Position numbers and translations under genes: made by a program. DNA of 64,000 nucleotides from Candidatus Polarisedimenticolaceae bacterium. GTDB taxonomy: Bacteria > Pseudomonadota > Gammaproteobacteria > Chromatiales > Chromatiaceae. Positions 1 to 64,000 of this stretch are shown piece by piece. Each line of letters begins with the position of its first letter. Within the stretch, counting starts at the first letter, position 1. The DNA lies in NCBI GenBank assembly GCA_021648685.1, contig JAKISI010000004.1, positions 1 to 64,000 on the forward strand, written 5' to 3'. The notes under the pieces were generated by a model that was given only the letters and a program-made list of their open reading frames with translations, ran no database searches and was not told the origin of the DNA.

Positions 1-242
1 GAGTTATTCTCATCTAGAGCGTGGTGATAGGAAAAAACAGCGCTGGCATTGATAATGCGGCCTAAAATAACCAAGCGTGGTAGTACGATTTTGCTAAAAA
101 ACTGAGTTTTCTGCCGGACACTACTTACCTTTGTTGAGCTTGGAACGCATGAAAATTTTTATCGTGATTTAAAACACAATAAGCGGTAAATCCTGCTTTT
201 TTTATCTCTGCAATAACTTCAGCAAGGCGCAGAGTACATTCT
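1..242. other. Intergenic edge, nothing recognised
   Basis: This AT-rich stretch lies downstream of yaeQ. No open frame with a credible start and no RNA or repeat was recognised. It may hold the 3' end of a transcript or the edge of a gene lying outside the window. Confidence 0.5.
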
Positions 243-791
243 CTACTCACCCAGCGGTTTCCAAACCAGCGGATTCACCTGCACAGTTTCAGCATCATCC
301 GCCAGCCAGAGCTGGCCATCCTGTATGGTGCACTGTAGCTGCATATTGCGTTGCGCCAGATGGGCCAGTTGCTTGCTGACATCATTCGGGATATGAACCA
401 CCCTGAGGTTGTCAAAACGCTGTAGTTTGCTGCTGTTTTGCTCCCACCAGACCGCGGCACTTCGGCTGCTGTAACAGTAGATGATCACCTGTTTGGCTCG
501 ACCACAGGCCTTGCGAATACGCTTTTCATCCGGCTGGCCAAGATCAATCCATAGCTCAATCTCATCACTCAAGTTTTTTAACCAGAGATCCGGTTCATCA
601 TCGCTGCTCAGCCCTTTGGTGAAAGAGAGTGCCTCATCAGCATGCAGCGCAAAGGCGAGCAACCGGACCATCATCCGCTCATCCGTCTCGGAGGGGTGGC
701 GTGCCAGTGTCAAAAGATGCGGCTGATAGTAGTTGCGATCCATATCTGCAATCTGTAGATCGACTTTAAACACGGTTGATTTGATGGCCAT
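243..791 (-). CDS. yaeQ: YaeQ family protein
   Basis: The 182-residue protein has the usual YaeQ length. Its N-terminus begins MAIKSTVFKVDLQIADMDR, followed by HPSETDERMMVRLLAFALHA, both hallmarks of the family. YaeQ proteins have a PD-(D/E)XK-like nuclease fold, but their substrate is uncertain; an early proposal was suppression of RfaH-dependent transcription defects. The stop of the upstream DUF3820 gene overlaps the start by one base, so the two are probably co-transcribed. The family call is firm, the function is not. Confidence 0.9.
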   Translation of the reverse strand: MAIKSTVFKVDLQIADMDRNYYQPHLLTLARHPSETDERMMVRLLAFALHADEALSFTKGLSSDDEPDLWLKNLSDEIELWIDLGQPDEKRIRKACGRAKQVIIYCYSSRSAAVWWEQNSSKLQRFDNLRVVHIPNDVSKQLAHLAQRNMQLQCTIQDGQLWLADDAETVQVNPLVWKPLGE

Positions 792-1036
792 TAGTGGAGC
801 GTTGGACGCTGTCTCAGTGGATCAACCAGATAGGTCAGGCCGTTGATCTTGATCTCTAAAGAGAGCTTCAGCAGCATCCCCAGCCGACCCTCTGGGAACC
901 CCTTATCGGCAAACCAGAGCAGGTAGGGCTCTGGCAGGTCGATCAGCAGCGACCCTTTATATTTGCCAAAGGGCATCTCAGTTTTGGCCAGCCTGACCAG
1001 ATCTTCCTTCTCTAACAAAATCTCGCTGTTATCCAT
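791..1036 (-). CDS. DUF3820 family protein
   Basis: This small 81-residue protein carries the DUF3820 core: MPFGKYKGSLLIDLPEPYLL near residues 21-40, then a WFADKGFPEGRLG segment. The family is found across gammaproteobacteria and sometimes fused to exonuclease domains; no biochemical role is established. It sits between srmB and yaeQ on the same strand with almost no spacing, so one transcript srmB-DUF3820-yaeQ is likely. Confidence 0.8.
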   Translation of the reverse strand: MDNSEILLEKEDLVRLAKTEMPFGKYKGSLLIDLPEPYLLWFADKGFPEGRLGMLLKLSLEIKINGLTYLVDPLRQRPTLH

Positions 1037-1042
1037 GGCTCG

Positions 1043-2374
1043 TCACTTTTTCTTCATCAGTGGCTTGAAGCCACTTGGCGTGGGCTTATCTTCAATCTGT
1101 ACGGTTGGCTTGCGCCGCTTGCCAATATTTTTCTTGTCCCGGTGGCGCTGCTTGGCTTTAACCACCTTCTCCTTCTTTTTTTCCTTTGTCTTTTTTGTGC
1201 CTGCCGCCTTTCCCGATGCTTTAACTTTATGCGGCCCCTTATATTTGCCCAGCTGCGACTCAACCGTGCGCTGCTCAAAATCAATTCGCAGATAACGCCC
1301 GACACTGGACATCAGGTTCCACTCCTGCGGGCTGATCAGGCAGATGGCCAGCCCCTCCTCTCCGGCGCGTCCGGTACGGCCGATGCGGTGCACATGCTCT
1401 TTGCCACTGCGCGCCATATCAAAGTTGATGACCAGATCAACCCCTTTGACATCAATCCCGCGCGCTGCCACATCGGTGGCCACCAACACATTGATAATGC
1501 CCTGGCGCAGCAGCTGCATGATGCGGTTGCGCTCATCCTGCTCCAGATCGCCGTGCAGTACGCCCATGCGCTGGCCTCTGCTGCGCAGATAGCTGCCCAA
1601 CTTATCGGCCTGGATACGGGTGTTGGTAAAGATCATCGCCTTGTCGAAGGTCTCATTGCTCAGCAGCCAATCGGTCAAACGTCCTTTGTGCAGGCTGTCA
1701 TCGGCCACAATAATCTGCTGCCGGATGTTTTGGTGCCGATCCCGCACACTGTTAAGCCGGATAGCCTCTGGCTCACGCAGCATCCCGGCCATCATCTTTG
1801 AGAGGCCTCGGTGGTTGAGCGTGGCAGAGAAGAGCAGCGTCTGGCGATCGACATTGCAGCAGCTGACGATCTTCAGCACATCTTCACTCAGCCCCATATC
1901 CAGCATGCGGTCGGCTTCATCCAGAATCAGGAATTCAAGCGCTTCAAAATCCGGGGTGCCGTGCTCAATATGTTCCAGCAGTCGCCCTGGGGTGGCGATG
2001 ATCACCTCTGGGTTTTTGCGGAACATTGCGCGTTGAAATTTGAAGGTCTCGCCACCACAGATCAGGGCGAACTTTAGATGGGTAAACGCTGCCAGCTGTT
2101 TGAAATGCTTCATCACCTGCCGTGCCAGTTCACGGGTGGGCAGCAGTATCAGCATGCGGCTGCCTGTCTCAGGCGCTGCTTTGGCCAGCATCTGGTGCAG
2201 TGTCGGCAGCAAAAAAGCGGCCGTCTTGCCACTTCCTGTTTCTGAGCTGACCAGCAGGTCTTTATGTGCTAGAGCCGGTGGAATAGCCGCTGTTTGCACC
2301 GGGGTGGGTTTTTCAAAACCCAATTTATCAACCGCCTTGAGCAGGCGCTTATCGAGATCAAATTCAGAAAACAA
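1043..2374 (-). CDS. srmB: DEAD-box RNA helicase, SrmB-like
   Basis: This 443-residue ATP-dependent RNA helicase has the Q motif (GFEKPTPVQTAAIP, residues 19-32), Walker A (SSETGSGKT, 43-51), DEAD, SAT and a C-terminal HRIGRTGRAG motif. A strongly basic lysine-rich tail (KKTKEKKKEKVVKAKQ region) follows the helicase core, as in SrmB and RhlE relatives that act in ribosome assembly. SrmB helps early assembly of the 50S subunit; that role here is inferred from the family. It is the first gene of a run with the DUF3820 and yaeQ genes. RhlE is the main alternative name. Confidence 0.85.
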   Translation of the reverse strand: MFSEFDLDKRLLKAVDKLGFEKPTPVQTAAIPPALAHKDLLVSSETGSGKTAAFLLPTLHQMLAKAAPETGSRMLILLPTRELARQVMKHFKQLAAFTHLKFALICGGETFKFQRAMFRKNPEVIIATPGRLLEHIEHGTPDFEALEFLILDEADRMLDMGLSEDVLKIVSCCNVDRQTLLFSATLNHRGLSKMMAGMLREPEAIRLNSVRDRHQNIRQQIIVADDSLHKGRLTDWLLSNETFDKAMIFTNTRIQADKLGSYLRSRGQRMGVLHGDLEQDERNRIMQLLRQGIINVLVATDVAARGIDVKGVDLVINFDMARSGKEHVHRIGRTGRAGEEGLAICLISPQEWNLMSSVGRYLRIDFEQRTVESQLGKYKGPHKVKASGKAAGTKKTKEKKKEKVVKAKQRHRDKKNIGKRRKPTVQIEDKPTPSGFKPLMKKK

Positions 2375-2529
2375 GAGTGATGGCCTTTGTAAAGTAAGGG
2401 TTCAGAACAGCAGTGGATTCTACACTAAAACAGCGGGTTACCCTGCAATGACAGAACAGTGGGAACCAATTACCGAAACCTGCTGTCTGCTGATGGAATA
2501 AGATATCCAGCCTGCCAGGACAAAAAACT

Positions 2530-2973
2530 ATGACCAGACAACAGACCCACCACAAAAAGCACCTCTGTACTCGACAGGGCGGCGCCACAAAACAGAACCT
2601 GCTGGTCATCCTGCTGACCGCAACCGGCATACTGATATTTGGCTGGGCCATGCTGCCGCAGGGCTACCACTCCGATACCTCGCTGATTGGACAGGGCAGA
2701 CCTGCCATTGTTCTCATTTATGATGGCAACAATGCGGTCAGTGATCAGCTCACCGAGCGTTTTAGTCAGGTACGGGATGAATTTACGCCAGAGGTAGAGT
2801 TTATTCTGGTAGACATAAATGCCCCCGGAGGCAGTCAATTTGCCAATGCCAACGCCGTAAGTACCGCCAGCGCGCTCTTTTTTGACAGCAAAGGGAAGAG
2901 GGTAACAGCCCTCTACTCCCCTCCGGAGGTCGATATGCTCGGCAAAATCATACGCCAGGTATTTGACCTGTAG
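2530..2973 (+). CDS. Membrane-anchored thioredoxin-like protein
   Basis: The 147-residue protein has a cytoplasmic N-terminus, one transmembrane segment at about residues 24-42 and a periplasmic thioredoxin-fold domain: a strand PAIVLIYDG, a second strand EFILVDINAP and a later ALFFDSKGKRV. The CXXC redox motif is absent from the expected site after the first strand, so it is unlikely to be a classical disulphide reductase. An antisense frame over the same bases lacks any recognisable domain. It converges with the DUF1858 gene and could belong to the same redox context. The specific function is unknown. Confidence 0.65.
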   Translation: MTRQQTHHKKHLCTRQGGATKQNLLVILLTATGILIFGWAMLPQGYHSDTSLIGQGRPAIVLIYDGNNAVSDQLTERFSQVRDEFTPEVEFILVDINAPGGSQFANANAVSTASALFFDSKGKRVTALYSPPEVDMLGKIIRQVFDL

Positions 2974-2983
2974 CTCAGGAAAA

Positions 2984-3514
2984 TCAGTCGCTATTTTTAA
3001 GAAAATAGGAGTTGACCCGATCTTCACCCTCTTTTTTTGACCAGGCCGAGTACCCCTTGGATTTCATGATGTCAATCCCTGGGGCAGGCAGGAATGATGT
3101 GGTGAGTTCGATAATATCACCTGGGCTGACCTGCTCCGCCTCCAGCATAATATCGACCAGTGACTTCCCATCCTTGGCGCTCACTTTTTTCTCATCCACA
3201 GCAAAGGCGATCTTGTCGGCCGAAAACCACTTTGGCGGGTTACCAAAATAATCCTGGTCACTGTAGCTGTTAGTGCTCTGTGGCAATCCTGCCGCCTCTC
3301 TGAGCCTGCCAATCAACAGGTCGAGCGGGATGCCGCCAACCGATGCAATATTCTCTATAGTCGCCACCCTGGCCACCGTCTTTCTCAGGATGGGGTTCTT
3401 CAGCCTCTTGAACGGGGGGGCCATGCCAATCAGAAGATCTTCCAGCTCTGGATAGGCCTCCAGCAACGCATGTACGGTGAGCGATGGGGTAATATCTGTT
3501 TTAGTTTGTGACAC
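2984..3514 (-). CDS. DUF1858 domain protein
   Basis: This protein is 176 residues long. Residues 8-70 match the DUF1858 domain (ITPSLTVHALLEAYPELEDL, then GMAPPFKRLKNPILRKTVAR), often found with hybrid-cluster and redox proteins. The C-terminal half (VSPGDIIELTTSFLPAPGID) resembles the TusA-like DUF2249 domains that frequently accompany DUF1858. The conserved cysteine pair of redox-disulphide versions is not present in the N-terminal domain. A role in sulfur or redox biology is inferred only from the family. Confidence 0.7.
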   Translation of the reverse strand: MSQTKTDITPSLTVHALLEAYPELEDLLIGMAPPFKRLKNPILRKTVARVATIENIASVGGIPLDLLIGRLREAAGLPQSTNSYSDQDYFGNPPKWFSADKIAFAVDEKKVSAKDGKSLVDIMLEAEQVSPGDIIELTTSFLPAPGIDIMKSKGYSAWSKKEGEDRVNSYFLKNSD

Positions 3515-3559
3515 TTTGGCTTGCTCTCTTGCTCGGGTTAACTAAAGGTGCGCACCGCT

Positions 3560-4216
3560 TCAGGCAGAGTTCAACTGGCTGTAAACCACGCCCTGCACCA
3601 TGAGATAATCTGTAATCGTATTGATGATAAATTGCACCCCATGATGATACTGGCCCTCTTCATCCGGCTGCTCTTTACGTATATTACGAACCACTGCAAT
3701 AACCGCAACACCATTTTCAGTGTCATTAAATTCAACGCCAATGATTACCCGCAACTTGGTGCCTACCTCGCCCAAAACATCGCTGCTCGCAATCAGTGCG
3801 CCATTGGCGCTGATGTTGATGATTCGGGTGTCAACCTTGCGCTCTGAACCGGAATCAAGATTCACCGTAGTGGCATGAATGTCGGTACGTACCCGCTCCG
3901 CCTGCCGCAGAAAGGCGCTTTTGATCTCTGACGGATAGGCAATATGGAGATGAGGAAATGGCTTCAGGAATACTGCTCGCACATTAGAGACGAAGGCATA
4001 CACATTGTTGGTGCCAAGGAAACGGGCGGTGGTGATCTGCCCCTCTCGCAGCAGCATGGGCTTGCCCTTGTGTTGCGGCGTATGCAGAATAATGCTGGTC
4101 GGATGCACATAGCCAATGATCTTGGTTGCATAGCGTTGTGATGTGCCATCCGTGCCAAACTGAAGCTGTACAGGCGTTCCAACCTCTAGCTCAAGATTTT
4201 GATCCGACTCCCCCAT
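3560..4216 (-). CDS. PilZ domain c-di-GMP protein (YcgR-like)
   Basis: The 218-residue protein has a YcgR-type N-terminal beta-barrel (about residues 8-95) followed by a PilZ domain (about 100-215). The c-di-GMP signature is partly visible: RQAER (RxxxR) near residue 104 and NISANGA, a variant of the D/NxSxxG motif, near residue 138. YcgR proteins slow flagellar motors when c-di-GMP is bound, but no flagellar genes are in this window, so the target is open. A second c-di-GMP gene, an HD-GYP phosphodiesterase, lies at 49.3 kb. Confidence 0.82.
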   Translation of the reverse strand: MGESDQNLELEVGTPVQLQFGTDGTSQRYATKIIGYVHPTSIILHTPQHKGKPMLLREGQITTARFLGTNNVYAFVSNVRAVFLKPFPHLHIAYPSEIKSAFLRQAERVRTDIHATTVNLDSGSERKVDTRIINISANGALIASSDVLGEVGTKLRVIIGVEFNDTENGVAVIAVVRNIRKEQPDEEGQYHHGVQFIINTITDYLMVQGVVYSQLNSA

Positions 4217-4308
4217 TGATCTCCCACTGCTTTAATTGAACCTGATCCAAATGGCACTCCGGGCTATTGGATTTTCATTCCGTACAATACGCCCAACTCA
4301 CCACGCCA

Positions 4309-5013
4309 TCAAGAGCACTTGGAGTCCCCACAATTCAGGCAGGTCAAGCAGCCATCCATCTGGATCACTGCCTTGGTGCTGCATTTTTTGCACAACTGGG
4401 CTGCGTCAGGAAACTCGCTGCCATGCTCTGCATCTTTCATTTTGATGGAGGCTTCAAACTGCTTGCGCTTCTCGTCCAGTATCTTCTGCTGATGCTCGCT
4501 CGGCTCCTCTTCTTTGATCATGCCGATCATCACCAGATGGCAGTAGATGACATCACCAATCTCGGCCACCAGTGATGGCATGAATTTGCCGCCCTTTTTG
4601 AAGTAACCGCCACTGGGGTCGAATACGGAACGTAGCTCTTCCACCAGAAAGGTCACATCACCACCCTTACGAAACACGGCGGAGATGATCCGCGTCAGCG
4701 CCACGATCCACTGGAAGTGATCCATATTCTTGGAGTTGATGAAGACCTCAAACGGTCGCCGCACTTCATGTGGTGTCCCCTGATTCAGGATAATGTCGTT
4801 GATCGTGACGTAGAGCGCATGGTCTGAGAGCGGCGTTGTGATCTTGTAGGTAGATCCAAACAGCATCTCGGGGCGAGCGACCTTTTCGTGCATCTGGACA
4901 ATGTTGCTCTCCTGCACGGCCGCCTTCTCCAGCTCGGCATTTGCCTGCTGATCCCCCTCTTTGAGGACGCTGTACTCCGTGATTTTCTGATCGATTTTAA
5001 TAGCCATTGTCAT
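4309..5013 (-). CDS. nrdJb: Class II ribonucleotide reductase, small NrdJb chain
   Basis: This 234-residue protein is the C-terminal part of a split vitamin-B12-dependent ribonucleotide reductase, as known from Pseudomonas. The core reads STYKITTPLSDHALYVTIND and later FIDPSGGYFK-like text. The last 30 residues carry CKKC, CLTC and NCGDSKC cysteine clusters, which fits the redox-active tail that re-reduces the active site. It follows nrdJa by 30 bp on the same strand, so the two chains are made together. Confidence 0.9.
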   Translation of the reverse strand: MTMAIKIDQKITEYSVLKEGDQQANAELEKAAVQESNIVQMHEKVARPEMLFGSTYKITTPLSDHALYVTINDIILNQGTPHEVRRPFEVFINSKNMDHFQWIVALTRIISAVFRKGGDVTFLVEELRSVFDPSGGYFKKGGKFMPSLVAEIGDVIYCHLVMIGMIKEEEPSEHQQKILDEKRKQFEASIKMKDAEHGSEFPDAAQLCKKCSTKAVIQMDGCLTCLNCGDSKCS

Positions 5014-5043
5014 AACCTTGGTTCGCGTGCAGTCAATGCTGCT

Positions 5044-7200
5044 TTAGAGTTTACCGTAATAACCCTCTTTCAGGGCATCGAAGAGATTTGCGGCGCTGTG
5101 CATCTCGCCATCATATTCGATCTCTTCATTACCTCTGGCCTCTACCACTGAGCCATCGGCCAGTGTGAAACAGTAGGTGGTGTTTTCCAGATCCTGCTCT
5201 TTGACCAGCACCCCCTGGAAGGCCTCCGGGTTGAAACGGAAGGTGGTGCAGCCTTTCAGCCCCTGCTCGTAGGCATAGAGATAGATATTCTTGAACTCTT
5301 CGTAGGGGTAATCGGTCGGCACATTGGCCGTCTTTGAGATGGATGAGTCGATCCACTTCTGTGCCGCAGCCTGCACATCAACATGCTGTTTGGGGCTGAC
5401 CTCATCGGCGGCGATGAAGTAGTCCGGCAGCTGATCGCTGGCATTTTCAGAATAGGGCATGGCATCGGCATTGACCTGATCACGGTAGGCCAGCAGCTCG
5501 TAACTGAAGACATCGACCTTCTCTTTGCTCTTCTTCCCTTCGCGGATGATGTTACGGGAGTAGTGGTGGGCAAAGCTGGGTTCGATACCGTTGCTGGCAT
5601 TGTTGGCCAGCGAGAGTGAGATGGTGCCGGTGGGCGCAATAGAGCTGTGGTGAGTGAAGCGGCAGCCAATCTCTGACAGCGCCTCCACCAGCGCAGGATC
5701 TTCCTTTGCCAGCTGCTGCATATAGCGGCTGTATGTGGAGAAGAGCACCCGACCCTTAAGGCTGTCACCGACCTGCCAGCCATCCACCGCCATCTCCGGA
5801 CGCTGGGCCAGCATCTCGGTGGTAACGGGGAAATCCTCATCCATAATGGGTGCCGCGCCCTTTTCATTGGCCAGCGCCAGACCCGCTCTCCACCCCTCCA
5901 GCGCCAGGATTTTGGTCACCTGCTCGGTGAATTCAAGCGATGCCTCAGAGCCATATTTCATACACATCATGGTCATGCTGGAACCCAGCCCCAGGTAGCC
6001 CATACCGTGGCGGCGTTTGCGCATAATCTCGTCGCGCTGCTCTTGCAGCGGCAGGCCGTTGACCTCTATCACATTATCCAGCATGCGGGTAAAGACTGTG
6101 ATCACCTCAGCAAAGCTCTCCCAATCGAAATGGGCTTCCGGGGTAAAGGGCTTGCGCACAAATTTGGTCAGATTGATAGAGCCTAGCAGGCAGGCTCCAT
6201 AGGGTGGTAGCGGCTGCTCACCGCACGGATTGGTGGCACGGACATTTTCGCAGAACCAGTTGTTGTTCATCTCGTTGACCTTGTCGATCAGGATGAAGCC
6301 AGGCTCAGCAAAATCGTAGGTGGAGGCCATAATTACATCCCACAGGCGACGTGCACGGATGGTCTTGTAGATCTTGCAGGCAACCAAGCCTGTCTCGCCC
6401 GTGATGTAGCCGTTGTGGCTCGGCCACTCCCGCCAGACAACCTGCTCGGCATTGCCCAGATCCAGCTTGTCGTCGGTCACCTCTTTCTCGGTAACCGGGA
6501 AGGCCAGCGCCCAATCGCCATCATTTTTGACCGCCTCCATGAACTCTTCAGTGATCAGCAACGAGAGGTTAAACTGGCGCAGACGGCCATTCTCACGTTT
6601 GGCGCGGATGAAATCCATCACGTCGGGATGGCCGATATCAAAGGTAGCCATCTGTGCGCCACGACGACCACCGGCGGACGAGACGGTAAAACACATCTTG
6701 TCGTAGATATCCATAAAGGAGAGCGGCCCGGAGGTGTAGGCACCGGCTCCGCTGACATAGGCTCCTTTCGGGCGCAGAGTTGAGAACTCGTAGCCGATGC
6801 CACAACCCGCCTTCAGCGTAAGGCCCGCCTCGTGTACCTTGCCGAGGATGTCATTCATCGAGTCACTCACCATGCCGGAGACGGTACAGTTGATGGTGGA
6901 GGTGGCTGGTTTATAGGCCTGCGCCCCGGCATTGGAGGTAATACGACCGGCCGGGATAGCGCCATGGCGTAGCGCCCAAAGGAAACGCTCCTCCCACTCC
7001 CGCTGATTCTCGATGCCCTCTTCGGCCTCAGCCAGCGCCTTGGCCACGCGACGGTGGGTGGCATCAACATCCTGATCTACCGCATCACCATCTTTGGTCT
7101 TGAGTCGGTACTTGGTGTCCCAGATATCGTAGGACGCAGCTTGCAGTGGAATATCAATCGTTGTAACGGATGGGACAGCTTTAAGGTGAGCGGTCTTCAT
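5044..7200 (-). CDS. nrdJa: B12-dependent ribonucleotide reductase, catalytic NrdJa chain
   Basis: This 718-residue class II ribonucleotide reductase large chain reduces ribonucleotides to deoxyribonucleotides using adenosylcobalamin, with no need for oxygen. The first active-site cysteine is C105 (TINCTVSG). The radical-site motif NPCGEQPLPPYGACLLGSIN places C326 and E328. The finger-loop context and the C-terminal Cys tail are supplied by the separate NrdJb chain encoded next door. No class I or III enzyme is seen in this window. NrdR-like boxes lie upstream (7240-7444). The substrate level (diphosphate) is inferred from homologues. Confidence 0.93.
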   Translation of the reverse strand: MKTAHLKAVPSVTTIDIPLQAASYDIWDTKYRLKTKDGDAVDQDVDATHRRVAKALAEAEEGIENQREWEERFLWALRHGAIPAGRITSNAGAQAYKPATSTINCTVSGMVSDSMNDILGKVHEAGLTLKAGCGIGYEFSTLRPKGAYVSGAGAYTSGPLSFMDIYDKMCFTVSSAGGRRGAQMATFDIGHPDVMDFIRAKRENGRLRQFNLSLLITEEFMEAVKNDGDWALAFPVTEKEVTDDKLDLGNAEQVVWREWPSHNGYITGETGLVACKIYKTIRARRLWDVIMASTYDFAEPGFILIDKVNEMNNNWFCENVRATNPCGEQPLPPYGACLLGSINLTKFVRKPFTPEAHFDWESFAEVITVFTRMLDNVIEVNGLPLQEQRDEIMRKRRHGMGYLGLGSSMTMMCMKYGSEASLEFTEQVTKILALEGWRAGLALANEKGAAPIMDEDFPVTTEMLAQRPEMAVDGWQVGDSLKGRVLFSTYSRYMQQLAKEDPALVEALSEIGCRFTHHSSIAPTGTISLSLANNASNGIEPSFAHHYSRNIIREGKKSKEKVDVFSYELLAYRDQVNADAMPYSENASDQLPDYFIAADEVSPKQHVDVQAAAQKWIDSSISKTANVPTDYPYEEFKNIYLYAYEQGLKGCTTFRFNPEAFQGVLVKEQDLENTTYCFTLADGSVVEARGNEEIEYDGEMHSAANLFDALKEGYYGKL

Positions 7201-7239
7201 TGTTTAGAGCACCCTGATCAAGTTAGGTTTGCTATAGCA

Positions 7240-7255
7240 GTACGACATATAGCCC
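7240..7255 (-). promoter_or_regulatory. Candidate NrdR box 3, proximal
   Basis: Read on the minus strand this is GGGCTATATGTCGTAC, which keeps the CTATATGTnGT core of the NrdR operator (consensus acaCtATATgTtGtgt). It lies about 40 bp before the nrdJa start, where repressor binding would cover promoter or early transcript. It is weaker than the distal pair. Confidence 0.5.
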
Positions 7256-7386
7256 TCTTTCAAAATGGATATATGGCAACTGCCAGGAAAAATTTTATCC
7301 GAAATCGCCAGAGCAGTTATGATGAGCACGGCTCAAAATCAGGAGTGACTTGAAAGGGCTGAATATCAATAACTTAAAAATCACGC

Positions 7387-7402
7387 GCCCTATATGTTGT
7401 AT
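7387..7402. promoter_or_regulatory. NrdR box 1
   Basis: The sequence GCCCTATATGTTGTAT matches the palindromic NrdR operator at its core. It is paired with a near-perfect box that starts 42 bp further from nrdJa. NrdR is the zinc-finger/ATP-cone repressor of ribonucleotide reductase genes, and paired boxes are the normal arrangement. Confidence 0.75.
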
Positions 7403-7428
7403 GTTTTATGGCCAATCCAGACGACTAA

Positions 7429-7444
7429 ACACTATATGTTGTGT
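7429..7444. promoter_or_regulatory. NrdR box 2
   Basis: ACACTATATGTTGTGT is a near-ideal NrdR operator and is almost perfectly palindromic. It starts 42 bp from box 1, four turns of B-DNA, so two repressors would sit on the same face. It lies about 230 bp upstream of nrdJa on the non-coding side. Confidence 0.82.
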
Positions 7445-7595
7445 TTGAGCGGACAAGCGTATTCCCATGCATCGCCACTGTCAAGCCTTCAAAAACAGGG
7501 CAAATTTAGTAAGAAATAGCTGCTGCAACAGAGAGATATTGGTGGTATTTCGACCGGGAGTAAGCAAAAAAATTAAAAATATTTTGCAGGGTGCA

Positions 7596-7680
7596 GGGCG
7601 AGGCTCCCAAAAGCAGGCGCTTTAGGCGAAGCCTCACTTCCGATACTTTTGGAAGCGGGGCTTTAGCCTCGCCCGCTTTT
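7596..7680. repeat. Dispersed hairpin repeat, copy 1
   Basis: The block has two adjoining parts. Part B folds on GAGGCT/AGCCTC around a conserved interior (CCAAAAGCAGGCGCTTTAGG). Part A reads GGGGCTTTAGCCTCGCC, a short hairpin with a TT loop. The same two parts occur at 18484-18565 in the opposite order. The block lies directly 3' of cysK and may also act as its terminator. The interior is conserved while the stem changes in a compensatory way. Confidence 0.75.
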
Positions 7681-7705
7681 GCTGGTCGCGCTAAATCTCA
7701 ATGGA

Positions 7706-8662
7706 TCAATCTGTGATATTTTCAAACAAAATGCTGGAGAGATAACGTTCGCCCGAATCCGGCATAATGACCACAATGGTCTTGCCTGCAAATTCTGCTT
7801 GCTTCGCCAAACGGGCAGCAACAGCTACCACCGCACCACAGGAGATACCGGAAAGAATGCCCTCTTCCGTGGCCAGGCGACGCGCAAACTCGATCGCCTC
7901 TTCATTCTCAACCTGCTCAACGCGGTCAACCACCGAGAGATCCAGCGTATCCGGGATAAAACCTGCGCCTATACCCTGAATTTTGTGTGGTCCTGGGGTC
8001 AGCTCTTCACCTGCCATCGCCTGGGTAATGACCGGGCTGGCGGTTGGCTCCACCGCAATGCTGAGAACATCCTTGCCGCAGCTGTTTTTGATATAGCGCG
8101 AAACCCCGGTAATCGTGCCGCCGGTACCCACGCCTGAGATCAGCACATCAATCTGGCCATCGGTTGCATCCCAGATCTCCGGCCCGGTGGTCTGCTCATG
8201 AATATCCGGGTTGGCCGGATTTTTGAACTGCTGTGGCAGGTAGTAGTGATCTGGATCCTGCGCCGCAATCTCTTCCGCCTTGGCGATGGCAGCAGGCATC
8301 CCCTTGGCACCTTCCGTCAACACCAGCTTGGCACCCAGCGCCTTGAGTACCTTGCGCCGCTCCAGGCTCATGGTATCCGGCATCACCAGGGTAATCTCAT
8401 AGCCACGCGAGGCGCAGACAAAGGCCAGCGCAATGCCGGTGTTGCCGCTGGTTGGCTCCACCACCGCCATGCCCGGTTTGAGCAGCCCCTGCTTTTCGGC
8501 CTCCCAGACCATGGCCGCACCAATCCGGCACTTTACAGAGTAGGCCGGATTGCGGCCTTCGATCTTGGCCAGTACCAGTGCATTGCCCGCATCAACCACC
8601 TTGTTCAGCTTGATCAGCGGGGTGTTGCCAATAGAGAGCGAGTTGTCTTCAAAATAGTTCAT
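7706..8662 (-). CDS. cysK: Cysteine synthase A
   Basis: This O-acetylserine sulfhydrylase of 318 residues is a PLP enzyme that makes cysteine from O-acetylserine and sulfide. The PLP lysine is K44 in [10 protein letters not shown], the substrate loop is TSGNTG (71-76), and the phosphate-binding [10 protein letters not shown] and the [11 protein letters not shown]-terminal motif are present. The length fits CysK; CysM enzymes are shorter and lack this exact loop. It is monocistronic, between trhP and a hairpin repeat. Confidence 0.95.
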
Positions 8663-8740
8663 GCGTTATTTTCCCTTACCTGAATGAATTGGATACAAAA
8701 AGGTGCCGTCTCTCGATATTCAGCTTTTTGCTTTAGAATT

Positions 8741-10018
8741 TCAAGCACTCCGGATATAGCGTGTCACCAAACCCATCTCATCTGTTGCCACCGGCAGCGC
8801 TATGCGTACTTGGTAGCCGCTTCCCAGCGCCTCTTGCAGCGGCTTGCCGTGCTTGTCCAGCATCGCCTCCAGGGTGAAGGTATGATTGCCACTGGATGTC
8901 AGAAGTTCCAGACGGTCACCCACCGCAAACTTGTTTTTCACCTCAATCCCGGTCAGGCCATCACTGTCCGGCTCTCCCAGCACTTCGCCAACAAAGATCT
9001 GCCGATCACTCTCTGAGCTGTTCTGGCGATAGTTCTGTAGCTGCTCACTCTCATGGCGCTCATAAAAGCCATCGGTGTAGCCACGATTGGCCAGATTTTC
9101 CAGTTCGGCCATCAGCCCTACCTGAAAGGAGCGCTGCGCCACCGCATCATCAATCGCACGGCGATAGACCTGGGTGGTGCGTGCCGCGTAGTAGTGGGAT
9201 TTTGTCCGCCCCTCGATCTTCAGGCTATCCACCCCGATCTTCACCAGCCGCTCGACATGCTCCACCGCCCGCAGATCTTTGGAGTTCATGATATAGGTGC
9301 CGTGCTCATCCTCTTCAATCGGCATCATCTCGCCGGGGCGCTCGCGCTCTTCCAGAAAAAGCGGCTGATCCGCCTTGGGGTTGCGCTTTTGGCCAGTATC
9401 CGAATCTGTTACTTTATATTCCCAGCGGCAGGAGTTGGTGCAGGCACCCTGGTTGGCATCCCGATGGTTGAAGTAGCCCGAAAGCATGCAGCGACCCGAG
9501 TAGGCGATGCAGAGCGCCCCATGCACAAAGACCTCCAGCTCCATATCCGGGCACTGCTGGCGAATCTCCTCCACCTCATCCAACGACAACTCACGCGACA
9601 AAATCACCCGCTTGATACCGACCCCCTGCCAGAACTTCACCGCAGCCGCATTTACCGTATTGGCCTGCACCGACAGATGCAGTATCAGCTCCGGCCAGCG
9701 CTCCCGCACCAGCATGATCAGGCCGGGGTCGGCCATGATCAGCGCATCCGGCCCCATCGCCACCACCGGCTCCAGATCGGCGATAAAGGTCTTGAGTTTG
9801 GCACCATGCGGCATCAGATTACAGGTGATAAAGAACTGCCTGCCCAGTGCGTGTGCCTCTTGGATCCCCACCTGCAGGTTGGCCTCCCGGAAATCATTAT
9901 TGCGCACCCGCAGGCTGTAGCGTGGCAGGCCTGCATAGACCGCATCCGCCCCATAGGCGAAGGCATAACGCATGTTTTTCAGGGTGCCCGCAGGGGCGAG
10001 AAGTTCAGGAGACGGCAT
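8741..10018 (-). CDS. trhP: tRNA 5-hydroxyuridine modification protein TrhP (YegQ)
   Basis: This U32-family protein of about 425 residues works in prephenate-dependent formation of 5-hydroxyuridine at tRNA position 34. Seen motifs are ELLAPAGTLKNMRYAFAYGA at the start, ILSRELSLDEVEEI, the VFVHGALCIAYSGRCMLSGY block and NQGACTNSCRWEY with its cysteine cluster. The ATG at 10018 fits the family N-terminus; a GTG four codons upstream is the alternative. TrhP acts in parallel with the oxygen-dependent TrhO, which is not in the window. Confidence 0.92.
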   Translation of the reverse strand: MPSPELLAPAGTLKNMRYAFAYGADAVYAGLPRYSLRVRNNDFREANLQVGIQEAHALGRQFFITCNLMPHGAKLKTFIADLEPVVAMGPDALIMADPGLIMLVRERWPELILHLSVQANTVNAAAVKFWQGVGIKRVILSRELSLDEVEEIRQQCPDMELEVFVHGALCIAYSGRCMLSGYFNHRDANQGACTNSCRWEYKVTDSDTGQKRNPKADQPLFLEERERPGEMMPIEEDEHGTYIMNSKDLRAVEHVERLVKIGVDSLKIEGRTKSHYYAARTTQVYRRAIDDAVAQRSFQVGLMAELENLANRGYTDGFYERHESEQLQNYRQNSSESDRQIFVGEVLGEPDSDGLTGIEVKNKFAVGDRLELLTSSGNHTFTLEAMLDKHGKPLQEALGSGYQVRIALPVATDEMGLVTRYIRSA

Positions 10019-10307
10019 AGTGGATACCACAGATTTGAAAGTGAGCGATTCTAACGTGCAATTAATATCAGATGGGATGAAATCGCCAAATAACTTATAA
10101 TTACTTTAGCAAAGAAGTATTTTCATTGTCGCCTGCCATACCCAGCACGACAGTTTTGCCAACTATAAACCAGTACACCCTCCCTTCACACAACGCGTAC
10201 TGGCTCGTAAAGTTATAATTAAATTAAGGATAACCGCAGCATACAGCACCCCTCTTCCAAATCAGATAACAACCGGAAACCCACGAAACACGAAGGAGTA
10301 ATGCAAT
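10019..10307. other. Intergenic region upstream of the lipoprotein operon
   Basis: This 290-bp AT-rich gap separates trhP from three lipoprotein genes reading rightward. A TATAAT hexamer sits at 10214-10219, but no good -35 element lies at the right spacing. A clear ribosome-binding site (AAGGAG) precedes the ATG at 10308. No RNA gene was recognised. Confidence 0.4.
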
Positions 10308-10757
10308 ATGAACAAGGTATTGATGTTTGTACTGGCTAGCGTCCTCATAACCCTCACGTCTGGCTGCATGACTGCCGCACAGCACCGGCAGTCTGTATCA
10401 GATGATTCCACAGATCGCATGACGGTAGGAAAGGTTCAGCGTGAAATCAGGGTCGGCATGAGCGGTGCAGAGGTGGCTGCTGCTTTAGGCTCACCCAATA
10501 TTGTCTCTACCGATGAAGAGCGCCGGGAAGTATGGATTTATGACAAGATAGCAACCGACACCGCATATTCCACTAGCAGCGGCGGCGTGTCAGCACTTAT
10601 TTTAGGCATTACAGGGTCTGTTGCCGGCGGGGTGGCCCCAGGGTATAGCCAAGGCGCTGGAGCCAGCTCAAAGTCCCAGCGCACCCTCACCGTCATAATC
10701 AAATTTGACGACAATAAGAAGGTCAGGGATTTTGCGTACCACACATCGAGGTTCTAA
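10308..10757 (+). CDS. BamE/OmlA-like lipoprotein
   Basis: The 149-residue precursor has a lipoprotein signal ending in LTSGC, so the lipidated cysteine is C20. The mature part carries VQREIRVGMSGAEVAAALGS and EVWIYDK, the pattern of the SmpA/OmlA fold found in BamE and related periplasmic proteins. A glycine-rich insert (about 95-125) is unusual. It has a strong SD (AAGGAG) and opens a three-gene lipoprotein operon. It is probably not BamE itself, which is shorter and lies in another context. Confidence 0.75.
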   Translation: MNKVLMFVLASVLITLTSGCMTAAQHRQSVSDDSTDRMTVGKVQREIRVGMSGAEVAAALGSPNIVSTDEERREVWIYDKIATDTAYSTSSGGVSALILGITGSVAGGVAPGYSQGAGASSKSQRTLTVIIKFDDNKKVRDFAYHTSRF

Positions 10758-10772
10758 CAAAGGGATGGCTCT

Positions 10773-11315
10773 GTGATTAAGCAAAGAACATGGTATCTCT
10801 GGTGTGTTGCCGTGGTTATTATTGCATTGGCAGGGTGCCAAACCATCCCAAAAGACGCTTTAAAGCTACAACCGGAATCTCTACAGAAAAGAGCCTTGCA
10901 GACAAGGATGTATGAAGGGATTGCCGAAGTGGATATTTTGTCCGCATCAGCTGGTGTTATGCAAGATTTAGGGTTCAATATTGATGAAAGTGAAACAAAG
11001 CTGGGGCTCATCGTTGGGTCAAAGGAGCGAGATGCCACTGAAGCGGGTCAAGTAGCCGTCGCTATTGTAATTGCTCTGCTTGGCGGGGGTGCCATGGCAA
11101 TTGATAAAAATCAGAAACTACGGCTATCCCTCGTCGTTCGCCCCGTATCAGAAGACGATAAGCAAAAACATCTGGTCAGAGTAACCTTCCAAAGAATAGT
11201 CTGGAATACACAGAACCGCATAACTCGAATTGAAGGTTTAGAGCAGCCTGAAATCTATCAGGAATTCTTTGACCGCTTATCAAAAGCCGTCTTTCTGGAA
11301 GGATACAAGATATGA
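10773..11315 (+). CDS. Lipoprotein, paralogue of the next gene
   Basis: The 180-residue precursor starts at GTG and has a signal ending IALAGC. The mature domain contains RALQTRMYEG, VMQDLGFNIDESETKLG and PEIYQEFFDRLSKAVFLE, which align with RSIQTRAFDT, TLQDLGFVVDKADETLG and PEIYQDFFTALGKSMFLS of the following gene. A hydrophobic glycine-rich stretch (VAIVIALLGGGAMAI, about residues 93-107) is absent from the paralogue and may be a membrane hairpin. Function unknown. Confidence 0.75.
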   Translation: MIKQRTWYLWCVAVVIIALAGCQTIPKDALKLQPESLQKRALQTRMYEGIAEVDILSASAGVMQDLGFNIDESETKLGLIVGSKERDATEAGQVAVAIVIALLGGGAMAIDKNQKLRLSLVVRPVSEDDKQKHLVRVTFQRIVWNTQNRITRIEGLEQPEIYQEFFDRLSKAVFLEGYKI

Positions 11316-11743
11316 AATTTACTAAAACAACAATGTTGCTTTTTTTGTTAGCCGCTCTGATCAGCTTGCCTGGATGCCAAACCAACTCAAGCAAACAACT
11401 GCTGCAAACCAGTGAAAGCCAAGTGAAAATGCGAAGCATTCAAACAAGAGCATTTGACACTACAGATAAAAACCAGACCCTTCGCACCGTAATTGCAACA
11501 CTCCAGGATTTGGGGTTTGTGGTAGATAAAGCGGACGAAACGCTTGGCTCGGTAAGTGCTACAAAACTGGATGGCTACCAGCTGCGCATGACGGTTACTG
11601 TTCGACCCAGAGGGAGCCAACAGCTATTGGTTCGTGCAAATGCACAATATAATTTAACGGCTATTAACGACCCGGAGATATATCAGGACTTCTTCACCGC
11701 TTTAGGGAAATCAATGTTTTTAAGCGCCCACTCCGTGGAGTGA
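11312..11743 (+). CDS. Lipoprotein, shorter paralogue
   Basis: The 143-residue precursor has a signal ending LISLPGC. Its ATG overlaps the previous stop by four bases, so translation is coupled. It keeps the same domain as its neighbour but lacks the hydrophobic insert. This looks like a tandem duplication followed by divergence. The two may form a heteromer with the OmlA-like lipoprotein at the outer membrane; that is inference. A MITE-like element follows within 10 bp. Confidence 0.75.
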   Translation: MKFTKTTMLLFLLAALISLPGCQTNSSKQLLQTSESQVKMRSIQTRAFDTTDKNQTLRTVIATLQDLGFVVDKADETLGSVSATKLDGYQLRMTVTVRPRGSQQLLVRANAQYNLTAINDPEIYQDFFTALGKSMFLSAHSVE

Positions 11744-11752
11744 CATTTTACC

Positions 11753-11869
11753 TTAGGATGCTGTCCGAGAACTTTGTTTTTTGCACATTGAGATTTTCAA
11801 TCTCGTTGAATTATAAGAAGTTAATATTTGATAAATCACGGCTTCACCTGTTCTCGTACAGCCCTCTAG
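11753..11869. mobile_element. MITE-like element related to the IS1182-type IS
   Basis: The 117-bp element has no coding frame. Its ends (left TTAGGATGCTGTCCGAGAAC, right GTTCTCGTACAGCCCTCTAG) are imperfect inverted repeats of each other and match the end of the IS at 55.9 kb (CTAGGAGGCTGTCCGAGAAT). Flanking TTAG/CTAG resembles the CTAG found at both ends of that IS. The interior holds a small hairpin (GAGATT-TTC-AATCTC). It could also serve as a terminator after the lipoprotein operon. Confidence 0.7.
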
Positions 11870-11896
11870 ATCTTAGAAAAAACACCTGACTATTTT

Positions 11897-12739
11897 ATGC
11901 CCGAAGGTCCAGAGATACGCCGTGCTGCTGACAAGATAGCCAAAGCCATCAAAGATAAAACGGCCAAGGATATCTTCTTTGGCCAAAATCATCTAAAGCC
12001 GTTTGAAAAGATATTGCGTGGCAACAAGGTCTGGGCCGTAGAGAGCCGAGGCAAGGCGATACTGACCCGCTTCAGCAATGGGCTGAATATCTACAGCCAC
12101 AACCAGCTCTATGGCTGCTGGCACACCGGCTCTGCTTATGAATTCCCCAATAGCTCACGGCAGCTGCGGCTGGCCATTCACAACAACACCCACTCTGCGC
12201 TGCTCTACAGCGCCTCTGATATTGCAGTATTAGCTGATGATGAACTACAACATCACCCCTTCCTGCAAAAACTGGGGCCAGATGTGCTGTCATCGGAGAT
12301 CACTACAGATCAGGTGGTTGAGCGTCTGCATCACCCAAAATACCACCGCCGTCAGCTTGGCGGGGTTCTCACTGATCAAAGCTTTGTTGCCGGATTGGGC
12401 AACTATCTGCGCTGTGAGATCCTGTTTGTAACCGGACTACTGCCAAAAACCACGGCCAGACAGTGCCACCCTGAAAAGCTGATGCAGCTCGCTGAGGTTA
12501 TCCTCAAGCTATCACAACAATCCTATACAACCGGTGGCATCACCAATAACCTTAAACAGGCTCAGCAGCTAATGAATGAGGGAGCCCGTTTTGAGGATGC
12601 ACGATTTTATGTTTTTCGCCGGGCTGGAAAACCCTGTTACCGCTGCGGCACACCCATAGAGAGGGGCACGGCCAACGGCCAGGGGCTATACTTTTGCCCA
12701 AACTGCCAGCGTTTTTCGGCTACCTGCAGTTTTCCTTAA
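11897..12739 (+). CDS. nei: Endonuclease VIII (DNA glycosylase/AP lyase)
   Basis: The 280-residue protein removes oxidised pyrimidines from DNA and nicks the abasic site. The N-terminus MPEGPEIRRAADKI gives the catalytic P2/E3 and the Nei-specific RRAAD. The H2TH region follows (FVAGLGNYLRCEILF), and the C-terminal zinc finger has CYRCG and CPNCQ pairs. The length is slightly above that of E. coli Nei. The C-terminus overlaps the convergent DUF4124 gene by 20 bp. Fpg is unlikely because of the N-terminal sequence. Confidence 0.93.
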   Translation: MPEGPEIRRAADKIAKAIKDKTAKDIFFGQNHLKPFEKILRGNKVWAVESRGKAILTRFSNGLNIYSHNQLYGCWHTGSAYEFPNSSRQLRLAIHNNTHSALLYSASDIAVLADDELQHHPFLQKLGPDVLSSEITTDQVVERLHHPKYHRRQLGGVLTDQSFVAGLGNYLRCEILFVTGLLPKTTARQCHPEKLMQLAEVILKLSQQSYTTGGITNNLKQAQQLMNEGARFEDARFYVFRRAGKPCYRCGTPIERGTANGQGLYFCPNCQRFSATCSFP

Positions 12740-13169
12740 TCTGTTCTTTTGCCTGTTTCATCCTCTCCTGCCGCGCCTCTTCGGTAATGTAACGGTATTC
12801 ACCATCCGCCCCTTTTTGCCGGGCATGTGGACGGGCAATATAGCCTGCCAGGTTTCGCTTCGCAGCTTCGCAATTGTTTTTCAGCCGATCAGCCTCTGCT
12901 TTTTTTTCACCTGCTGCTTTTTTTTCAAGTTCACGATCCTCTCTTAAGTCCTCAAGTTTCTGCTTTTGTGCATTCAGCTTGCGCCATGCCTCTTCAGGCG
13001 AGATGGCTGGTGGTGGTGGCGGCTTTATCTCTGTGGCTGCTCCCGATGGGGGTGGGCTTTGTGAATAAACCGTCACACCATTTTCATCTACCCAGCGGTA
13101 GGTTTTGGCTGCCACTGAAGAGCAGGCCAGAACGGCGGCAATCAGTAGTATTAAAGATGCTGTCTTCAT
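12720..13169 (-). CDS. DUF4124 domain exported protein
   Basis: The 149-residue precursor has a signal peptide (about 1-20, cleavage after SVAA). It is followed by the DUF4124 core KTYRWVDENGVTVYSQSPPP, a proline-rich linker and a long charged helix (about residues 58-105, probable coiled coil), then RYITEEARQERMKQAKEQ. Such periplasmic proteins are common in gamma- and betaproteobacteria, with no established role. It converges with and overlaps nei. Confidence 0.82.
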   Translation of the reverse strand: MKTASLILLIAAVLACSSVAAKTYRWVDENGVTVYSQSPPPSGAATEIKPPPPPAISPEEAWRKLNAQKQKLEDLREDRELEKKAAGEKKAEADRLKNNCEAAKRNLAGYIARPHARQKGADGEYRYITEEARQERMKQAKEQIKENCR

Positions 13170-13297
13170 AAGTGATCGTTTTTTACAAAAAATGATGGTT
13201 TCAATTATGTGCCAACAGCGTGAGATAGCAAGATTTTCTCAGCTACAAATCGAGATGATGTCAACCCAAAGCAGAAATGTCCCTTTATGATTTCATT

Positions 13298-13870
13298 CTA
13301 TGAGGTAGCGGCAGAGCCGGTGCCTATCTGAGAGTGCCGCCAAGGATGATCGGCTGCTGGCTTCCAATTTGGTTTCTGCTGTTACTTCTGCTGTGCGTGA
13401 TCAACCTGAGCATGGAGAGATTTTTCATCCGCCAGAGAGATGGGGTTTTCTCCTTGCTGCAGTGTACGAAAAGCGAGAGAGTGCCCTTTGTGTAAAAGGG
13501 TGACTGTGTACATCAAAGGCTTCACAAATAGTCACTGCAGCCCCTCTCAGGCGGTGCCCTTTGCCATACCCCTGTAGTTGGTACTCGGTATTATCGTATT
13601 GGAGTGAGAGGTTCTTTGTGAGTTTACGGGTGCGGTGCAGCACCTCACGGTGAGCATCTTCAGGGTGCTGTGGTTCAACGGCGAAGCATCGATTGTAATC
13701 CTCAATGAAGAAAGGCAGAAAAGCATTGGCCTCTTCCATATTACTAATGCCTTGCAAGCGAAGCTCTTTGACCAACCGATCCTGCAAGGTTTTGCTTGTG
13801 CCCGCTGTTTGGGTATTGGCATGCTCTACCCGCCCTTTGGCCTGTTGACCATTGACATCAATTCAAAATC
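13298..13870 (-). pseudogene. Decayed ISNCY-family transposase C-terminal part
   Basis: Read on the minus strand in pieces, this gives VNGQQAKGRVEHAN, TLQDRLVKELRLQGI, ANAFLPFFIEDYNRCFA, GYGKGHRLRGAAVTI, then after a frameshift NPISLADEKSLH, an in-frame stop, and finally NWKPAADHPWR. These are the ordered C-terminal blocks of ISNCY transposases. A frameshift near 13430-13450 and the internal stop show it is dead. A six-residue insert interrupts the usual AN-(Q)-TLQDRL junction. No terminal repeats were found. Confidence 0.72.
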
Positions 13871-14353
13871 ATAGCCCATCAGCTCGCCCAGGCCACTGCG
13901 TTGTTGCAGCCGACCATGGATGGCTCGCTCACTCGCGGGGAAGGCCATACGAGCAAAGCTTCCGCTCCTGCTCACGCCCCTTACCTACATCTATGTAGGC
14001 AATGATATTACCCAGGGCTACGGAGAGTTGATGGCAGTTAAAGCCAAGCTCCACCAGCTTGTCGCGCAGGCCAACTTGCTTCACGGCATGGAGTGCCAGC
14101 TGTTCTATGCCAACACGGCGTGGGCGCACCAGTTCCAGGCTGTCAATATCAACGGATTGAAAGTCCTCTGCGGTTTTTTCCTGCTCACAACGACGAGCCA
14201 GAATAAGCGCCTGATAGCGCAGGGCCAGTGTTTCAAGTTCAGCGGGGTGCATTGTTTTACCTGCCCATTGACTCGTTCGCTCTCCACCAGGCGATAGGTG
14301 TAATAGGGTTCGCCTTGTTGGCGGCTTTTGATTTGGGTGCGCCGAATATACAT
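13871..14353 (-). pseudogene. Decayed IS1634-family transposase N-terminal part
   Basis: The minus strand starts MYIRRTQIKSRQQGEPYYTY followed by RLVESERVNGQVKQ, the typical start of IS1634-type transposases. It continues in another frame (LETLALRYQALILARRCEQE) and in a third (ERAIHGRLQQRSGLGELMGY). At least two frameshifts are needed to read it through. It joins directly to ISNCY-like sequence at about 13870, so two different dead transposases are fused in one relic. Confidence 0.65.
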
Positions 14354-14587
14354 GCAGACAGCCTCAGATTGGTCTGGAATTCAAGGCATGGATTTACGAT
14401 TATGGCACTACATTTCGAAGCGAAACACTAACGCATTGTTATTTATAGCTATTGTTTTTGGCGTGAGGTGAGTATCAATGACTTACGGTGGTTTGGATCG
14501 GAAGATGGGTTAACACCCCCCCGAACCCTCTATGCAATAAGATGGAGCCTGTTTGTCAACAATCAAGCAATCTTTGGCAACTTCTCT

Positions 14588-15529
14588 CTACCGGCTATGC
14601 AGCTGCAATGTACCAGTGAGCTGGGCCACGGATTGCAGTTCATGCTTTTCCAGATAAGCCTGAATGCCCTGGTTGATCTTTGGGCATATCAACGGATCGT
14701 AGAAGAGTGCGGTGCCGATGCCAACAGCCGTAGCCCCGGCAATCAGGAACTCAATGGCATCCTCAGCATTGCAGATACCACCCTGGCCGATGATGGGAAT
14801 ATTGTGATCCCGGCAGACCTGATAGACCTGATGCACCTTGAGCAGCGCCACAGGTTTGATGGCCGGGCCAGAGAGACCACCCTGGTTGTTGCCGATGATC
14901 GGGATGCGGCTTTCGATGTCGATCGCCATGCCCATCAGGGTATTGATCACCGAGAAGGCATCGGCACCCGCTTCAATGCACCCCTTGGCATTGGCGGCAA
15001 TGTCGGTCTGGTTGGGTGAGAGCTTGATGATCAGCGGCTTATCGGTCACTTTGCGGCAAGCCTCCACCACTTTGGCGGACATGGCAGGATCATTGCCAAA
15101 GGTGACACCGCCCTCTTTTACATTGGGGCAGGAGATATTGACCTCTATGGCATCAATCGGAGAGTTGTTGAAGCGCTCCGTGACCGCCCGATACTCTTCG
15201 ATGCTGGAGCCGGAGACATTGGCGATGAAGCGGGTCTCATCAAAATCGAGCTGTGGCAGGATCTCATCGACCACGCTGTCAACACCGGGGTTTTGCAGCC
15301 CGATGGCATTGAGCATGCCGCTGGGGGTTTCATAGATCCGGTGTGGCGGATTGCCGGGGCGCGCTTCGCCAGTGGTGCCTTTCAGGCAGATGGCTCCTGC
15401 ATCGCGGTTGGAAAAGCCCTTCACCCGCGTATACTCTTCGCCAAAGCCGACACAGCCGGAGAGCAGCACCAGCGGTGTGTTGAAATGCAGCCCACAAAAG
15501 TCTACAGCCAGCGATTTGTTTGATGCCAT
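14588..15529 (-). CDS. pyrD: Dihydroorotate dehydrogenase, class 1B catalytic type
   Basis: The roughly 313-residue FMN enzyme of pyrimidine synthesis oxidises dihydroorotate to orotate. The catalytic cysteine is C134 in [11 protein letters not shown], which marks the class 1 cytosolic enzymes; the membrane class 2 form common in gammaproteobacteria has Ser here. [11 protein letters not shown] and [13 protein letters not shown] are further family motifs. The start at 15529 is preferred because the upstream ATG (15553) would overlap trmL. The usual electron-transfer partner PyrK is not encoded nearby. Confidence 0.88.
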
Positions 15530-15544
15530 TGGATAGCCCCGCTT

Positions 15545-16009
15545 ATGTTTCATGTTGTTCTGTTTGAGCCGGAGATACCGCCCAATACCGGCAATATCAT
15601 ACGCCTGTGTGCCAATAGTGGCAGCACTTTACACCTGATTCACCCATTAGGTTTTACGCTGGATAACAAGCGCCTGCGCCGAGCCGGGCTGGATTACCGT
15701 GAATGGGTCGGGGTGCAGGAGCATAAAAACCTGACAGCATTTATATCAGACTGCCAGCCGATGCGTCTCTTTGCCTGCACCACACGAGCCATCCAATACT
15801 ACTCTGATGTGGCCTATGAAGCGGGCGATGCCCTGCTGTTTGGGCCAGAGACACGCGGCTTGCCACAATCACTATTGGATGATTTGCCGCCAGAGCAGTT
15901 GATCCGTATCCCGATGCTGCCAGAGAGCCGGAGCATGAATCTGTCGAATGCAGCCTCTGTGATCCTTTATGAGGCCTGGCGGCAACAGGGGTTTACGGAG
16001 GGCGGTTAG
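15545..16009 (+). CDS. trmL: tRNA (cytidine/uridine-34 2'-O)-methyltransferase TrmL
   Basis: The 154-residue SPOUT methyltransferase modifies the wobble base of tRNA-Leu isoacceptors. Seen are [20 protein letters not shown] near the start, the SAM knot element [10 protein letters not shown] (about residues 98-107), and [20 protein letters not shown] at the C-terminus. Length is typical. It is divergent from pyrD with only about 15 bp between starts, and overlaps the convergent gpsA end by four bases. Confidence 0.93.
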
Positions 16010-17007
16010 TTCTCTGCTTTGACGCTGCGTGCCAGCAGCCGCTGCACGGCCTCTTTTGGGTCCAGCCCTTCGTAAAGTATCCGGTAAACCTGCTCGGTGA
16101 TCGGCATATCCACCCCCAGCGCTCTGGCCTTTTCGAAGATCTCCTGGGCGGTGCCGACCCCTTCGACCTCTTGCCCGATCTCTTTGCGTGCCTGTGCGAT
16201 GGTCAGCCCCCTGGCCAGTGCCAGCCCCATGCGGCGGTTACGTGACTGGTCATCGGTGCAGGTGAGTATCAGATCACCCAGACCGGCCAGCCCCATGAAG
16301 GTTTCGGCTCTGCCGCCCACGGCCTCCCCCAGCCGCATCATCTCGGCCAGCCCGCGGGTGATCAGTGCAGCGCGGGTGTTGGCACCAAAGCCGAGACCAT
16401 CGGCAATACCGGCGGCGATGGCCAGCACATTCTTGGCACCACCACCGATCTGCACACCGATGATGTCGCTGCTGGTGTAGACGCGAAAACAGTCGGAGTT
16501 AAGGTAGCCTGCAAAGCGCTGCGCATGCACCTCAGATGGGGAGGCAACGGTGATGGCGGTGGGCAGCCCGGCGGCCACCTCTTTGGCAAAGGTGGGGCCT
16601 GAGACCACGGCGACAGGGCGCTCACCCAGCACCTCCAGCGCGACCTGGTGCAGCAGCTTGCAGGTTTTGGGTTCCAGCCCTTTGGTGGCCCAGTTGAGTG
16701 GGATATCCGCAGCAACCAGCGGTTTGACCGCCTCCAGCACCTGGCGAAAGGCATGGCTGGGTACGACCACCAGCAGCTCGTCCGCGCTGCTTACCGCCTC
16801 GCCCAGATCGGTAACCGGCTGTAATAACTCTGGCAGCGGGATGCCGGGCAGATATTGCCTGCTCTCCCGATCCTGCTGTAGTGGCTCAATCTCCGCCTTA
16901 AGGTGCCCCCAAAGCCGCACCCGGTGGCCATTACGGCTGAGCAGAATCGCCAGGGCAGTACCCCAGGAGCCTGCCCCCAGCACAGCGATGGTTGCTGTGG
17001 CCGACAT
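16006..17007 (-). CDS. gpsA: Glycerol-3-phosphate dehydrogenase NAD(P)+
   Basis: The 333-residue enzyme reduces dihydroxyacetone phosphate to sn-glycerol-3-phosphate, the backbone for phospholipids. It has the nucleotide-binding [20 protein letters not shown] at residues 9-28, the catalytic-lysine motif [17 protein letters not shown] and the [12 protein letters not shown] segment. It follows secB by 3 bp in the yibN-secB-gpsA order known from enterics. Confidence 0.95.
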
Positions 17008-17010
17008 CGG

Positions 17011-17502
17011 TCAGTGGGTTGTGGGGCTGCTGTCCGCCTGCTCTTTGGCGGTTTTTTCCGCCAGATGCTGGGCATAGAGGGCGTCAAAATTGACCGGGGT
17101 CAGTACCAGCTGCGGGAAGCTCCCTTTGGTGACCAGATCGGTGATCACTTCGCGCAGATAGGGAAACAGGGTGTTCGGGCAGTAGCTGCCCAGCATGTGT
17201 CCCTTCTCCTTTTCCGGAAAACCGACCAGCCTGAAGATGCCGGCCTGCTGCGCCTCCACCAGAAAGGCGACCTTGCCATCGACCTTGGTGGTGACAGTGA
17301 CGGAGAGGATGACCTCGTAGCTATCCTCGCCCACCTGCTTGGACTCGCTGTTGAGGTTGAGGTTGGACTCGGGTTTCCATTCGCTGTTGAAGATCTGCGG
17401 GACATTTGGCGCTTCGAAGGAGAGATCCTTGATGTAGATGCGCTGGATGGCGAACTCGCGTGGGGTTTCGGCAGCTGCGGCTGCCTGGTCGTTATCAGTC
17501 AT
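17011..17502 (-). CDS. secB: Protein-export chaperone SecB
   Basis: The 163-residue tetrameric chaperone holds precursors unfolded and hands them to SecA. The family blocks FAIQRIYIKDLSFEAPNVPQ, FLVEAQQAGIF and GSYCPNTLFPYLREVITDLV are seen in order. The C-terminal tail is short and charged. It lies between a rhodanese gene and gpsA on the same strand. The glutaredoxin gene grxC, which sits in this operon in E. coli, is absent. Confidence 0.95.
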   Translation of the reverse strand: MTDNDQAAAAAETPREFAIQRIYIKDLSFEAPNVPQIFNSEWKPESNLNLNSESKQVGEDSYEVILSVTVTTKVDGKVAFLVEAQQAGIFRLVGFPEKEKGHMLGSYCPNTLFPYLREVITDLVTKGSFPQLVLTPVNFDALYAQHLAEKTAKEQADSSPTTH

Positions 17503-17532
17503 GTTGGTGTCCAGTGGTCAGGGTGGTAACGG

Positions 17533-18012
17533 TTATGCCTTTTCGGCCTCTTTGCTTTTCTTGACTTTTTTGCCCTCTTTCTTGCTCTCTTTTTTGCCTC
17601 TGCTGATGGGCAGGTTAACGCCAGTCCATGAGGCCATGCCGCCTTTCAGGTCATAGACCTTTTCAAAGCCATCTTCATGCAGCAGCTTGCAGATGCCACC
17701 GGATGTCATACCGCTGCTGCAGACTACGATGATCGGCTGCTCCTTGTCTTTCAGCAGGTGCAACTGCTCTTTGAAGCCGTTGCTGGGGATGTTGATGGCA
17801 TTGATGATGTGGCCTTTGTCATAATCGGCCATGGGTCGGACATCAACCACCAGGGCATTCTCCCGGTTGATCAACTCGGTGACGCGACCCGGGTCGATGG
17901 AGGTTTTATTGGTAAAGCCCGCCCAGAGGTTCTGAACCAGCAGACCAAGAATGACCGCGAAGGCGAGAAAGAGCAGAAAGTTGTTGCCAATAAATTCGTT
18001 AATTTGTTCCAT
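17533..18012 (-). CDS. Membrane-anchored rhodanese (YibN-like)
   Basis: The 159-residue protein has one transmembrane helix (about 11-30) and a rhodanese domain (about 42-135). The catalytic cysteine is C98 in VVCSSGMTSGG. A lysine-rich tail (KKESKKEGKKVKKSK) ends the protein. YibN of E. coli has the same build and the same secB neighbourhood, where it is linked to membrane protein biogenesis. Sulfur transfer is possible but not shown by the sequence alone. Confidence 0.87.
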   Translation of the reverse strand: MEQINEFIGNNFLLFLAFAVILGLLVQNLWAGFTNKTSIDPGRVTELINRENALVVDVRPMADYDKGHIINAINIPSNGFKEQLHLLKDKEQPIIVVCSSGMTSGGICKLLHEDGFEKVYDLKGGMASWTGVNLPISRGKKESKKEGKKVKKSKEAEKA

Positions 18013-18053
18013 ATTTCATTTGCCTGATTGGTATAAAAGCCGACCCTGCTGGA

Positions 18054-18359
18054 TTAGTGGCTCTGGGTACAAAATATCTCCCGCATCATTTTAATGAGGC
18101 GCAATGTGCGGTTGTCGCTGATCCGGTAGTAGACGCGGTTGGCATCTTTTCGGCACGCTAGGATACCCTTGTCCCTCAGAATGGCAAGATGTTGGGAGAT
18201 ATTGCTTTGCGAGGTGCCAACATAGTGGACAATATCCTGCACATTGATCTCTTTGTTGCCCAGCACACAGAGGATCTTTAGCCGCAGTGGGTGCGACATG
18301 GCTTTGAGAGAGCGCGAGGCGCGGGCAATGTCATCATCGTTTACTATGGGCGGTTTCAT
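18054..18359 (-). CDS. ArsR-family transcriptional regulator
   Basis: This winged-helix repressor has about 101 residues from the preferred ATG (MKPPIVNDDD). The core reads LKAMSHPLRLKILCVLG, then SQSNISQHLAILRDKGIL (recognition helix) and RVYYRISD (wing). Only one or two cysteines are present and no classic CxC metal site, so a metal-independent or thiol-redox sensor is possible. A longer frame runs up to 18533 but would pass through the hairpin repeat, so the internal start is favoured. It lies next to a rhodanese gene. Confidence 0.82.
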   Translation of the reverse strand: MKPPIVNDDDIARASRSLKAMSHPLRLKILCVLGNKEINVQDIVHYVGTSQSNISQHLAILRDKGILACRKDANRVYYRISDNRTLRLIKMMREIFCTQSH

Positions 18360-18483
18360 AGGGTGGAGGGCATGGGTAGCTGCTGCATTAGCAAAACAGA
18401 ATAGAATAATACTCTGTTTCAGTAAGGGTTGAGAACCCTCTCCTGTAGATGAATAGGGATTAACGTGATTCAATAGCATCGGA

Positions 18484-18565
18484 AACAGGGCTTTAGCCCT
18501 GCCATATTTGCCAATTTTCTGCGGGGCTGCCAAAAGCAGGCGCTTTAGGCGAAGCCCCGCTTCCG
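18484..18565. repeat. Dispersed hairpin repeat, copy 2
   Basis: Part A (CAGGGCTTTAGCCCTG) is a perfect short hairpin. Part B starts GCGGGGCT and closes AGCCCCGC around the same interior as copy 1 (CCAAAAGCAGGCGCTTTAGG). Compared with copy 1 the order of A and B is swapped. It lies between the ArsR gene and gpmI, ending about 27 bp before the gpmI start, so it could influence gpmI expression. Confidence 0.75.
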
Positions 18566-18592
18566 TTTATATTCAAATGAAGATAAAACCTG

Positions 18593-20137
18593 ATGACAGA
18601 CAAAAACAGGCCGATGGTACTGCTCATCCTGGATGGCTGGGGAGCACGGGAGGCAGCGGATGACAATGCCATCTCTGGCGCACAGACCCCGGTGTGGGAT
18701 CGGCTCTGGCAACACTCTCCGCACACCCTGATCCGCACCTCGGGAGAGTCGGTTGGCCTGCCGGAGGGGCAGATGGGGAACTCCGAGGTGGGGCATCTTA
18801 ACCTGGGAGCGGGGCGGGTGGTCTATCAGGAGCTATCCCGCATCAGCCGGGCCATCGACTCAGGTGATTTCCACACCAACCCAACCCTCACAGCAGCGGT
18901 GGACAGTGCGGTAAAAAAGGGCGGAGCGGTGCATATCATCGGGCTGCTCTCGCCGGGCGGGGTGCATTCGCATGAGGCGCATATCCACGCAATGATCGAA
19001 ATGGCGGCAAAACGGGGGGCAGACAAGATCTACCTGCACGCCCTGCTGGATGGCCGGGATGTGCCGCCAAAGAGCGCAGAACCCTCACTGCAGGCGGTGA
19101 ATGCACTGTTTGCCGAGCAAGGGGTGGGGCGTATCGCCACTCTTACCGGGCGCTACTACACCATGGATCGTGATCAGCGCTGGGAGCGGGTGGAGAGAGG
19201 CTATGCGATCATGACCCAGGGGCAGGCGGATTTTACAGCAGTCGATGCGGTTACGGGGCTGCACCAGGCCTATGCGCGGGACGAGACGGATGAGTTTGTC
19301 GCACCCACCCGAATCCAGGGGGCAGATGACGAGGCGGCACAAATTGAAGATGGCGATACGGTGGTCTTCATGAACTACCGCGCTGATCGCGCGCGTGAGA
19401 TCACCCAGGCCTTTGTCGAGCCGGAGTTCAGCGGCTTTGAACGGCAGGTCACGCCAAAACTGGCTGGTTTTGTAACCCTCACCCAATACAGCGAGGCGTT
19501 TGGTGTGCCGGTGCTCTTCCCCCCCAATGAGCTGCACAATGTGTTCGGTGAGGTGATTGCCAACCATGGCCTGCGGCAGTTGCGGCTGGCAGAGACTGAA
19601 AAGTATGCCCATGTCACCTTCTTCTTCAATGGCGGGCGGGAAGCGCCGTTTGTCAATGAAGATCGCATCCTGGTGCCCTCACCCAAGGTGGCAACCTATG
19701 ATCTGCAACCGGAGATGAGCGCCGATGAAGTCACTGACCGGCTGGTCGAGTCGATTCAAGGGGGGCAGTATGACGTGATCATCTGCAACCTGGCCAATGC
19801 AGATATGGTGGGACATACCGGCATCTATAAAGCGGCGGTCAAGGCCATCGAAACCATAGATCGCAATCTGGGCAGAATCATCACGGCACTTGAGACCACG
19901 GGCGGCCAGATGCTGATCACCGCAGATCACGGCAATGCCGAGCAGATGCGGGATGCACAGAGCGGCCAACCGCACACCGCGCACACCCACAACCCGGTAC
20001 CGCTGATCTATGTTGGAGCACCGGCCAGACTGGCAGAGCAGGGGTCACTCTGTGACCTCGCCCCCACACTGCTGAAACTGCTGGGCCTGGAGCCGCCACC
20101 CGAGATGGATGGGCGGCCACTGGTGCAGTGCACCTGA
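18593..20137 (+). CDS. gpmI: 2,3-bisphosphoglycerate-independent phosphoglycerate mutase
   Basis: The 514-residue manganese enzyme of glycolysis and gluconeogenesis interconverts 3- and 2-phosphoglycerate. The N-terminus [10 protein letters not shown] supplies a metal-binding aspartate. The phospho-serine is S64 in [18 protein letters not shown], and the second metal motif [10 protein letters not shown] is near residue 440. It is followed by envC after 24 bp, as in other gammaproteobacteria. Confidence 0.96.
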
Positions 20138-20161
20138 AAGTAACCGCTTACCAACCACTCT

Positions 20162-21355
20162 ATGCTTCGACCTCTCCAACGCTCACTTCTGCTATTGCTG
20201 GGCATCACTGTGCCGGCTCTGATCGCAGCGCCACTGGATACAAAAAAAGAGGAGCTGCAACAGGTACAGGGGCGTATCAGCGACCTTCAGACAGCACTGA
20301 AATCAGCCAGAAACCAACAGTCGGAGCTGAACAAAAAGCTACAGGCGGTAGAACAGAAGATTGGCGACCAGGCACGTCGGTTGCGGGTGCTGGGTGACAG
20401 CCTAAACCGCCAGAAACAGCAGCTGCAGCAGCTGCAACAGAGACGCAGTGCACAGGAGCAGGAGCTGGATGCCCACCGTTCACTGCTGTCACAGCAGATC
20501 CGCACCGCCTATGCCATGGGGCGGCAGGAGCGCATAAAGATTATGCTCAACCAGCAAGACCCCGCCACCATCAGCCGCGTCATGGCCTATTACGACTACT
20601 TCAACCGCGCCAGAGCTGAGCAGTTGCAGCTGATTGAAGAGCTGATCAGCGGGCTACAGGAGACAGAGGCCGATCTCATCAGTGAAACCCGTCGGCTGGA
20701 GGATCTGCAAACCAAAGAGCTGCAACAGCAGACCGAACTGAAGCAGACCCAACTGGCCCGCTATGAGGTGATCAAGGCACTCTCGGCAGAAATCAGCAGC
20801 AAGGGTCAGGAGCTGGGCGGGCTAAAAAAGAGCGAAACACAGCTGAAATCACTGATGCAGCGTCTGCAACAGGAGCTGTCGACACTCCCGACGGAGGCGA
20901 CTCAGAGCAAGCCATTCCGTGCGCTGAAGGGGCGGCTGCCCTGGCCATCAAAGGGTCGGCTTGCTGCCCGCTTTGGCATGGCAAAGGGGGGTGGGCTGCG
21001 CTGGGATGGCGTACTGATTGCCGGAGAAGAGGGGCAAGAGGTGCAGGCGGTGCACCAGGGGCGGATAGCCTTTGCCGACTGGCTGCGTGGGTTTGGGCTG
21101 CTGCTGATCATTGATCATGGCAGTGGTTATATGAGCCTGTATGGCCACAACCAGAGCCTGTTCAAAGAGGTGGGGGACTGGGTGCAGCCGGGCGAAGTCA
21201 TTGCCCTGGTGGGCAATAGTGGCGGGCGGCTGGAGATGGGAGTCTACTTCAGTATTCGCAAAAAGGGTCGGCCGGTGAACCCCAAGAAGTGGTGCAAAAA
21301 GATAAAAGGCAACCGGATTACCGGGGTTGAGCAAATCACCTGGGCAAAAAGTTAA
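20162..21355 (+). CDS. envC: Murein hydrolase activator EnvC
   Basis: The 397-residue protein has a signal peptide (about 1-22), two long coiled-coil stretches (about 25-110 and 155-245) and a C-terminal LytM (M23) domain from about 265. The LytM zinc ligands are lost: the usual HxH is replaced in MGVYFSIRKKGRPVNPKKW, which marks EnvC as a non-catalytic activator. EnvC turns on amidases AmiA/B at the division septum. Its gpmI-envC-ctpA neighbourhood supports the call. Confidence 0.93.
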   Translation: MLRPLQRSLLLLLGITVPALIAAPLDTKKEELQQVQGRISDLQTALKSARNQQSELNKKLQAVEQKIGDQARRLRVLGDSLNRQKQQLQQLQQRRSAQEQELDAHRSLLSQQIRTAYAMGRQERIKIMLNQQDPATISRVMAYYDYFNRARAEQLQLIEELISGLQETEADLISETRRLEDLQTKELQQQTELKQTQLARYEVIKALSAEISSKGQELGGLKKSETQLKSLMQRLQQELSTLPTEATQSKPFRALKGRLPWPSKGRLAARFGMAKGGGLRWDGVLIAGEEGQEVQAVHQGRIAFADWLRGFGLLLIIDHGSGYMSLYGHNQSLFKEVGDWVQPGEVIALVGNSGGRLEMGVYFSIRKKGRPVNPKKWCKKIKGNRITGVEQITWAKS

Positions 21356-21432
21356 GGCAATATTTTAATGATCAGCTTATGCTACTGAGTTCTATACTGT
21401 TTAATGAAATTAAATACGATTTGGATCAAAAG

Positions 21433-22758
21433 ATGAAAGTTATTCTGCTGCTGGTGCTGGGTTTAATGATGGGGTTCTTCTCCCCGGATCACGTGATGGC
21501 GACTGAAGAGCATCAGGAGGGCGCCCCGGTAACCCAGGATATGCCACTGGAGGAGCTGCGCACCTTTGCCGAGATCTTTGGCCGCATCAAGCGTGATTAT
21601 GTGGAGCCGGTAGAGGATCGGGTGCTGCTGGAGCACGCCATTCGCGGCATGCTGGCGGGGCTGGATCCGCACTCTGCCTACCTGGGTGATGATGAGTTCA
21701 AGGATCTGAAGGTCGGCACCACAGGCGAGTTTGGCGGTCTGGGTATCGAAGTGGGGATGGAGAATGGCTTTATAAAGGTGATCTCCCCAATTGATGGCAC
21801 CCCGGCACAGCGAGCCGGGGTTGAGGCGGGTGACCTGATTATCCGTCTGGGTGACAAGCCGGTCAAAGGGATGACTCTTGGTGAAGCGGTCAAGGCCATG
21901 CGCGGCAAACCCGGCAGCAAGATTATCATCATGGTGGTGCGCGAAGGGCGGGATGCCCCGTTTCAGATCGAGATTGTCCGTGACATCATCAAGATCACCA
22001 GCGTCAAGGGGCGCATTCTGGCAGAGGGGTTTGGCTATATCCGAATCTCCCACTTTCAGGCGCATACCAGTGAGGATATGCTGAAAAATATCCAGCGGCT
22101 CAAAAAAGAGAACAATGGTGCACTAAAGGGGCTGATTCTGGACCTGCGCAACAATCCTGGTGGGGTGCTCAACGGTGCCGTGGCGGTGAGCGATGCCTTT
22201 CTGGAAGATGGGCTGATCGTCTACACCGAGGGGCGGATTGCCGACTCCCAGCTCAAATTCAACGCCGCGCCGGATGATGTGCTGGATGGCGCGCCCATCG
22301 TAGTGCTGGTCAATGGCGGATCGGCCTCTGCCAGCGAGATTGTGGCCGGCGCATTACAGGATCGAAAACGTGCCATCATCATGGGAACCGAAACCTTTGG
22401 CAAAGGGTCGGTGCAGACGGTTATCCCCATCTCCCAAAAGCGGGCGATAAAGCTCACCACAGCACGTTACTACACCCCCTCTGGCCGCTCCATCCAGGCG
22501 GAAGGGATCACGCCAGATATCATTCTTGAGCATGTCAGGGTATCAGCCAAAAAAGGGCGGGGGATCAACCACCTGAAAGAGGTCAATCTGAAAGGACATC
22601 TGGATCAGGGAAATGGCAAGAAGGCCGCCCCTAAAAAGAGCAGTAACGACACCAAAAAGAAGCCGCTGGCCGAGCGTGACTACCAGCTGAATGAAGCGCT
22701 TAACCTGCTTAAAGGTCTGGATATCCTGAACCGGCGCGGTTGGCAGCCAAATCAATAA
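21433..22758 (+). CDS. ctpA: C-terminal processing peptidase (S41, CtpA-like)
   Basis: The periplasmic serine protease is about 441 residues from the chosen ATG (MKVILLLVLGLMMGFF, a signal peptide). A PDZ domain (FGGLGIEVGMENGFIKVISP) precedes the catalytic part. The nucleophile lies in NGGSASASEIVAGALQD and the general-base lysine in GTETFGKGSVQT. These proteases trim or turn over cell-wall hydrolases, which fits the adjacent envC. An ATG 18 codons upstream would place charged residues ahead of the signal and is less likely. Confidence 0.92.
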   Translation: MKVILLLVLGLMMGFFSPDHVMATEEHQEGAPVTQDMPLEELRTFAEIFGRIKRDYVEPVEDRVLLEHAIRGMLAGLDPHSAYLGDDEFKDLKVGTTGEFGGLGIEVGMENGFIKVISPIDGTPAQRAGVEAGDLIIRLGDKPVKGMTLGEAVKAMRGKPGSKIIIMVVREGRDAPFQIEIVRDIIKITSVKGRILAEGFGYIRISHFQAHTSEDMLKNIQRLKKENNGALKGLILDLRNNPGGVLNGAVAVSDAFLEDGLIVYTEGRIADSQLKFNAAPDDVLDGAPIVVLVNGGSASASEIVAGALQDRKRAIIMGTETFGKGSVQTVIPISQKRAIKLTTARYYTPSGRSIQAEGITPDIILEHVRVSAKKGRGINHLKEVNLKGHLDQGNGKKAAPKKSSNDTKKKPLAERDYQLNEALNLLKGLDILNRRGWQPNQ

Positions 22759-22765
22759 AACCGCC

Positions 22766-23623
22766 ATGAACCGCATAGCGCTCCGCGCTCTGGCGCCGCT
22801 TCTGCTCTCGGGCTGGGGCGTAACGGCTGAAGAGTCTGCCCAGGTGCAGGTTACACCAACGCCGCCAGTCATCGCCATCATCATTGATGACATGGGGCAT
22901 CAGCTACAGGCTGGAAATGAAGCGCTGGAGCTGCCGGGTGCGATCACCTACGCTTTTCTGCCATATACGCCACATGCCCGTGAGATGGCGGAACAGGCGC
23001 ATGCCACCGGCAAAGAGGTGATGCTGCATCTGCCAATGGATGCCCACGGCGGCCAGAAGCTGGGGCCGGGCGGGCTCTCACTGCATATGACCCAACGGCA
23101 GTTTCAGAATGCGCTGGCTGGCAGCCTGGCCTCGGTGCCCCATGTTGCAGGGATCAACAACCACATGGGGAGCTTGTTGACCCGACACCCTGGAGCCATG
23201 GACTGGCTGATGCAGGATATCCGGCAGCGCGGCAATCTCTTTTTTGTGGACAGCCGCACCAGCTCGCTGACGGTGGCTGAAAAACTGGCCCGCGAGCACC
23301 AGGTGCCCACAGCCAGCCGCGACATCTTTCTGGATAATGTCCGTGACCCCGCCTATATTCGTGAGCAGTTCCGGCAGCTCATCCGTCAGGCCAAGAGCCG
23401 CGGCAAGGCCGTCGGCATCGGCCATCCCTATCCTGAGACCATTGCCACCCTGGCGGAGGAGCTGGAGCAGCTGGAGACCCATGGTGTCAAGCTGGTCTTC
23501 ACTTCAGAGATCATCGCCACCGAGCGAGCAGCTCTCCCATGGCAGGCGGCCTTGCCTCCCGCGCCAAAGGGCTTAACGCCGCAACCCTCATCGAGCTGCT
23601 GTGAAGCGCCGGTGGCGCAGTAG
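22766..23623 (+). CDS. Divergent polysaccharide deacetylase (YibQ family)
   Basis: The 285-residue exported protein has a signal peptide (about 1-20). The DUF610 fold is shown by PPVIAIIIDDMGHQLQAGNE, AITYAFLPYTPHAREMAEQA and VMLHLPMDAHGG, and the later NNHMGSLLTRHPGAM and VDSRTSS. Members look like NodB deacetylases with altered metal sites; the substrate is not known. It follows ctpA by seven bases and closes the gpmI-envC-ctpA-yibQ run. Confidence 0.88.
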   Translation: MNRIALRALAPLLLSGWGVTAEESAQVQVTPTPPVIAIIIDDMGHQLQAGNEALELPGAITYAFLPYTPHAREMAEQAHATGKEVMLHLPMDAHGGQKLGPGGLSLHMTQRQFQNALAGSLASVPHVAGINNHMGSLLTRHPGAMDWLMQDIRQRGNLFFVDSRTSSLTVAEKLAREHQVPTASRDIFLDNVRDPAYIREQFRQLIRQAKSRGKAVGIGHPYPETIATLAEELEQLETHGVKLVFTSEIIATERAALPWQAALPPAPKGLTPQPSSSCCEAPVAQ

Positions 23624-23663
23624 CGGCGGCCGGGTTGCCCCGCACTCCCCGCACTGCCGCGTG

Positions 23664-24320
23664 CTATTGAATGGTTTTTATCCCCTCTGGTGTCCCCAGA
23701 ATCAAGAGGTCTGCGGGGCGTATGGCAAAGAGCCCAACAGTAACGACACCTGCAATATTGTTCAGCTCCCTCTCCGTCTCTACAGGATTCATGATATCCA
23801 AATTATGTATATCCAGAATCAGGTTGCCGTTGTCTGTGGTAAAACCTTCGCGCCACATGGGGGTGCCACCAAGTTTGACCAGCTCGCGCGCAACGTAACT
23901 GCGTGCCATTGGAATCACCTCCACAGGTAGCGGGAAGGTTCCCAGCCGATCTACCAGCTTGCTGTCATCCGCGATACATACAAATTTTTTGCTGGCTGCG
24001 GCAATAATCTTCTCCCGGGTCAATGCCCCGCCACCGCCTTTAATCAGATGCAGAAAACGAGTGGCCTCATCCGTGCCATCCACATAGAGATCAAGTGGCC
24101 CCGATGCATTGAGATCATAAACCTGGATACCGTGCATTTTCATGCGTTCAGTGGAGACCTCCGAGCTGGAGACTGCGCCATCAATCAGCTGTTTCATCTC
24201 CGCCAGCTGGTCAATAAAGTGGTTGACCGTGGAGCCGGTGCCTACCCCTATAATGCTCCCCTCCTCAACATATTCCAGCGCGGCTTTTGCCGCCAACCTT
24301 TTTAGATCATCTTGTGACAT
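23664..24320 (-). CDS. rpiA: Ribose-5-phosphate isomerase A
   Basis: The 218-residue enzyme interconverts ribose-5-phosphate and ribulose-5-phosphate. Motifs are [12 protein letters not shown] (residues about 30-41), VDGTDEA and the catalytic loop [15 protein letters not shown]. The start [15 protein letters not shown] matches the family; a further in-frame ATG six codons upstream is less likely. It is divergent from ilvA, an arrangement found in many gammaproteobacteria. Confidence 0.95.
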
Positions 24321-24475
24321 TTTGGCTCCTGTGAGCAAACAGGGTGGTGGATATGGTACCGGCCTATTCTCGGCGTAAAAAAATAAAGTCGCAAGTGGCG
24401 CTGAAGAGCTATTGTCATGCTGGGTTCATAGGTTCAATATTCCCGCATCAAACCAAGAGGTCGAGATTCAGCAAT

Positions 24476-26029
24476 ATGCCCCAAACCTACATAGAAAGAA
24501 TATTAAGAGCACGTGTTTATGATGTAGCAAAAGAGACACCACTGGATCTGGCCTCACGACTATCGAAACGACTGAACAACCAGATCTATCTCAAGCGTGA
24601 AGATCTGCAACCCGTATTCTCTTTTAAGCTGCGTGGCGCTTACAACAAGATGGTAAATCTACCGGCGGCTGCCCGCAAGAAGGGCGTGATTACCGCCTCA
24701 GCAGGGAACCATGCCCAGGGGGTTGCACTCTCTGCCAAGCAATTGGGGCTACGCGCCTTAATTGTCATGCCAAAAACCACGCCGCTGATCAAGGTGCAGG
24801 CCGTGCGTGATCTGGGTGCCCGGGTGGTGCTGCATGGCGACTCTTATGATGAAGCCTATACGCACGCTCTGACGCTGACAAAAGAGCAGAGCCTGGCCTT
24901 TGTGCACCCCTTTGATGACCCCGATGTAATTGCCGGGCAGGGCACGATTGCAATGGAGCTGTTGCGTCAGCACACGGATGAGATCAAAGCGATATTCGTA
25001 CCTGTTGGCGGTGGCGGACTGATTGCCGGGGTGGCCGCCTATATAAAATATGTGCGTCCTGAGATAAAAATCATCGGCGTGGAGCCTGAAGATGCACCAT
25101 CACTTTATCGTGCGCTGGAGGCCGGGCGTCGTGTGACATTGAAACAGGTCGGCATCTTTGCAGATGGGGTGGCTGTACGACAGGTGGGTAAAGAGCCCTT
25201 TCGTATCGCCAAGGCCTGTGTGGATGAGGTGATACTGGTCAATACCGATGAGATATGTGCCGCAATAAAGGACATCTTCGATGATACCCGCACAGTTCCA
25301 GAGCCAGCCGGGGCATTAGCGGTTGCCGGTGTAAAGAAGTATGTGCAGAGAGAGCAGTGTGAGAATCAACATCTGCTGGCGATAGAGAGTGGTGCCAATA
25401 TCAATTTTGATCGGCTGCGCCATGTAGCCGAGCGGGCAGAGGTGGGTGAGCGTCGTGAAGCACTGCTGGCGGTAGAGATCCCGGAAAGGCCCGGCAGCTT
25501 TCTTGGCTTCTGTCGTGCCCTGGGGCGGCGCAGCATTACCGAGTTTAACTATCGTTACAGCGATCATACGCGTGCGCATGTATTTGCAGGGATAGAGCTG
25601 GCTGAAGGTGATACTGAGCGATCTGAATTGATTGACCATCTCTCAAAAAAGGGTTTCCCAGTGATTGATATGACAGAGAATGAGATTGCAAAACTGCATA
25701 TCCGATATATGGTGGGAGGACATGCCGCCACAGTGCAGCGTGAGCATCTCTTTCGATTTGAATTTCCAGAGCGCCCTGGTGCACTGCTGGATTTTCTAAC
25801 CCAGATGGGACGGCGTTGGAATATCACACTTTTTCACTATCGCAACCATGGTGCTGCCTTTGGGCGCGTCTTGATGGGCATAGAAGTCGATGCCAGTAAA
25901 AAGCGGGAATTCCAGCAATTTTTACACGATCTGGGATATGCGTGGTCGGACGAGACCGACAACCTGGCCTATCGGCTGTTTGCCGGTTCAGGCTCCGCCA
26001 CATTTGCGGGAGATGAAGTATCTGATTAA
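24476..26029 (+). CDS. ilvA: Threonine deaminase, biosynthetic
   Basis: The 517-residue PLP enzyme converts threonine to 2-oxobutanoate, the first step to isoleucine. The PLP lysine is K51 in PVFSFKLRGAYNKM. ASAGNHAQGVALSA and the glycine loop VPVGGGGLIAGVAAY follow. Two C-terminal ACT-like regulatory domains are visible (LLAVEIPERPGSFLGFCRA and FRFEFPERPGALLDFLTQ), so isoleucine feedback is expected. The ATG at 24476 gives the family N-terminus MPQTYIERILRARVYDVA; an open frame extends further upstream without homology. Confidence 0.95.
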   Translation: MPQTYIERILRARVYDVAKETPLDLASRLSKRLNNQIYLKREDLQPVFSFKLRGAYNKMVNLPAAARKKGVITASAGNHAQGVALSAKQLGLRALIVMPKTTPLIKVQAVRDLGARVVLHGDSYDEAYTHALTLTKEQSLAFVHPFDDPDVIAGQGTIAMELLRQHTDEIKAIFVPVGGGGLIAGVAAYIKYVRPEIKIIGVEPEDAPSLYRALEAGRRVTLKQVGIFADGVAVRQVGKEPFRIAKACVDEVILVNTDEICAAIKDIFDDTRTVPEPAGALAVAGVKKYVQREQCENQHLLAIESGANINFDRLRHVAERAEVGERREALLAVEIPERPGSFLGFCRALGRRSITEFNYRYSDHTRAHVFAGIELAEGDTERSELIDHLSKKGFPVIDMTENEIAKLHIRYMVGGHAATVQREHLFRFEFPERPGALLDFLTQMGRRWNITLFHYRNHGAAFGRVLMGIEVDASKKREFQQFLHDLGYAWSDETDNLAYRLFAGSGSATFAGDEVSD

Positions 26030-26049
26030 ACTTTTACCACTTCAGGCGC

Positions 26050-26085
26050 AACCCAAAAGCCCCGCAGATGCGGGGCTTTTGGGTT
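26050..26085. terminator. Bidirectional intrinsic terminator
   Basis: The 16-bp perfect inverted repeat (AACCCAAAAGCCCCGC and its complement) has a four-base loop AGAT. A T-rich arm follows the GC core in both directions. It lies between convergent ilvA and the H1-like gene, so it can end both transcripts. Confidence 0.88.
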
Positions 26086-26110
26086 GGTATATGAACCAGA
26101 GCAGCTAACG

Positions 26111-26587
26111 CTACATCTTCACCACTTTTTTACGAGGACGCACTTTACGCGGCCTGCGCGGGATCTTTTTAGCAACCGCCTTCTTTTTAGAGGCCGTTTT
26201 TTTCTTAGCTGCCCTCTTCTTAGTGACCTTCTTTTTAGAGGCTACCTTTTTCTTGGCCGCCTTCTTCTTAGTGACCTTCTTTTTAGATGCTGTCTTTTTC
26301 TTGGCCGCCTTCTTCTTGGTGACCTTCTTTTTAGAGGCTACCTTTTTCTTGGCAGTCTTCTTCTTAGCGGTTTTCTTTTTAGAAGCTGCCTTTTTCTTAG
26401 CCGCCGTCTTCTTCTTGGTAACCTTCTTTTTAGAAGCGACTTTTTTCTTGGCGGCCTTCTTCTTTACGACCCTCTTTTTCACCACTGCTTTTTTTTTCGC
26501 TGGCTTTTTTACGGAGGTACTCTTCTTTTTGACCGCCACTTTTTTCTTTGTAGCAGCTCTCTTTTTAGTAGTTTTCTTGACAGCCAT
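26111..26587 (-). CDS. Histone H1-like lysine/alanine-rich protein (AlgP type)
   Basis: The 158-residue protein is nearly all Lys, Ala, Val and Thr. Its repeats follow a 16-residue unit of the type KKVTKKKAAKKK-AASK, mirrored by a 48-bp DNA period seen at least three times between 26221 and 26365. The ATG has a good SD (GGAGAAGAG). Such proteins resemble the C-terminal tail of eukaryotic H1; in Pseudomonas AlgP affects alginate gene expression. DNA binding is inferred from composition. Copy number of the repeat is likely to vary between strains. Confidence 0.85.
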   Translation of the reverse strand: MAVKKTTKKRAATKKKVAVKKKSTSVKKPAKKKAVVKKRVVKKKAAKKKVASKKKVTKKKTAAKKKAASKKKTAKKKTAKKKVASKKKVTKKKAAKKKTASKKKVTKKKAAKKKVASKKKVTKKRAAKKKTASKKKAVAKKIPRRPRKVRPRKKVVKM

Positions 26588-26999
26588 TTGCTCTTCTCCA
26601 GTGTTGGAAGTTACTAATTTAGTGATGAGTATAATAAAGTCCTTAGAAATTGCTAGGATAAATCAAGTAAATCATATAAAAGCCAAGGCCTTATCTGCAG
26701 GCATCGCAGATAAAGCGGCTGGTTTTGGCTGCTTGGTATCTGATGGTTAATCACGCCACTATTGGTAGATGTGGTAGATGTGGTAGATGCCGGGTTGATG
26801 GATGCAATGAAAAAAATGATGCTTCATCCCGCCTTCGCTGAACAAATCTTGGATCAGTATTCAACGGGCACCCACTCATGCTAAAGTCAATTTCAGAGAT
26901 TTGGGGTTCCCAGGTATCGTTGTAAAATAGCAATAATTGGCAAGCCTTATGTGAAGGGTTACGGAAGGTTTTTTAGATTAACCAGGCTGTAGGAAGAGT
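26588..26999. other. Intergenic region before the pigment cluster
   Basis: About 410 bp with no convincing gene. It contains three tandem copies of the nine-base unit GGTAGATGT (26764-26790) and a candidate promoter for the acyl carrier protein gene. A short antisense frame (26751-26933) has no family features and was not called. Confidence 0.5.
26901..26928 (+). promoter_or_regulatory. Candidate sigma-70 promoter for the aryl-polyene operon
   Basis: TTGGGG at 26901-26906 and TAAAAT at 26923-26928 are separated by 16 bp and lie about 72 bp ahead of the first cluster gene. The match is moderate and there is no experimental support. Confidence 0.35.
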
Positions 27000-27263
27000 A
27001 TGCATAATTTATCTGCAAAAGAACTTGAAGTGGCGGAACTTATAGTTAATTCATTGAATCTTGAGGATATTAGGGCAGAAGAGATTGCGCCAGACGCGCC
27101 ATTGTTTCGCGATGGACTAGGGCTTGATTCCATAGATGCACTGGAACTCTCCCTGGGCATTAAGCAAAAATACGGTATCCAGTTGCGCGCTGAAGATGAG
27201 AATGTAAATCAGATCTTTACCTCGCTCTCCACCCTGACCAAACATATCCAGAAAAACAGTTGA
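27000..27263 (+). CDS. Acyl carrier protein of the aryl-polyene cluster
   Basis: The 87-residue ACP has its phosphopantetheine serine at S44 in GLGLDSIDALEL. It would carry the aromatic starter and the growing polyene chain. The start has a reasonable SD (GGAAG). It is the first gene of a tightly packed plus-strand run; the next gene starts four bases before its stop. Many aryl-polyene clusters have two ACP genes; only this one is seen here. Confidence 0.88.
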   Translation: MHNLSAKELEVAELIVNSLNLEDIRAEEIAPDAPLFRDGLGLDSIDALELSLGIKQKYGIQLRAEDENVNQIFTSLSTLTKHIQKNS

Positions 27264-27577
27264 GTAACAATACATACCGATCCCAAAATTCAACTCCTGA
27301 AGATCACCCCTCCCTTAAGGGGCATTTCCCGGGAGATCCGGTTGTGCCAGGCGTTGTGTTGTTGGAGCATGTTGCTCAAGCGATGGCAGCTTGGCAGCCT
27401 GGTGCAGCCATTGCTGAATTTCCAGTCGTAAAGTTTCATCAGGTATTAAGGCCGGGGCAGCCATTTGGTATCCGGCTGCAACAAAGAGAAGAGAATAAAT
27501 TTGATTTTAAATGTGATGTTGCAGGCCAGATTATAGCTTCTGGCACTTTTATGACGGATAACATAACGGCATCATGA
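27260..27577 (+). CDS. Hot-dog 3-hydroxyacyl-ACP dehydratase (ApeI/FabZ-like)
   Basis: The 105-residue single hot-dog domain starts at TTG and overlaps the ACP stop. The active-site block HPSLKGHFPGDPVVPGVVLL has the FabZ-type histidine and is followed by the helix EHVAQAMAAW. It would remove water during each extension cycle to give the double bond. It corresponds to the ApeI-type dehydratase of aryl-polyene clusters; a second dehydratase is at 37.1 kb. It is shorter than FabZ (about 150 residues). Confidence 0.82.
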   Translation: MSNNTYRSQNSTPEDHPSLKGHFPGDPVVPGVVLLEHVAQAMAAWQPGAAIAEFPVVKFHQVLRPGQPFGIRLQQREENKFDFKCDVAGQIIASGTFMTDNITAS

Positions 27578-28470
27578 GTGATGATTGGGTCAGCCAGAAG
27601 GAGCGCGGCACTCCCTTTGCGTTGCGTCTGATTCTCTGGATTGCACAACATCTTGGGCGTGGTTTTGCACGTCTCTTTCTCTACCCGATTACGCTCTACT
27701 TCCTGCTGATAGCCAAGCCACAGCGTATGGCTTCGCAACAATATCTCAACCGTATTCTTGGGCGTCCGGCTACCCTTTCTGATGTGGCACGGCATATCCA
27801 CTGCTTTGCTTCAACTATTCTGGATCGGGTTTTTCTGCTGGCGGATCGCAGCAGTGAATTTGAGATCAAACGACACAACCCTGAAGAGGTCTACAATCTG
27901 ATTGATCAAGGGCAGGGCTGCCTGCTGCTGGGTGCTCACTTGGGCAGCTTTGAGGTGTTGCGTGCGCCGGCAATCAACGAGCGCAAGCTGCCATTGAAAA
28001 TATTGATGTATCCCAACCACAATGAGCAGATCTCAAAGATATTTATGGAGCTGAACCCGGAGGTTGCAGAGACTGTTTTGCCGTTGGGAGAGATGGATAC
28101 CATGCTCAGGGTGGCCGATGCGGTAGCAGATGGCAAGGCGGTAGCCATGCTGGGGGATCGCGCAATTGGTAGTGAAAAATCGGTTGATTGCCGCTTTCTT
28201 GGCAAGGTGGCTAAATTTCCTGCCGGCCCGATGTTGCTGGCCTCAGTACTGAAGGTGCCGGTAATCCTTTTTGTCGGCCTGCACATGGGCGGCAACCGCT
28301 ATGAACTCTATTTTGAGAAGCTGGCAGATCGGGTGGTGGTGGATCGAAAGCAGCGTGATGCAGATCTGCAAAAGTGGGTACAACGCTATGCAGACCGTCT
28401 GGAACACTATGCGCGTAAAGCCCCCAATAACTGGTTCAACTTCTACGATTTCTGGGATAAGGATGCGTAG
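27574..28470 (+). CDS. LpxL/HtrB-like acyltransferase
   Basis: The 298-residue inner-membrane acyltransferase belongs to the lipid A late-acyltransferase fold. The catalytic HX4E motif is HLGSFE within LLLGAHLGSFEVL (near residue 115), and GDRAIG and FPAGPMLLA follow. An N-terminal hydrophobic segment (FARLFLYPITLYFLL) anchors it. In aryl-polyene clusters such enzymes are thought to attach the polyene to a lipid or sugar anchor. The start overlaps the previous gene by four bases. Confidence 0.85.
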   Translation: MSDDWVSQKERGTPFALRLILWIAQHLGRGFARLFLYPITLYFLLIAKPQRMASQQYLNRILGRPATLSDVARHIHCFASTILDRVFLLADRSSEFEIKRHNPEEVYNLIDQGQGCLLLGAHLGSFEVLRAPAINERKLPLKILMYPNHNEQISKIFMELNPEVAETVLPLGEMDTMLRVADAVADGKAVAMLGDRAIGSEKSVDCRFLGKVAKFPAGPMLLASVLKVPVILFVGLHMGGNRYELYFEKLADRVVVDRKQRDADLQKWVQRYADRLEHYARKAPNNWFNFYDFWDKDA

Positions 28471-29044
28471 CCCACTCTGCGTCCTGATGATCTTTAGTTC
28501 CCTGCTGGCCGTTTCGGTACAAGCCCTGGCAGTGGAGTGGAGCCGCACCGAGTTAATGGCACTGTTGGCCACAACAACAGGGAGTGAGCAACGCTATACA
28601 GAGATCAAGCAGCTGGCATTTCTTGAGCGATCGGTTGTGTCGCAGGGACAGCTTATCTTCTCCCCACCTGACCGGCTGGTGAAACAGGTCGATCAGCCTG
28701 ATCCAGTCCGTTATGAAATCGTGGGCGACCGCATGTCGATCAGCCGCCCCGGTGAGGCTGCGCAGGTTGTCCGTGTTGATGCTCATCCGCTGCTGCGTCT
28801 CTTCATCGATACCCTGCGAGCCCTGCTGATGGGTGATCTGAAGTTACTGGAGCAGCACTATTCAGTCGAGCTAACGGGCAGCCACAGTGCATGGCAGTTG
28901 CACCTTGTCCCACGCGACAGCCAGCTGGCGGCATCGGTTGACTCTTTGACCATCAACGGGCGGGATAAACATATCGAACAGATGGTTACGCAGGAGCAGA
29001 GCGGCGATCAAACCACCCTGACCCTGCACCACAGCGGTGAATAG
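28463..29044 (+). CDS. LolA-like outer-membrane carrier protein
   Basis: The 193-residue periplasmic protein has a signal peptide (MRSPLCVLMIFSSLLAVSVQ, cleavage near ALA). The LolA-type fold is shown by LAFLERSVVSQGQLIFSPPD and LVKQVDQPDPVRYEIVGDRM. LolA-like proteins next to MMPL exporters in aryl-polyene clusters are proposed to carry the product over the periplasm. The ATG at 28463 lies inside the acyltransferase stop region, so translation is coupled; a longer upstream frame is antisense-like noise in the previous gene. Confidence 0.82.
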   Translation: MRSPLCVLMIFSSLLAVSVQALAVEWSRTELMALLATTTGSEQRYTEIKQLAFLERSVVSQGQLIFSPPDRLVKQVDQPDPVRYEIVGDRMSISRPGEAAQVVRVDAHPLLRLFIDTLRALLMGDLKLLEQHYSVELTGSHSAWQLHLVPRDSQLAASVDSLTINGRDKHIEQMVTQEQSGDQTTLTLHHSGE

Positions 29045-31355
29045 ACACCAGCTCATACCACTCCTTGTCTGGCTGCTGCTGGTTGCATTTGCCTCTGCCT
29101 GGTTGATGGCAAAGGTGCCCATACGTTCTGACCTCTCGCTCTCTCTTCCTGCCAGCAGTGACCCTGTTGAGAAGGTGATGCAACACAAGCTGCATGAAGG
29201 GGTGGCCTCACGTCTGATTCTGATGGGCATCGAGGGTGGCTCGCTGGAACAGCGTGTTGCAGCAAGCCGCCAGTTGCGGCATGCGTTGTTGCAGCTGGAA
29301 CACTTTAAGCGGGTAGAGAATGGTACAACAGCAGCATGGCTAAAGAGCGACCCACTGCTGTTTGAATATCGTTACCTGTTGGCCAAAAAGGGTGGGGCAA
29401 CGCAGTTTAGCGCACAAGGATTGGCGCAGGCGCTCGACCAGCGCATGCAAGAGTTGATGGCTCCCTACCCCTCACCGTTTAAACAGCAGCTGCCACGAGA
29501 CCCAACCGCCGCCTATCCGGCGTTGCTCAAGCAGTGGCTACCGCCATCCCGCCCCAACAATGTGCAGGGTGCCTGGTTCTCAGCAGATCAGCAGCGTGCC
29601 TTGCTGGTTGCTGAAACCTGGGCCAAAGGGATGGCGATGGACAGCCAGCAGCAGGCACTTGATGCGATCCGGCAGCAGCTCCATCAGCTTGACAGCAGCG
29701 GTCAATTGCAATTGCAGGTCAGTGGGCCAGGCCTGTTTGCGGTTCAGTCGCGGGAGGTGATTCGGAGTGAGTCCCAACAGCTGAGCATGATTGCGTCGGC
29801 CGCAATAGTGGTTATCCTGCTGCTGGCCTACCGTTCGTTGCGTATTGCCATCCTGGCGGCACTGCCACTGATCACCGCCATGCTGGCCGGCAGTTGTCTG
29901 GCCGGTCTGCTGTTTGGTGAGCTATATGGCATTACACTGGCCTTTGGCATCACCCTGTTGGGGGTCACTATTGACTATCCCATCCACCTCTTCAGTCATC
30001 TTAAAAAAAGTGAGCCAGCCTCACAGAGCCTGATGCGGATATGGGGCACCTTGAGGATCGGGGTGATAACCACCTGCATCGGTTATCTGGTGATGGCGGT
30101 AAGCGATTTTCGCGGACTCAGCCAGTTGGGGGTTTTCACCATTGGTGGTCTGCTTGCCGGGGCATTGACCACTCGGTTCCTGTTACCACGATTGATGGGA
30201 GAGGGTTGGGAGCCTGTCCAACAAAAAGACACTCATCAAATCCCCAGACCTGGCCGATCACCAGCAAGGCTGTTATTTGCAACCGGGCTTGGCGCACTGC
30301 TCTTTCTCTTTATACAGCCTACATCCATCTGGCAGGATGATCTCACTGCAATGAGCGCGCTGCCAAAACGGGTATTGGATCTGGATCAGGAGATGCGCAT
30401 GCAGCTTGGTGCGCCGGAGGCGGGGCAGCTGATTATCCTGCATGCCCGGAACCTTGAGGATGCGCTTGTGCAGGCAGAGAGATTGGAGCCTGGACTGGAG
30501 AAGCTGGTTAAGTCACAAGCCATTGCCGGTTTTAATCTGGCCAGTAACCATCTGCCCAGCCGCAAGCGCCAACTGGAGCGGCAGGCCGCACTGCCATCCG
30601 ACAAACAGTTGAGCAGCAGCCTGAAACAGGCACTCTCAAGCCATCGCTTTCGTAGCGGACTCTTTGCCCCTTTTTTAGAGGATGTCACCACGGCACGAAC
30701 GCTTCAGCCGCTTGAATTGAAGCGGCTGGCAGGGACGCAGATCGGCCAGCAACTGGCCAGTCTGATACACCGGGAGGGTGATAAGTGGTTTCTGATGGTG
30801 CCGCTCTACGGCGTGGAAAACCCGGCTGCCATCAGGCAACTGATAACAGAAGCCGATAATGCCTCCATCCGTTATCTTCAGCTGGGTGAAGAGGGCAAAC
30901 GGATGGTCATTGGTTTCCGTGAGGGGATCTTCTCCATGATGGGTTGGGGGGTGCTGGCAATGATCAGTCTGTTACTGATCGGCCTGAAATCAATCCGGGC
31001 AGCCACGCTGGTTATGCTGCCCGTTTTGCTGGCGGTTACCCTGACCATCACGCTGTTGGTGCTGCTGGGTAAGATGCTGACGATCTTCCATCTGGTTGCA
31101 CTGATGCTGGTGATGGGTATCGGGATCGACTACAGCCTCTTCTTCAGTCGGCAAGAGGCGAACGAAGAGGAGCGTTGGCGGACACTCCATGCCCTGGTTG
31201 TCTGCGCTATTTCAACCACAACGGTCTTCGCAATTCTGGCCAGCTCAGAGATCCCCGTATTGAGCGCCATTGGCCAGACAACAGCGATTGGCGTGGTGGC
31301 CAGCTTCATCACTGCTATGGTGTTTGCCCGTCAACCAGGTGGGAATGATGAGTAG
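29037..31355 (+). CDS. MMPL/RND-type exporter
   Basis: The 772-residue inner-membrane transporter has two halves, each with a transmembrane segment, a periplasmic domain and a bundle of five helices. Proton-relay aspartates sit in GVTIDYPIHLFSH and GIGIDYSLFFSRQE, the GxxxDY motif typical of the superfamily. It would move the aryl-polyene lipid out of the inner membrane, handing it to the LolA-like protein. It starts at GTG, overlapping the previous gene. Its last 25 bases overlap the convergent chorismatase gene. Confidence 0.88.
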   Translation: MNRHQLIPLLVWLLLVAFASAWLMAKVPIRSDLSLSLPASSDPVEKVMQHKLHEGVASRLILMGIEGGSLEQRVAASRQLRHALLQLEHFKRVENGTTAAWLKSDPLLFEYRYLLAKKGGATQFSAQGLAQALDQRMQELMAPYPSPFKQQLPRDPTAAYPALLKQWLPPSRPNNVQGAWFSADQQRALLVAETWAKGMAMDSQQQALDAIRQQLHQLDSSGQLQLQVSGPGLFAVQSREVIRSESQQLSMIASAAIVVILLLAYRSLRIAILAALPLITAMLAGSCLAGLLFGELYGITLAFGITLLGVTIDYPIHLFSHLKKSEPASQSLMRIWGTLRIGVITTCIGYLVMAVSDFRGLSQLGVFTIGGLLAGALTTRFLLPRLMGEGWEPVQQKDTHQIPRPGRSPARLLFATGLGALLFLFIQPTSIWQDDLTAMSALPKRVLDLDQEMRMQLGAPEAGQLIILHARNLEDALVQAERLEPGLEKLVKSQAIAGFNLASNHLPSRKRQLERQAALPSDKQLSSSLKQALSSHRFRSGLFAPFLEDVTTARTLQPLELKRLAGTQIGQQLASLIHREGDKWFLMVPLYGVENPAAIRQLITEADNASIRYLQLGEEGKRMVIGFREGIFSMMGWGVLAMISLLLIGLKSIRAATLVMLPVLLAVTLTITLLVLLGKMLTIFHLVALMLVMGIGIDYSLFFSRQEANEEERWRTLHALVVCAISTTTVFAILASSEIPVLSAIGQTTAIGVVASFITAMVFARQPGGNDE

Positions 31356-32341
31356 CCATCAATCTCAAGTAGCAGATCCTGACGGCAGATATCAGCCTGT
31401 AGGTAGATCCTGGGCGTATCGGGTTCAAACAGTGAGTTGATCTGCGCATCAGTTGGAGCAAGATCCTCAACCTGGCGCAGATAGATCTTGAGCAGCATCC
31501 GTTTCTGTAGAATCTCTACAGTGGCGCCTGTCTGTTGTGATGCCTCCTTCAGTAGCTGCTGGATATTATGCAGACTCTCTTGCAGCTGACCCATGCCGTC
31601 ATTCAAGTGGCGGGTCTCATGCCCCACCACGCTGGCGGTGCCGGAGATATAGAGATCACTCTGCCCATGCCATGCCTTTAGAATGGCGCGTGAGAAACAG
31701 GGGCTTTTGGGACTGTAGATTATGGGGTACTGAAAGGCGCTGACCTGCCTGGGGTTCTCAATCTGTTGACCGGGTGTTTTACTGGCCAGAAAATAGATGA
31801 GAAAACCGGCTGAGTGGGTGCCAATGGCGGTGGCAGCGGGGAGTCGCTTTTCAAAGCCCTCACTCTTTGCACAGGCGCGGTGGCGGCCAATACAGAAGCG
31901 CTTGTATCGCTCCTGTTGATCCTGCTCCTGGTTGATGTTCGGAAAGTAGTTCCAGATGCGGATGAGATGCGGATAGCCTTGCTGGGCTGTTAAATCAAGC
32001 AGTGAACGGTAAGCCTGCTCACTGATGTGCTCCAGATTAGGTGAGCTGCCCTCTTCAAGCAGCACATGACCAAACAGCATCTCACCGGCGGTGCAAAAGG
32101 TGATGTTCTCTCTCTGATGCCAGCTGATGTGGTGTTGGGTGCGCCAGACCTCAACCCGTTTCTGCGTGTTAAGCTGGGGGAGACCGACGGTGATTTCTAC
32201 CCCTCCAGCTTGTGAGGAACTTGCTGAACCAGTGAAGTGGATCAGTGCCATCACGCTGGGATCATTGGCCAGCGTTACTGCCAACTCAGCGGGGAGATAA
32301 TCAATCTGAAGCGTATTTCTAACAGTTGTTGTTGGTATCAC
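31331..32341 (-). CDS. Chorismatase, XanB2/FkbO-like
   Basis: The 336-residue YjgF-like two-domain enzyme hydrolyses chorismate. The family blocks PHLIRIWNYFPNIN, ERYKRFCIGRHRA (near residue 150), LPAATAIGT, and SGTASVVGHETRH are all present. XanB2 makes 3- and 4-hydroxybenzoate, the xanthomonadin starter. It is the only minus-strand gene in the cluster, with its own 120-bp divergent promoter region. The product (3-HBA or 4-HBA) cannot be told from the sequence by eye. Confidence 0.87.
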   Translation of the reverse strand: MIPTTTVRNTLQIDYLPAELAVTLANDPSVMALIHFTGSASSSQAGGVEITVGLPQLNTQKRVEVWRTQHHISWHQRENITFCTAGEMLFGHVLLEEGSSPNLEHISEQAYRSLLDLTAQQGYPHLIRIWNYFPNINQEQDQQERYKRFCIGRHRACAKSEGFEKRLPAATAIGTHSAGFLIYFLASKTPGQQIENPRQVSAFQYPIIYSPKSPCFSRAILKAWHGQSDLYISGTASVVGHETRHLNDGMGQLQESLHNIQQLLKEASQQTGATVEILQKRMLLKIYLRQVEDLAPTDAQINSLFEPDTPRIYLQADICRQDLLLEIDGYSSFPPG

Positions 32342-32465
32342 GGGATTTGAGGTTTGTCTGAAGTAGCTACAAAGGGTTGTAAATGGCCATGGATGATGTG
32401 GTATTTTAACCTAAAAAGAGCAGTTCTGTTTTTGGATTCGCCAATACAAAAGGAGGTAAACAGTG

Positions 32466-33071
32466 ATGAACAAAAAAATGAATTTCTCAGCCTGTTTTGC
32501 AGTATTGCTGTTGGCGCTGTTTTTATCGGGCTGCGCAGGCACAGTAAAAAATATGCGAATTGTGCCACCTGACAGGGTTGTTGTCGCGCCAGAGGAGGGA
32601 AAGGCAAGGGTTGTGTTTATGCGCCCATCAGGTTTAGGGTTTGCCATCCAATCCAGCGTATTTGAAATTAAAGGGGGTAACCCTTCACTGGTTGGGATTG
32701 TTGCGGCAAAGAAAAAGGTGTCTTATGAGTTAGAGCCGGGGGAACATCTTTTCATGGTTGTTGGTGAAAGTGCAGATTTTATGTCAGCAGAATTAATAGC
32801 AAACAGGACGTATTATGCACTTGTCACACCAAGAATGGGGCTGTGGAAGGCACGCTTCTCTCTTAAGCCAATACATGCTGGTGAATTAAACTCTCCTCAA
32901 TTCAAAGAGTGGCAAGAAAGTTGTGAGTGGGTGGAAAAATCTCCTGCCTCTGATAATTGGGCAAGTAGCAATATGGCTAGCATCCAATCAAAATATAGAG
33001 AATATTATACAAAGTGGATGAGTAAAGATTTGTCTGAGAGGCCTAAGTTGCTGCTGCAAGATGGGCAGTAG
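32466..33071 (+). CDS. DUF2846-like lipoprotein in the pigment cluster
   Basis: This is a lipoprotein of about 201 residues with a signal ending LFLSGC. The mature domain has ARVVFMRPSGLGFAIQSSVF and SYELEPGEHLFMVV, the pattern of DUF2846. A strong SD (AAAGGAGGT) precedes the GTG/ATG pair at 32463/32466. It lies between the divergent chorismatase and the membrane protein gene. Base composition is more AT-rich than that of neighbours. It may help at the outer membrane, or may be a passenger gene. Confidence 0.72.
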   Translation: MNKKMNFSACFAVLLLALFLSGCAGTVKNMRIVPPDRVVVAPEEGKARVVFMRPSGLGFAIQSSVFEIKGGNPSLVGIVAAKKKVSYELEPGEHLFMVVGESADFMSAELIANRTYYALVTPRMGLWKARFSLKPIHAGELNSPQFKEWQESCEWVEKSPASDNWASSNMASIQSKYREYYTKWMSKDLSERPKLLLQDGQ

Positions 33072-33116
33072 GGATACCATTGTCAGCAGTGGAAGCATGC
33101 TTGTTTCTAATAAAAA

Positions 33117-33743
33117 ATGACTGGTTCCCGTCTGCTGCTGGTACTTATCCCACTTTATCCGCTAGCTCTCCATGTTGGTATTTTTGCAGGTTCAGTGACG
33201 CCGGGTATTTTAGTGCTCTCGGTGCTGTTGCTATTGAGTGGTGGCGGGCTGCTGATGAAGCAGGCTTATTCTGGCTGGGTATTGCTTTTATTGGGCGTTG
33301 GGCTGCTGATCTGCCAGGCTTACTATCAGTCTGCCGCGCAAATGACGCTCTTTTTACCGCCTATCCTGATCAACCTTCTGCTGGGTTTTCTTTTTGCCAG
33401 GACATTGGGGGCAGATTCAACACCGCTCATCAGCGCCTTTGCCAAAGTGGTGCATGGGCATGAACTGGATGAGATGACCCGACACTATACCCGTGCGGTA
33501 ACCCGGTTATGGACTGGGCTGTTTGTACTGCTGGCTCTGGGGTCTCTTCTGCTTGCGCTCTTTGCACCGCTGGAGATCTGGTCGCTGTTTACCAATTTTA
33601 TTAACTACCTCCTGGTGCTGTTAATCTTTGTTATTGAGTATCAGGTCAGAATCCGCCATCTTCCACATCTCAAACATCCGGGTTTTATTGGCTTTATGCG
33701 TCTATTGGGGATGATTGACCTGCGTGCATTGTCAAAATCATGA
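33117..33743 (+). CDS. Aryl-polyene cluster membrane protein (COG4648-like)
   Basis: The 208-residue integral membrane protein has about five or six hydrophobic helices, including FLPPILINLLLGFLFARTL and IWSLFTNFINYLLVLLIFVI. Proteins of this class regularly accompany the AMP-ligase in aryl-polyene clusters. The biochemical role is unknown. The stop overlaps the ligase start by four bases, so the two are coupled. Confidence 0.75.
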   Translation: MTGSRLLLVLIPLYPLALHVGIFAGSVTPGILVLSVLLLLSGGGLLMKQAYSGWVLLLLGVGLLICQAYYQSAAQMTLFLPPILINLLLGFLFARTLGADSTPLISAFAKVVHGHELDEMTRHYTRAVTRLWTGLFVLLALGSLLLALFAPLEIWSLFTNFINYLLVLLIFVIEYQVRIRHLPHLKHPGFIGFMRLLGMIDLRALSKS

Positions 33744-35074
33744 GTAGCGGTTTTCTGTTATTTCAGCATGCACCGACCGATCCATTTGTCTGGCACAAGG
33801 GGAAGCCGATTACAGCAGCCGCTTTTCTGCATGATGTGATGGTGCTGGTTGAATCGCTACCGGAAAGGCGCTATCTGTTTAACCTCTGCGAGAATCGTTA
33901 CCACTTTATGGTGGGCTTTGCAGCAGCGACGATAAAGGGACAGGTTAATCTGCTGCCACCCAACCGCACCCCTGACCTCATCAATGGACTGGCAGCGGTG
34001 TACACTGACAGTTACTGCCTGTCTGAGCAGACAATAGCCGGAGTTGAGCTGCCATCGGCCAGGTTGCGGATAGAGACAGCGGGACAAGGTCATGTTGATC
34101 AGATTCCGGCTATTGACGGCGAGCAGCTGATTGCCATTGCCTTTACCTCTGGCAGTACAGGGGTGCCAAAACCCAATCCCAAGCAGTGGAAAGAGCTTGT
34201 AGTCGGCGCAGACAGCGCCATCTCGCGCTTCAATATCGTAGCGGGCAAGGTGTCGGCACTGGTTGCAACCGTGCCGCCTCAGCATATGTATGGCCTGGAG
34301 ACCAGCCTGCTCATACCCTGGCAAGCGGGTGTTGCCGTGCATACCGGGCGCCCCTTTTTTCCTGCTGATGTGGCGGAGGCGTTGGCATCGGTGCCGAAGC
34401 CCCGGATCTTAATCACCACCCCATTGCATCTTCGGGCCTGTCTGAAAGCAGATTTGACCTGGCCTGAGTTGGGATTCATTATTTCAGCCACTGCACCACT
34501 CTCAGCTGATCTGGCGCAGCAGGTGGAAGAGCGGCTGGATACGCAAGTTATGGAGATTTTTGGCTGCACCGAAGCAGGCTCCATTGCCTCCCGGCGCACA
34601 ACAGAGGGCGGCTGCTGGCATCTCTATGATGGAATGTCACTGCGGCTTTCTGGCCAGACGGGATATGTTGAGAGCGAGCAGCTACCTCAGCCGGTGCCAT
34701 TAGGTGATCAGATCGAGGTGGTCGACCGTCAGCATTTCAGCCTGCTGGGACGCAATGAAGAGATGATCAATATTGCGGGTAAACGCGCCTGCCTGAGTGA
34801 TCTGAACCATAAACTGAATGCCATTGCTGGTGTGGAGGATGGGGCCTTCATCATGCCGGACAGCCTGGGTGTCAAGACCACACGTCTGGCCGCTTTTGTG
34901 GTTGCACCAACATTGGATGAGGCAACCGTTACGCAGCGTTTAAAGTGTGGAATAGATGCGGCATTCTTGCCACGTCCGCTGTATAAAGTAGATGCCCTGC
35001 CGCGCAATGAGACAGGAAAACTGCCGCGTGCCGCTTTATTGAAACTGCTTGAGCAACATAAGGGCAACCAATAA
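33740..35074 (+). CDS. AMP-ligase for the aromatic starter
   Basis: The 444-residue ANL-superfamily adenylating enzyme has the P-loop-like IAFTSGSTGVPKP (near residue 134), the A5 motif EIFGCTEAGSIASRRT, and a C-terminal lysine region (NETGKLPRAALLKLLE). It would activate hydroxybenzoate made by the chorismatase and load it on the ACP. It is shorter than full acyl-CoA synthetases, as is usual for this group. ApeH and XanA2 are the closest roles known. Confidence 0.85.
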   Translation: MSSGFLLFQHAPTDPFVWHKGKPITAAAFLHDVMVLVESLPERRYLFNLCENRYHFMVGFAAATIKGQVNLLPPNRTPDLINGLAAVYTDSYCLSEQTIAGVELPSARLRIETAGQGHVDQIPAIDGEQLIAIAFTSGSTGVPKPNPKQWKELVVGADSAISRFNIVAGKVSALVATVPPQHMYGLETSLLIPWQAGVAVHTGRPFFPADVAEALASVPKPRILITTPLHLRACLKADLTWPELGFIISATAPLSADLAQQVEERLDTQVMEIFGCTEAGSIASRRTTEGGCWHLYDGMSLRLSGQTGYVESEQLPQPVPLGDQIEVVDRQHFSLLGRNEEMINIAGKRACLSDLNHKLNAIAGVEDGAFIMPDSLGVKTTRLAAFVVAPTLDEATVTQRLKCGIDAAFLPRPLYKVDALPRNETGKLPRAALLKLLEQHKGNQ

Positions 35075-35091
35075 TGGGAGAAGGAGTACCT

Positions 35092-36282
35092 ATGCCAACC
35101 CGCCCCATTCGCATCACCGCTTACACCTTGACCAATGCGCTGGGGTCTGGTGTTGATGCCTCACTGCATGCGCTCCAGTCTGGCCAAAGTGGGTTGCGAC
35201 CCTGTGACCTTCAGGATGTGGATCTATCGACATGGATTGGCCGGGTTGATGGTATTGAAGCGCAACCACTGCCCACAGCACTCTCCCGCTTTGAGTGCCG
35301 CAACAACCGTCTGGCTCATCTTGCACTGCAGGCGGATGACTTCAGTGAGCAGATCAGCGCAGCGGTTCACCGATATGGTGCAGATCGGATCGGTCTGTTC
35401 ATGGGCACCAGCACCTCTGGCATCAGTGCTACGGAAGAGGCCTACCGCCACCGTAATGAGCATGGTGATTTGCCGGATGAGTTCCAGCCCACCACAACCC
35501 ACATCATCTACTCGATAACCGGTTTTGTGCGTAGCTGCCTGCAACTTAAAGGCGTTGCACTGACCGTATCCACCGCATGCTCATCCAGTGCCAAGGTATT
35601 TGCCACGGCGCAACGCTATCTTGAGGCGGGGCTGTGTGACGCAGCAGTTGTGGGTGGCGTGGATTCACTCTGCCTGACCACGCTGTATGGTTTCCATGCG
35701 CTGGATCTGGTTTCGTCTGAACGCTGCAAGCCCTGGGATGTTAACCGGGATGGCATCAATATTGGCGAAGGTGCGGGGTTTGCTTTGCTGGAACGGGAAC
35801 AGGCTGGCGGGCAAGGATGCCTGCTGCTGGGTAGCGGCGAGAGCAGCGATGCCTACCATATGTCCACCCCGCATCCAGAGGGAAGGGGGGCAGCACTGGC
35901 GATGCGCCTGGCGCTGTCGCAGGCAGGAGTTGCCGCAGATGAGGTGGGATATATCAATCTGCACGGTACCGCCACCCCCAGCAATGATGCCGCTGAAGAT
36001 GCAGCGGTGATGCAGGTGTTTGGTAGAGAGACCCCATGCAGTTCAACCAAGGGCTGGACGGGGCATACCCTGGGGGCGGCGGGAGCCATTGAGGTTATCG
36101 TCACCTTGATGGCACTGGAGGCTGGTTATCTACCCTGTAGTCTGAATACAGAGCAGCCAGATAATAGATTGTCGGCAAATGTGCTGTTAGAGAGTGTGCA
36201 GCAAGAGATCACCTTCGCCATGAGCAACTCCTTTGGTTTTGGTGGCAACAACTGCAGTCTGCTGTTTGGGTGCGAGCGATGA
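35092..36282 (+). CDS. Beta-ketoacyl-ACP synthase (FabF-like)
   Basis: The 396-residue condensing enzyme carries a full catalytic triad: C163 (STACSSSAKVF), H291 (INLHGTATPSND) and H325 with K320 (STKGWTGHTLGAAGA). It would condense malonyl-ACP with the growing polyene. The ATG at 35092 is chosen because a strong SD (GAAGGAG) lies just before it; the ATG at 35074 would use the overlap with the ligase. It pairs with the Cys-less partner encoded next. Confidence 0.9.
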   Translation: MPTRPIRITAYTLTNALGSGVDASLHALQSGQSGLRPCDLQDVDLSTWIGRVDGIEAQPLPTALSRFECRNNRLAHLALQADDFSEQISAAVHRYGADRIGLFMGTSTSGISATEEAYRHRNEHGDLPDEFQPTTTHIIYSITGFVRSCLQLKGVALTVSTACSSSAKVFATAQRYLEAGLCDAAVVGGVDSLCLTTLYGFHALDLVSSERCKPWDVNRDGINIGEGAGFALLEREQAGGQGCLLLGSGESSDAYHMSTPHPEGRGAALAMRLALSQAGVAADEVGYINLHGTATPSNDAAEDAAVMQVFGRETPCSSTKGWTGHTLGAAGAIEVIVTLMALEAGYLPCSLNTEQPDNRLSANVLLESVQQEITFAMSNSFGFGGNNCSLLFGCER

Positions 36283-37070
36283 AGCCGGTCTACATTGAGG
36301 CAATCGGCCTGATTGGCCCCGGTTTGGCAAGCTGGCAACAGGCTGCTGCCATACTGGCGGATGATGGCGAATACCAAACCTGTGAGCTGCCGACACTGAA
36401 ACCCGGCATGCTGAAACCCAACGAACGCAGACGCACCACCCTGACCATCAAGCTGGCACTGCAAGCGGTGCAGGATGCGCTCGCATCAAACCGCTACCCT
36501 GATCTGAGTACCGTATTTGCCTCATCAGATGGTGACATGGATATTGTCGACCGTATCTGCCAGGCGCTCTGCCTGCCGGATCGCCCAGTCTCACCAACCT
36601 TTTTCCACAATTCGGTACATAATGCCCCGGCGGGATACTGCTCTATCGCAACGGGTTTCCATGCTCCCTCGACCAGCCTGTCGGGGCTGAATGGCAGCTT
36701 TGCAGTGGGGCTGCTGGATGCGGCTGTACAGGCCACGGTTGAGCAGCAACCTGTCATGCTGGTCTCCTATGATACTCCATGGCCGGGGGCGCTTAACCGG
36801 TTCAGAGCGCAGCGTTCCCCCTTTGGTGTAGCACTTGTTTTAAGCCCACAGGAAAGCGCTCAATCGGTTGTTGAGCTTACACTGTTGCCTGGAACAGGTG
36901 GTGATGAGAGCAAAATGGTGGATAGTGGGCTGGAGCAGTTACGGGTCCACACACCAGCCGCCAGCAGTCTGCCACTGCTGGAGGCAATTGCCCAAAACAG
37001 CACGGCGCGGCTGGTGCTGCCCTATCTGGTGGATGAGCAGATTGCAGTGGAGGTTAGGCCATGCCGTTAA
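36279..37070 (+). CDS. Ketosynthase-like chain-length factor
   Basis: The 263-residue protein has the N-terminal ketosynthase fold only: KPVYIEAIGLIGPGLASWQQ, FASSDGDMDIVDRICQAL and TFFHNSVHNAPAGYCSIATG. At the site where the nucleophilic cysteine would be expected the sequence is SVHNAPAGY, and the C-terminal half with the two catalytic histidines is missing. Such beta-ketoacyl synthase N-terminal-like proteins form heterodimers with an active KS in aryl-polyene systems. It begins inside the stop of the KS gene. Confidence 0.8.
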   Translation: MKPVYIEAIGLIGPGLASWQQAAAILADDGEYQTCELPTLKPGMLKPNERRRTTLTIKLALQAVQDALASNRYPDLSTVFASSDGDMDIVDRICQALCLPDRPVSPTFFHNSVHNAPAGYCSIATGFHAPSTSLSGLNGSFAVGLLDAAVQATVEQQPVMLVSYDTPWPGALNRFRAQRSPFGVALVLSPQESAQSVVELTLLPGTGGDESKMVDSGLEQLRVHTPAASSLPLLEAIAQNSTARLVLPYLVDEQIAVEVRPCR

Positions 37071-37495
37071 CGCCGGGCCAGCTGATCCCGCATGCAGGCA
37101 GTATGTGCCTGCTGGAGCAGATTGTGAACTGGGATCAACAGCAGGTTGTCTGTTCTACAGGCTCACACAGGTCATTGAAAAATCCGCTACGCAGTAATGG
37201 TCAGTTGAGTGCCATTCATGCGATAGAGTATGGGGCGCAGGCTGTCGCTGTGCATGGGGGGTTGCTGGCGCAAGAGCGCAATGAAGCAATCCAGCCCGGT
37301 TATCTGGCAGCGCTGCGCCATATCAGGCTACACCAGTCACGTCTGGATGAGATCGAGTCAGCGCTTACCGTGGAGGCAACACAGTTGCTCTGCGATGCGG
37401 GCAATCTGATCTACTCCTTCACGGTTAAGGCCGCTGATCAGGCTATTGCAGATGGGCGGGTTGTGGTGATTGTTCAATCGGAGGTCTCCACTTGA
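37061..37495 (+). CDS. Aryl-polyene 3-hydroxyacyl-ACP dehydratase (ApeP-like)
   Basis: The 144-residue hot-dog protein has the ApeP/FabA-like start LTPGQLIPHAGSMCLLEQIV and the helix SAIHAIEYGAQAVAVHGGL. The H in IPHAGSM is the probable catalytic base. A KS-like partner precedes it and a ketoreductase follows, both overlapping by a few bases. With the other hot-dog protein at 27.3 kb it could form the heterodimeric dehydratase known from characterised clusters. Confidence 0.83.
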   Translation: MPLTPGQLIPHAGSMCLLEQIVNWDQQQVVCSTGSHRSLKNPLRSNGQLSAIHAIEYGAQAVAVHGGLLAQERNEAIQPGYLAALRHIRLHQSRLDEIESALTVEATQLLCDAGNLIYSFTVKAADQAIADGRVVVIVQSEVST

Positions 37496-38211
37496 AAAGA
37501 GCACTGGTAACGGGCGGAAGTGGCGATATTGGTTCCGCCATCTGCCAGCGTCTGGCGGCCGATGGTGTGCATGTCATCGTGCATGCCAATAGCAACCTGG
37601 CGCGCGCTGAGGCAGTTGCAGCTGAGATCAATGCCTCAGGCGGATCAGCTAAAAGCGTGCAGTTTGATGTGGTGGATGGTGCGGCAACAGAGCAGGCACT
37701 AGAGGGTTTGCTGGAGGCCGGGCCGATCCAGATCCTGGTCAACAATGCCGGTATCCATGAGGATGCACCGATGGCAGGCATGAGCCGTGAGCAGTGGCAG
37801 CGGGTGATCAATGTATCGCTGAATGGCTTCTTCAATGTAACCCAACCACTGTTGATGCCGATGATGCGTACCCGCTGGGGGCGTATCATTAGCCTCTCAT
37901 CGGTTGCCGGGGTGATGGGCAATCGGGGGCAGGCCAACTATGCGGCGGCAAAATCCGGTCTGCATGGCGCCTCACGTTCATTGGCGATAGAGCTGGCCTC
38001 CAGGGGCGTTACGGTCAACGTGGTTGCGCCGGGCATTATTCAGGGCAGCATGTCACAACAGGGTTTTAATAGTGAGCGCATCAAGCAACTGGTGCCAATG
38101 AAGCGGGCAGGAGAGCCGGAAGAGGTAGCCTCGCTGGTCAGTTTCCTGGCCTCAGATGAGTCGGGCTATATATCAGCTCAGGTGATCTCGATTAATGGAG
38201 CAATGTGCTGA
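37492..38211 (+). CDS. 3-oxoacyl-ACP reductase (FabG-like)
   Basis: The 239-residue short-chain dehydrogenase has its nucleotide-binding glycines in LVTGGSGDIGSAICQRLAAD, the NNAG motif (LVNNAGIHEDAP) and the catalytic Ser-Tyr-Lys in SLSSVAGVMGNRGQANYAAA-K. It starts at TTG, overlapping the previous stop. It would reduce the beta-keto group in each extension cycle. Its position in the cluster separates it from the housekeeping fabG, which is not in the window. Confidence 0.9.
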   Translation: MKRALVTGGSGDIGSAICQRLAADGVHVIVHANSNLARAEAVAAEINASGGSAKSVQFDVVDGAATEQALEGLLEAGPIQILVNNAGIHEDAPMAGMSREQWQRVINVSLNGFFNVTQPLLMPMMRTRWGRIISLSSVAGVMGNRGQANYAAAKSGLHGASRSLAIELASRGVTVNVVAPGIIQGSMSQQGFNSERIKQLVPMKRAGEPEEVASLVSFLASDESGYISAQVISINGAMC

Positions 38212-38964
38212 ATGAAGAGTTCTGATTGTGCTGTTGTCATTCCAGCCTTTAATGAAGAGGCAACCATCCAGGCGCTGGTAAAGCGTGTTCTGTTGCAGGT
38301 AGAGCAGGTGATTGTAGTGGATGACGGCTCAACGGATGGCACCTGTGATGAGCTATCTGAGCTTGCTGTCACGGTACTGAAAAACGGCCAAAACAGAGGT
38401 AAGGCCGCCTCGCTACAGCATGGCTTTCAATATGCCATGCAGCAGGGTTGCAGCGCTGTCATTACGCTGGATGGCGATGGACAACATGCGCCAGAAGAGA
38501 TCCCCCGTCTTTTGAAAGCGGCCTCAGACAGACCCGATACCATCATCGTTGCAGCACGCCTGATCAACCGTGAAGCGGCCCCCCCGTTACGTCTGTTCGC
38601 CAATAAGTTTGCAGATTTCTGGGTCTCCTGGGCCTCAGGTTATCCGGTGGTTGATTCACAGTCTGGTTTTCGCCTCTACCCGGCAACCCTGTTAGATAGT
38701 GTTGCTCAGACTGATTGCCAAGCGGAAGGTTTTGTCTTTGAGAGCAAGATTTTTATTGAAGCTGCCAAGCGAGGCTTCTATAGTGTCGTGGTTCCAGTTG
38801 AATCTATCTATCTGCCAGATCGAAGAGAGAGCCACTACCGACCCTTCGGCGATACATCACGCATTGTTTTGATGATCGCCTGGCAGCTGTTCAAGCGGGG
38901 AGGCTATCTGCCGGGTTTGTTAAGAGCATTGGGCATTCTGGCGGATCCACGAGGGAATTTGTAG
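38212..38964 (+). CDS. Family 2 glycosyltransferase
   Basis: The 250-residue GT-A enzyme resembles dolichol-phosphate mannose synthases. Motifs are VVIPAFNEEATIQALVKRVL, VVDDGSTDGT and the metal-binding ITLDGDGQHAPEE. A C-terminal amphipathic region (LMIAWQLFKRGGYLPGLLRA) may bind the membrane. It starts directly after the reductase stop. In aryl-polyene clusters a glycosyltransferase probably adds the sugar between polyene and lipid anchor. Confidence 0.87.
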   Translation: MKSSDCAVVIPAFNEEATIQALVKRVLLQVEQVIVVDDGSTDGTCDELSELAVTVLKNGQNRGKAASLQHGFQYAMQQGCSAVITLDGDGQHAPEEIPRLLKAASDRPDTIIVAARLINREAAPPLRLFANKFADFWVSWASGYPVVDSQSGFRLYPATLLDSVAQTDCQAEGFVFESKIFIEAAKRGFYSVVVPVESIYLPDRRESHYRPFGDTSRIVLMIAWQLFKRGGYLPGLLRALGILADPRGNL

Positions 38965-38997
38965 AGATTTATCCCAATAATGAAAGGAGAACATCTA

Positions 38998-39408
38998 ATG
39001 GTAAAAGAGAGATATTTAAAACGGACTGCCTTTGTTTTGGTAGCGGCGGCTATGCTGATCCTGGTTGGATGTAAGTCAGCGCCAATATACAACGTTACAG
39101 ATGTGCCTGTGGATACCTATACCAAGGATCTTACCGCTGAGAAGGTGAAGAAAGCGATTGTCAAGGCAGGTGTAGGCCTGGGGTGGCAGATCAAGGAGGA
39201 GGAGCCGGGTAAGCTTGTGGGCATCCTGTACCTGCGTAAACACATGGCGAAGATTGATATCCCCTATTCAGCAAACGGCTACAGCCTGATCTATAAGGAT
39301 AGCAATCAACTAAACTACGATGCAGAGAAGCAACAGATCCATAAAAATTACAACGGCTGGATTCAAAACCTGGATCGAGCCATCCAATCCCATCTGGTAG
39401 CCTTATAA
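38998..39408 (+). CDS. Small lipoprotein after the pigment cluster
   Basis: The 136-residue lipoprotein has a signal ending AMLILVGC. The mature domain contains YNVTDVPVDTYTKDLTAEKV and KAGVGLGWQIKEEEPGKLVG, without a family I can name. A strong SD (AAAGGAG) precedes the ATG at 38998. It follows the glycosyltransferase by 33 bp and could be the last gene of the operon. The KA(I/G)...W pattern resembles small lipoproteins that follow signal sequences in many proteobacteria. Confidence 0.68.
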   Translation: MVKERYLKRTAFVLVAAAMLILVGCKSAPIYNVTDVPVDTYTKDLTAEKVKKAIVKAGVGLGWQIKEEEPGKLVGILYLRKHMAKIDIPYSANGYSLIYKDSNQLNYDAEKQQIHKNYNGWIQNLDRAIQSHLVAL

Positions 39409-39462
39409 TTCAGGTGTAATGTCTGGGGCAAGGGATATCCCTGCCCCAGCTTCACATAACCA

Positions 39463-40140
39463 ATGCGCTTTGATCCCGAGCAGGGTGCGGTTGATTGGGA
39501 TGGCCTCTGGACTCTGCTGCTCTCCCTCCTGATTATTGCAGTAACCGCTGCAATGCCCCTCTTTTTTACCTATCTTCATGTCCTGCGCATTGCACGTAAC
39601 AGCCCGGAATGCGCAAATGCCTGTAGTGGCTGCTTTGTCTTTGGTAAAAAACTTGTGAATGGGGCGGTTGATGAGGAGTACCAGTTGCGCCTGGAGCGCG
39701 CCTTGCGGCTTATTCAGCAGCAACCCGAATGCCTGGTACTGCTGCTGGGCGGCTCTACATCCGCAGGAGAACCCAGTGAAGCAGCGTCCGGGCTTCTCTA
39801 TCTTCAGCAGCGAGCTCTTCCGGGGCAGCACAATATTCGCCTTGAAGAGCAGTCGAAAAACACCCTCGATAATCTACGTAATGCGCGGCAAATCCTGCAG
39901 CAAGAGCAGCTCAATCAAGTGGTACTGATCTCTAACCGCTACCATTTGGCGCGCTGTAGGTTGATTGCCAACAGCCTGAAAATCAAACATACCCTCTGTG
40001 CGGCCGAGCCGGTATTGAATATCAATCCTGAAATGCTGTTGAAGCTGTTTATTGAGGCCGCCTATATCCACTGGTTTGTGGTTGGAAAAACCTGGGCGCA
40101 ACTTACTGGAAACAGGCGCATGCTGGCGCGCGTCACCTGA
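39463..40140 (+). CDS. YdcF/ElyC-like DUF218 membrane protein
   Basis: The 225-residue protein has two hydrophobic segments at the N-terminus (about 16-45) and a DUF218 domain: CFVFGKKLVNGAVDEEYQLR, CLVLLLGGSTSAGEPSEA and EEQSKNTLDNLRNAR, then VLISNRYHLARC. The last block is the SanA/ElyC signature. Family members affect envelope integrity and peptidoglycan precursor use. Substrate unknown. It overlaps the convergent 5-FCL gene by eight bases. Confidence 0.82.
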   Translation: MRFDPEQGAVDWDGLWTLLLSLLIIAVTAAMPLFFTYLHVLRIARNSPECANACSGCFVFGKKLVNGAVDEEYQLRLERALRLIQQQPECLVLLLGGSTSAGEPSEAASGLLYLQQRALPGQHNIRLEEQSKNTLDNLRNARQILQQEQLNQVVLISNRYHLARCRLIANSLKIKHTLCAAEPVLNINPEMLLKLFIEAAYIHWFVVGKTWAQLTGNRRMLARVT

Positions 40141-40732
40141 ATTTGTATGTAGCATAAATTCTGCTCTCAGTGACCACTCCTTGCAGCGGAATATCCCAGG
40201 GATGAACGGGCAGTTGATCTGCTTTTTGGCAATCATGCGCGACACCAATCAAACATGGCGATTGCCATCGGCTGCGTGTTCGAAGAAAGCTCAGGGTGCG
40301 GTCATAGTAACCGCCGCCCATACCCAGGCGATTACACTCTGCATCAAATGCAACCAGTGGCATCAGGATAAGATTCAGCCCCCAGGGTTTTATCGGCGGG
40401 TGCTTGCGATGGTCAGGCTCATGGATGCCAAAACGGTTGGGCATGAGCCGGTCACCAGGCCGGTACCTGCAAAACCAAAGTGTGTACTTTGGACCTTTGT
40501 GGATGACCGGCAGGAAACACTCCTTACCCATGCTGTGGGCACGGCAGAGGATCGGGGCAAGGTCTATTTCGCCATCGGCACAGAGATAGAAGGCGATACG
40601 CTGGCTGCGTAGAAAAAACGCGGAACGGGCAAGTCGCCCGGCAACACTCTGGCTGTGTGATTTTTGCTGTTGAGCCGACAGGGATAGGCGCTGCGCACGT
40701 ATCTGTTGGCGCAGCTGCTTTGGATCATACAT
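40133..40732 (-). CDS. 5-formyltetrahydrofolate cyclo-ligase
   Basis: The 199-residue ATP-dependent enzyme converts 5-formyl-THF to 5,10-methenyl-THF. The N-terminus KQLRQQIRAQRLSLSAQQQ, the central VAFDAECNRLGMGGGYYDRTL with the ATP/folate site, and the LIGVAHDCQ segment are all typical. It lies just downstream of the 6S RNA gene, the classic ssrS-ygfA layout of gammaproteobacteria. The gene is named fau, ygfA or folD-unrelated 5-FCL in different genomes. Confidence 0.92.
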   Translation of the reverse strand: MYDPKQLRQQIRAQRLSLSAQQQKSHSQSVAGRLARSAFFLRSQRIAFYLCADGEIDLAPILCRAHSMGKECFLPVIHKGPKYTLWFCRYRPGDRLMPNRFGIHEPDHRKHPPIKPWGLNLILMPLVAFDAECNRLGMGGGYYDRTLSFLRTRSRWQSPCLIGVAHDCQKADQLPVHPWDIPLQGVVTESRIYATYKFR

Positions 40733-40747
40733 GGGTGGTGATGTTGA

Positions 40748-40953
40748 GATAAGCGGTGCCCCCCACCTGTGTCGTCGCGAACCTTTGTTCTTGAACCTGT
40801 AGGTTCAAGTGGGATCATCAAGAACGCATCAGGCTTCCCACTACGAGGCGGGCATGCACAACAGCGCTGCAATCATAATCCCAAGGCATCAATTAGGCTC
40901 AAGAAAATACCCAGCCACTAACGGGCACTGCAGGGGACACCGCTACTGTAGGC
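40748..40953 (-). ncRNA. ssrS: 6S RNA
   Basis: Read on the minus strand, GCGGTGTCCCC near the 5' end pairs with GGGGGGCACCGC near the 3' end to form the closing stem. The 3' half contains CTTGAACCTACAGGTTCAAG, the helix shared with E. coli 6S RNA, followed by a CGACGACACA stretch also found there. It sits between zapA and 5-FCL, the conserved place of ssrS. 6S RNA binds sigma-70 RNA polymerase as a promoter mimic. Ends are estimated to within about 10 nt. Confidence 0.88.
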
Positions 40954-40967
40954 TATACCCTATTGGC

Positions 40968-41282
40968 TCAAAGTTCCAGCTGGTTTGTGGAATTTAGTGC
41001 AATTTCAATTTTGCTTTGCAGCGCCTTGATCCGTTTTCCGGCGCTCTGGCTGCTGCTCTCTTTCTGGATTTGCTGGCCTAAAAGCTCATGCGCAAGATTG
41101 AGTGCTGCCATTACCGCAATGCGATCCGTGCCGATCACCTTGCCGGTGCTGCGGATCTCCCGCATCTTGTCATCCAGGAAACGAACGGACTCCAGCAGTG
41201 AGGCTCTGTCGTCCGGCTCACAGGAGATGCGGTAATCCTTATCCAGGATCTGTACGGTGACGGGTGTGGACTCTTGCTTCAT
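40968..41282 (-). CDS. zapA: Cell division protein ZapA
   Basis: The 104-residue FtsZ-ring stabiliser has the VTVQILDKDYRISCEPDDRA start and RVMALNLAHEL-type core (IAVMAALNLAHELLGQQIQK), then a C-terminal coiled coil. It partly overlaps the ZapB-like gene upstream, so both division factors are co-transcribed; the 6S RNA gene follows downstream. Confidence 0.9.
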   Translation of the reverse strand: MKQESTPVTVQILDKDYRISCEPDDRASLLESVRFLDDKMREIRSTGKVIGTDRIAVMAALNLAHELLGQQIQKESSSQSAGKRIKALQSKIEIALNSTNQLEL

Positions 41283-41512
41283 GATTCCTCTTCCATGGAT
41301 TTGAGGCGCATGATGATGCCTTCGACCCGATTCTTTGCCAACTCTGTTTTCTCAATGAGATCAGCGCGTTCGGCCATCAGACTATCCTGTTGGGAGCGCA
41401 GTGAATGATTTTCATCCTTGAGCTGTGTACAGGCACGGATAAGCTCCTCGACCCGAACCTCCAGTTTTTTTAGATCAAGTTCCATGGCTTGGCTGTCGGT
41501 AGTGTGGTTCAT
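41279..41512 (-). CDS. ZapB-like coiled-coil protein (TIGR02449 type)
   Basis: The 77-residue protein is almost wholly coiled coil: LDLKKLEVRVEELIRACTQL, then EDNHSLRSQQDSL-like heptads and the C-terminal KNRVEGIIMRLKSMEEES. This small family is found upstream of zapA in gammaproteobacteria. A division role is inferred from the neighbour and from similarity in shape to ZapB. The stop overlaps the zapA start. Confidence 0.85.
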   Translation of the reverse strand: MNHTTDSQAMELDLKKLEVRVEELIRACTQLKDENHSLRSQQDSLMAERADLIEKTELAKNRVEGIIMRLKSMEEES

Positions 41513-41627
41513 GGATCCAATATAGAGCGCACTTAGCAGTGGGTCAACGGTTTAGATGAGTGTTATTATGCCCCGCGCATCCAGACCGGGTGCTATCGAC
41601 CACAGAGACCTGACCTTATCCTCCGAC

Positions 41628-42152
41628 ATGCCTGATTTCGAAACGCTGGAACAGCAGTTTGATACTGCAAAAATAGACCTGAACCCTGCCGAGGCGCAAG
41701 GGCTGCTGTGTGGCCTGCTGTGCCATGCCAGAGAGGATGTCCTGGGCAGATGGCTCGATGAGCTGCTGCCAGCAGCAGCACTGAGCAGCGTCCAAACGGC
41801 GCTGGATGAGCTCTACTCCAAAACCTGCGAGGCTCTGAATGATCAGAATTTCGGCTTTGAACCGATGCTGCCCAATGATAGATGCTCCATCTCTGGGCGC
41901 AGTCAGGCGCTGAGCCTCTGGTGCCAAAGCTTTCTCTATGGGCTTGGACTTGCCACCAAAAATGTGGAGAAAGGGGTCTCCAGCCTTGGGCGGGAGGCGC
42001 TGATAGACCTGACCGAGATCACCCGCATGGACACGGAGCTGATGGAGGAGAGCGATGAAAACGAGGCAGCACTCCTTGAGCTGGTAGAGTTTCTGCGAAT
42101 AGCCGTGATCACGATTTACGAAGAGCTGGCCGCACAGCGAGAAGCCCACTGA
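41628..42152 (+). CDS. UPF0149 family protein (YgfB-like)
   Basis: About 174 residues from the preferred ATG (MPDFETLEQQFDTA). The UPF0149 core is clear: PAEAQGLLCGLLCHAREDV and FLYGLGLATKNVEKGVSSLG. The ATG at 41556 would add 24 residues without homology, in a stretch that looks like promoter (TATTAT at 41565-41570). It precedes pepP with a 1-base overlap, the ygfB-pepP pair of other gammaproteobacteria. Biochemical role not established. Confidence 0.85.
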   Translation: MPDFETLEQQFDTAKIDLNPAEAQGLLCGLLCHAREDVLGRWLDELLPAAALSSVQTALDELYSKTCEALNDQNFGFEPMLPNDRCSISGRSQALSLWCQSFLYGLGLATKNVEKGVSSLGREALIDLTEITRMDTELMEESDENEAALLELVEFLRIAVITIYEELAAQREAH

Positions 42153-43468
42153 TGACAGCAGCCGAATTCAAGCGCCGCCGTCGGCAGCTGATGCGCATGA
42201 TGGGGCCGAACAGCATTGCCATCCTGCCATCGGCTCCGGTGGCGGTGCGCAACCGCGATGTAGACTACCACTACCGCTCAGACAGCGACTTCTACTACCT
42301 CACCGGCTTCCCCGAACCCGAGGCGGTTGCGGTACTGATCCCTGGCCGCAAACAGGCCGAGTATATCCTCTTCTGCCGAGAACGTGATAAAAAGCGGGAG
42401 ATGTGGGACGGTACACGGGCCGGTCAGGAGGGTGCCTGCGAACAATACGGGGCAGATGACTCCTTCCCCATCGGCGACCTGAACGAGATCCTGCCGCGCA
42501 TGCTGGAGCAGTGCGAGCGGGTCTTCTACGCCATGGGCTGCAACCCGGAGCTGGACAAACAGCTGGGGAAGTGGGTCAACAAACTGCGCAATGCCTCGCG
42601 CTCCGGCCTGCACGGGCCGCTGGAATTTGTGGCGGTAGACCACTATCTGCACGATATGCGGCTCTACAAAAGCCGCTCCGAGATCAAGGCGATACGCACC
42701 GCTGCCCAAATCTCGGCCAAGGCGCACCAACGGGCAATGCGCCTCTGCACACCCGGCATGATGGAGTACCAGTTGGAGGCCGAGATCATCCATGAGTGCG
42801 CACGTCTGGGGGCGCGGTTCCAGGCCTACCCGGCGATTGTGGGTGGTGGCAGCAATGGCTGCATCCTGCACTATATCGACAACCGGGATGCGTTGCAGGA
42901 TGGTGACCTGGTACTGATCGATGCCGGTTGTGAATATGATTACTATGCCGCCGATATTACCCGCACCTTCCCGGTAAATGGCCGCTTCAGTGAACCCCAG
43001 CGTGAGCTGTATGAGCTGGTGCTGGCCGCGCAGCAGGCGGCCATCGCCAAGGTCAAACCCGGCAACCACTGGGACGACCCGCACCAGGCAGCGGTAAAAG
43101 TAGTCACCAAAGGGCTGGTGGAGCTGGGCATCCTGAAGGGTTCTGTACCCAGACTGATCAAGGATAAGGCCTATGGCAAATACTATGTACACAGCACCGG
43201 CCACTGGCTGGGCATGGATGTGCATGATGTGGGTGACTACAAGATCGATGGCCAGTGGCGGCAGCTGGAACCCGGCATGACACTGACCGTAGAGCCGGGC
43301 ATCTACATCCCCAAAGGGATGCGCGGCGTGGCAGCCCGGTGGCGCAATATCGGCATCCGCATCGAAGATGATCTGCTGGTGACCAAGGATGCGCCTGACC
43401 TGCTGACCAAAGAGGCGCCCAAAATGGTTGAGGAGATTGAATCACTGATGGGAAGATCGGCCGCATGA
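42152..43468 (+). CDS. pepP: Xaa-Pro aminopeptidase P
   Basis: The 438-residue dimetal (Mn) exopeptidase removes N-terminal residues preceding proline. The metal ligands are visible: two Asp in DAGCEYDYYAADITRTFPV, His in HSTGHWLGMDVHD, and Glu in TVEPGIYIP and GIRIEDDLLVT. The N-terminal creatinase-like domain (SIAILPSAPVAVRNRDVDYH) is complete. In enterics pepP is followed by ubiH; here gcvT follows with a four-base overlap. Confidence 0.95.
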   Translation: MTAAEFKRRRRQLMRMMGPNSIAILPSAPVAVRNRDVDYHYRSDSDFYYLTGFPEPEAVAVLIPGRKQAEYILFCRERDKKREMWDGTRAGQEGACEQYGADDSFPIGDLNEILPRMLEQCERVFYAMGCNPELDKQLGKWVNKLRNASRSGLHGPLEFVAVDHYLHDMRLYKSRSEIKAIRTAAQISAKAHQRAMRLCTPGMMEYQLEAEIIHECARLGARFQAYPAIVGGGSNGCILHYIDNRDALQDGDLVLIDAGCEYDYYAADITRTFPVNGRFSEPQRELYELVLAAQQAAIAKVKPGNHWDDPHQAAVKVVTKGLVELGILKGSVPRLIKDKAYGKYYVHSTGHWLGMDVHDVGDYKIDGQWRQLEPGMTLTVEPGIYIPKGMRGVAARWRNIGIRIEDDLLVTKDAPDLLTKEAPKMVEEIESLMGRSAA

Positions 43469-44556
43469 ACAGGAAAACGGCATTGAACGCGCTGCACCGG
43501 GCGCACGGCGGCCGCATGGTTCCCTTTGCCGACTGGGATATGCCGCTGCACTACGGTTCACAGATGGAGGAGCACCACGCCGTGCGCCGCTATGCCGGCA
43601 TGTTTGATGTCTCTCACATGCTGGTGATCGACCTTGCCGGTGAACAGAGCCGTCCCTTTCTGCAACGGCTGCTGGCCAATGATGTGGTGCGCCTGCAGAC
43701 GGCAGGCAAGGCACTCTACAGCTGCATGCTCAATGAGCAGGGTGGCGTGATCGACGACCTGATCGTCTATTATCTACAGGACAAGAGCTTCCGCATAGTG
43801 GTCAACGCCGGTTGTGCCGACAAGGATCTGGCCTGGATCAAAGAGCAGGCCACCCCCTTTGCCGTAGCGGTAACGCCGCGGCCTGACCTGGCCCTGATCG
43901 CAGTACAGGGGCCGCAGGCCAGAGAGAAGACACTGCCGCTGCTGCCGACTACACTGGCAGAGAGGGCCGCCCCACTGCCGGTATTCCACGCCACAGTGCA
44001 GGATCAGTGGTGCATGGCACGCACCGGCTACACTGGCGAGGATGGCTTTGAGATCATGCTGCCTGCAACAGAGGCTCCGGCCCTGTGGCAGGCGCTGGCC
44101 GAGGCGGGTGTCACACCCTGCGGCCTCGGCGCAAGGGATACCCTGCGGCTGGAGGCCGGCATGAACCTCTACGGCTCCGATATGGATGAGCAGTGCTCAC
44201 CGCTGGAGTCAGGGCTCGGCTGGACAGTGGCATGGGAACCCTCTGCACGCAACTTTATTGGCCGCAAGGCACTTGAAACAAAGCGCAACGCCATCGACAA
44301 TAAGCGCCTTATCGGGCTGCTGCTGGAGGGACGCGGGGTACTGCGCAACCATCAAAAGCTCTTCTCCGATGGCATCGAGGTGGGCGAGGTAACCTCCGGT
44401 GGTTTTGCGCCCACCCTGCAACGCTCGATTGCATTGGCGCGGGTGCAGCCGAATATCGGTGAAGCGTGCAGCGTAGAGATCCGGGGCAGGCAGGTGCCCG
44501 CAAAGGTGGTACGGCCGCCATTCGTACGAAAAGGCAAGATATGTATAGCGACATAG
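43465..44556 (+). CDS. gcvT: Aminomethyltransferase, glycine cleavage T-protein
   Basis: The 363-residue folate enzyme takes the aminomethyl group from lipoyl-GcvH, releases ammonia and makes methylene-THF. The start [20 protein letters not shown], the DVSHM motif, [13 protein letters not shown] and the [14 protein letters not shown] segment are present. The catalytic aspartate lies near MFDVSH. It starts the gcvT-H-PA-PB run in an operon behind pepP. Confidence 0.95.
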
Positions 44557-44569
44557 AGGGGGAGATCTC

Positions 44570-44956
44570 ATGAGTGACATTCCAAACGAACTAAGATATT
44601 GCAGAACCCACGAGTGGGTCAGCAGTGCAGAGGATGGTGTGGTGACCGTCGGCATCACGGATCATGCCCAGGATCAGCTGGGAGATCTGGTCTTCGTCGA
44701 GCTGCCAGAGATTGGCGACCCGTTTGAGGCGGAGGCCGAGTGTGCCGTTATTGAATCCGTCAAGGCCGCATCGGATATCTACTGTCCGGTAGCGGGTGAA
44801 ATAACCGAGGTCAACGAGGCGTTGATGGACTCCCCTGAGCTGGTCAATGACGACCCCTACGGCGATGGCTGGCTATTCAGGATAGCCATAACCGATGAAG
44901 CGGATCTGGATAGTCTGCTGGACGCAGACGGCTACCAGGAAGTCCTGGACGCCTGA
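44570..44956 (+). CDS. gcvH: Glycine cleavage H-protein
   Basis: The 128-residue lipoyl carrier has its lipoylated lysine at K65 in [19 protein letters not shown]. The N-terminal [10 protein letters not shown] and the C-terminal GDGWLFRI are typical. It shuttles the aminomethyl group between P-, T- and L-proteins. SD AGGGGGAGAT precedes the ATG. Confidence 0.96.
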
Positions 44957-44980
44957 CCCCCCAAAAAAAGCAGATATTTT

Positions 44981-46342
44981 ATGCCCTTCATACCCCACAC
45001 CGAAGAGGATCTGCGCGAGATGCTGGCCGCCATTGGCGTACCGGATATCGAAGCGCTCTTCGATGAGATACCGGCAACACTGCGCTGTGGCAAGCTGATA
45101 CGGCTGCCGCAGGCGATCTCCGAGATGGAGGTGACCGGGCTGATGTCCGCCCGCGCCCGCCAGGATGGCGCGCCAGTCTGCTTTGTTGGCGCGGGCGCTT
45201 ACGACCACCACATCCCGGCGGCCGTCTGGCAGCTGGCCAGCCGGGGTGAGTTCTACACCGCCTACACCCCCTACCAGGCCGAGGCCAGCCAGGGCACCCT
45301 GCAGGTGCTGTACGAGTTCCAGAGCATGATGGCGGCACTGACCGGCATGGAGGTCTCCAATGCCTCGCTCTATGATGGTGCCACAGCGCTGGCAGAGGCG
45401 GTACTGATGGCGGTGCGCGCCAACCGCAAATCCAGATCCCGCCGGATACTGGTACCGCGTACACTGCACCCGGCCTACCGCCGCGTGGTGCAGGCGATGG
45501 TTGGTAAACAGAATATCGAGCTGGTGGAGCTGCCGTTCGACCCGGCAGGCGGCCACACCGACCCGGCGGCACTGGCCGCCTTCGAGGGTCAGGATATTAC
45601 GGCACTGGTCATCCCACAGCCCAACTACTTTGGTGTACTGGAAGAGGTCGACCTCCTCACCGACTGGGCACACGCCAACAAGACGCTGGCGATTGCCGTG
45701 GTCAACCCGGTAGCGCTGGCGCTGCTCCATCCACCCGGCAGCTGGGGTGAAGAGGGGGCAGATATCAGCTGTGGTGAGGGGCAGCCGCTGGGCGCGCCGC
45801 TCTCCTCCGGCGGGCCATATCTTGGCTTTATCTGTTGCCGACAAAAGCTGGTGCGGCAGATGCCAGGGCGGATTGTGGGCCGCACCCGTGACCTCGATGG
45901 CAAGATCGGCTACACCCTGACGCTACAGGCGCGGGAGCAGCACATCCGCCGCTCCAAGGCGACCTCCAACATCTGCACCAACCAGGGGTTGATGGCCACA
46001 GCGGCAACCATCCACCTGGCACTGCTGGGCAGCGAAGGGCTGGAGCGGGTCGCAGCCGCCTGCCATGCCAATGCCCGCAGCCTGGTGCAGAAGCTGACCG
46101 CGCTCGAAGGGGTGGAGCCGCTCTTCAACCGTCCGACCTTCCACGAACAGGTATTGTGCCTGCCGGTTCCGGCCGATGACGTGTTGCGCCAGCTCTCTGC
46201 GCAAGATCTTCTGGGCGGCCTGAATCTGAGCCGTGACTACCCTGAACTGGGCAATGCCATCCTGGTCTGCGCCACCGAGAAACGAACCGAACTAGAGATG
46301 GACGATTTCCAGCGCAAACTGCGGGCCATTCTGACATGCTGA
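44981..46342 (+). CDS. gcvPA: Glycine decarboxylase, P-protein subunit 1
   Basis: The 453-residue PLP fold partner lacks the PLP lysine and forms a heterotetramer with GcvPB. The N-terminal [20 protein letters not shown] and the [20 protein letters not shown] and [20 protein letters not shown] blocks are textbook. The split P-protein contrasts with the fused form in enterics. Confidence 0.95.
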
Positions 46343-47790
46343 TCTACCAACACTCCCGCAGCGGACGGCGCGCCACCGCCCAGGCTCCGCTGCAAACAGC
46401 TGACCTCTCCGCCATCCCAAAGCGCTTTCGTCGCCAGCAGCGTGCGGAGCTGCCCGAGGTCTCGGAGATGCAGGCAGTACGCCACTACACCCGGCTGTCA
46501 CAGCAGAACTTCTCTATCGACACCCAGTTCTATCCGCTGGGCTCCTGCACTATGAAATACAACCCCAGAGGGTGCAACAGCCTGGCCATGCTGCCCGAGT
46601 TCCTGGCGCGTCACCCGGAGGCTCCGGCGGATCACAGCCAGGGCTTTATGGCCTGTCTCTATGAACTGCAGGAGATACTGAAAGAGGTGACCGGCATGCA
46701 GGCGGTCTCTCTCAGCCCGGCCGCAGGTGCCCAGGGGGAGTTTGCCGGGGTGGCGATGATTCGCGCCTATCACGATGCGCGTGGCGACAAGGCGCGTAGC
46801 GAGATTCTGGTGCCAGATGCCGCCCACGGCACCAATCCGGCCTCGGCGGTGATGTGCGGCTACAGGGTGCGGGAGACTCCCAGTGGTGCCGATGGCGATG
46901 TCGACATCGAGGCGCTACGCAGACTGGTCGGCCCACAGACGGCTGGCATCATGCTCACCAACCCCTCGACCCTGGGGGTGTTTGACCGCAACATCGAGGC
47001 AATCGCCACGCTGATGCATGAGGCGGGCGGGCTGCTCTACTACGATGGCGCCAATCTCAATGCCATCCTGGGCAAGGTGCGGCCAGGGGATATGGGCTTC
47101 GATGTGATCCATGTCAATCTGCACAAAACCTTCGCCACCCCGCACGGCGGTGGTGGGCCGGGTGCCGGGCCGGTCGGCGTCAGTGAGCGTCTGCAACCCT
47201 ATCTGCCGGTGCCGATGGTGGCACGCGAGGGTGAACATTATCACTGGCTGACAGAGGAGAGCTGCCCCGAGAGCATTGGCCGCCTCTCCACCTTTGCCGG
47301 CAATGCAGGGGTGCTGCTGCGAGCCTACATCTATGCCCGGATGCTGGGCGGTGAAGGGATGGAGCGGGTGGCCGAGTATGCCACGCTGAATGCCAACTAC
47401 ATGCTGAAACGGCTCACCGATGCCGGTTTTGATGCTGCCTACCCCGAACGGCGCGCCACCCATGAGTTTATTCTCACCCTGCAGCGGCAGGCCAAAGAGC
47501 TAGGCGTGAATACCATGGATTTTGCCAAACGGCTGCTCGATTACGGCTTCCACGCCCCCACCACCTATTTTCCATTGCAGGTACCGGAGTGCCTGTTGAT
47601 CGAGCCGACCGAGACCGAGAGCCGTGAAGAGCTGGATGGTTTTATTGAAGCACTTTGCCGCATCAAGCAGGAGGCTGAAGAGCACCCGGAGCAGGTGACG
47701 GGTGCCCCCTACAACCTGCCGGTAAAGCGGCTGGATGATGTGCGTGCAGCGCGTGAGCTGGATCTGGTCTGGAGACCAGACAACAACTAA
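46336..47790 (+). CDS. gcvPB: Glycine decarboxylase, P-protein subunit 2
   Basis: The 484-residue subunit holds the PLP lysine at K264 in [18 protein letters not shown]. The N-terminal [15 protein letters not shown] and the [12 protein letters not shown] block line the active site. It overlaps gcvPA by seven bases. The L-protein (dihydrolipoyl dehydrogenase) is not in this cluster and is probably shared with other complexes. Confidence 0.95.
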
Positions 47791-47821
47791 CTACATATCT
47801 CTCACTATTTAGGAAAAAACA

Positions 47822-48754
47822 ATGTCAGCACTGATCTGCGGCTCCTTCGCCTTTGACACCATCATGGTGTTCCACGACAAGTTCAAAAACCACATCCTGC
47901 CCGAGCAGGTGCATATCCTGAATGTCTCCTTTCTGGTGCCTGATCTACGGCGGGAATTCGGCGGCTGTGCCGGTAACATCGCCTATAATCTTGGGCTGCT
48001 GGGCGGCGATGGCAAGGCGATGGGCACGGTGGGCACCGATTTTGCCCCCTATGCCGACTGGATGCGGTCGCAGGGGATGAGCCTGGATTTTATCCGGGTG
48101 ATCGAGAACAGCTATACGGCGCAGGCTTACATCACCACCGATCAGGATGACAACCAGATCACCGCCTTTCACCCCGGTGCAATGAATTTTGCCCATGAGA
48201 ACAAGGTGTCGGATGTTAAGGGATGCAGCATCGGCCTGGTCTCCCCGGATGGCCGTCAGGGGATGATCGAACATGCCGAACAGTTTGCCGAGGCAGGCAT
48301 CCCCTTTATTTTTGACCCCGGCCAGGGGATGCCGATGTTCGACGGCAATGACCTGATGCGCTTTGCCGGGCAGGCCGACTGGCTCGCCTTCAACGACTAC
48401 GAGTGGCAGCTGATGCAGGATCGCACCGGCAAGAGCGCAGAGGCGCTGGCACAGCAGGTGCAAGCCGTCATCGTCACCCGTGGCGGCAAAGGCTCCACCA
48501 TCTATACCAAAGAGAAGAGCCATGAGATCCCCCCTGCACCAATCAGCGCCGTGGAAGATCCAACCGGCTGTGGTGACGCCTATCGCGCCGGGCTGCTCTA
48601 TGGGCTGATGAACGATATGGATTGGGAGACCACCGGCCGTGTCGCCGGGCTGATGGGGGCGATCAAGATCGAACAGGCCGGCACCCAGAATCACCGTTTT
48701 ACAATGGATCAGTTCAGGGCGCGTTTCCAATCCGCCTATGATCGCACTTTTTAG
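47822..48754 (+). CDS. PfkB-family kinase (adenosine kinase-like)
   Basis: The 310-residue ribokinase-fold enzyme has FGGCAGNIAYNLGLLGG at about residues 46-62, VSPDG and the anion-hole/catalytic DPTGCGDAYRAGLLYGL (catalytic Asp in GCGDAYRAG) near residue 245. The opening CGSFAFDTIMVFHDKFKNHI resembles bacterial adenosine/inosine kinase-like proteins. The substrate is not determined by these motifs. It follows gcvPB by 30 bp and may belong to the same operon. Confidence 0.83.
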   Translation: MSALICGSFAFDTIMVFHDKFKNHILPEQVHILNVSFLVPDLRREFGGCAGNIAYNLGLLGGDGKAMGTVGTDFAPYADWMRSQGMSLDFIRVIENSYTAQAYITTDQDDNQITAFHPGAMNFAHENKVSDVKGCSIGLVSPDGRQGMIEHAEQFAEAGIPFIFDPGQGMPMFDGNDLMRFAGQADWLAFNDYEWQLMQDRTGKSAEALAQQVQAVIVTRGGKGSTIYTKEKSHEIPPAPISAVEDPTGCGDAYRAGLLYGLMNDMDWETTGRVAGLMGAIKIEQAGTQNHRFTMDQFRARFQSAYDRTF

Positions 48755-48763
48755 GGCAGAGCC

Positions 48764-49282
48764 ATGAGTGGACACGTTAGTGACGCGGGGTTCGTAGCGC
48801 TGAATATTGCAGTATTGACCATCTCGGACAGCCGCACCGAAGAGACCGACCAGTCCGGCCTCATCCTCAAAGAGCGCGCTGTGGAGGCCGGGCATGCGGT
48901 GGTGGAGAAGCTCATCGTAAAGGATGACATCTATCAGATGCGCGCCGCCTTTTCACGCTGGATTGCCGATCCGGCAGTGCATGTCATCATCAGCACCGGC
49001 GGCACCGGCATCAGCGGGCGTGACAGCACGCCAGAGGCCATAGCGCCGCTGCTGGAGAAGTCGATAGAGGGGTTTGGCGAGCTGTTTCGCAGCATCTCGC
49101 TGGAGGAGATCGGCCCCTCGGCCATCCAGTCACGGGCAATTGCCGGTTTGACCAACCAGACGCTCATCTTCTGCCTGCCCGGCTCGAGCGGAGCCTGTAA
49201 AACAGGCTGGGACAAGATCCTCAAGAGCCAGCTGGATCACCGCACCCGCCCCTGTAATTTTGCACAGATGTTCCGGGCATGA
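48764..49282 (+). CDS. moaB: Molybdenum cofactor biosynthesis protein MoaB
   Basis: The 172-residue molybdopterin adenylyltransferase-type protein has [31 protein letters not shown] and [18 protein letters not shown]. Related MogA performs adenylation; MoaB function in some bacteria is redundant. It is nine bases downstream of the PfkB kinase gene. No other molybdenum genes are in the window. Confidence 0.92.
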
Positions 49283-49337
49283 GAGGTTGCTCATCTCCCC
49301 GCCCGGTGCTCGCCGTCACCCTGTGCTGATGTAAAAA

Positions 49338-50594
49338 ATGTCCCACAACCGCATAAAACCCAGCCAGCTTTGTGTCGGTCTCTATATCCAGCTGGATCTG
49401 TCGTGGATGCAGCACTCCTTCATCTCGAACAGCTTTAAGATCAAGAGTGAAAAACAGCTGGCGGAGCTGAAAAAACTGAACCTCTCCAGCATCCAGTATG
49501 ACCCTGCCCGCAGTGATACAGCGCCGCTGCCCCTGGTCGAGCAGGCTGCTGAGGTTGCTGCCCCTGAAGCCAAAGCAGAGGCTGAGCAGGAAGCGGCTCA
49601 AGAGAAGGATAAGCAGAAGCGCATCAAGAAGGTGAAAGAGCGCGCCGTCACACTCAACCGCTGTGAAAAGGCCTACGCAGAGACGGCCGCTTCACTGCGG
49701 GAGGTGATGCGCAATATCATGTCGCAACCCCAGGCTGCGGTTGAGGAGGCGGGAGAGATCATCTCCGGAATGGTGGAGTCGCTGATGGAGAACCAGGAGG
49801 CCACCATGCACCTGGTCAATATGAAGGGCAAGAGCGAAAGCACCTATTACCATGCCATCAATGTCACCATCCTGGCGCTGATGCTGGGTCGGCAGCTGGG
49901 GCTGGATGAGCAGCAGATGCAGGATCTGGGAACGGGTGCAATGTTTCATGACCTTGGTTACAGCGAGATCCCGGACAAGATCCTGTTGAAGCAGGAGCCA
50001 CTCAATCAGGCGGAGCAGAACCTGATCCGCATGCATCCCGTCTATGGCGTGCGTCAGGCCGATCAGATTGGCGCCATCCCACCAGAAGCGGTAACGATCA
50101 TCGAGCAGCATCATGAGATGAGTGATGGTAGCGGCTATCCAAAGGGGTTGGTGGAGAGCCAGATTTCAGAACTTGCCCAGATTGTTGCGCTGGTGAATGC
50201 CTATGACAATCTGTGCAACCAGAAAGATCCAAGCAAATCCTGCTCGCCTTACGAAGCGATCTCTACCCTGTTTGCCAAAGAGCGGCACAGGTTCAACAAA
50301 GAGAAGATCACGCTGTTTATCACCAGTATGGGGGTCTACCCCCCTGGCACGGTGGTCAAGCTGTCGGATGAGACCATTGCGGTTGTGATGTCGATCAACC
50401 CAAATGCACTGCTGGCACCAAAAGTGATGCTCTATGATGCAGATATCCCAAGTACGGAGGCGCGCATGTTGAACCTGGACAACGCCGGACTCAAGATTGT
50501 TGACAGCATCCGCGTGAGCAGCCTGCCAGAGGAGATACGCAGCTATTTCAATCTGGGGGATGCGGTTAACATATTTATTGATTCTGAGCGATAA
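49338..50594 (+). CDS. HD-GYP c-di-GMP phosphodiesterase
   Basis: The 418-residue protein has an N-terminal DUF3391 domain (about 5-130), common in this family, and an HD-GYP domain. The metal-binding HD is at residues 204-205 (MFHDLGYSEIPDKIL), followed by HPVYG and HHEMSDGSGYPKGL with GYP at 266-268. It should hydrolyse c-di-GMP, complementing the PilZ receptor at 3.6 kb. A charged Ala/Glu/Lys stretch (about 70-105) links the domains. Confidence 0.92.
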   Translation: MSHNRIKPSQLCVGLYIQLDLSWMQHSFISNSFKIKSEKQLAELKKLNLSSIQYDPARSDTAPLPLVEQAAEVAAPEAKAEAEQEAAQEKDKQKRIKKVKERAVTLNRCEKAYAETAASLREVMRNIMSQPQAAVEEAGEIISGMVESLMENQEATMHLVNMKGKSESTYYHAINVTILALMLGRQLGLDEQQMQDLGTGAMFHDLGYSEIPDKILLKQEPLNQAEQNLIRMHPVYGVRQADQIGAIPPEAVTIIEQHHEMSDGSGYPKGLVESQISELAQIVALVNAYDNLCNQKDPSKSCSPYEAISTLFAKERHRFNKEKITLFITSMGVYPPGTVVKLSDETIAVVMSINPNALLAPKVMLYDADIPSTEARMLNLDNAGLKIVDSIRVSSLPEEIRSYFNLGDAVNIFIDSER

Positions 50595-50600
50595 CCGCCG

Positions 50601-51323
50601 TTATTGCTGCTCAGAAGAGAGCACCTGCGCGCGTAGCCCTTTGAGCACCTTATAGGGCCATACCCTTTGCACGATATTGACGACCCAGCTGGGAATCCAG
50701 CCCTTTGGGTCGGCCTGAAACAGCAGCTCAACCTCGGTCTTTCCGGATGGCAGCCGGGTCAGCTTGAAGCGGCTCTCATACAGCGTGCCGCGCACAATAT
50801 TTTCCTGCTCCGGCATCAGCGGGCTGGATTCAGACCTCATACTATAGAGCAGGACATCCTTATGGTTGCTGGGGATCGCTTTGGCACGAAAAACAAAATC
50901 GCGATTAGAGGCCGGCCAGGGGGCATCGAACAGATTGTACTCCAGCCGCTCGGTATCCGAGATAACCTGTAGCTGTCGTGACTCCCGCAGATAGGGTATC
51001 CACTTTGGGTGCTCGCGGTTGTTATCCAGCACCCGCAATATGGCCTCTGGCCCGGCATCGATGATGACCAGGCCCCTGGCCATGATGATAGCGTTCCCCG
51101 GAACCTCCCGGGTATAGATTATGATCCCCTCGCTATCCTTCACCGCCACCCAGTCAGCACTGCTGTGACCTGGAAGCAGCGCCAATAACAGCAGCAGCGC
51201 CAGGCTGCCCAGAGAGCTCTTCAGGGCGCGGTCAACGCCATCTTTTGGGTAAAATTCTGCCAAGGTCTGCAATCTTCTATACAATGAATTGCTCTGTTCA
51301 GAACCAAATAAATAGAGTGACAC
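50601..51323 (-). CDS. START-domain exported protein
   Basis: A signal or membrane segment (GSLALLLLLALLPGHSSA) is followed by a START-type lipid-binding domain: DWVAVKDSEGIIIYTREVPG, RVLDNNREHPKWIPYLRESR and LLFQADPKGWIPSWVVN. These proteins are thought to bind hydrophobic ligands in the periplasm. GTG at 51323 has a strong SD (AAAGGGGGG) upstream. This places the start two bases from the divergent ABC-ATPase start, and an internal TTG at 51263 is an alternative. Confidence 0.8.
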   Translation of the reverse strand: MSLYLFGSEQSNSLYRRLQTLAEFYPKDGVDRALKSSLGSLALLLLLALLPGHSSADWVAVKDSEGIIIYTREVPGNAIIMARGLVIIDAGPEAILRVLDNNREHPKWIPYLRESRQLQVISDTERLEYNLFDAPWPASNRDFVFRAKAIPSNHKDVLLYSMRSESSPLMPEQENIVRGTLYESRFKLTRLPSGKTEVELLFQADPKGWIPSWVVNIVQRVWPYKVLKGLRAQVLSSEQQ

Positions 51324-51324
51324 T

Positions 51325-52203
51325 GTGCCCCCCTTTCTGCAAGTAGACAATCTGATTCGACACTACCAAGGCGTAAAAGCGGTTGATGGCATCAGTTTTG
51401 CCATTGAGCGTGGCCGCTGTTTTGGGCTGCTCGGCCCCAATGGGGCGGGCAAGACCACAACGGTTGAAATGCTGGAGGGGATCAATGAACCCACCAGCGG
51501 CTCCATTCTCTACCAGGGCAGGCCGTTGGGGCGTCGCTTCAGGGATGAGGCCGGCATCATGTTTCAGACGACGGCGCTACAGGACTACATCACGGTACGT
51601 GAGACGCTGGAGATGTTTCAGCAGATCTACCCGCGCACCACACCGCTGCAAGAGCTGATCGAGAGCTGCTCACTGGAGGAGTTTCTGGATCGGGATACCC
51701 GCAAGCTCTCGGGTGGCCAGCGCCAACGAATGTTGCTGGCCATAGCGCTGGTCAATGACCCGGAGGTGATTTTTCTGGATGAGCCAACCACCGGGCTCGA
51801 CCCCCAGGCCCGGCGTAACTTCTGGGAGCTGGTGCAGAGCATCAAACAGCGGGGCAAGACCATTGTGCTCACCACCCACTACATGGAGGAGGCCTACCGG
51901 CTCTGTGATGACATCATCATCATGGATCATGGCCGCATCATTGCCCAGGGCACACCGGATGCGCTGCTGGCCAAACACTTTGCAGAGGTGGTGCTGCAAC
52001 TGCCGGCAACTGATTTTCCCGCAAGCTATCCCGAGCTGGAGATGCAGATGAGTGGTGATCTGGTCGAGATTCTGTCGAGTGATCTCAACAGCACCATTAA
52101 TCGGCTGACTGAACAGGGGGTCTCACTGGCAGGATTGCGCATCCGGCAGCGCACCCTGGAGGATCTCTTTCTGGCACTGACCGGCCGGGAGCTGCGAACA
52201 TGA
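51325..52203 (+). CDS. ABC-2 type transporter ATPase
   Basis: The 292-residue ATPase has Walker A (GPNGAGKTTTVEMLEG, about 38-53), the ABC signature LSGGQRQRMLLAIALV, Walker B VIFLDEPTTGLDP and the switch THYMEEAYRLCDD. It starts at GTG. It is followed by its membrane partner with a four-base overlap. The C-terminal part (about 225-290) is a regulatory tail. Exported substrate unknown. Confidence 0.93.
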   Translation: MPPFLQVDNLIRHYQGVKAVDGISFAIERGRCFGLLGPNGAGKTTTVEMLEGINEPTSGSILYQGRPLGRRFRDEAGIMFQTTALQDYITVRETLEMFQQIYPRTTPLQELIESCSLEEFLDRDTRKLSGGQRQRMLLAIALVNDPEVIFLDEPTTGLDPQARRNFWELVQSIKQRGKTIVLTTHYMEEAYRLCDDIIIMDHGRIIAQGTPDALLAKHFAEVVLQLPATDFPASYPELEMQMSGDLVEILSSDLNSTINRLTEQGVSLAGLRIRQRTLEDLFLALTGRELRT

Positions 52204-53198
52204 GCTTTAGACGTTTTCTCGCTATTATGCGCGCCAGGAACAAGGAGTTCTGGCGCGACCGCGCAGCGCTGGCCTGGAACTTCATCTTCCCCATCATGGT
52301 GATTGGCGGCTTTGCCGTGGCCTTTTCGGGCGATGGGCCAGATCTCTATAAAGTAGGCATTACCGCCGCGCAGAGCAGCCAAAATCTCCATTTTGAAGAG
52401 ATAAAATATATCCAGTTCATTCCGGTTACCGACCTTTCAGCAGCCATCACAAAGGTAGAGCGCCACCAGCTGGATATGCTGATATCACCAGCCACCCAGC
52501 AGTTCTGGATCAATGACAGCTCACCGGCAGGCTATCTGCTGGAGCGGCTGCTCAATGGCAGTGATGCGGGGTTCAAACGCGAAGCGGTAACGGGTGAAGG
52601 GATACGCTATGTGGATTGGCTGATCTCCGGCATCCTGGCGATGAACCTGATGTTCAGCGCCCTGTTTGGGGTCGGCTTCGTGATTGTGCGCTATCGCAAA
52701 AATGGCATGCTCAAGCGGCTCAAGGCGACGCCGGTCACCGCATTTGAGTTTATCTCTGCACAGGTGGTCTCCCGGCTCTGGCTGCTGCTGTCAGTCAGTG
52801 CGCTGGTCTTTTTTCTCACCGATCTGGTGCTCGACTTCCGCATGTATGGCAGCTATTTTGACCTGCTCATCGTCTTTGCCCTGGGGGCAATCTGCCTGAT
52901 CAGCCTGGGTTTGTTGATTGCTGCCCGGCTGGCCAGTGAGGAGCTGGCCGGTGGCCTGCTCAATGCCATTAGCTGGCCGATGATGTTCCTCTCCGGGGTC
53001 TGGTTTTCACTGGAGGGAGTAAACCCCTGGCTGGTAAAACTGGCACAGATTCTGCCGCTGACGCATGTGATTGATGGGGCGCGCGCCATCATGATTGATG
53101 GCGCCGGTCTTATGGATATCTGGCCAAACCTGATGGCACTGATGGTGATGACGGCGGTTTTTCTGCTCATTGCAGCCCGCACCTTTCGCTGGGAGTAG
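52200..53198 (+). CDS. ABC-2 type transporter permease
   Basis: The 332-residue membrane component has one N-terminal helix (about 19-42), a soluble domain of about 90 residues and five C-terminal helices, including SALFGVGFVIVRYRKNGMLK, WLLLSVSALVFFLTDLVLDF and the conserved ISWPMMFLSGVWFSLEGVNP. It pairs with the ATPase encoded just before it. Substrate unknown; drug, lipid or polysaccharide exporters all belong to this family. Confidence 0.9.
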   Translation: MSFRRFLAIMRARNKEFWRDRAALAWNFIFPIMVIGGFAVAFSGDGPDLYKVGITAAQSSQNLHFEEIKYIQFIPVTDLSAAITKVERHQLDMLISPATQQFWINDSSPAGYLLERLLNGSDAGFKREAVTGEGIRYVDWLISGILAMNLMFSALFGVGFVIVRYRKNGMLKRLKATPVTAFEFISAQVVSRLWLLLSVSALVFFLTDLVLDFRMYGSYFDLLIVFALGAICLISLGLLIAARLASEELAGGLLNAISWPMMFLSGVWFSLEGVNPWLVKLAQILPLTHVIDGARAIMIDGAGLMDIWPNLMALMVMTAVFLLIAARTFRWE

Positions 53199-53268
53199 AT
53201 TTTTTGCAACAAAATTTGTGGGGGTGTGGTCATAGATGATTCTGCAGGCAGGACGAAAGGGTATCAGT

Positions 53269-53865
53269 ATGGAACGATTTAAACACTATCTGCTGGGGAT
53301 GCTCAGTTTGGCCTCCATATCAGGGCATGCGGCACAGCAACCCGCCACCACAGCCACCTTTGCCGGTGGCTGCTTCTGGTGCATGGAGAGCGACTTTGAA
53401 AAGGTGGAAGGGGTAACAGATGTACTCTCCGGATACATTGGCGGCCACCTGCAAAACCCAACGTACAAAAAGATCTCTGCCGGGGACAGCGGCCATGCCG
53501 AAGCGATTCAGATCACCTTCGATCCATCCAGAATAGACTATGTCGGCCTGCTGGAGATATTCTGGCGCAGCATCGACCCCACCCGGTCTGATCGGCAGTT
53601 TTGTGATCTGGGCAGCCAATATCGTCCAGAGATCTTCTATCATAATGAACAGCAGCAGGCATGGGCAGAAGCATCAAAGCAGATGCTGGAGCAGACCAAG
53701 CCCTTTGAGGAGCCGATAGTGGTCGAGATCACAGCCGCAAGCATCTTCTACCCTGCAGAGGAGTACCACCAGGATTACTACAAGAAAAACCCGATCCGCT
53801 ATAGATATTACCGTTACAGCTGTGGGCGCGATAAGCGCCTCAACATACTTTGGGGGAGCCGATGA
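53269..53865 (+). CDS. msrA: Peptide methionine sulfoxide reductase A, exported
   Basis: The 198-residue enzyme reduces methionine-S-sulfoxide. A Sec signal peptide (MERFKHYLLGMLSLASISGH) precedes TFAGGCFWCMESDFEKV with the nucleophile C35; the recycling Cys lies in YRYSCGRD. The SD GAAAGGG precedes the ATG at 53269. Its stop overlaps the msrB start, so both enzymes are produced together in the periplasm. Confidence 0.92.
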   Translation: MERFKHYLLGMLSLASISGHAAQQPATTATFAGGCFWCMESDFEKVEGVTDVLSGYIGGHLQNPTYKKISAGDSGHAEAIQITFDPSRIDYVGLLEIFWRSIDPTRSDRQFCDLGSQYRPEIFYHNEQQQAWAEASKQMLEQTKPFEEPIVVEITAASIFYPAEEYHQDYYKKNPIRYRYYRYSCGRDKRLNILWGSR

Positions 53866-54359
53866 AGAGCGCATTGAGCCGTCGCCATTTTCTCTCCCTG
53901 ATGGTGGGCAGCGCCGCCCTGACCGCATCACCACTCTTTGCCAGCAATAGAGGGAGCAAAACCATGATTACAAAGATAACCCGAACCCGAGCGGAGTGGG
54001 CAGCCATTCTGACCCCTGAGCAGTTTGAGATTCTGCGTGAAGAGGGGACAGAGCCGGCGCGCAGCAGCCCTCTGGACAAGGAGTGTCGGGAGGGCATCTA
54101 CCACTGTGCAGGCTGTGATCTGGAACTGTTTAGCTCAGATATGAAATTTGACAGCGGCACCGGCTGGCCCAGTTTTTTTACCACTATAGAGGGGCATCTG
54201 GAGACCAAACGTGATTTCAAGATGGTCTGGCCCCGAACAGAATATCACTGCGCCCGTTGTGGCGGTCATCAGGGACATGTTTTTGATGATGGGCCGGAAC
54301 CCACCGGGGAGCGCTGGTGCAATAACGGTCTGGCGTTGCGGTTTGAGCTGGCAGAGTGA
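53862..54359 (+). CDS. msrB: Peptide methionine sulfoxide reductase B, Tat-type signal
   Basis: The 165-residue enzyme reduces methionine-R-sulfoxide. The N-terminus contains a twin-arginine motif SRRHFLS followed by a hydrophobic stretch, so export by the Tat pathway is predicted. Zinc cysteines are C82, C85, C130 and C133 and the catalytic cysteine is C153 in GERWCNNGLALRF. In most family members the latter reads R-Y-C-x-N-S. It overlaps msrA by four bases. Confidence 0.92.
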   Translation: MKSALSRRHFLSLMVGSAALTASPLFASNRGSKTMITKITRTRAEWAAILTPEQFEILREEGTEPARSSPLDKECREGIYHCAGCDLELFSSDMKFDSGTGWPSFFTTIEGHLETKRDFKMVWPRTEYHCARCGGHQGHVFDDGPEPTGERWCNNGLALRFELAE

Positions 54360-54423
54360 AACAGGATCAGAGCCGGGAAAGCCGCTATACTGCGCCCCCC
54401 ATATCGAAAGAGAGCGAAAGAAC

Positions 54424-54744
54424 GTGAATCAAGAGCGCAACACACCACAACAGGAGGCCATCTGGGCAGCACTGAAAACGGTGATGGATCCTGAAGTCGG
54501 GATCAATATCGTTGAGATGGGCATGGTCTACACCGTAGCCGTTACCGACAATAAGGCAAAGGTCGAGATCACCATGACCTCCCCCAGCTGTCCGCTGCAT
54601 GTCACCATTACCAATGAAGCCCGTCAGGCCGTTGTGCGCGCCCTGCCCTCACTGGCTGAGGTCGATGTGCAGGTGGTCTGGGAGCCTGCCTGGACGCCGG
54701 AGCGGATGTCCGATGCAGCCAAAAAGATGCTGGGTGGCAGATGA
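54424..54744 (+). CDS. DUF59/MIP18 Fe-S assembly factor (SufT-like)
   Basis: The 106-residue protein has the MIP18 domain: MDPEVGINIVEMGMVYTVAV, VEITMTSPSCPLHVTITNEA, with the cysteine in SPSCPLH conserved in SufT/PaaD proteins. It starts at GTG; an open frame that continues upstream crosses the 3' end of msrB and is not homologous. Such factors help load iron-sulfur clusters. It overlaps the membrane protein gene downstream by four bases. Confidence 0.87.
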   Translation: MNQERNTPQQEAIWAALKTVMDPEVGINIVEMGMVYTVAVTDNKAKVEITMTSPSCPLHVTITNEARQAVVRALPSLAEVDVQVVWEPAWTPERMSDAAKKMLGGR

Positions 54745-55832
54745 GCCTAAAACCAAACCACCGTCTGCCGCTGATGGCGATGGGCATGTTCTCACTGTTG
54801 ATGGCCTTGTTTGGTGGTGTGCAACGTCTGGGCTGGGAGCTGCCGACACTGACGCTGGTGCTGCCAGCCAACCATGGCTCACTGATGGTGGGCGCCTTTT
54901 TGGGAACAGTAATTGGGTTGGAGCGAGCGGTTGCACTGGGCAGACGCTGGGGTTTTCTGGGGCCACTCTCCACCGGCCTTGGTGGCCTGTTACTAATCAC
55001 CGGGGTGGCTCCTTCATTGGCACAACTGCTGATCGTTATCGGCAGCCTGATGCTCTGCCTGCTGTTTGTCGCCTTTCTGCGCCGTCAATTTGCCTGGTTC
55101 ACAGTGATTATGCTGGTGGGCGCACTCTCCTGGCTGGCGGGTAATCTACTCTGGCTGACGGGCAGCAGCATCTTTGTGGTGGTCTGGTGGTGGATGGGCT
55201 TTCTGCTGTTGACCATTGCCGGTGAACGCATGGAGCTGGGGCGCATGCTCTTCATTCCAAAGGCGCGCCAGCAGCAGATGAGTGGAGCCGTTGTACTCTC
55301 GATGCTGGGCATTGCAGTTACGCTGTTCGACATTGATACCGGGGTACGCATACTGGGTCTGGGCATGATCGCCATCGCAGTCTGGCTTGGCCTGAATGAT
55401 ATAGCACGACGAACCGTACGGCAGACGGGCCTAACACGCTTTATTGCAGTCAACCTGCTGGCGGGCTATCTCTGGCTGGCCTGCTGCGGCCTGCTGCTGG
55501 TGCTGTTTGGGGCTGATTTTAGTGGCCTGCGCTATGATGCCGTGCTGCATACCTTCTTCCTTGGTTTTATCTTCTCAATGATCTTTGGCCATGCCCCGGT
55601 GATCTTTCCTGCGGTATTGGGGCGAGGCATGCTGTATCGGCCAGCCTTCTATATCCATGTGGTGCTGCTGCACGTTTTTCTCACGGTTCGTGTGGTGGGT
55701 GATCTGACAATAGAGCTGCTGCCCCGCAACATCGGCGGACTGATCAATGCACTGACGCTGCTGGTTTTTGTGCTCAATACGGTACTGGCCATTCGCGCAC
55801 ATCACGTCAAACAGAAAGCAGAAGCAGGTTAG
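54741..55832 (+). CDS. Multi-pass membrane protein, NnrS-like
   Basis: The 363-residue protein has about ten to twelve hydrophobic helices. The segment HTFFLGFIFSMIFGHAPVIF followed by PAVLG resembles the conserved His/Pro motif of NnrS haem-copper membrane proteins that relieve nitrosative stress, although overall similarity could not be tested. The stop is 60 bp from the transposon island, and no other gene separates them. Coupled to the DUF59 gene by a four-base overlap. Confidence 0.65.
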   Translation: MSLKPNHRLPLMAMGMFSLLMALFGGVQRLGWELPTLTLVLPANHGSLMVGAFLGTVIGLERAVALGRRWGFLGPLSTGLGGLLLITGVAPSLAQLLIVIGSLMLCLLFVAFLRRQFAWFTVIMLVGALSWLAGNLLWLTGSSIFVVVWWWMGFLLLTIAGERMELGRMLFIPKARQQQMSGAVVLSMLGIAVTLFDIDTGVRILGLGMIAIAVWLGLNDIARRTVRQTGLTRFIAVNLLAGYLWLACCGLLLVLFGADFSGLRYDAVLHTFFLGFIFSMIFGHAPVIFPAVLGRGMLYRPAFYIHVVLLHVFLTVRVVGDLTIELLPRNIGGLINALTLLVFVLNTVLAIRAHHVKQKAEAG

Positions 55833-56078
55833 CTCCCCGAAAAATCTCTAGCACGCTGTTAGCTTCATAATTCGAAAGACTCAAATGGAACCTAGGAGGC
55901 TGTCCGAGAATAGAAACCCTGCTACCAAAAAAGCGGGCACAAGTGCGGAAAAAGCAATGACAACCTGTAGCTAACAATGAATATTCATCACTTAAAACAC
56001 CTATTATCCATATAAGTATCAAAGGGTTATGATATAATACTGAGGCGATAAACCGCAGAAATCAACTTAAATCAAACC

Positions 56079-57587
56079 ATGACTATCCCTTTCAAAAAAA
56101 GCCCAACGGAATTCAACCAACATCTGTTGTTTCCAAGCAATATATTTGATCTCCTCCCAAAAGATCATGAATGCTACCTCTACATGGATCTGTTTAAACA
56201 ACTGGATACATCTGCCCTGGAAAGAACATTCAGTATCAAAGGACAAAATGCCTACCATCCAAAGCTGATTGTATCCATACTTATCTATGCCTACAGCCGT
56301 GGTGTATTCAGCTCACGAGAAATAGAAAAGCGCTGTAATGAAGACCTTTCCTTCATGTTTATTGCGCAGATGAATTGCCCTAACTTTCGTGTGCTGAGTG
56401 ACTTTAGAAAAAATAACCCTGAGTTTTTCCACGACTGTTTTAAGCAAACGGTTAAGCTGGCTATAGAGCTTGAGCTTGCCTCACTGGGGCACATCAGCCT
56501 TGATGGCTCAAAATTCAAAGCAGACAGTTCCAAACACAAAGCAATGACCTATAAACGCTTAAAGGAAAAAGAGTTGGAGTTGAGCAAAGAGATTGACGAG
56601 TTAATTGAAAAAGCCAGCAGCTGTGATGAGGAAGAAGATCAATCATATAAGGAGCAGACGGGCTATGAAATCCCTGAGGATCTAAAATTCAAGGAAGCGC
56701 GTTTAGCACGCATCAAAGAGGCTAAAGAGGCACTGGAGAAGCGTGAGCAAATCCTAAATCCCGGCAAGGAGATTGAAGATAAAAAGCAGATTAGCTTTGC
56801 GGATACAGATGCTCGCATCATGGGAAAGAACGGAAACTTTGACTATCAATATAATGGCCAGATCAGTGTAGATGAAGATCATCAAATCATTATTGGACAG
56901 CACCTCAGCCAAAATGCGAATGATAAAAACGAAGTGACCCCAGCGCTACAGAGCATCCAGGATGCGACCGGCAGGTTACCAGACACTATGAGCGCCGATA
57001 ATGGCTATATGTCTGGGCACAACCTTGAAGCATTTGAGGCCATTTCAGTTGATGTATATATTGCAACAGATAAAGGTGAAAAGACAAGCAAGATTCCTTT
57101 AGATGAATCAGATCGAAAACTTGTCAAAGCAGACTTTGAATATGATGAGGAAAAAGACTGCTTTATTTGCCCAGGAAAACAAGAGCTGGTGTTGAAGCGC
57201 CAATCAAAGGACGGTAAAAAAACCTATCAAGGAGACGCCATAATTTGTGAAGGTTGCCTATATAAAAGTAGGTGCTGTCAATCCAGCAAAGGAGAGGCGC
57301 GGACAATCCAAACTGATGACAAAGAACCATTACGGCAACAAATGAATGCCAAGATGGAAAAAGATGAATCAAAAGAAATCTATAAAAAACGCAAAGTGAT
57401 TGTAGAGCCTGTGTTTGGCCATATCAAAAACAGTGGGTTTCGTCGTTTCAGCGTGAGAGGAAAAGAGAAGGTGGCGGGTGAGTTTTCATTGGTGTGTGCC
57501 ACACACAATCTTAAAAAAATAGCTCGATCAATGCTCAATGGGTTAATCCGCCCAGAATTTGGAAATTTAAGCGCCATGTATAACTAA
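56079..57587 (+). CDS. IS1182-family transposase
   Basis: The 502-residue DDE transposase is uninterrupted. The N-terminal region with FPSNIFDLLPKDHECYLYMD is typical for IS1182. Catalytic acidic residues are seen in HISLDGSKFKAD, MSADNGYMSG and the C-terminal VIVEPVFGHIKNSGFRRFSV. A cysteine cluster (ICEGCLYKSRCC, near residue 395) lies before the last motif, and an acidic/lysine coiled region (about 158-240) is inserted after the first. Confidence 0.93.
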   Translation: MTIPFKKSPTEFNQHLLFPSNIFDLLPKDHECYLYMDLFKQLDTSALERTFSIKGQNAYHPKLIVSILIYAYSRGVFSSREIEKRCNEDLSFMFIAQMNCPNFRVLSDFRKNNPEFFHDCFKQTVKLAIELELASLGHISLDGSKFKADSSKHKAMTYKRLKEKELELSKEIDELIEKASSCDEEEDQSYKEQTGYEIPEDLKFKEARLARIKEAKEALEKREQILNPGKEIEDKKQISFADTDARIMGKNGNFDYQYNGQISVDEDHQIIIGQHLSQNANDKNEVTPALQSIQDATGRLPDTMSADNGYMSGHNLEAFEAISVDVYIATDKGEKTSKIPLDESDRKLVKADFEYDEEKDCFICPGKQELVLKRQSKDGKKTYQGDAIICEGCLYKSRCCQSSKGEARTIQTDDKEPLRQQMNAKMEKDESKEIYKKRKVIVEPVFGHIKNSGFRRFSVRGKEKVAGEFSLVCATHNLKKIARSMLNGLIRPEFGNLSAMYN

Positions 57588-57624
57588 AGGGAGAAATGGA
57601 TGCAAATAGCGAAAAAAACGGGCG

Positions 57625-57650
57625 ATTTAGAGGCTGTTGAGCCTCTAAAT
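57625..57650. terminator. Hairpin within the IS1182-type element
   Basis: The 11-bp perfect stem (ATTTAGAGGCT and its complement) has a GTTG loop and lies about 37 bp after the transposase stop. It may terminate the transposase transcript; there is no long T-tract. Confidence 0.6.
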
Positions 57651-57764
57651 AGTAATAAGAATCATTACTGCCAGTGAATGATAGGCATTCTCAATAAATG
57701 CAGCTCATTAGCTCTTAATGTTTACCTATTCTCGGACAGCCTCCTAGTTACTGGGGGATAAGAG

Positions 57765-58205
57765 ATGAAATATCGGTATGGTAGTCATACGGCTTATGCG
57801 ATTGAGTATCACTTTGTTTGGGTAACGAAATATCGCTATAAAGTGCTGGTAGGAGATGTTGGTAGTCGGGTACGGGAGTTAGTACGGCAAACGTGCGATG
57901 CATTTGAGATTAAGATATTGAAGGGAGTGGTGAGCAAGGATCACGTGCATATTTTGGTATCAGCGCCACCGAATATGGCGCCCAGTGAGATAATGCGTAG
58001 GATAAAAGGCCGTACGTCGAGGAAGTTGTTTGAGGAGTTTCCGAAGCTAAAGAAGCGTTACTGGGGTCGGCACTTCTGGGCAAGAGGATATTTTTGTGCG
58101 ACGGTGGGGCAGATGACGGAAGAGATGATCCAAGATTACTTGGAACATCACTTTGAGCCGAAGCCAAGTACGGATTTTAAAATGGAAGTAGAGCCGGATG
58201 AATAA
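57765..58205 (+). CDS. IS200/IS605-type Y1 transposase TnpA
   Basis: The 146-residue HUH transposase has the paired histidines in VSKDHVHILVS and the catalytic tyrosine in MTEEMIQDYLEHH near residue 128. The opening AYAIEYHFVWVTKYRYKVL is the IS200 signature. It moves single-stranded DNA by recognising end hairpins. The usual YxxxQ position holds YLEHH. No TnpB gene accompanies it. Confidence 0.92.
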   Translation: MKYRYGSHTAYAIEYHFVWVTKYRYKVLVGDVGSRVRELVRQTCDAFEIKILKGVVSKDHVHILVSAPPNMAPSEIMRRIKGRTSRKLFEEFPKLKKRYWGRHFWARGYFCATVGQMTEEMIQDYLEHHFEPKPSTDFKMEVEPDE

Positions 58206-58424
58206 ACGGGGCTATCCGCCCCGTATCCGGACTTTCAGTCCGAAAATCTAACCCACCGGTCTTTAGCCGGTGGTTGTTGAGTTTGCATGATTAACCGAGT
58301 GACGCAAGACTCAACGACTATGGACTAAAAGTCCATAGGTTGTTTTCAGAACGACTGAAAGTCGTTATGTGGTAAAGCAATATATCGCTCCGCGATGCTA
58401 AAGCCTTGCACTGAGAGTGCATGG
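58206..58424 (+). repeat. Array of small hairpins after tnpA
   Basis: Hairpins in order: ACGGGGC-TATCC-GCCCCGT (58206-58224); CGGACT-TTC-AGTCCG (58228-58242); CCACCGG-N7-CCGGTGG (58253-58273); a longer stem GTTGAGT...ACTCAAC (about 58275-58315); CTATGGACT-AAA-AGTCCATAG (58318-58338); AACGACT-GAA-AGTCGTT (58350-58366); ATCGC-TCC-GCGAT (58384-58396); TGCACT-GAG-AGTGCA (58407-58421). Four share an ACT-N3-AGT apex with a variable lower stem. One is probably the right-end recognition hairpin of the IS. Confidence 0.78.
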
Positions 58425-58442
58425 TTTTTACTAGCGTATTGA

Positions 58443-58610
58443 GACAATAAAGACCTGGCCCTTTGCTGTTTCAATCTACTCAATGATCTGCACAATGCCA
58501 TCTGGCAACACTATGAATCTGCATTAGTCCCAATCATCATTGCAGAATATAACCAAGATCCGGACTCTCAATCGGAACGGTCTGACTTCGACGACGATAT
58601 CTCGTTTTAA
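58443..58610 (+). pseudogene. C-terminal fragment of an interrupted gene
   Basis: An open frame of 55 codons without a start begins right after the hairpin array. It reads DLALCCFNLLNDLHNAIWQH followed by YESALVPIIIAEYNQ and an acidic end (SDFDDDISF). The helical pattern and acidic tail look like the end of a real protein of unknown family. The matching 5' part was not found left of the island, so insertion was accompanied by deletion. Confidence 0.5.
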
Positions 58611-58654
58611 GCCTCTTTTGTCCCAGGCTGCCTGGGGGGGATATTTCTCCTCAT

Positions 58655-58822
58655 TCAGCTTGGGATTTTTATTTGCATTTCACCTGAAATAGGTTGGGGC
58701 AAATCGACTAAATCAGTGCAGGACGTAACATCTGGGCAAAAGAAGCGCAGAATGCGCAATACCCCCAGCAAAAAGGCCATGCCCTCTCCCTTGGGTACTT
58801 TGCGCTCATAGTGCCCATGATC
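58655..58822 (-). pseudogene. Possible transposase-like remnant
   Basis: A 55-codon open frame on the minus strand reads DHGHYERKVPKGEGMAFLLG then VLRILRFFCPD. This resembles a zinc-ribbon start of transposase-like proteins, but no start codon or full motif exists and the frame begins exactly at the arm of an inverted repeat. Support is weak. Confidence 0.25.
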
Positions 58823-58891
58823 CTAGAAAAAAAATCTGTAGATTAAGCATCTTAGTCGCCCTCGCTACGGCTTAACTGATTTTTCTAGGAT
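58820..58891. repeat. 72-bp inverted-repeat element
   Basis: The arms ATCCTAGAAAAA (58820-58831) and TTTTTCTAGGAT (58880-58891) are perfect inverses. Partial complementarity continues inward (GATTAAGC against GCTTAAC). It runs into the last codons of the following gene and could be a terminator or a small mobile repeat. Confidence 0.6.
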
Positions 58892-59458
58892 AATGGTGGA
58901 GCGCTTGATATTCTGCCACTCTATGCCCACCGCCCGGCATAGTGTCAGCGTTTCAAGCAGCGCCCGGCGTATCTCAAGATCCTCCGGGGCTTTACAATGC
59001 GCCATGCCACGCTGATCTATGGCCTGGTTGCAGGGGTCTTTGGCACGCTGCTTTTTACCTTCAGCAGCAATGATCTGTTTATGGTAGTAGTTGGACCAGC
59101 CCATTAAGCTGGCAACGGTATTGACGGTGGGAAAGTATATGCAATCAACCAGTGGGCCTCTCTCTGGAAATGGCGGCAGCACCCTGATCTGTGGTTCAAC
59201 CTCACTCACTGAAGCGGCCGTGCCTGTGGAGTGCGGCTGCGGTACCTGCACCTTCCCTGGCTTGGCAGTGGACTCTCCCACCGGAGTGGGGGGCAACACA
59301 GCAACCTCAATATGCTCTTTTGGTTTTTGCACGACAGGTGCGGTGGCGTTCTCGCTCTTCATCGCAAGGTAGAGCCCGGTGGTTGCGGTAATTACCGCAG
59401 CAATTCCGGTGAGTATCCCCGGCATCGAACCCCAAAAGCCTGGGGATTTTTCAGGCAT
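58865..59458 (-). CDS. Hypothetical membrane-anchored protein
   Basis: The 197-residue protein has a short cytoplasmic N-terminus and one transmembrane helix (about 13-32). A proline-rich linker (PPTPVGESTAKPGKVQVPQP) leads to a C-terminal domain with cysteines at LVDCIYFPTVN, KDPCNQAIDQRGMAHC and LTLCRAVG. The four-cysteine pattern suggests disulphides in the periplasm. No family was recognised. Its end lies inside an inverted repeat, so the original C-terminus may have been changed. Confidence 0.62.
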   Translation of the reverse strand: MPEKSPGFWGSMPGILTGIAAVITATTGLYLAMKSENATAPVVQKPKEHIEVAVLPPTPVGESTAKPGKVQVPQPHSTGTAASVSEVEPQIRVLPPFPERGPLVDCIYFPTVNTVASLMGWSNYYHKQIIAAEGKKQRAKDPCNQAIDQRGMAHCKAPEDLEIRRALLETLTLCRAVGIEWQNIKRSTIILEKSVKP

Positions 59459-59570
59459 AAGCCACCCTCCATTTTATACACATAGCCAGACGGCCACTGC
59501 ATTTGCTGGTTGAACCCACCCAATTACAGTGTGCGCAACAACACCTTGCAGGCTATGTGAAGTCCGCAGG

Positions 59571-61007
59571 CTACACCTTATAGACCAGCACCCGCTCCTC
59601 AAGCATATCATGCATGGCATAGCGAATCCCTTCGCGCCCCTGCCCGGAGTCTTTGACCCCGCCGTAAGGCATGGAGTCCACCCGGAAGGTTGGGATATCG
59701 TTATGGATCACACCACCCACCTCCAGGGTGTCGAAGGCACGTATTACGGTGTTGAAGTCGTTGGTGAAGATGCCGCACTGCAGGCCAAAGTCCGAGTCGT
59801 TCACCCGTTCAAATGCCTCTTCCATTGAATCCACAGCAGTCAGTGTGACCACTGGGCCGAAGACCTCTTCTCTACAGACCTTCAGGTTCGGATCGACATC
59901 TTCCAGTATGGTCGCCTGCAAAGAGTTGCCCTGACCACAGGGGGCAATCACATTACCCGCCACCAGTTTGGCTCCACTGGCTATCGCCTCATCAACCCAG
60001 CTCTTGATCCGTTTACGGTTATTGGTATCGACAACCGGCCCCAGGGTTGTTGATTCATCCAGCGGATCTCCGGCCTTTAGCGCCTCAGTGGCGCGGACAA
60101 AGCGGGTTTTGAACTCATCATAGATCTCACGATGGGCAAAGATGCGCTGGACAGAGATGCAGACCTGCCCGCTTTGATAGAAGGCACCGACCACCGCCCG
60201 GCTGATCAGCCACTCCCAATCTGTTTCAGATAGCCCTTTATCAATGATCAGACCGGCATTGCCGCCCAGCTCCAGCACCACCTTTTTCTTTCCGGCATCG
60301 CGTTTCATCTTCCAGCCCACTTCAGGGGAGCCGGTGAAGGTCAGCAGGTTGATGCGCTCATCCTCCACCAGCATCTGCCCTGCTGCCCGGCCACTGGGTA
60401 CTACTGAGAAGGCACCCTTTGGCAGACCCGATTGCTCGATAATCTCCGCCAGCATCAGGCTGCTCACCGGGGTCTTCGAGGCGGGTTTCAGTACAATGGG
60501 GCAGCCCACGGCAAGGGCGGGGGCGATCTTGTGAATCGCCAGATTGAGCGGGAAGTTGAACGGCGCTATTGCGGATACAACCCCAACCGGGTAGTGGCGC
60601 ACGATGCAACGACGCCCCGCCCCCATCTTGTTGATGCCCAGATCATAGGCCTCGCCATAGATGCGGGTGGCTTCGCCCGCAGCGATCTCAAAGGTGGCTG
60701 CGGCACGAATTGCCTCCACCCGTGATTCGGTAATGGTTTTGCCATTCTCTTGTGAGAGTGCCCTGGCAAACTCCTCTATCCGCTGCTCAATACCATCACG
60801 GATAAGGTTCAGTGCCTCGGCGCGCTGGTAAGGCTCCAGCGCAGCCATCTCACCGCGGCAGGCATAGGCTGCAGTCAGTGCCCGTTCAATCTCCGCTTCA
60901 CCACAGAGGGCAACCCTGGCAAATACCGAGCCATCGTAGGGGTTGGCAACCTCAAGCTGCTCGCCCGTCTCTACCCACTCTCCAGCAATATAGGCTTTCT
61001 TTAGCAT
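59571..61007 (-). CDS. NAD(P)+-dependent aldehyde dehydrogenase
   Basis: The 478-residue ALDH-superfamily enzyme has the cofactor loop VVSAIAPFNFPLNLAIHKIA, the glutamate in VVLELGGNAG and the catalytic cysteine in AFYQSGQVCISVQRI, then VCREEVFGPVV. It resembles the non-phosphorylating glyceraldehyde-3-phosphate/lactaldehyde/sulfoacetaldehyde-type branch, but the substrate cannot be fixed from motifs. It is followed on the same strand by a small thiamine-binding-like gene 11 bp away. Confidence 0.87.
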   Translation of the reverse strand: MLKKAYIAGEWVETGEQLEVANPYDGSVFARVALCGEAEIERALTAAYACRGEMAALEPYQRAEALNLIRDGIEQRIEEFARALSQENGKTITESRVEAIRAAATFEIAAGEATRIYGEAYDLGINKMGAGRRCIVRHYPVGVVSAIAPFNFPLNLAIHKIAPALAVGCPIVLKPASKTPVSSLMLAEIIEQSGLPKGAFSVVPSGRAAGQMLVEDERINLLTFTGSPEVGWKMKRDAGKKKVVLELGGNAGLIIDKGLSETDWEWLISRAVVGAFYQSGQVCISVQRIFAHREIYDEFKTRFVRATEALKAGDPLDESTTLGPVVDTNNRKRIKSWVDEAIASGAKLVAGNVIAPCGQGNSLQATILEDVDPNLKVCREEVFGPVVTLTAVDSMEEAFERVNDSDFGLQCGIFTNDFNTVIRAFDTLEVGGVIHNDIPTFRVDSMPYGGVKDSGQGREGIRYAMHDMLEERVLVYKV

Positions 61008-61018
61008 AACTGTGATCC

Positions 61019-61333
61019 TCAGGTGTTGATCTCACCTATCTTCTCTTTGACTGACTTGATCTTGCCTGCAAGGCGGTTCTCTTTGCCCTTACGAATATCA
61101 AATTTAAGCGAGGAGTAGACCCGATTGCAACCCTGAGCCTCCAGTACGGCATAGGCTTTTCCGATAAGATCCAGCGCCTCCTGCATGGTGGCTGTTTCGA
61201 TAGTCGTGCCCATCGGGGATAATTTGTAGTCAACGCCGCTCTCACGGATCATCTTGACCACTTGGCTGACATAGGCGCTTTTGCTCTCTCCCGTGTCAGT
61301 GGGAAACATACTGAATTCTAGTAATACAGACAT
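61019..61333 (-). CDS. MTH1187/YkoF-like thiamine-binding protein
   Basis: The 104-residue ferredoxin-like protein begins MSVLLEFSMFPTDTGESKSA and contains YVSQVVKMIRESGVDYKLSP and MGTTIE, the signature of the MTH1187 family. Members bind thiamine-like ligands or act as unknown ligand-binding modules. It is probably co-transcribed with the aldehyde dehydrogenase gene upstream or downstream. Confidence 0.85.
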   Translation of the reverse strand: MSVLLEFSMFPTDTGESKSAYVSQVVKMIRESGVDYKLSPMGTTIETATMQEALDLIGKAYAVLEAQGCNRVYSSLKFDIRKGKENRLAGKIKSVKEKIGEINT

Positions 61334-61365
61334 GGTACAGGCTCCAGGTTGTAGGAATTTAGGTG

Positions 61366-61803
61366 TCAGCTCCCTTTATGAACAAGCGCCTTGATGGAGT
61401 CAAGATAGTCTTTCTCATCTGGCATGCGGTTGGCTCGTTGCGCCTCCCACAGCATCTGACCAAGGCACTCCATAATCTGATGTTCCGCTTCATGTGGATC
61501 GCCGATCTGCATCATCAGCTGTTGATGCAACCCCGTGATACCTGCCGGACGGTTGGTACTCAACTGCTCTTGAATGGCAATGTGCATACTCAGGTGCAGA
61601 AAAGGATTGCTCTCTCCGCCCTCCGGGGTGAAATCCTTGTCCAGCGCCGCTTGCGGGTCTTTCATCAATTTTTGATATTCGGGGTGCTGCTCCAGGATAT
61701 TGGCAATCACCTGCTCCAATGGTTCCATCGGCTGCCTGTTCTGGTGTTTCTGCCAGGCATCGGTGAAGACCTTGCGCATTTTGGTGCGGTCATTGGTAAA
61801 CAT
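61366..61803 (-). CDS. DUF1841 family protein
   Basis: The 145-residue protein starts MFTNDRTKMRKVFTDAWQKH and contains PLEQVIANILEQHPEYQKLM and NPFLHLSMHIAIQEQLSTNR, the core of DUF1841. The family is widespread in gamma- and betaproteobacteria and is of unknown function. It follows gatB by three bases. Confidence 0.87.
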   Translation of the reverse strand: MFTNDRTKMRKVFTDAWQKHQNRQPMEPLEQVIANILEQHPEYQKLMKDPQAALDKDFTPEGGESNPFLHLSMHIAIQEQLSTNRPAGITGLHQQLMMQIGDPHEAEHQIMECLGQMLWEAQRANRMPDEKDYLDSIKALVHKGS

Positions 61804-61806
61804 AGA

Positions 61807-63246
61807 TCAATCCTGCGCCAGGCGCTTCTTCAGCAGCTCATTGACCTGTTGCGGGTTAGCCTTGCCTCTGGTCTGCTTCATCACCTGACCCACAAAAAAG
61901 CCAAACAGTTTCTCTTTGCCTGAACGATACTGCTCCGCCTGCTTTGGATTATTGCTAACCACCTCATCGACCATCTTCTCAATCGCACTGCTGTCGGTGA
62001 TCTGCTTCAGCCCTTTGGCTTCAATCACCGCATCGGCATCACCTTCACCCTGCCACATCGCCTCAAAGACCTGTTTGGCGATTTTGCCGGAGATGGTTTG
62101 ATCGGCAATGCGCTGCAGCAGGCCGGCCAGCAGCTTTGCCGTTACCGGGCTGTTGCTGATATCGACAGCATCACGGTTCAGCGCAGCAGCAAGTTCCCCC
62201 AAAACCCAGTTGGCAGCGATCTTTGGATCGCTCTGCGCGGCAGCCACCACGGCCTCATAATAGTCGGCCAGCTCACGGCTGGCAGTCAAGACCGCTGCAT
62301 CCTGCAGGCTCAGTGCATAATCGCTCTCAAAACGCTGGCGTTTTTCATCTGGCAGCTCTGGCAGTGTCTGTTTTATCTCTTCGATGAAGGCATCATCCAG
62401 CTCCACTGGCAGCAGATCGGGGTCTGGAAAATAGCGGTAGTCGTTGGCCTCCTCCTTGCTGCGCATGGAGCGGGTCTCGTGGCGGTCAGCATCATAGAGG
62501 CGGGTCTCCTGCACCACTCTGCCGCCGGACTCGATGATGTCGATCTGACGCTCCACCTCCAGATTGATCGCCTTCTCCAGAAAGCGGAAGGAGTTGAGGT
62601 TTTTCAGCTCGGCACGCGTGCCCAGCTCTTTTTGCCCCATGGGACGCACCGAGACGTTGGCATCACAACGGAAGGAGCCTTCGGCCATGTTGCCATCGCA
62701 GATCTCGATGTAGCGCACCAGGGCGTGGATCTTTTTGGCGTAGGCAACCGCTTCAGCCGCAGAGCGCATGTCCGGCTCGGAGACGATCTCCAGCAGCGGC
62801 GTGCCCGCACGGTTCAGATCAATGCCAGTCATGCCGTGAAAATCCTCATGCAGTGACTTGCCTGCATCCTCTTCCAGATGGGCGCGGGTGATGCCGACCA
62901 CTTTGCTTTCACCATTTTCCAGCTCAATGGTCAGCGCGCCTGTGCCGACAATTGGCAGCTCCATCTGGCTAATCTGGTAGCCCTTTGGCAGGTCTGGATA
63001 GAAGTAGTTTTTGCGCGCAAAGACCGAGCGAGGCGCAACTTGCGCACCAATCGCCACGCCAAATTTGACTGCCATGCGGACGGCCTCCTGGTTTAGCACC
63101 GGCAACACACCCGGCATGCCCAGATCCACATTGCAGGCCTGGGTGTTGGGTGCTGCACCGTATGCAGTCGAAGCACCCGAGAAGATCTTGGATTGGGTGG
63201 CCAGTTGAACATGAATCTCAAGGCCGATGACTGTTTCCCATTGCAT
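61807..63246 (-). CDS. gatB: Asp-tRNA(Asn)/Glu-tRNA(Gln) amidotransferase subunit B
   Basis: The roughly 479-residue subunit of GatCAB phosphorylates misacylated Glu-tRNA(Gln) or Asp-tRNA(Asn) before amidation. The N-terminus [20 protein letters not shown], the [20 protein letters not shown] block, [13 protein letters not shown] and the C-terminal YqeY-like tail ([20 protein letters not shown]) are present. The ATG at 63246 matches the family start; TTG at 63255 is the alternative. It follows gatA on the minus strand. Confidence 0.95.
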
Positions 63247-63260
63247 ATTGGTCAAAACCT

Positions 63261-64000
63261 CTAGATTCCGGCAGGGGCTGCCTGGTGATAATCGGTAGCC
63301 ATCTGTAACCGATGCGCCACATTCAGCAGTCTGGCCTCGGCAAAGTAGCTGCCGATGATCTGTAGCCCGACCGGCTTGCCTGCTGCGGGCGCAACCGGGA
63401 TGGAGATCCCCGGCAGACCCGCCAGATTCACCGCGATGGTGTAGATGTCCGATAGATACATGCTGACCGGATCATCGGCCTTCTCTCCAATGTGAAAGGC
63501 GCTGTCCGGTGTGGTTGGCCCCATAATCACATCCACCTGCTCAAAGGCGCGGGTGAAATCATCCGAAATAAGATGGCGAACCCGTTGCGCCTTCAGATAA
63601 TAGGCATCATAGTAACCGGCTGAGAGCGCGTATGTGCCAATCAGGATACGCCGCTGCACCTCATCCCCAAAGCCCTCAGCGCGGGAGCGTTTGTAGAGAT
63701 CCTCCAGATCTTTCGGATCTTCGCAGCGGTGGCCATAACGAACCCCATCAAAGCGTGACAGGTTGGATGAACATTCCGCCGGAGCCACCACATAGTAGGT
63801 CGGCACCGCCAGATGGGTGTTGGGCAGGCTGATCTCCAGCACTTCAGCCCCCAGTTTTCTGTACTCGCTGATCGCCTCCTCGATGGATTTGGCCACCGAA
63901 GCATCCAGCCCTTCACCGAAATACTCCTTGGGCAGACCAATCTTCAGGCCGCTCAGATCATCCGCAATTCCGGCGCTATAGTCCGGCACGGGCTGATCGG
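63261..64000 (-). CDS. gatA: Amidotransferase subunit A, 3' part (partial at window edge)
   Basis: The C-terminal roughly 245 residues of the amidase subunit are present, beginning at the window end. [33 protein letters not shown]-type text and [18 protein letters not shown] are typical. The Ser-cisSer-Lys catalytic triad lies in the missing N-terminal half. Together with gatB this makes the transamidosome route likely. gatC would be expected further upstream on the minus strand. Confidence 0.93.

Follow-up and report, generated by a model that had tools for sequence, protein, structure and literature searches.

In the window, i.e. the complete stretch of 64,000 nucleotides that was analysed, a tnpA gene (57765..58205, plus strand) is followed directly by a dense group of small hairpins at 58206-58424. 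The tnpA gene encodes a 146 amino acid long IS200/IS605 Y1 transposase with the HUH motif DHVH and the catalytic-Tyr motif YLEHH (Y-x3-H). The protein matches Pfam Y1_Tnp (4.9e-46), the NCBIfam IS200/IS605 transposase model (166 bits against a cut-off of 55) and the TnpA structures of IS608 (6e-22) and ISDra2 (3e-27), and it provides the Y1 HUH transposase that characterizes the IS200/IS605 family. The motif given for IS200/IS605 subclass 1.1 transposases is Y-x3-Q (PMC6006769), which YLEHH does not match. Different from IS608 and ISDra2, the resident protein carries His instead of Gln four residues after the catalytic Tyr, and this is also the prevailing state among its relatives (His in 93 and Gln in 5 of 98 scored sequences). 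As judged from these sequences, the exchange is a departure inside the IS200/IS605 family, the models of which are still passed.

On its left side, the tnpA element is cut by a DDE-type IS (55892-57747) with the ends CTAGGAGGCTGTCCGAGAATAG and CTAG at both edges. What is left is a 17-bp left-end stub (57748..57764, plus strand), which abuts the DDE IS end and is devoid of the cleavage site and the left-end hairpin. Six other left-end copies in the same genome contain TTTTCCATGCGTAAGGTTTAAACCTTCGCC and a hairpin upstream, and the corresponding part of the window copy was not found when it was sought to the left of the DDE IS. Without a left end, the window copy of tnpA should therefore be immobile itself, at least probably, while its protein could act in trans. 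The same ends also occur in the genome as many short pairs about 100-165 bp apart. Around the hairpin locus, DNA is shared with congeners only to the right of about 58890. A short palindromic repeat at 58829-58894 (ATCCTAGAAAAA...TTTTTCTAGGAT) has more than 30 matches in one congener (G004) and looks like a separate MITE family.

The earlier note had described a set of hairpins, four of them with a common ACT-N3-AGT apex, and a longer stem within these 219 bp. All four apex hairpins are present, with the loops TTC (CGGACTTTCAGTCCG, 58228-58242), AAA (CTATGGACTAAAAGTCCATAG, 58318-58338), GAA (AACGACTGAAAGTCGTT, 58350-58366) and GAG (TGCACTGAGAGTGCA, 58407-58421), and so are further stems at 58206-58224, 58253-58273 and 58384-58396 and the longer stem TTGAGTTTGC + GCAAGACTCAA at about 58277-58314. 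No other ACT-N3-AGT hairpin with at least two further pairs exists in the 64-kb window, and dinucleotide shuffles predict 0.6 such hairpins over its full length and 0.001 over the 219 bp. Folded as single-stranded DNA, the 219 bp reach -59.3 kcal/mol, compared to -25.7 +/- 3.8 kcal/mol for shuffled sequences (z = -8.8). The hairpins are thus confirmed as real and far above chance. They do not form one unit, however, but divide between two elements, the second of which extends to 58447 and adjoins its insertion target at 58448-58451.

Right end of the resident element and an inverted PATE

Comparison of the copies in the own genome assigns 58206-58281 to the IS200-type element with the tnpA stop at 58205, as its right end (RE), because eight copies diverge together after TTGAGT. 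When a 235-bp stretch at the window was used as query, the only full-length match was the window itself, and seven further strong matches ended at query position 77-81. Over three hairpins and ...GGTGGTTGTTGAGT, the eight copies resemble each other; they share the TTGAGT and diverge completely beyond it, and the tip is directly followed by T in each of them. Several contigs of the draft genome start or stop within the same tnpA, in keeping with an IS present in multiple copies. Hairpin 1 of the RE (ACGGGGCTATCCGCCCCGT, 58206..58224, plus strand) begins right behind the tnpA stop codon and is clade-specific; its stem letters vary in relatives and its pairing is retained (ACGCGTCG..CGACGCGT, ACCGGT..ACCGGT). 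Hairpin 2 (CGGACTTTCAGTCCG, 58228..58242, plus strand) is the leftmost of the four shared-apex hairpins and relatives from several phyla keep it in front of their terminal hairpin. The terminal hairpin (CCACCGGTCTTTAGCCGGTGG, 58253..58273, plus strand) is the expected TnpA-binding hairpin and displays compensatory changes in six of its eight pairs across 42 relatives. It is immediately preceded by the putative right guide TAAC (58249..58252, plus strand), the register of which follows the IS608 guide rule (PMC5934647), and succeeded by the tip TTGTTGAG (58274..58281, plus strand), with predicted cleavage after G58281 and T as the next base. At the opposite side of the element, six left-end copies in the own genome share a common start, TTTTCCATGCGTAAGGTTTAAACC and the hairpin TTCGCCTTTCAGGCGAA, behind TTAA or TTGA; one of them has TTCC for TTTC. 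The fixed short target in front of the six left ends agrees with the 3' insertion typical of the IS200/IS605 family, as does a subterminal hairpin near each end, although the left-end hairpin is seen in the six other copies and is absent from the window copy. One additional tnpA copy (L007:900-1500, contig C60 of G000) has an internal deletion and an insert with the inverted ends GGGGCTATGCCATATTGAGTGG / CCACTCGATATGGCATAGCCCC.

The remaining hairpins lie in a 138-bp element on the minus strand (58310..58447), which has an IS200-type left and right end but no tnpA and is delimited by recurrent copies with matching edges. Read along the minus strand, TTTA|TTGTCTCAATACGCTAGTAAAAACC is followed by the left-end hairpin, a short middle part, a two-hairpin RE and TCGTTGAG|T. 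The left-end hairpin TGCACTCTCAGTGCA is located at 58407..58421, a small internal stem ATCGCGGAGCGAT at 58384..58396, hairpin 2 of the RE (AACGACTTTCAGTCGTT) at 58350..58366, the terminal hairpin (CTATGGACTTTTAGTCCATAG) at 58318..58338 with the guide CAAC at 58339-58342, and the tip TCGTTGAG, placed by end comparison, at 58310..58317. Both RE hairpins fall into a single match to an RE covariance model. The left flank TTTA (58448..58451, minus strand) corresponds to the target pattern of other copies: the left end TTG is preceded by TTTA or CTTA in nearly all other PATE-type copies and by AATA in one, and TTTA also precedes the left end in nearly all autonomous relatives.

Palindrome-associated transposable elements (PATEs) are known from Haloquadratum walsbyi and Halanaerobium (PMC3119063, PMC7290912), and on sequence grounds 58310-58447 fits their description. 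Like these PATEs, it is short, contains neither a transposase nor terminal inverted repeats, and shares near-terminal palindromes with an IS200/IS605 element (PMC3119063, PMC7290912); here the host is gammaproteobacterial, the ends are IS200-type derived and the genome contains no partner TnpA of the same lineage. With 138 bp and no ORF of at least 60 amino acids, the element is too short for a transposase. Copies occur at different sites, in contigs C5 and C3 of the own genome, C101 of congener G005 and C103 and C114 of G002, among others. The copy in G005 (L050) is 85% identical over the whole length, retains the small internal stem and has coinciding edges, and it resides at an unrelated site with different flanks. 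The copies in C3, C103 and C114 are longer relatives whose two ends are of the same type, and G002 contains additional PATE-type left ends. The intergenic region of G002 that is orthologous to the C3 site has no element, consistent with insertion; a base-exact empty-site footprint was sought there and was not obtained, as the flanks are too diverged. In two PATE copies of G002 (L205, L206), the element is interrupted at CTAG by ends like those of the DDE-type IS. Another PATE-type right end is located just 3' of a gene and its terminator (L009, C78:42162-42222 of G000); no left end was found for it in the stretch C78:30000-44745, and it is a solo end or a remnant.

The near-terminal palindromes connect the PATE with a tnpA-bearing IS200-type element of the gammaproteobacterium NORP44 (L134), to which 47 of 52 positions of the left end and 48 of 55 positions of the right end are identical. 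The ends of the resident element match those of the PATE moderately (30/49 and 37/53), and the resident TnpA shares 56% identity with one TnpA of the PATE lineage, which has no TnpA of its own in this genome. The 138 bp constitute a complete PATE that has retained, from a related IS200 lineage, only one hairpin of the left end and two of the right end, and TTTA is the target 3' of which it is inserted. This places a PATE, along with its likely parent lineage, in a gammaproteobacterium that belongs to the same family as Thiocystis. An origin in the clade of Thiocystis and L074, the elements of which stack their hairpins, was considered and rejected, because tip and guide are TGAG/CAAC and not TGAT/CATA and because the PATE ends are closer to the lineage of L134, L150 and L161.

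The arrangement of the two elements was assessed with the RE covariance model, which was built on the right ends of 42 relatives and includes the RE of the resident tnpA element but not that of the PATE. In the window, it returned exactly two full-length matches, which face each other: 58229-58287 on the plus strand (68.6 bits, 2.5e-16) and 58304-58364 on the minus strand (64.6 bits, 3e-15). A third, weak match (14.3 bits) is the left-end hairpin of the PATE, and the whole genome contains 11 strong full-length matches. Between the two ends lie 28 bp of flanking DNA (58282..58309), which are outside the homology of the other copies of both elements. Both tips contain TTGAG and, being inversely oriented, base-pair; the longer stem consists of the two facing RE tips and the TTGC/GCAA of the spacer. 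With high confidence, the 219 bp are thus a composite of the resident IS200-type RE and an inverted 138-bp PATE, which are arranged tail-to-tail 28 bp apart. Each shared-apex hairpin that is conserved in sequence occupies a subterminal position in an IS200-type end, and ACT-N3-AGT represents a variant of the CTT(T)(C)AG apex that the hairpins at both ends of this IS200 group have in common. As the cluster consists of two IS200-type element ends, the shared hairpin tip is an end signature of this transposon group rather than the mark of a new hairpin array or RNA. A puzzling hairpin array is thereby resolved into the ends of two mobile elements of known kinds. The earlier note had named missing further copies and hairpins that are not preserved in related IS copies as observations that would count against it; further copies exist, and the hairpins are kept with compensatory changes in relatives.

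Guide, tip and target

The cleavage tetranucleotide of IS608 pairs with the four nucleotides 5' of the subterminal hairpin to which TnpA is bound (PMC5934647). In 37 REs of the present group, guide base 1 and tip base -3 form a Watson-Crick pair in 22 cases, compared to 11.3 expected (p ~1.5e-4 by shuffling, with kinship ignored). Guide base 4 is accompanied by G in 32 of 33 REs when it is C and by A in three of four when it is T, and the base at +1 after the tip is T in 36 of the 37. This covariation supports cleavage at T-N-A-G|T and, combined with the left-flank data, a putative target TTNA followed by T. Applied to the left-end guide, the IS608 pairing rule gave no clean fit.

The resident element shares several properties with the IS200 group, as represented by IS608 and ISDra2: a Y1 HUH transposase of about 140 amino acids, subterminal hairpins at both ends with a putative guide 5' of the hairpin, 3' insertion at a short T-rich target and the lack of terminal inverted repeats. 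By analogy to IS608 and ISDra2, TnpA would bind the subterminal hairpins when the strand becomes single-stranded, with the cleavage tetranucleotide paired to the four-base guide 5' of each hairpin. TnpA would then cut in front of the left end and behind TTGAG, the element would be excised as a single-stranded circle, and reinsertion would occur 3' of TTNA/TTTA with T following. By the same analogy, the PATE, which has no transposase, would move only if TnpA is supplied in trans.

Other readings of the hairpin series

The earlier note had also considered a structured RNA; formed by the hairpin series, it might be a tnpA 3' UTR, an antisense RNA or a riboregulator. The strong fold and the six terminator-like matches on both strands, compared to 1.0 expected, are in line with such an RNA. 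However, no Rfam family matches the hairpin stretch, the hairpin combination is unique to this locus, and the conserved features, i.e. guide, tip and target, are DNA transposition and cleavage signals. We therefore consider a dedicated RNA very unlikely, although it is possible that single hairpins have weak terminator or mRNA-stabilising side effects.

If all hairpins belonged to the tnpA element, its RE would contain an expanded hairpin stack, as in a sister clade whose REs have about five to eight. Relatives from Thiocystis, Thiosymbion, Desulfobacter and Methyloprofundus do carry hairpin stacks of this kind in the stretch that leads from tnpA to the terminal hairpin, and the hairpins of the locus are indeed subterminal hairpins of IS200-type ends, as the earlier note had proposed for a stack. 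Yet they are distributed over two elements, with three hairpins in the RE of the tnpA element. The seven other RE copies end after hairpin 3 and TTGAGT, the hairpins to the right of 58309 are an opposite-strand RE with its own left end and target, and the right-hand segment is found without the tnpA element in congeners and elsewhere in the own genome. A single stacked RE is thus extremely improbable and is contradicted by the common end of the eight copies.

REP/BIME-type repeats that are mobilised by a RAYT are also hairpin repeats handled by a Y1 transposase, and the palindromic units, the inverted neighbours, the adjoining Y1 transposase and a weak score of the resident TnpA on the REP-transposase model (42.9 bits, with the cut-off at 80) recall them, but this reading is almost certainly wrong, because the transposase lies above the IS200 and below the RAYT cut-off, TAAC and CAAC instead of a GT[A/G]G (GTAG/GTGG) foot precede the terminal hairpins, 11 strong full-length RE matches in the genome are a low copy number, left and right ends are distinct and complete as in an IS and have precise targets, and the model search found no large set (tens to hundreds) of solitary hairpins that share a foot. 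What stands of the REP-like family suggested before is a low-copy, non-autonomous and palindrome-ended repeat; its left and right ends and its target are of the IS type and the GTAG foot is absent.

An additional right-end hairpin in an IS200 subgroup

The locus is ordinary in kind, and only the conserved extra RE hairpin of the IS200 subgroup goes beyond the routine. Different from IS608 and ISDra2, the RE has a conserved second small hairpin and comprises three hairpins in the resident clade; in IS608, a small second hairpin adjoins the left-end hairpin (PMC5934647). Of 80 relatives, 72 have a match to the two-hairpin RE model downstream of their tnpA, about 30 of the 72 having served to build the model and a few matches being partial or cut by a contig end. 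The 80 relatives span Pseudomonadota, Bacteroidota, Cyanobacteriota, Acidobacteriota, Campylobacterota and others. Within the sequences compared, a two-hairpin RE is accordingly the rule in this widespread IS200 subgroup, which is overlooked by the picture of one hairpin per end that the earlier note had taken as ordinary.

In the RE alignment of 42 relatives, compensatory changes are seen in 8 of 13 pairs and 99% of the cells are paired. Hairpin 2 is 96% conserved per column, compared to 72% for the stem of the terminal hairpin, which varies by compensatory change; the value for hairpin 2 is inflated, because the sequences were selected by a pattern that required part of its apex and that left out Bacteroidota versions like AAAGAATTTCATTCTTT. 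In the clade of Thiocystis, Thiosymbion, Desulfobacter and Methyloprofundus, the region from the tnpA stop to the terminal hairpin is occupied by a stack of about five to eight hairpins. Neither an extra RE hairpin nor such stacks were found described in the open-access literature, a scope that leaves most subscription papers and ISfinder outside, and a literature search by hairpin strings returned no relevant paper.

The extra RE hairpin GGACTTTCAGTCC, of which one clade has about five to eight, may serve as a further site for TnpA, as a decoy or as a structure at the 3' end of the mRNA. We tentatively suggest, as a possibility that we rate below even, that it is a distinct functional part of the Y-x3-H subgroup, such as another site for TnpA binding or for regulation, which would determine the choice of the RE hairpin or the frequency of movement. 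Its conservation raises a simple and testable question on recognition by TnpA.

In the stack-clade elements L074:1929-2095, L088, L108, L113, L119 and L121, the apices are GACTTTCAGTC-like and the first hairpin overlaps the stop codon. Elsewhere in the window, a 6S RNA gene is located at 40756-40939 on the minus strand (Rfam RF00013, 89 bits).
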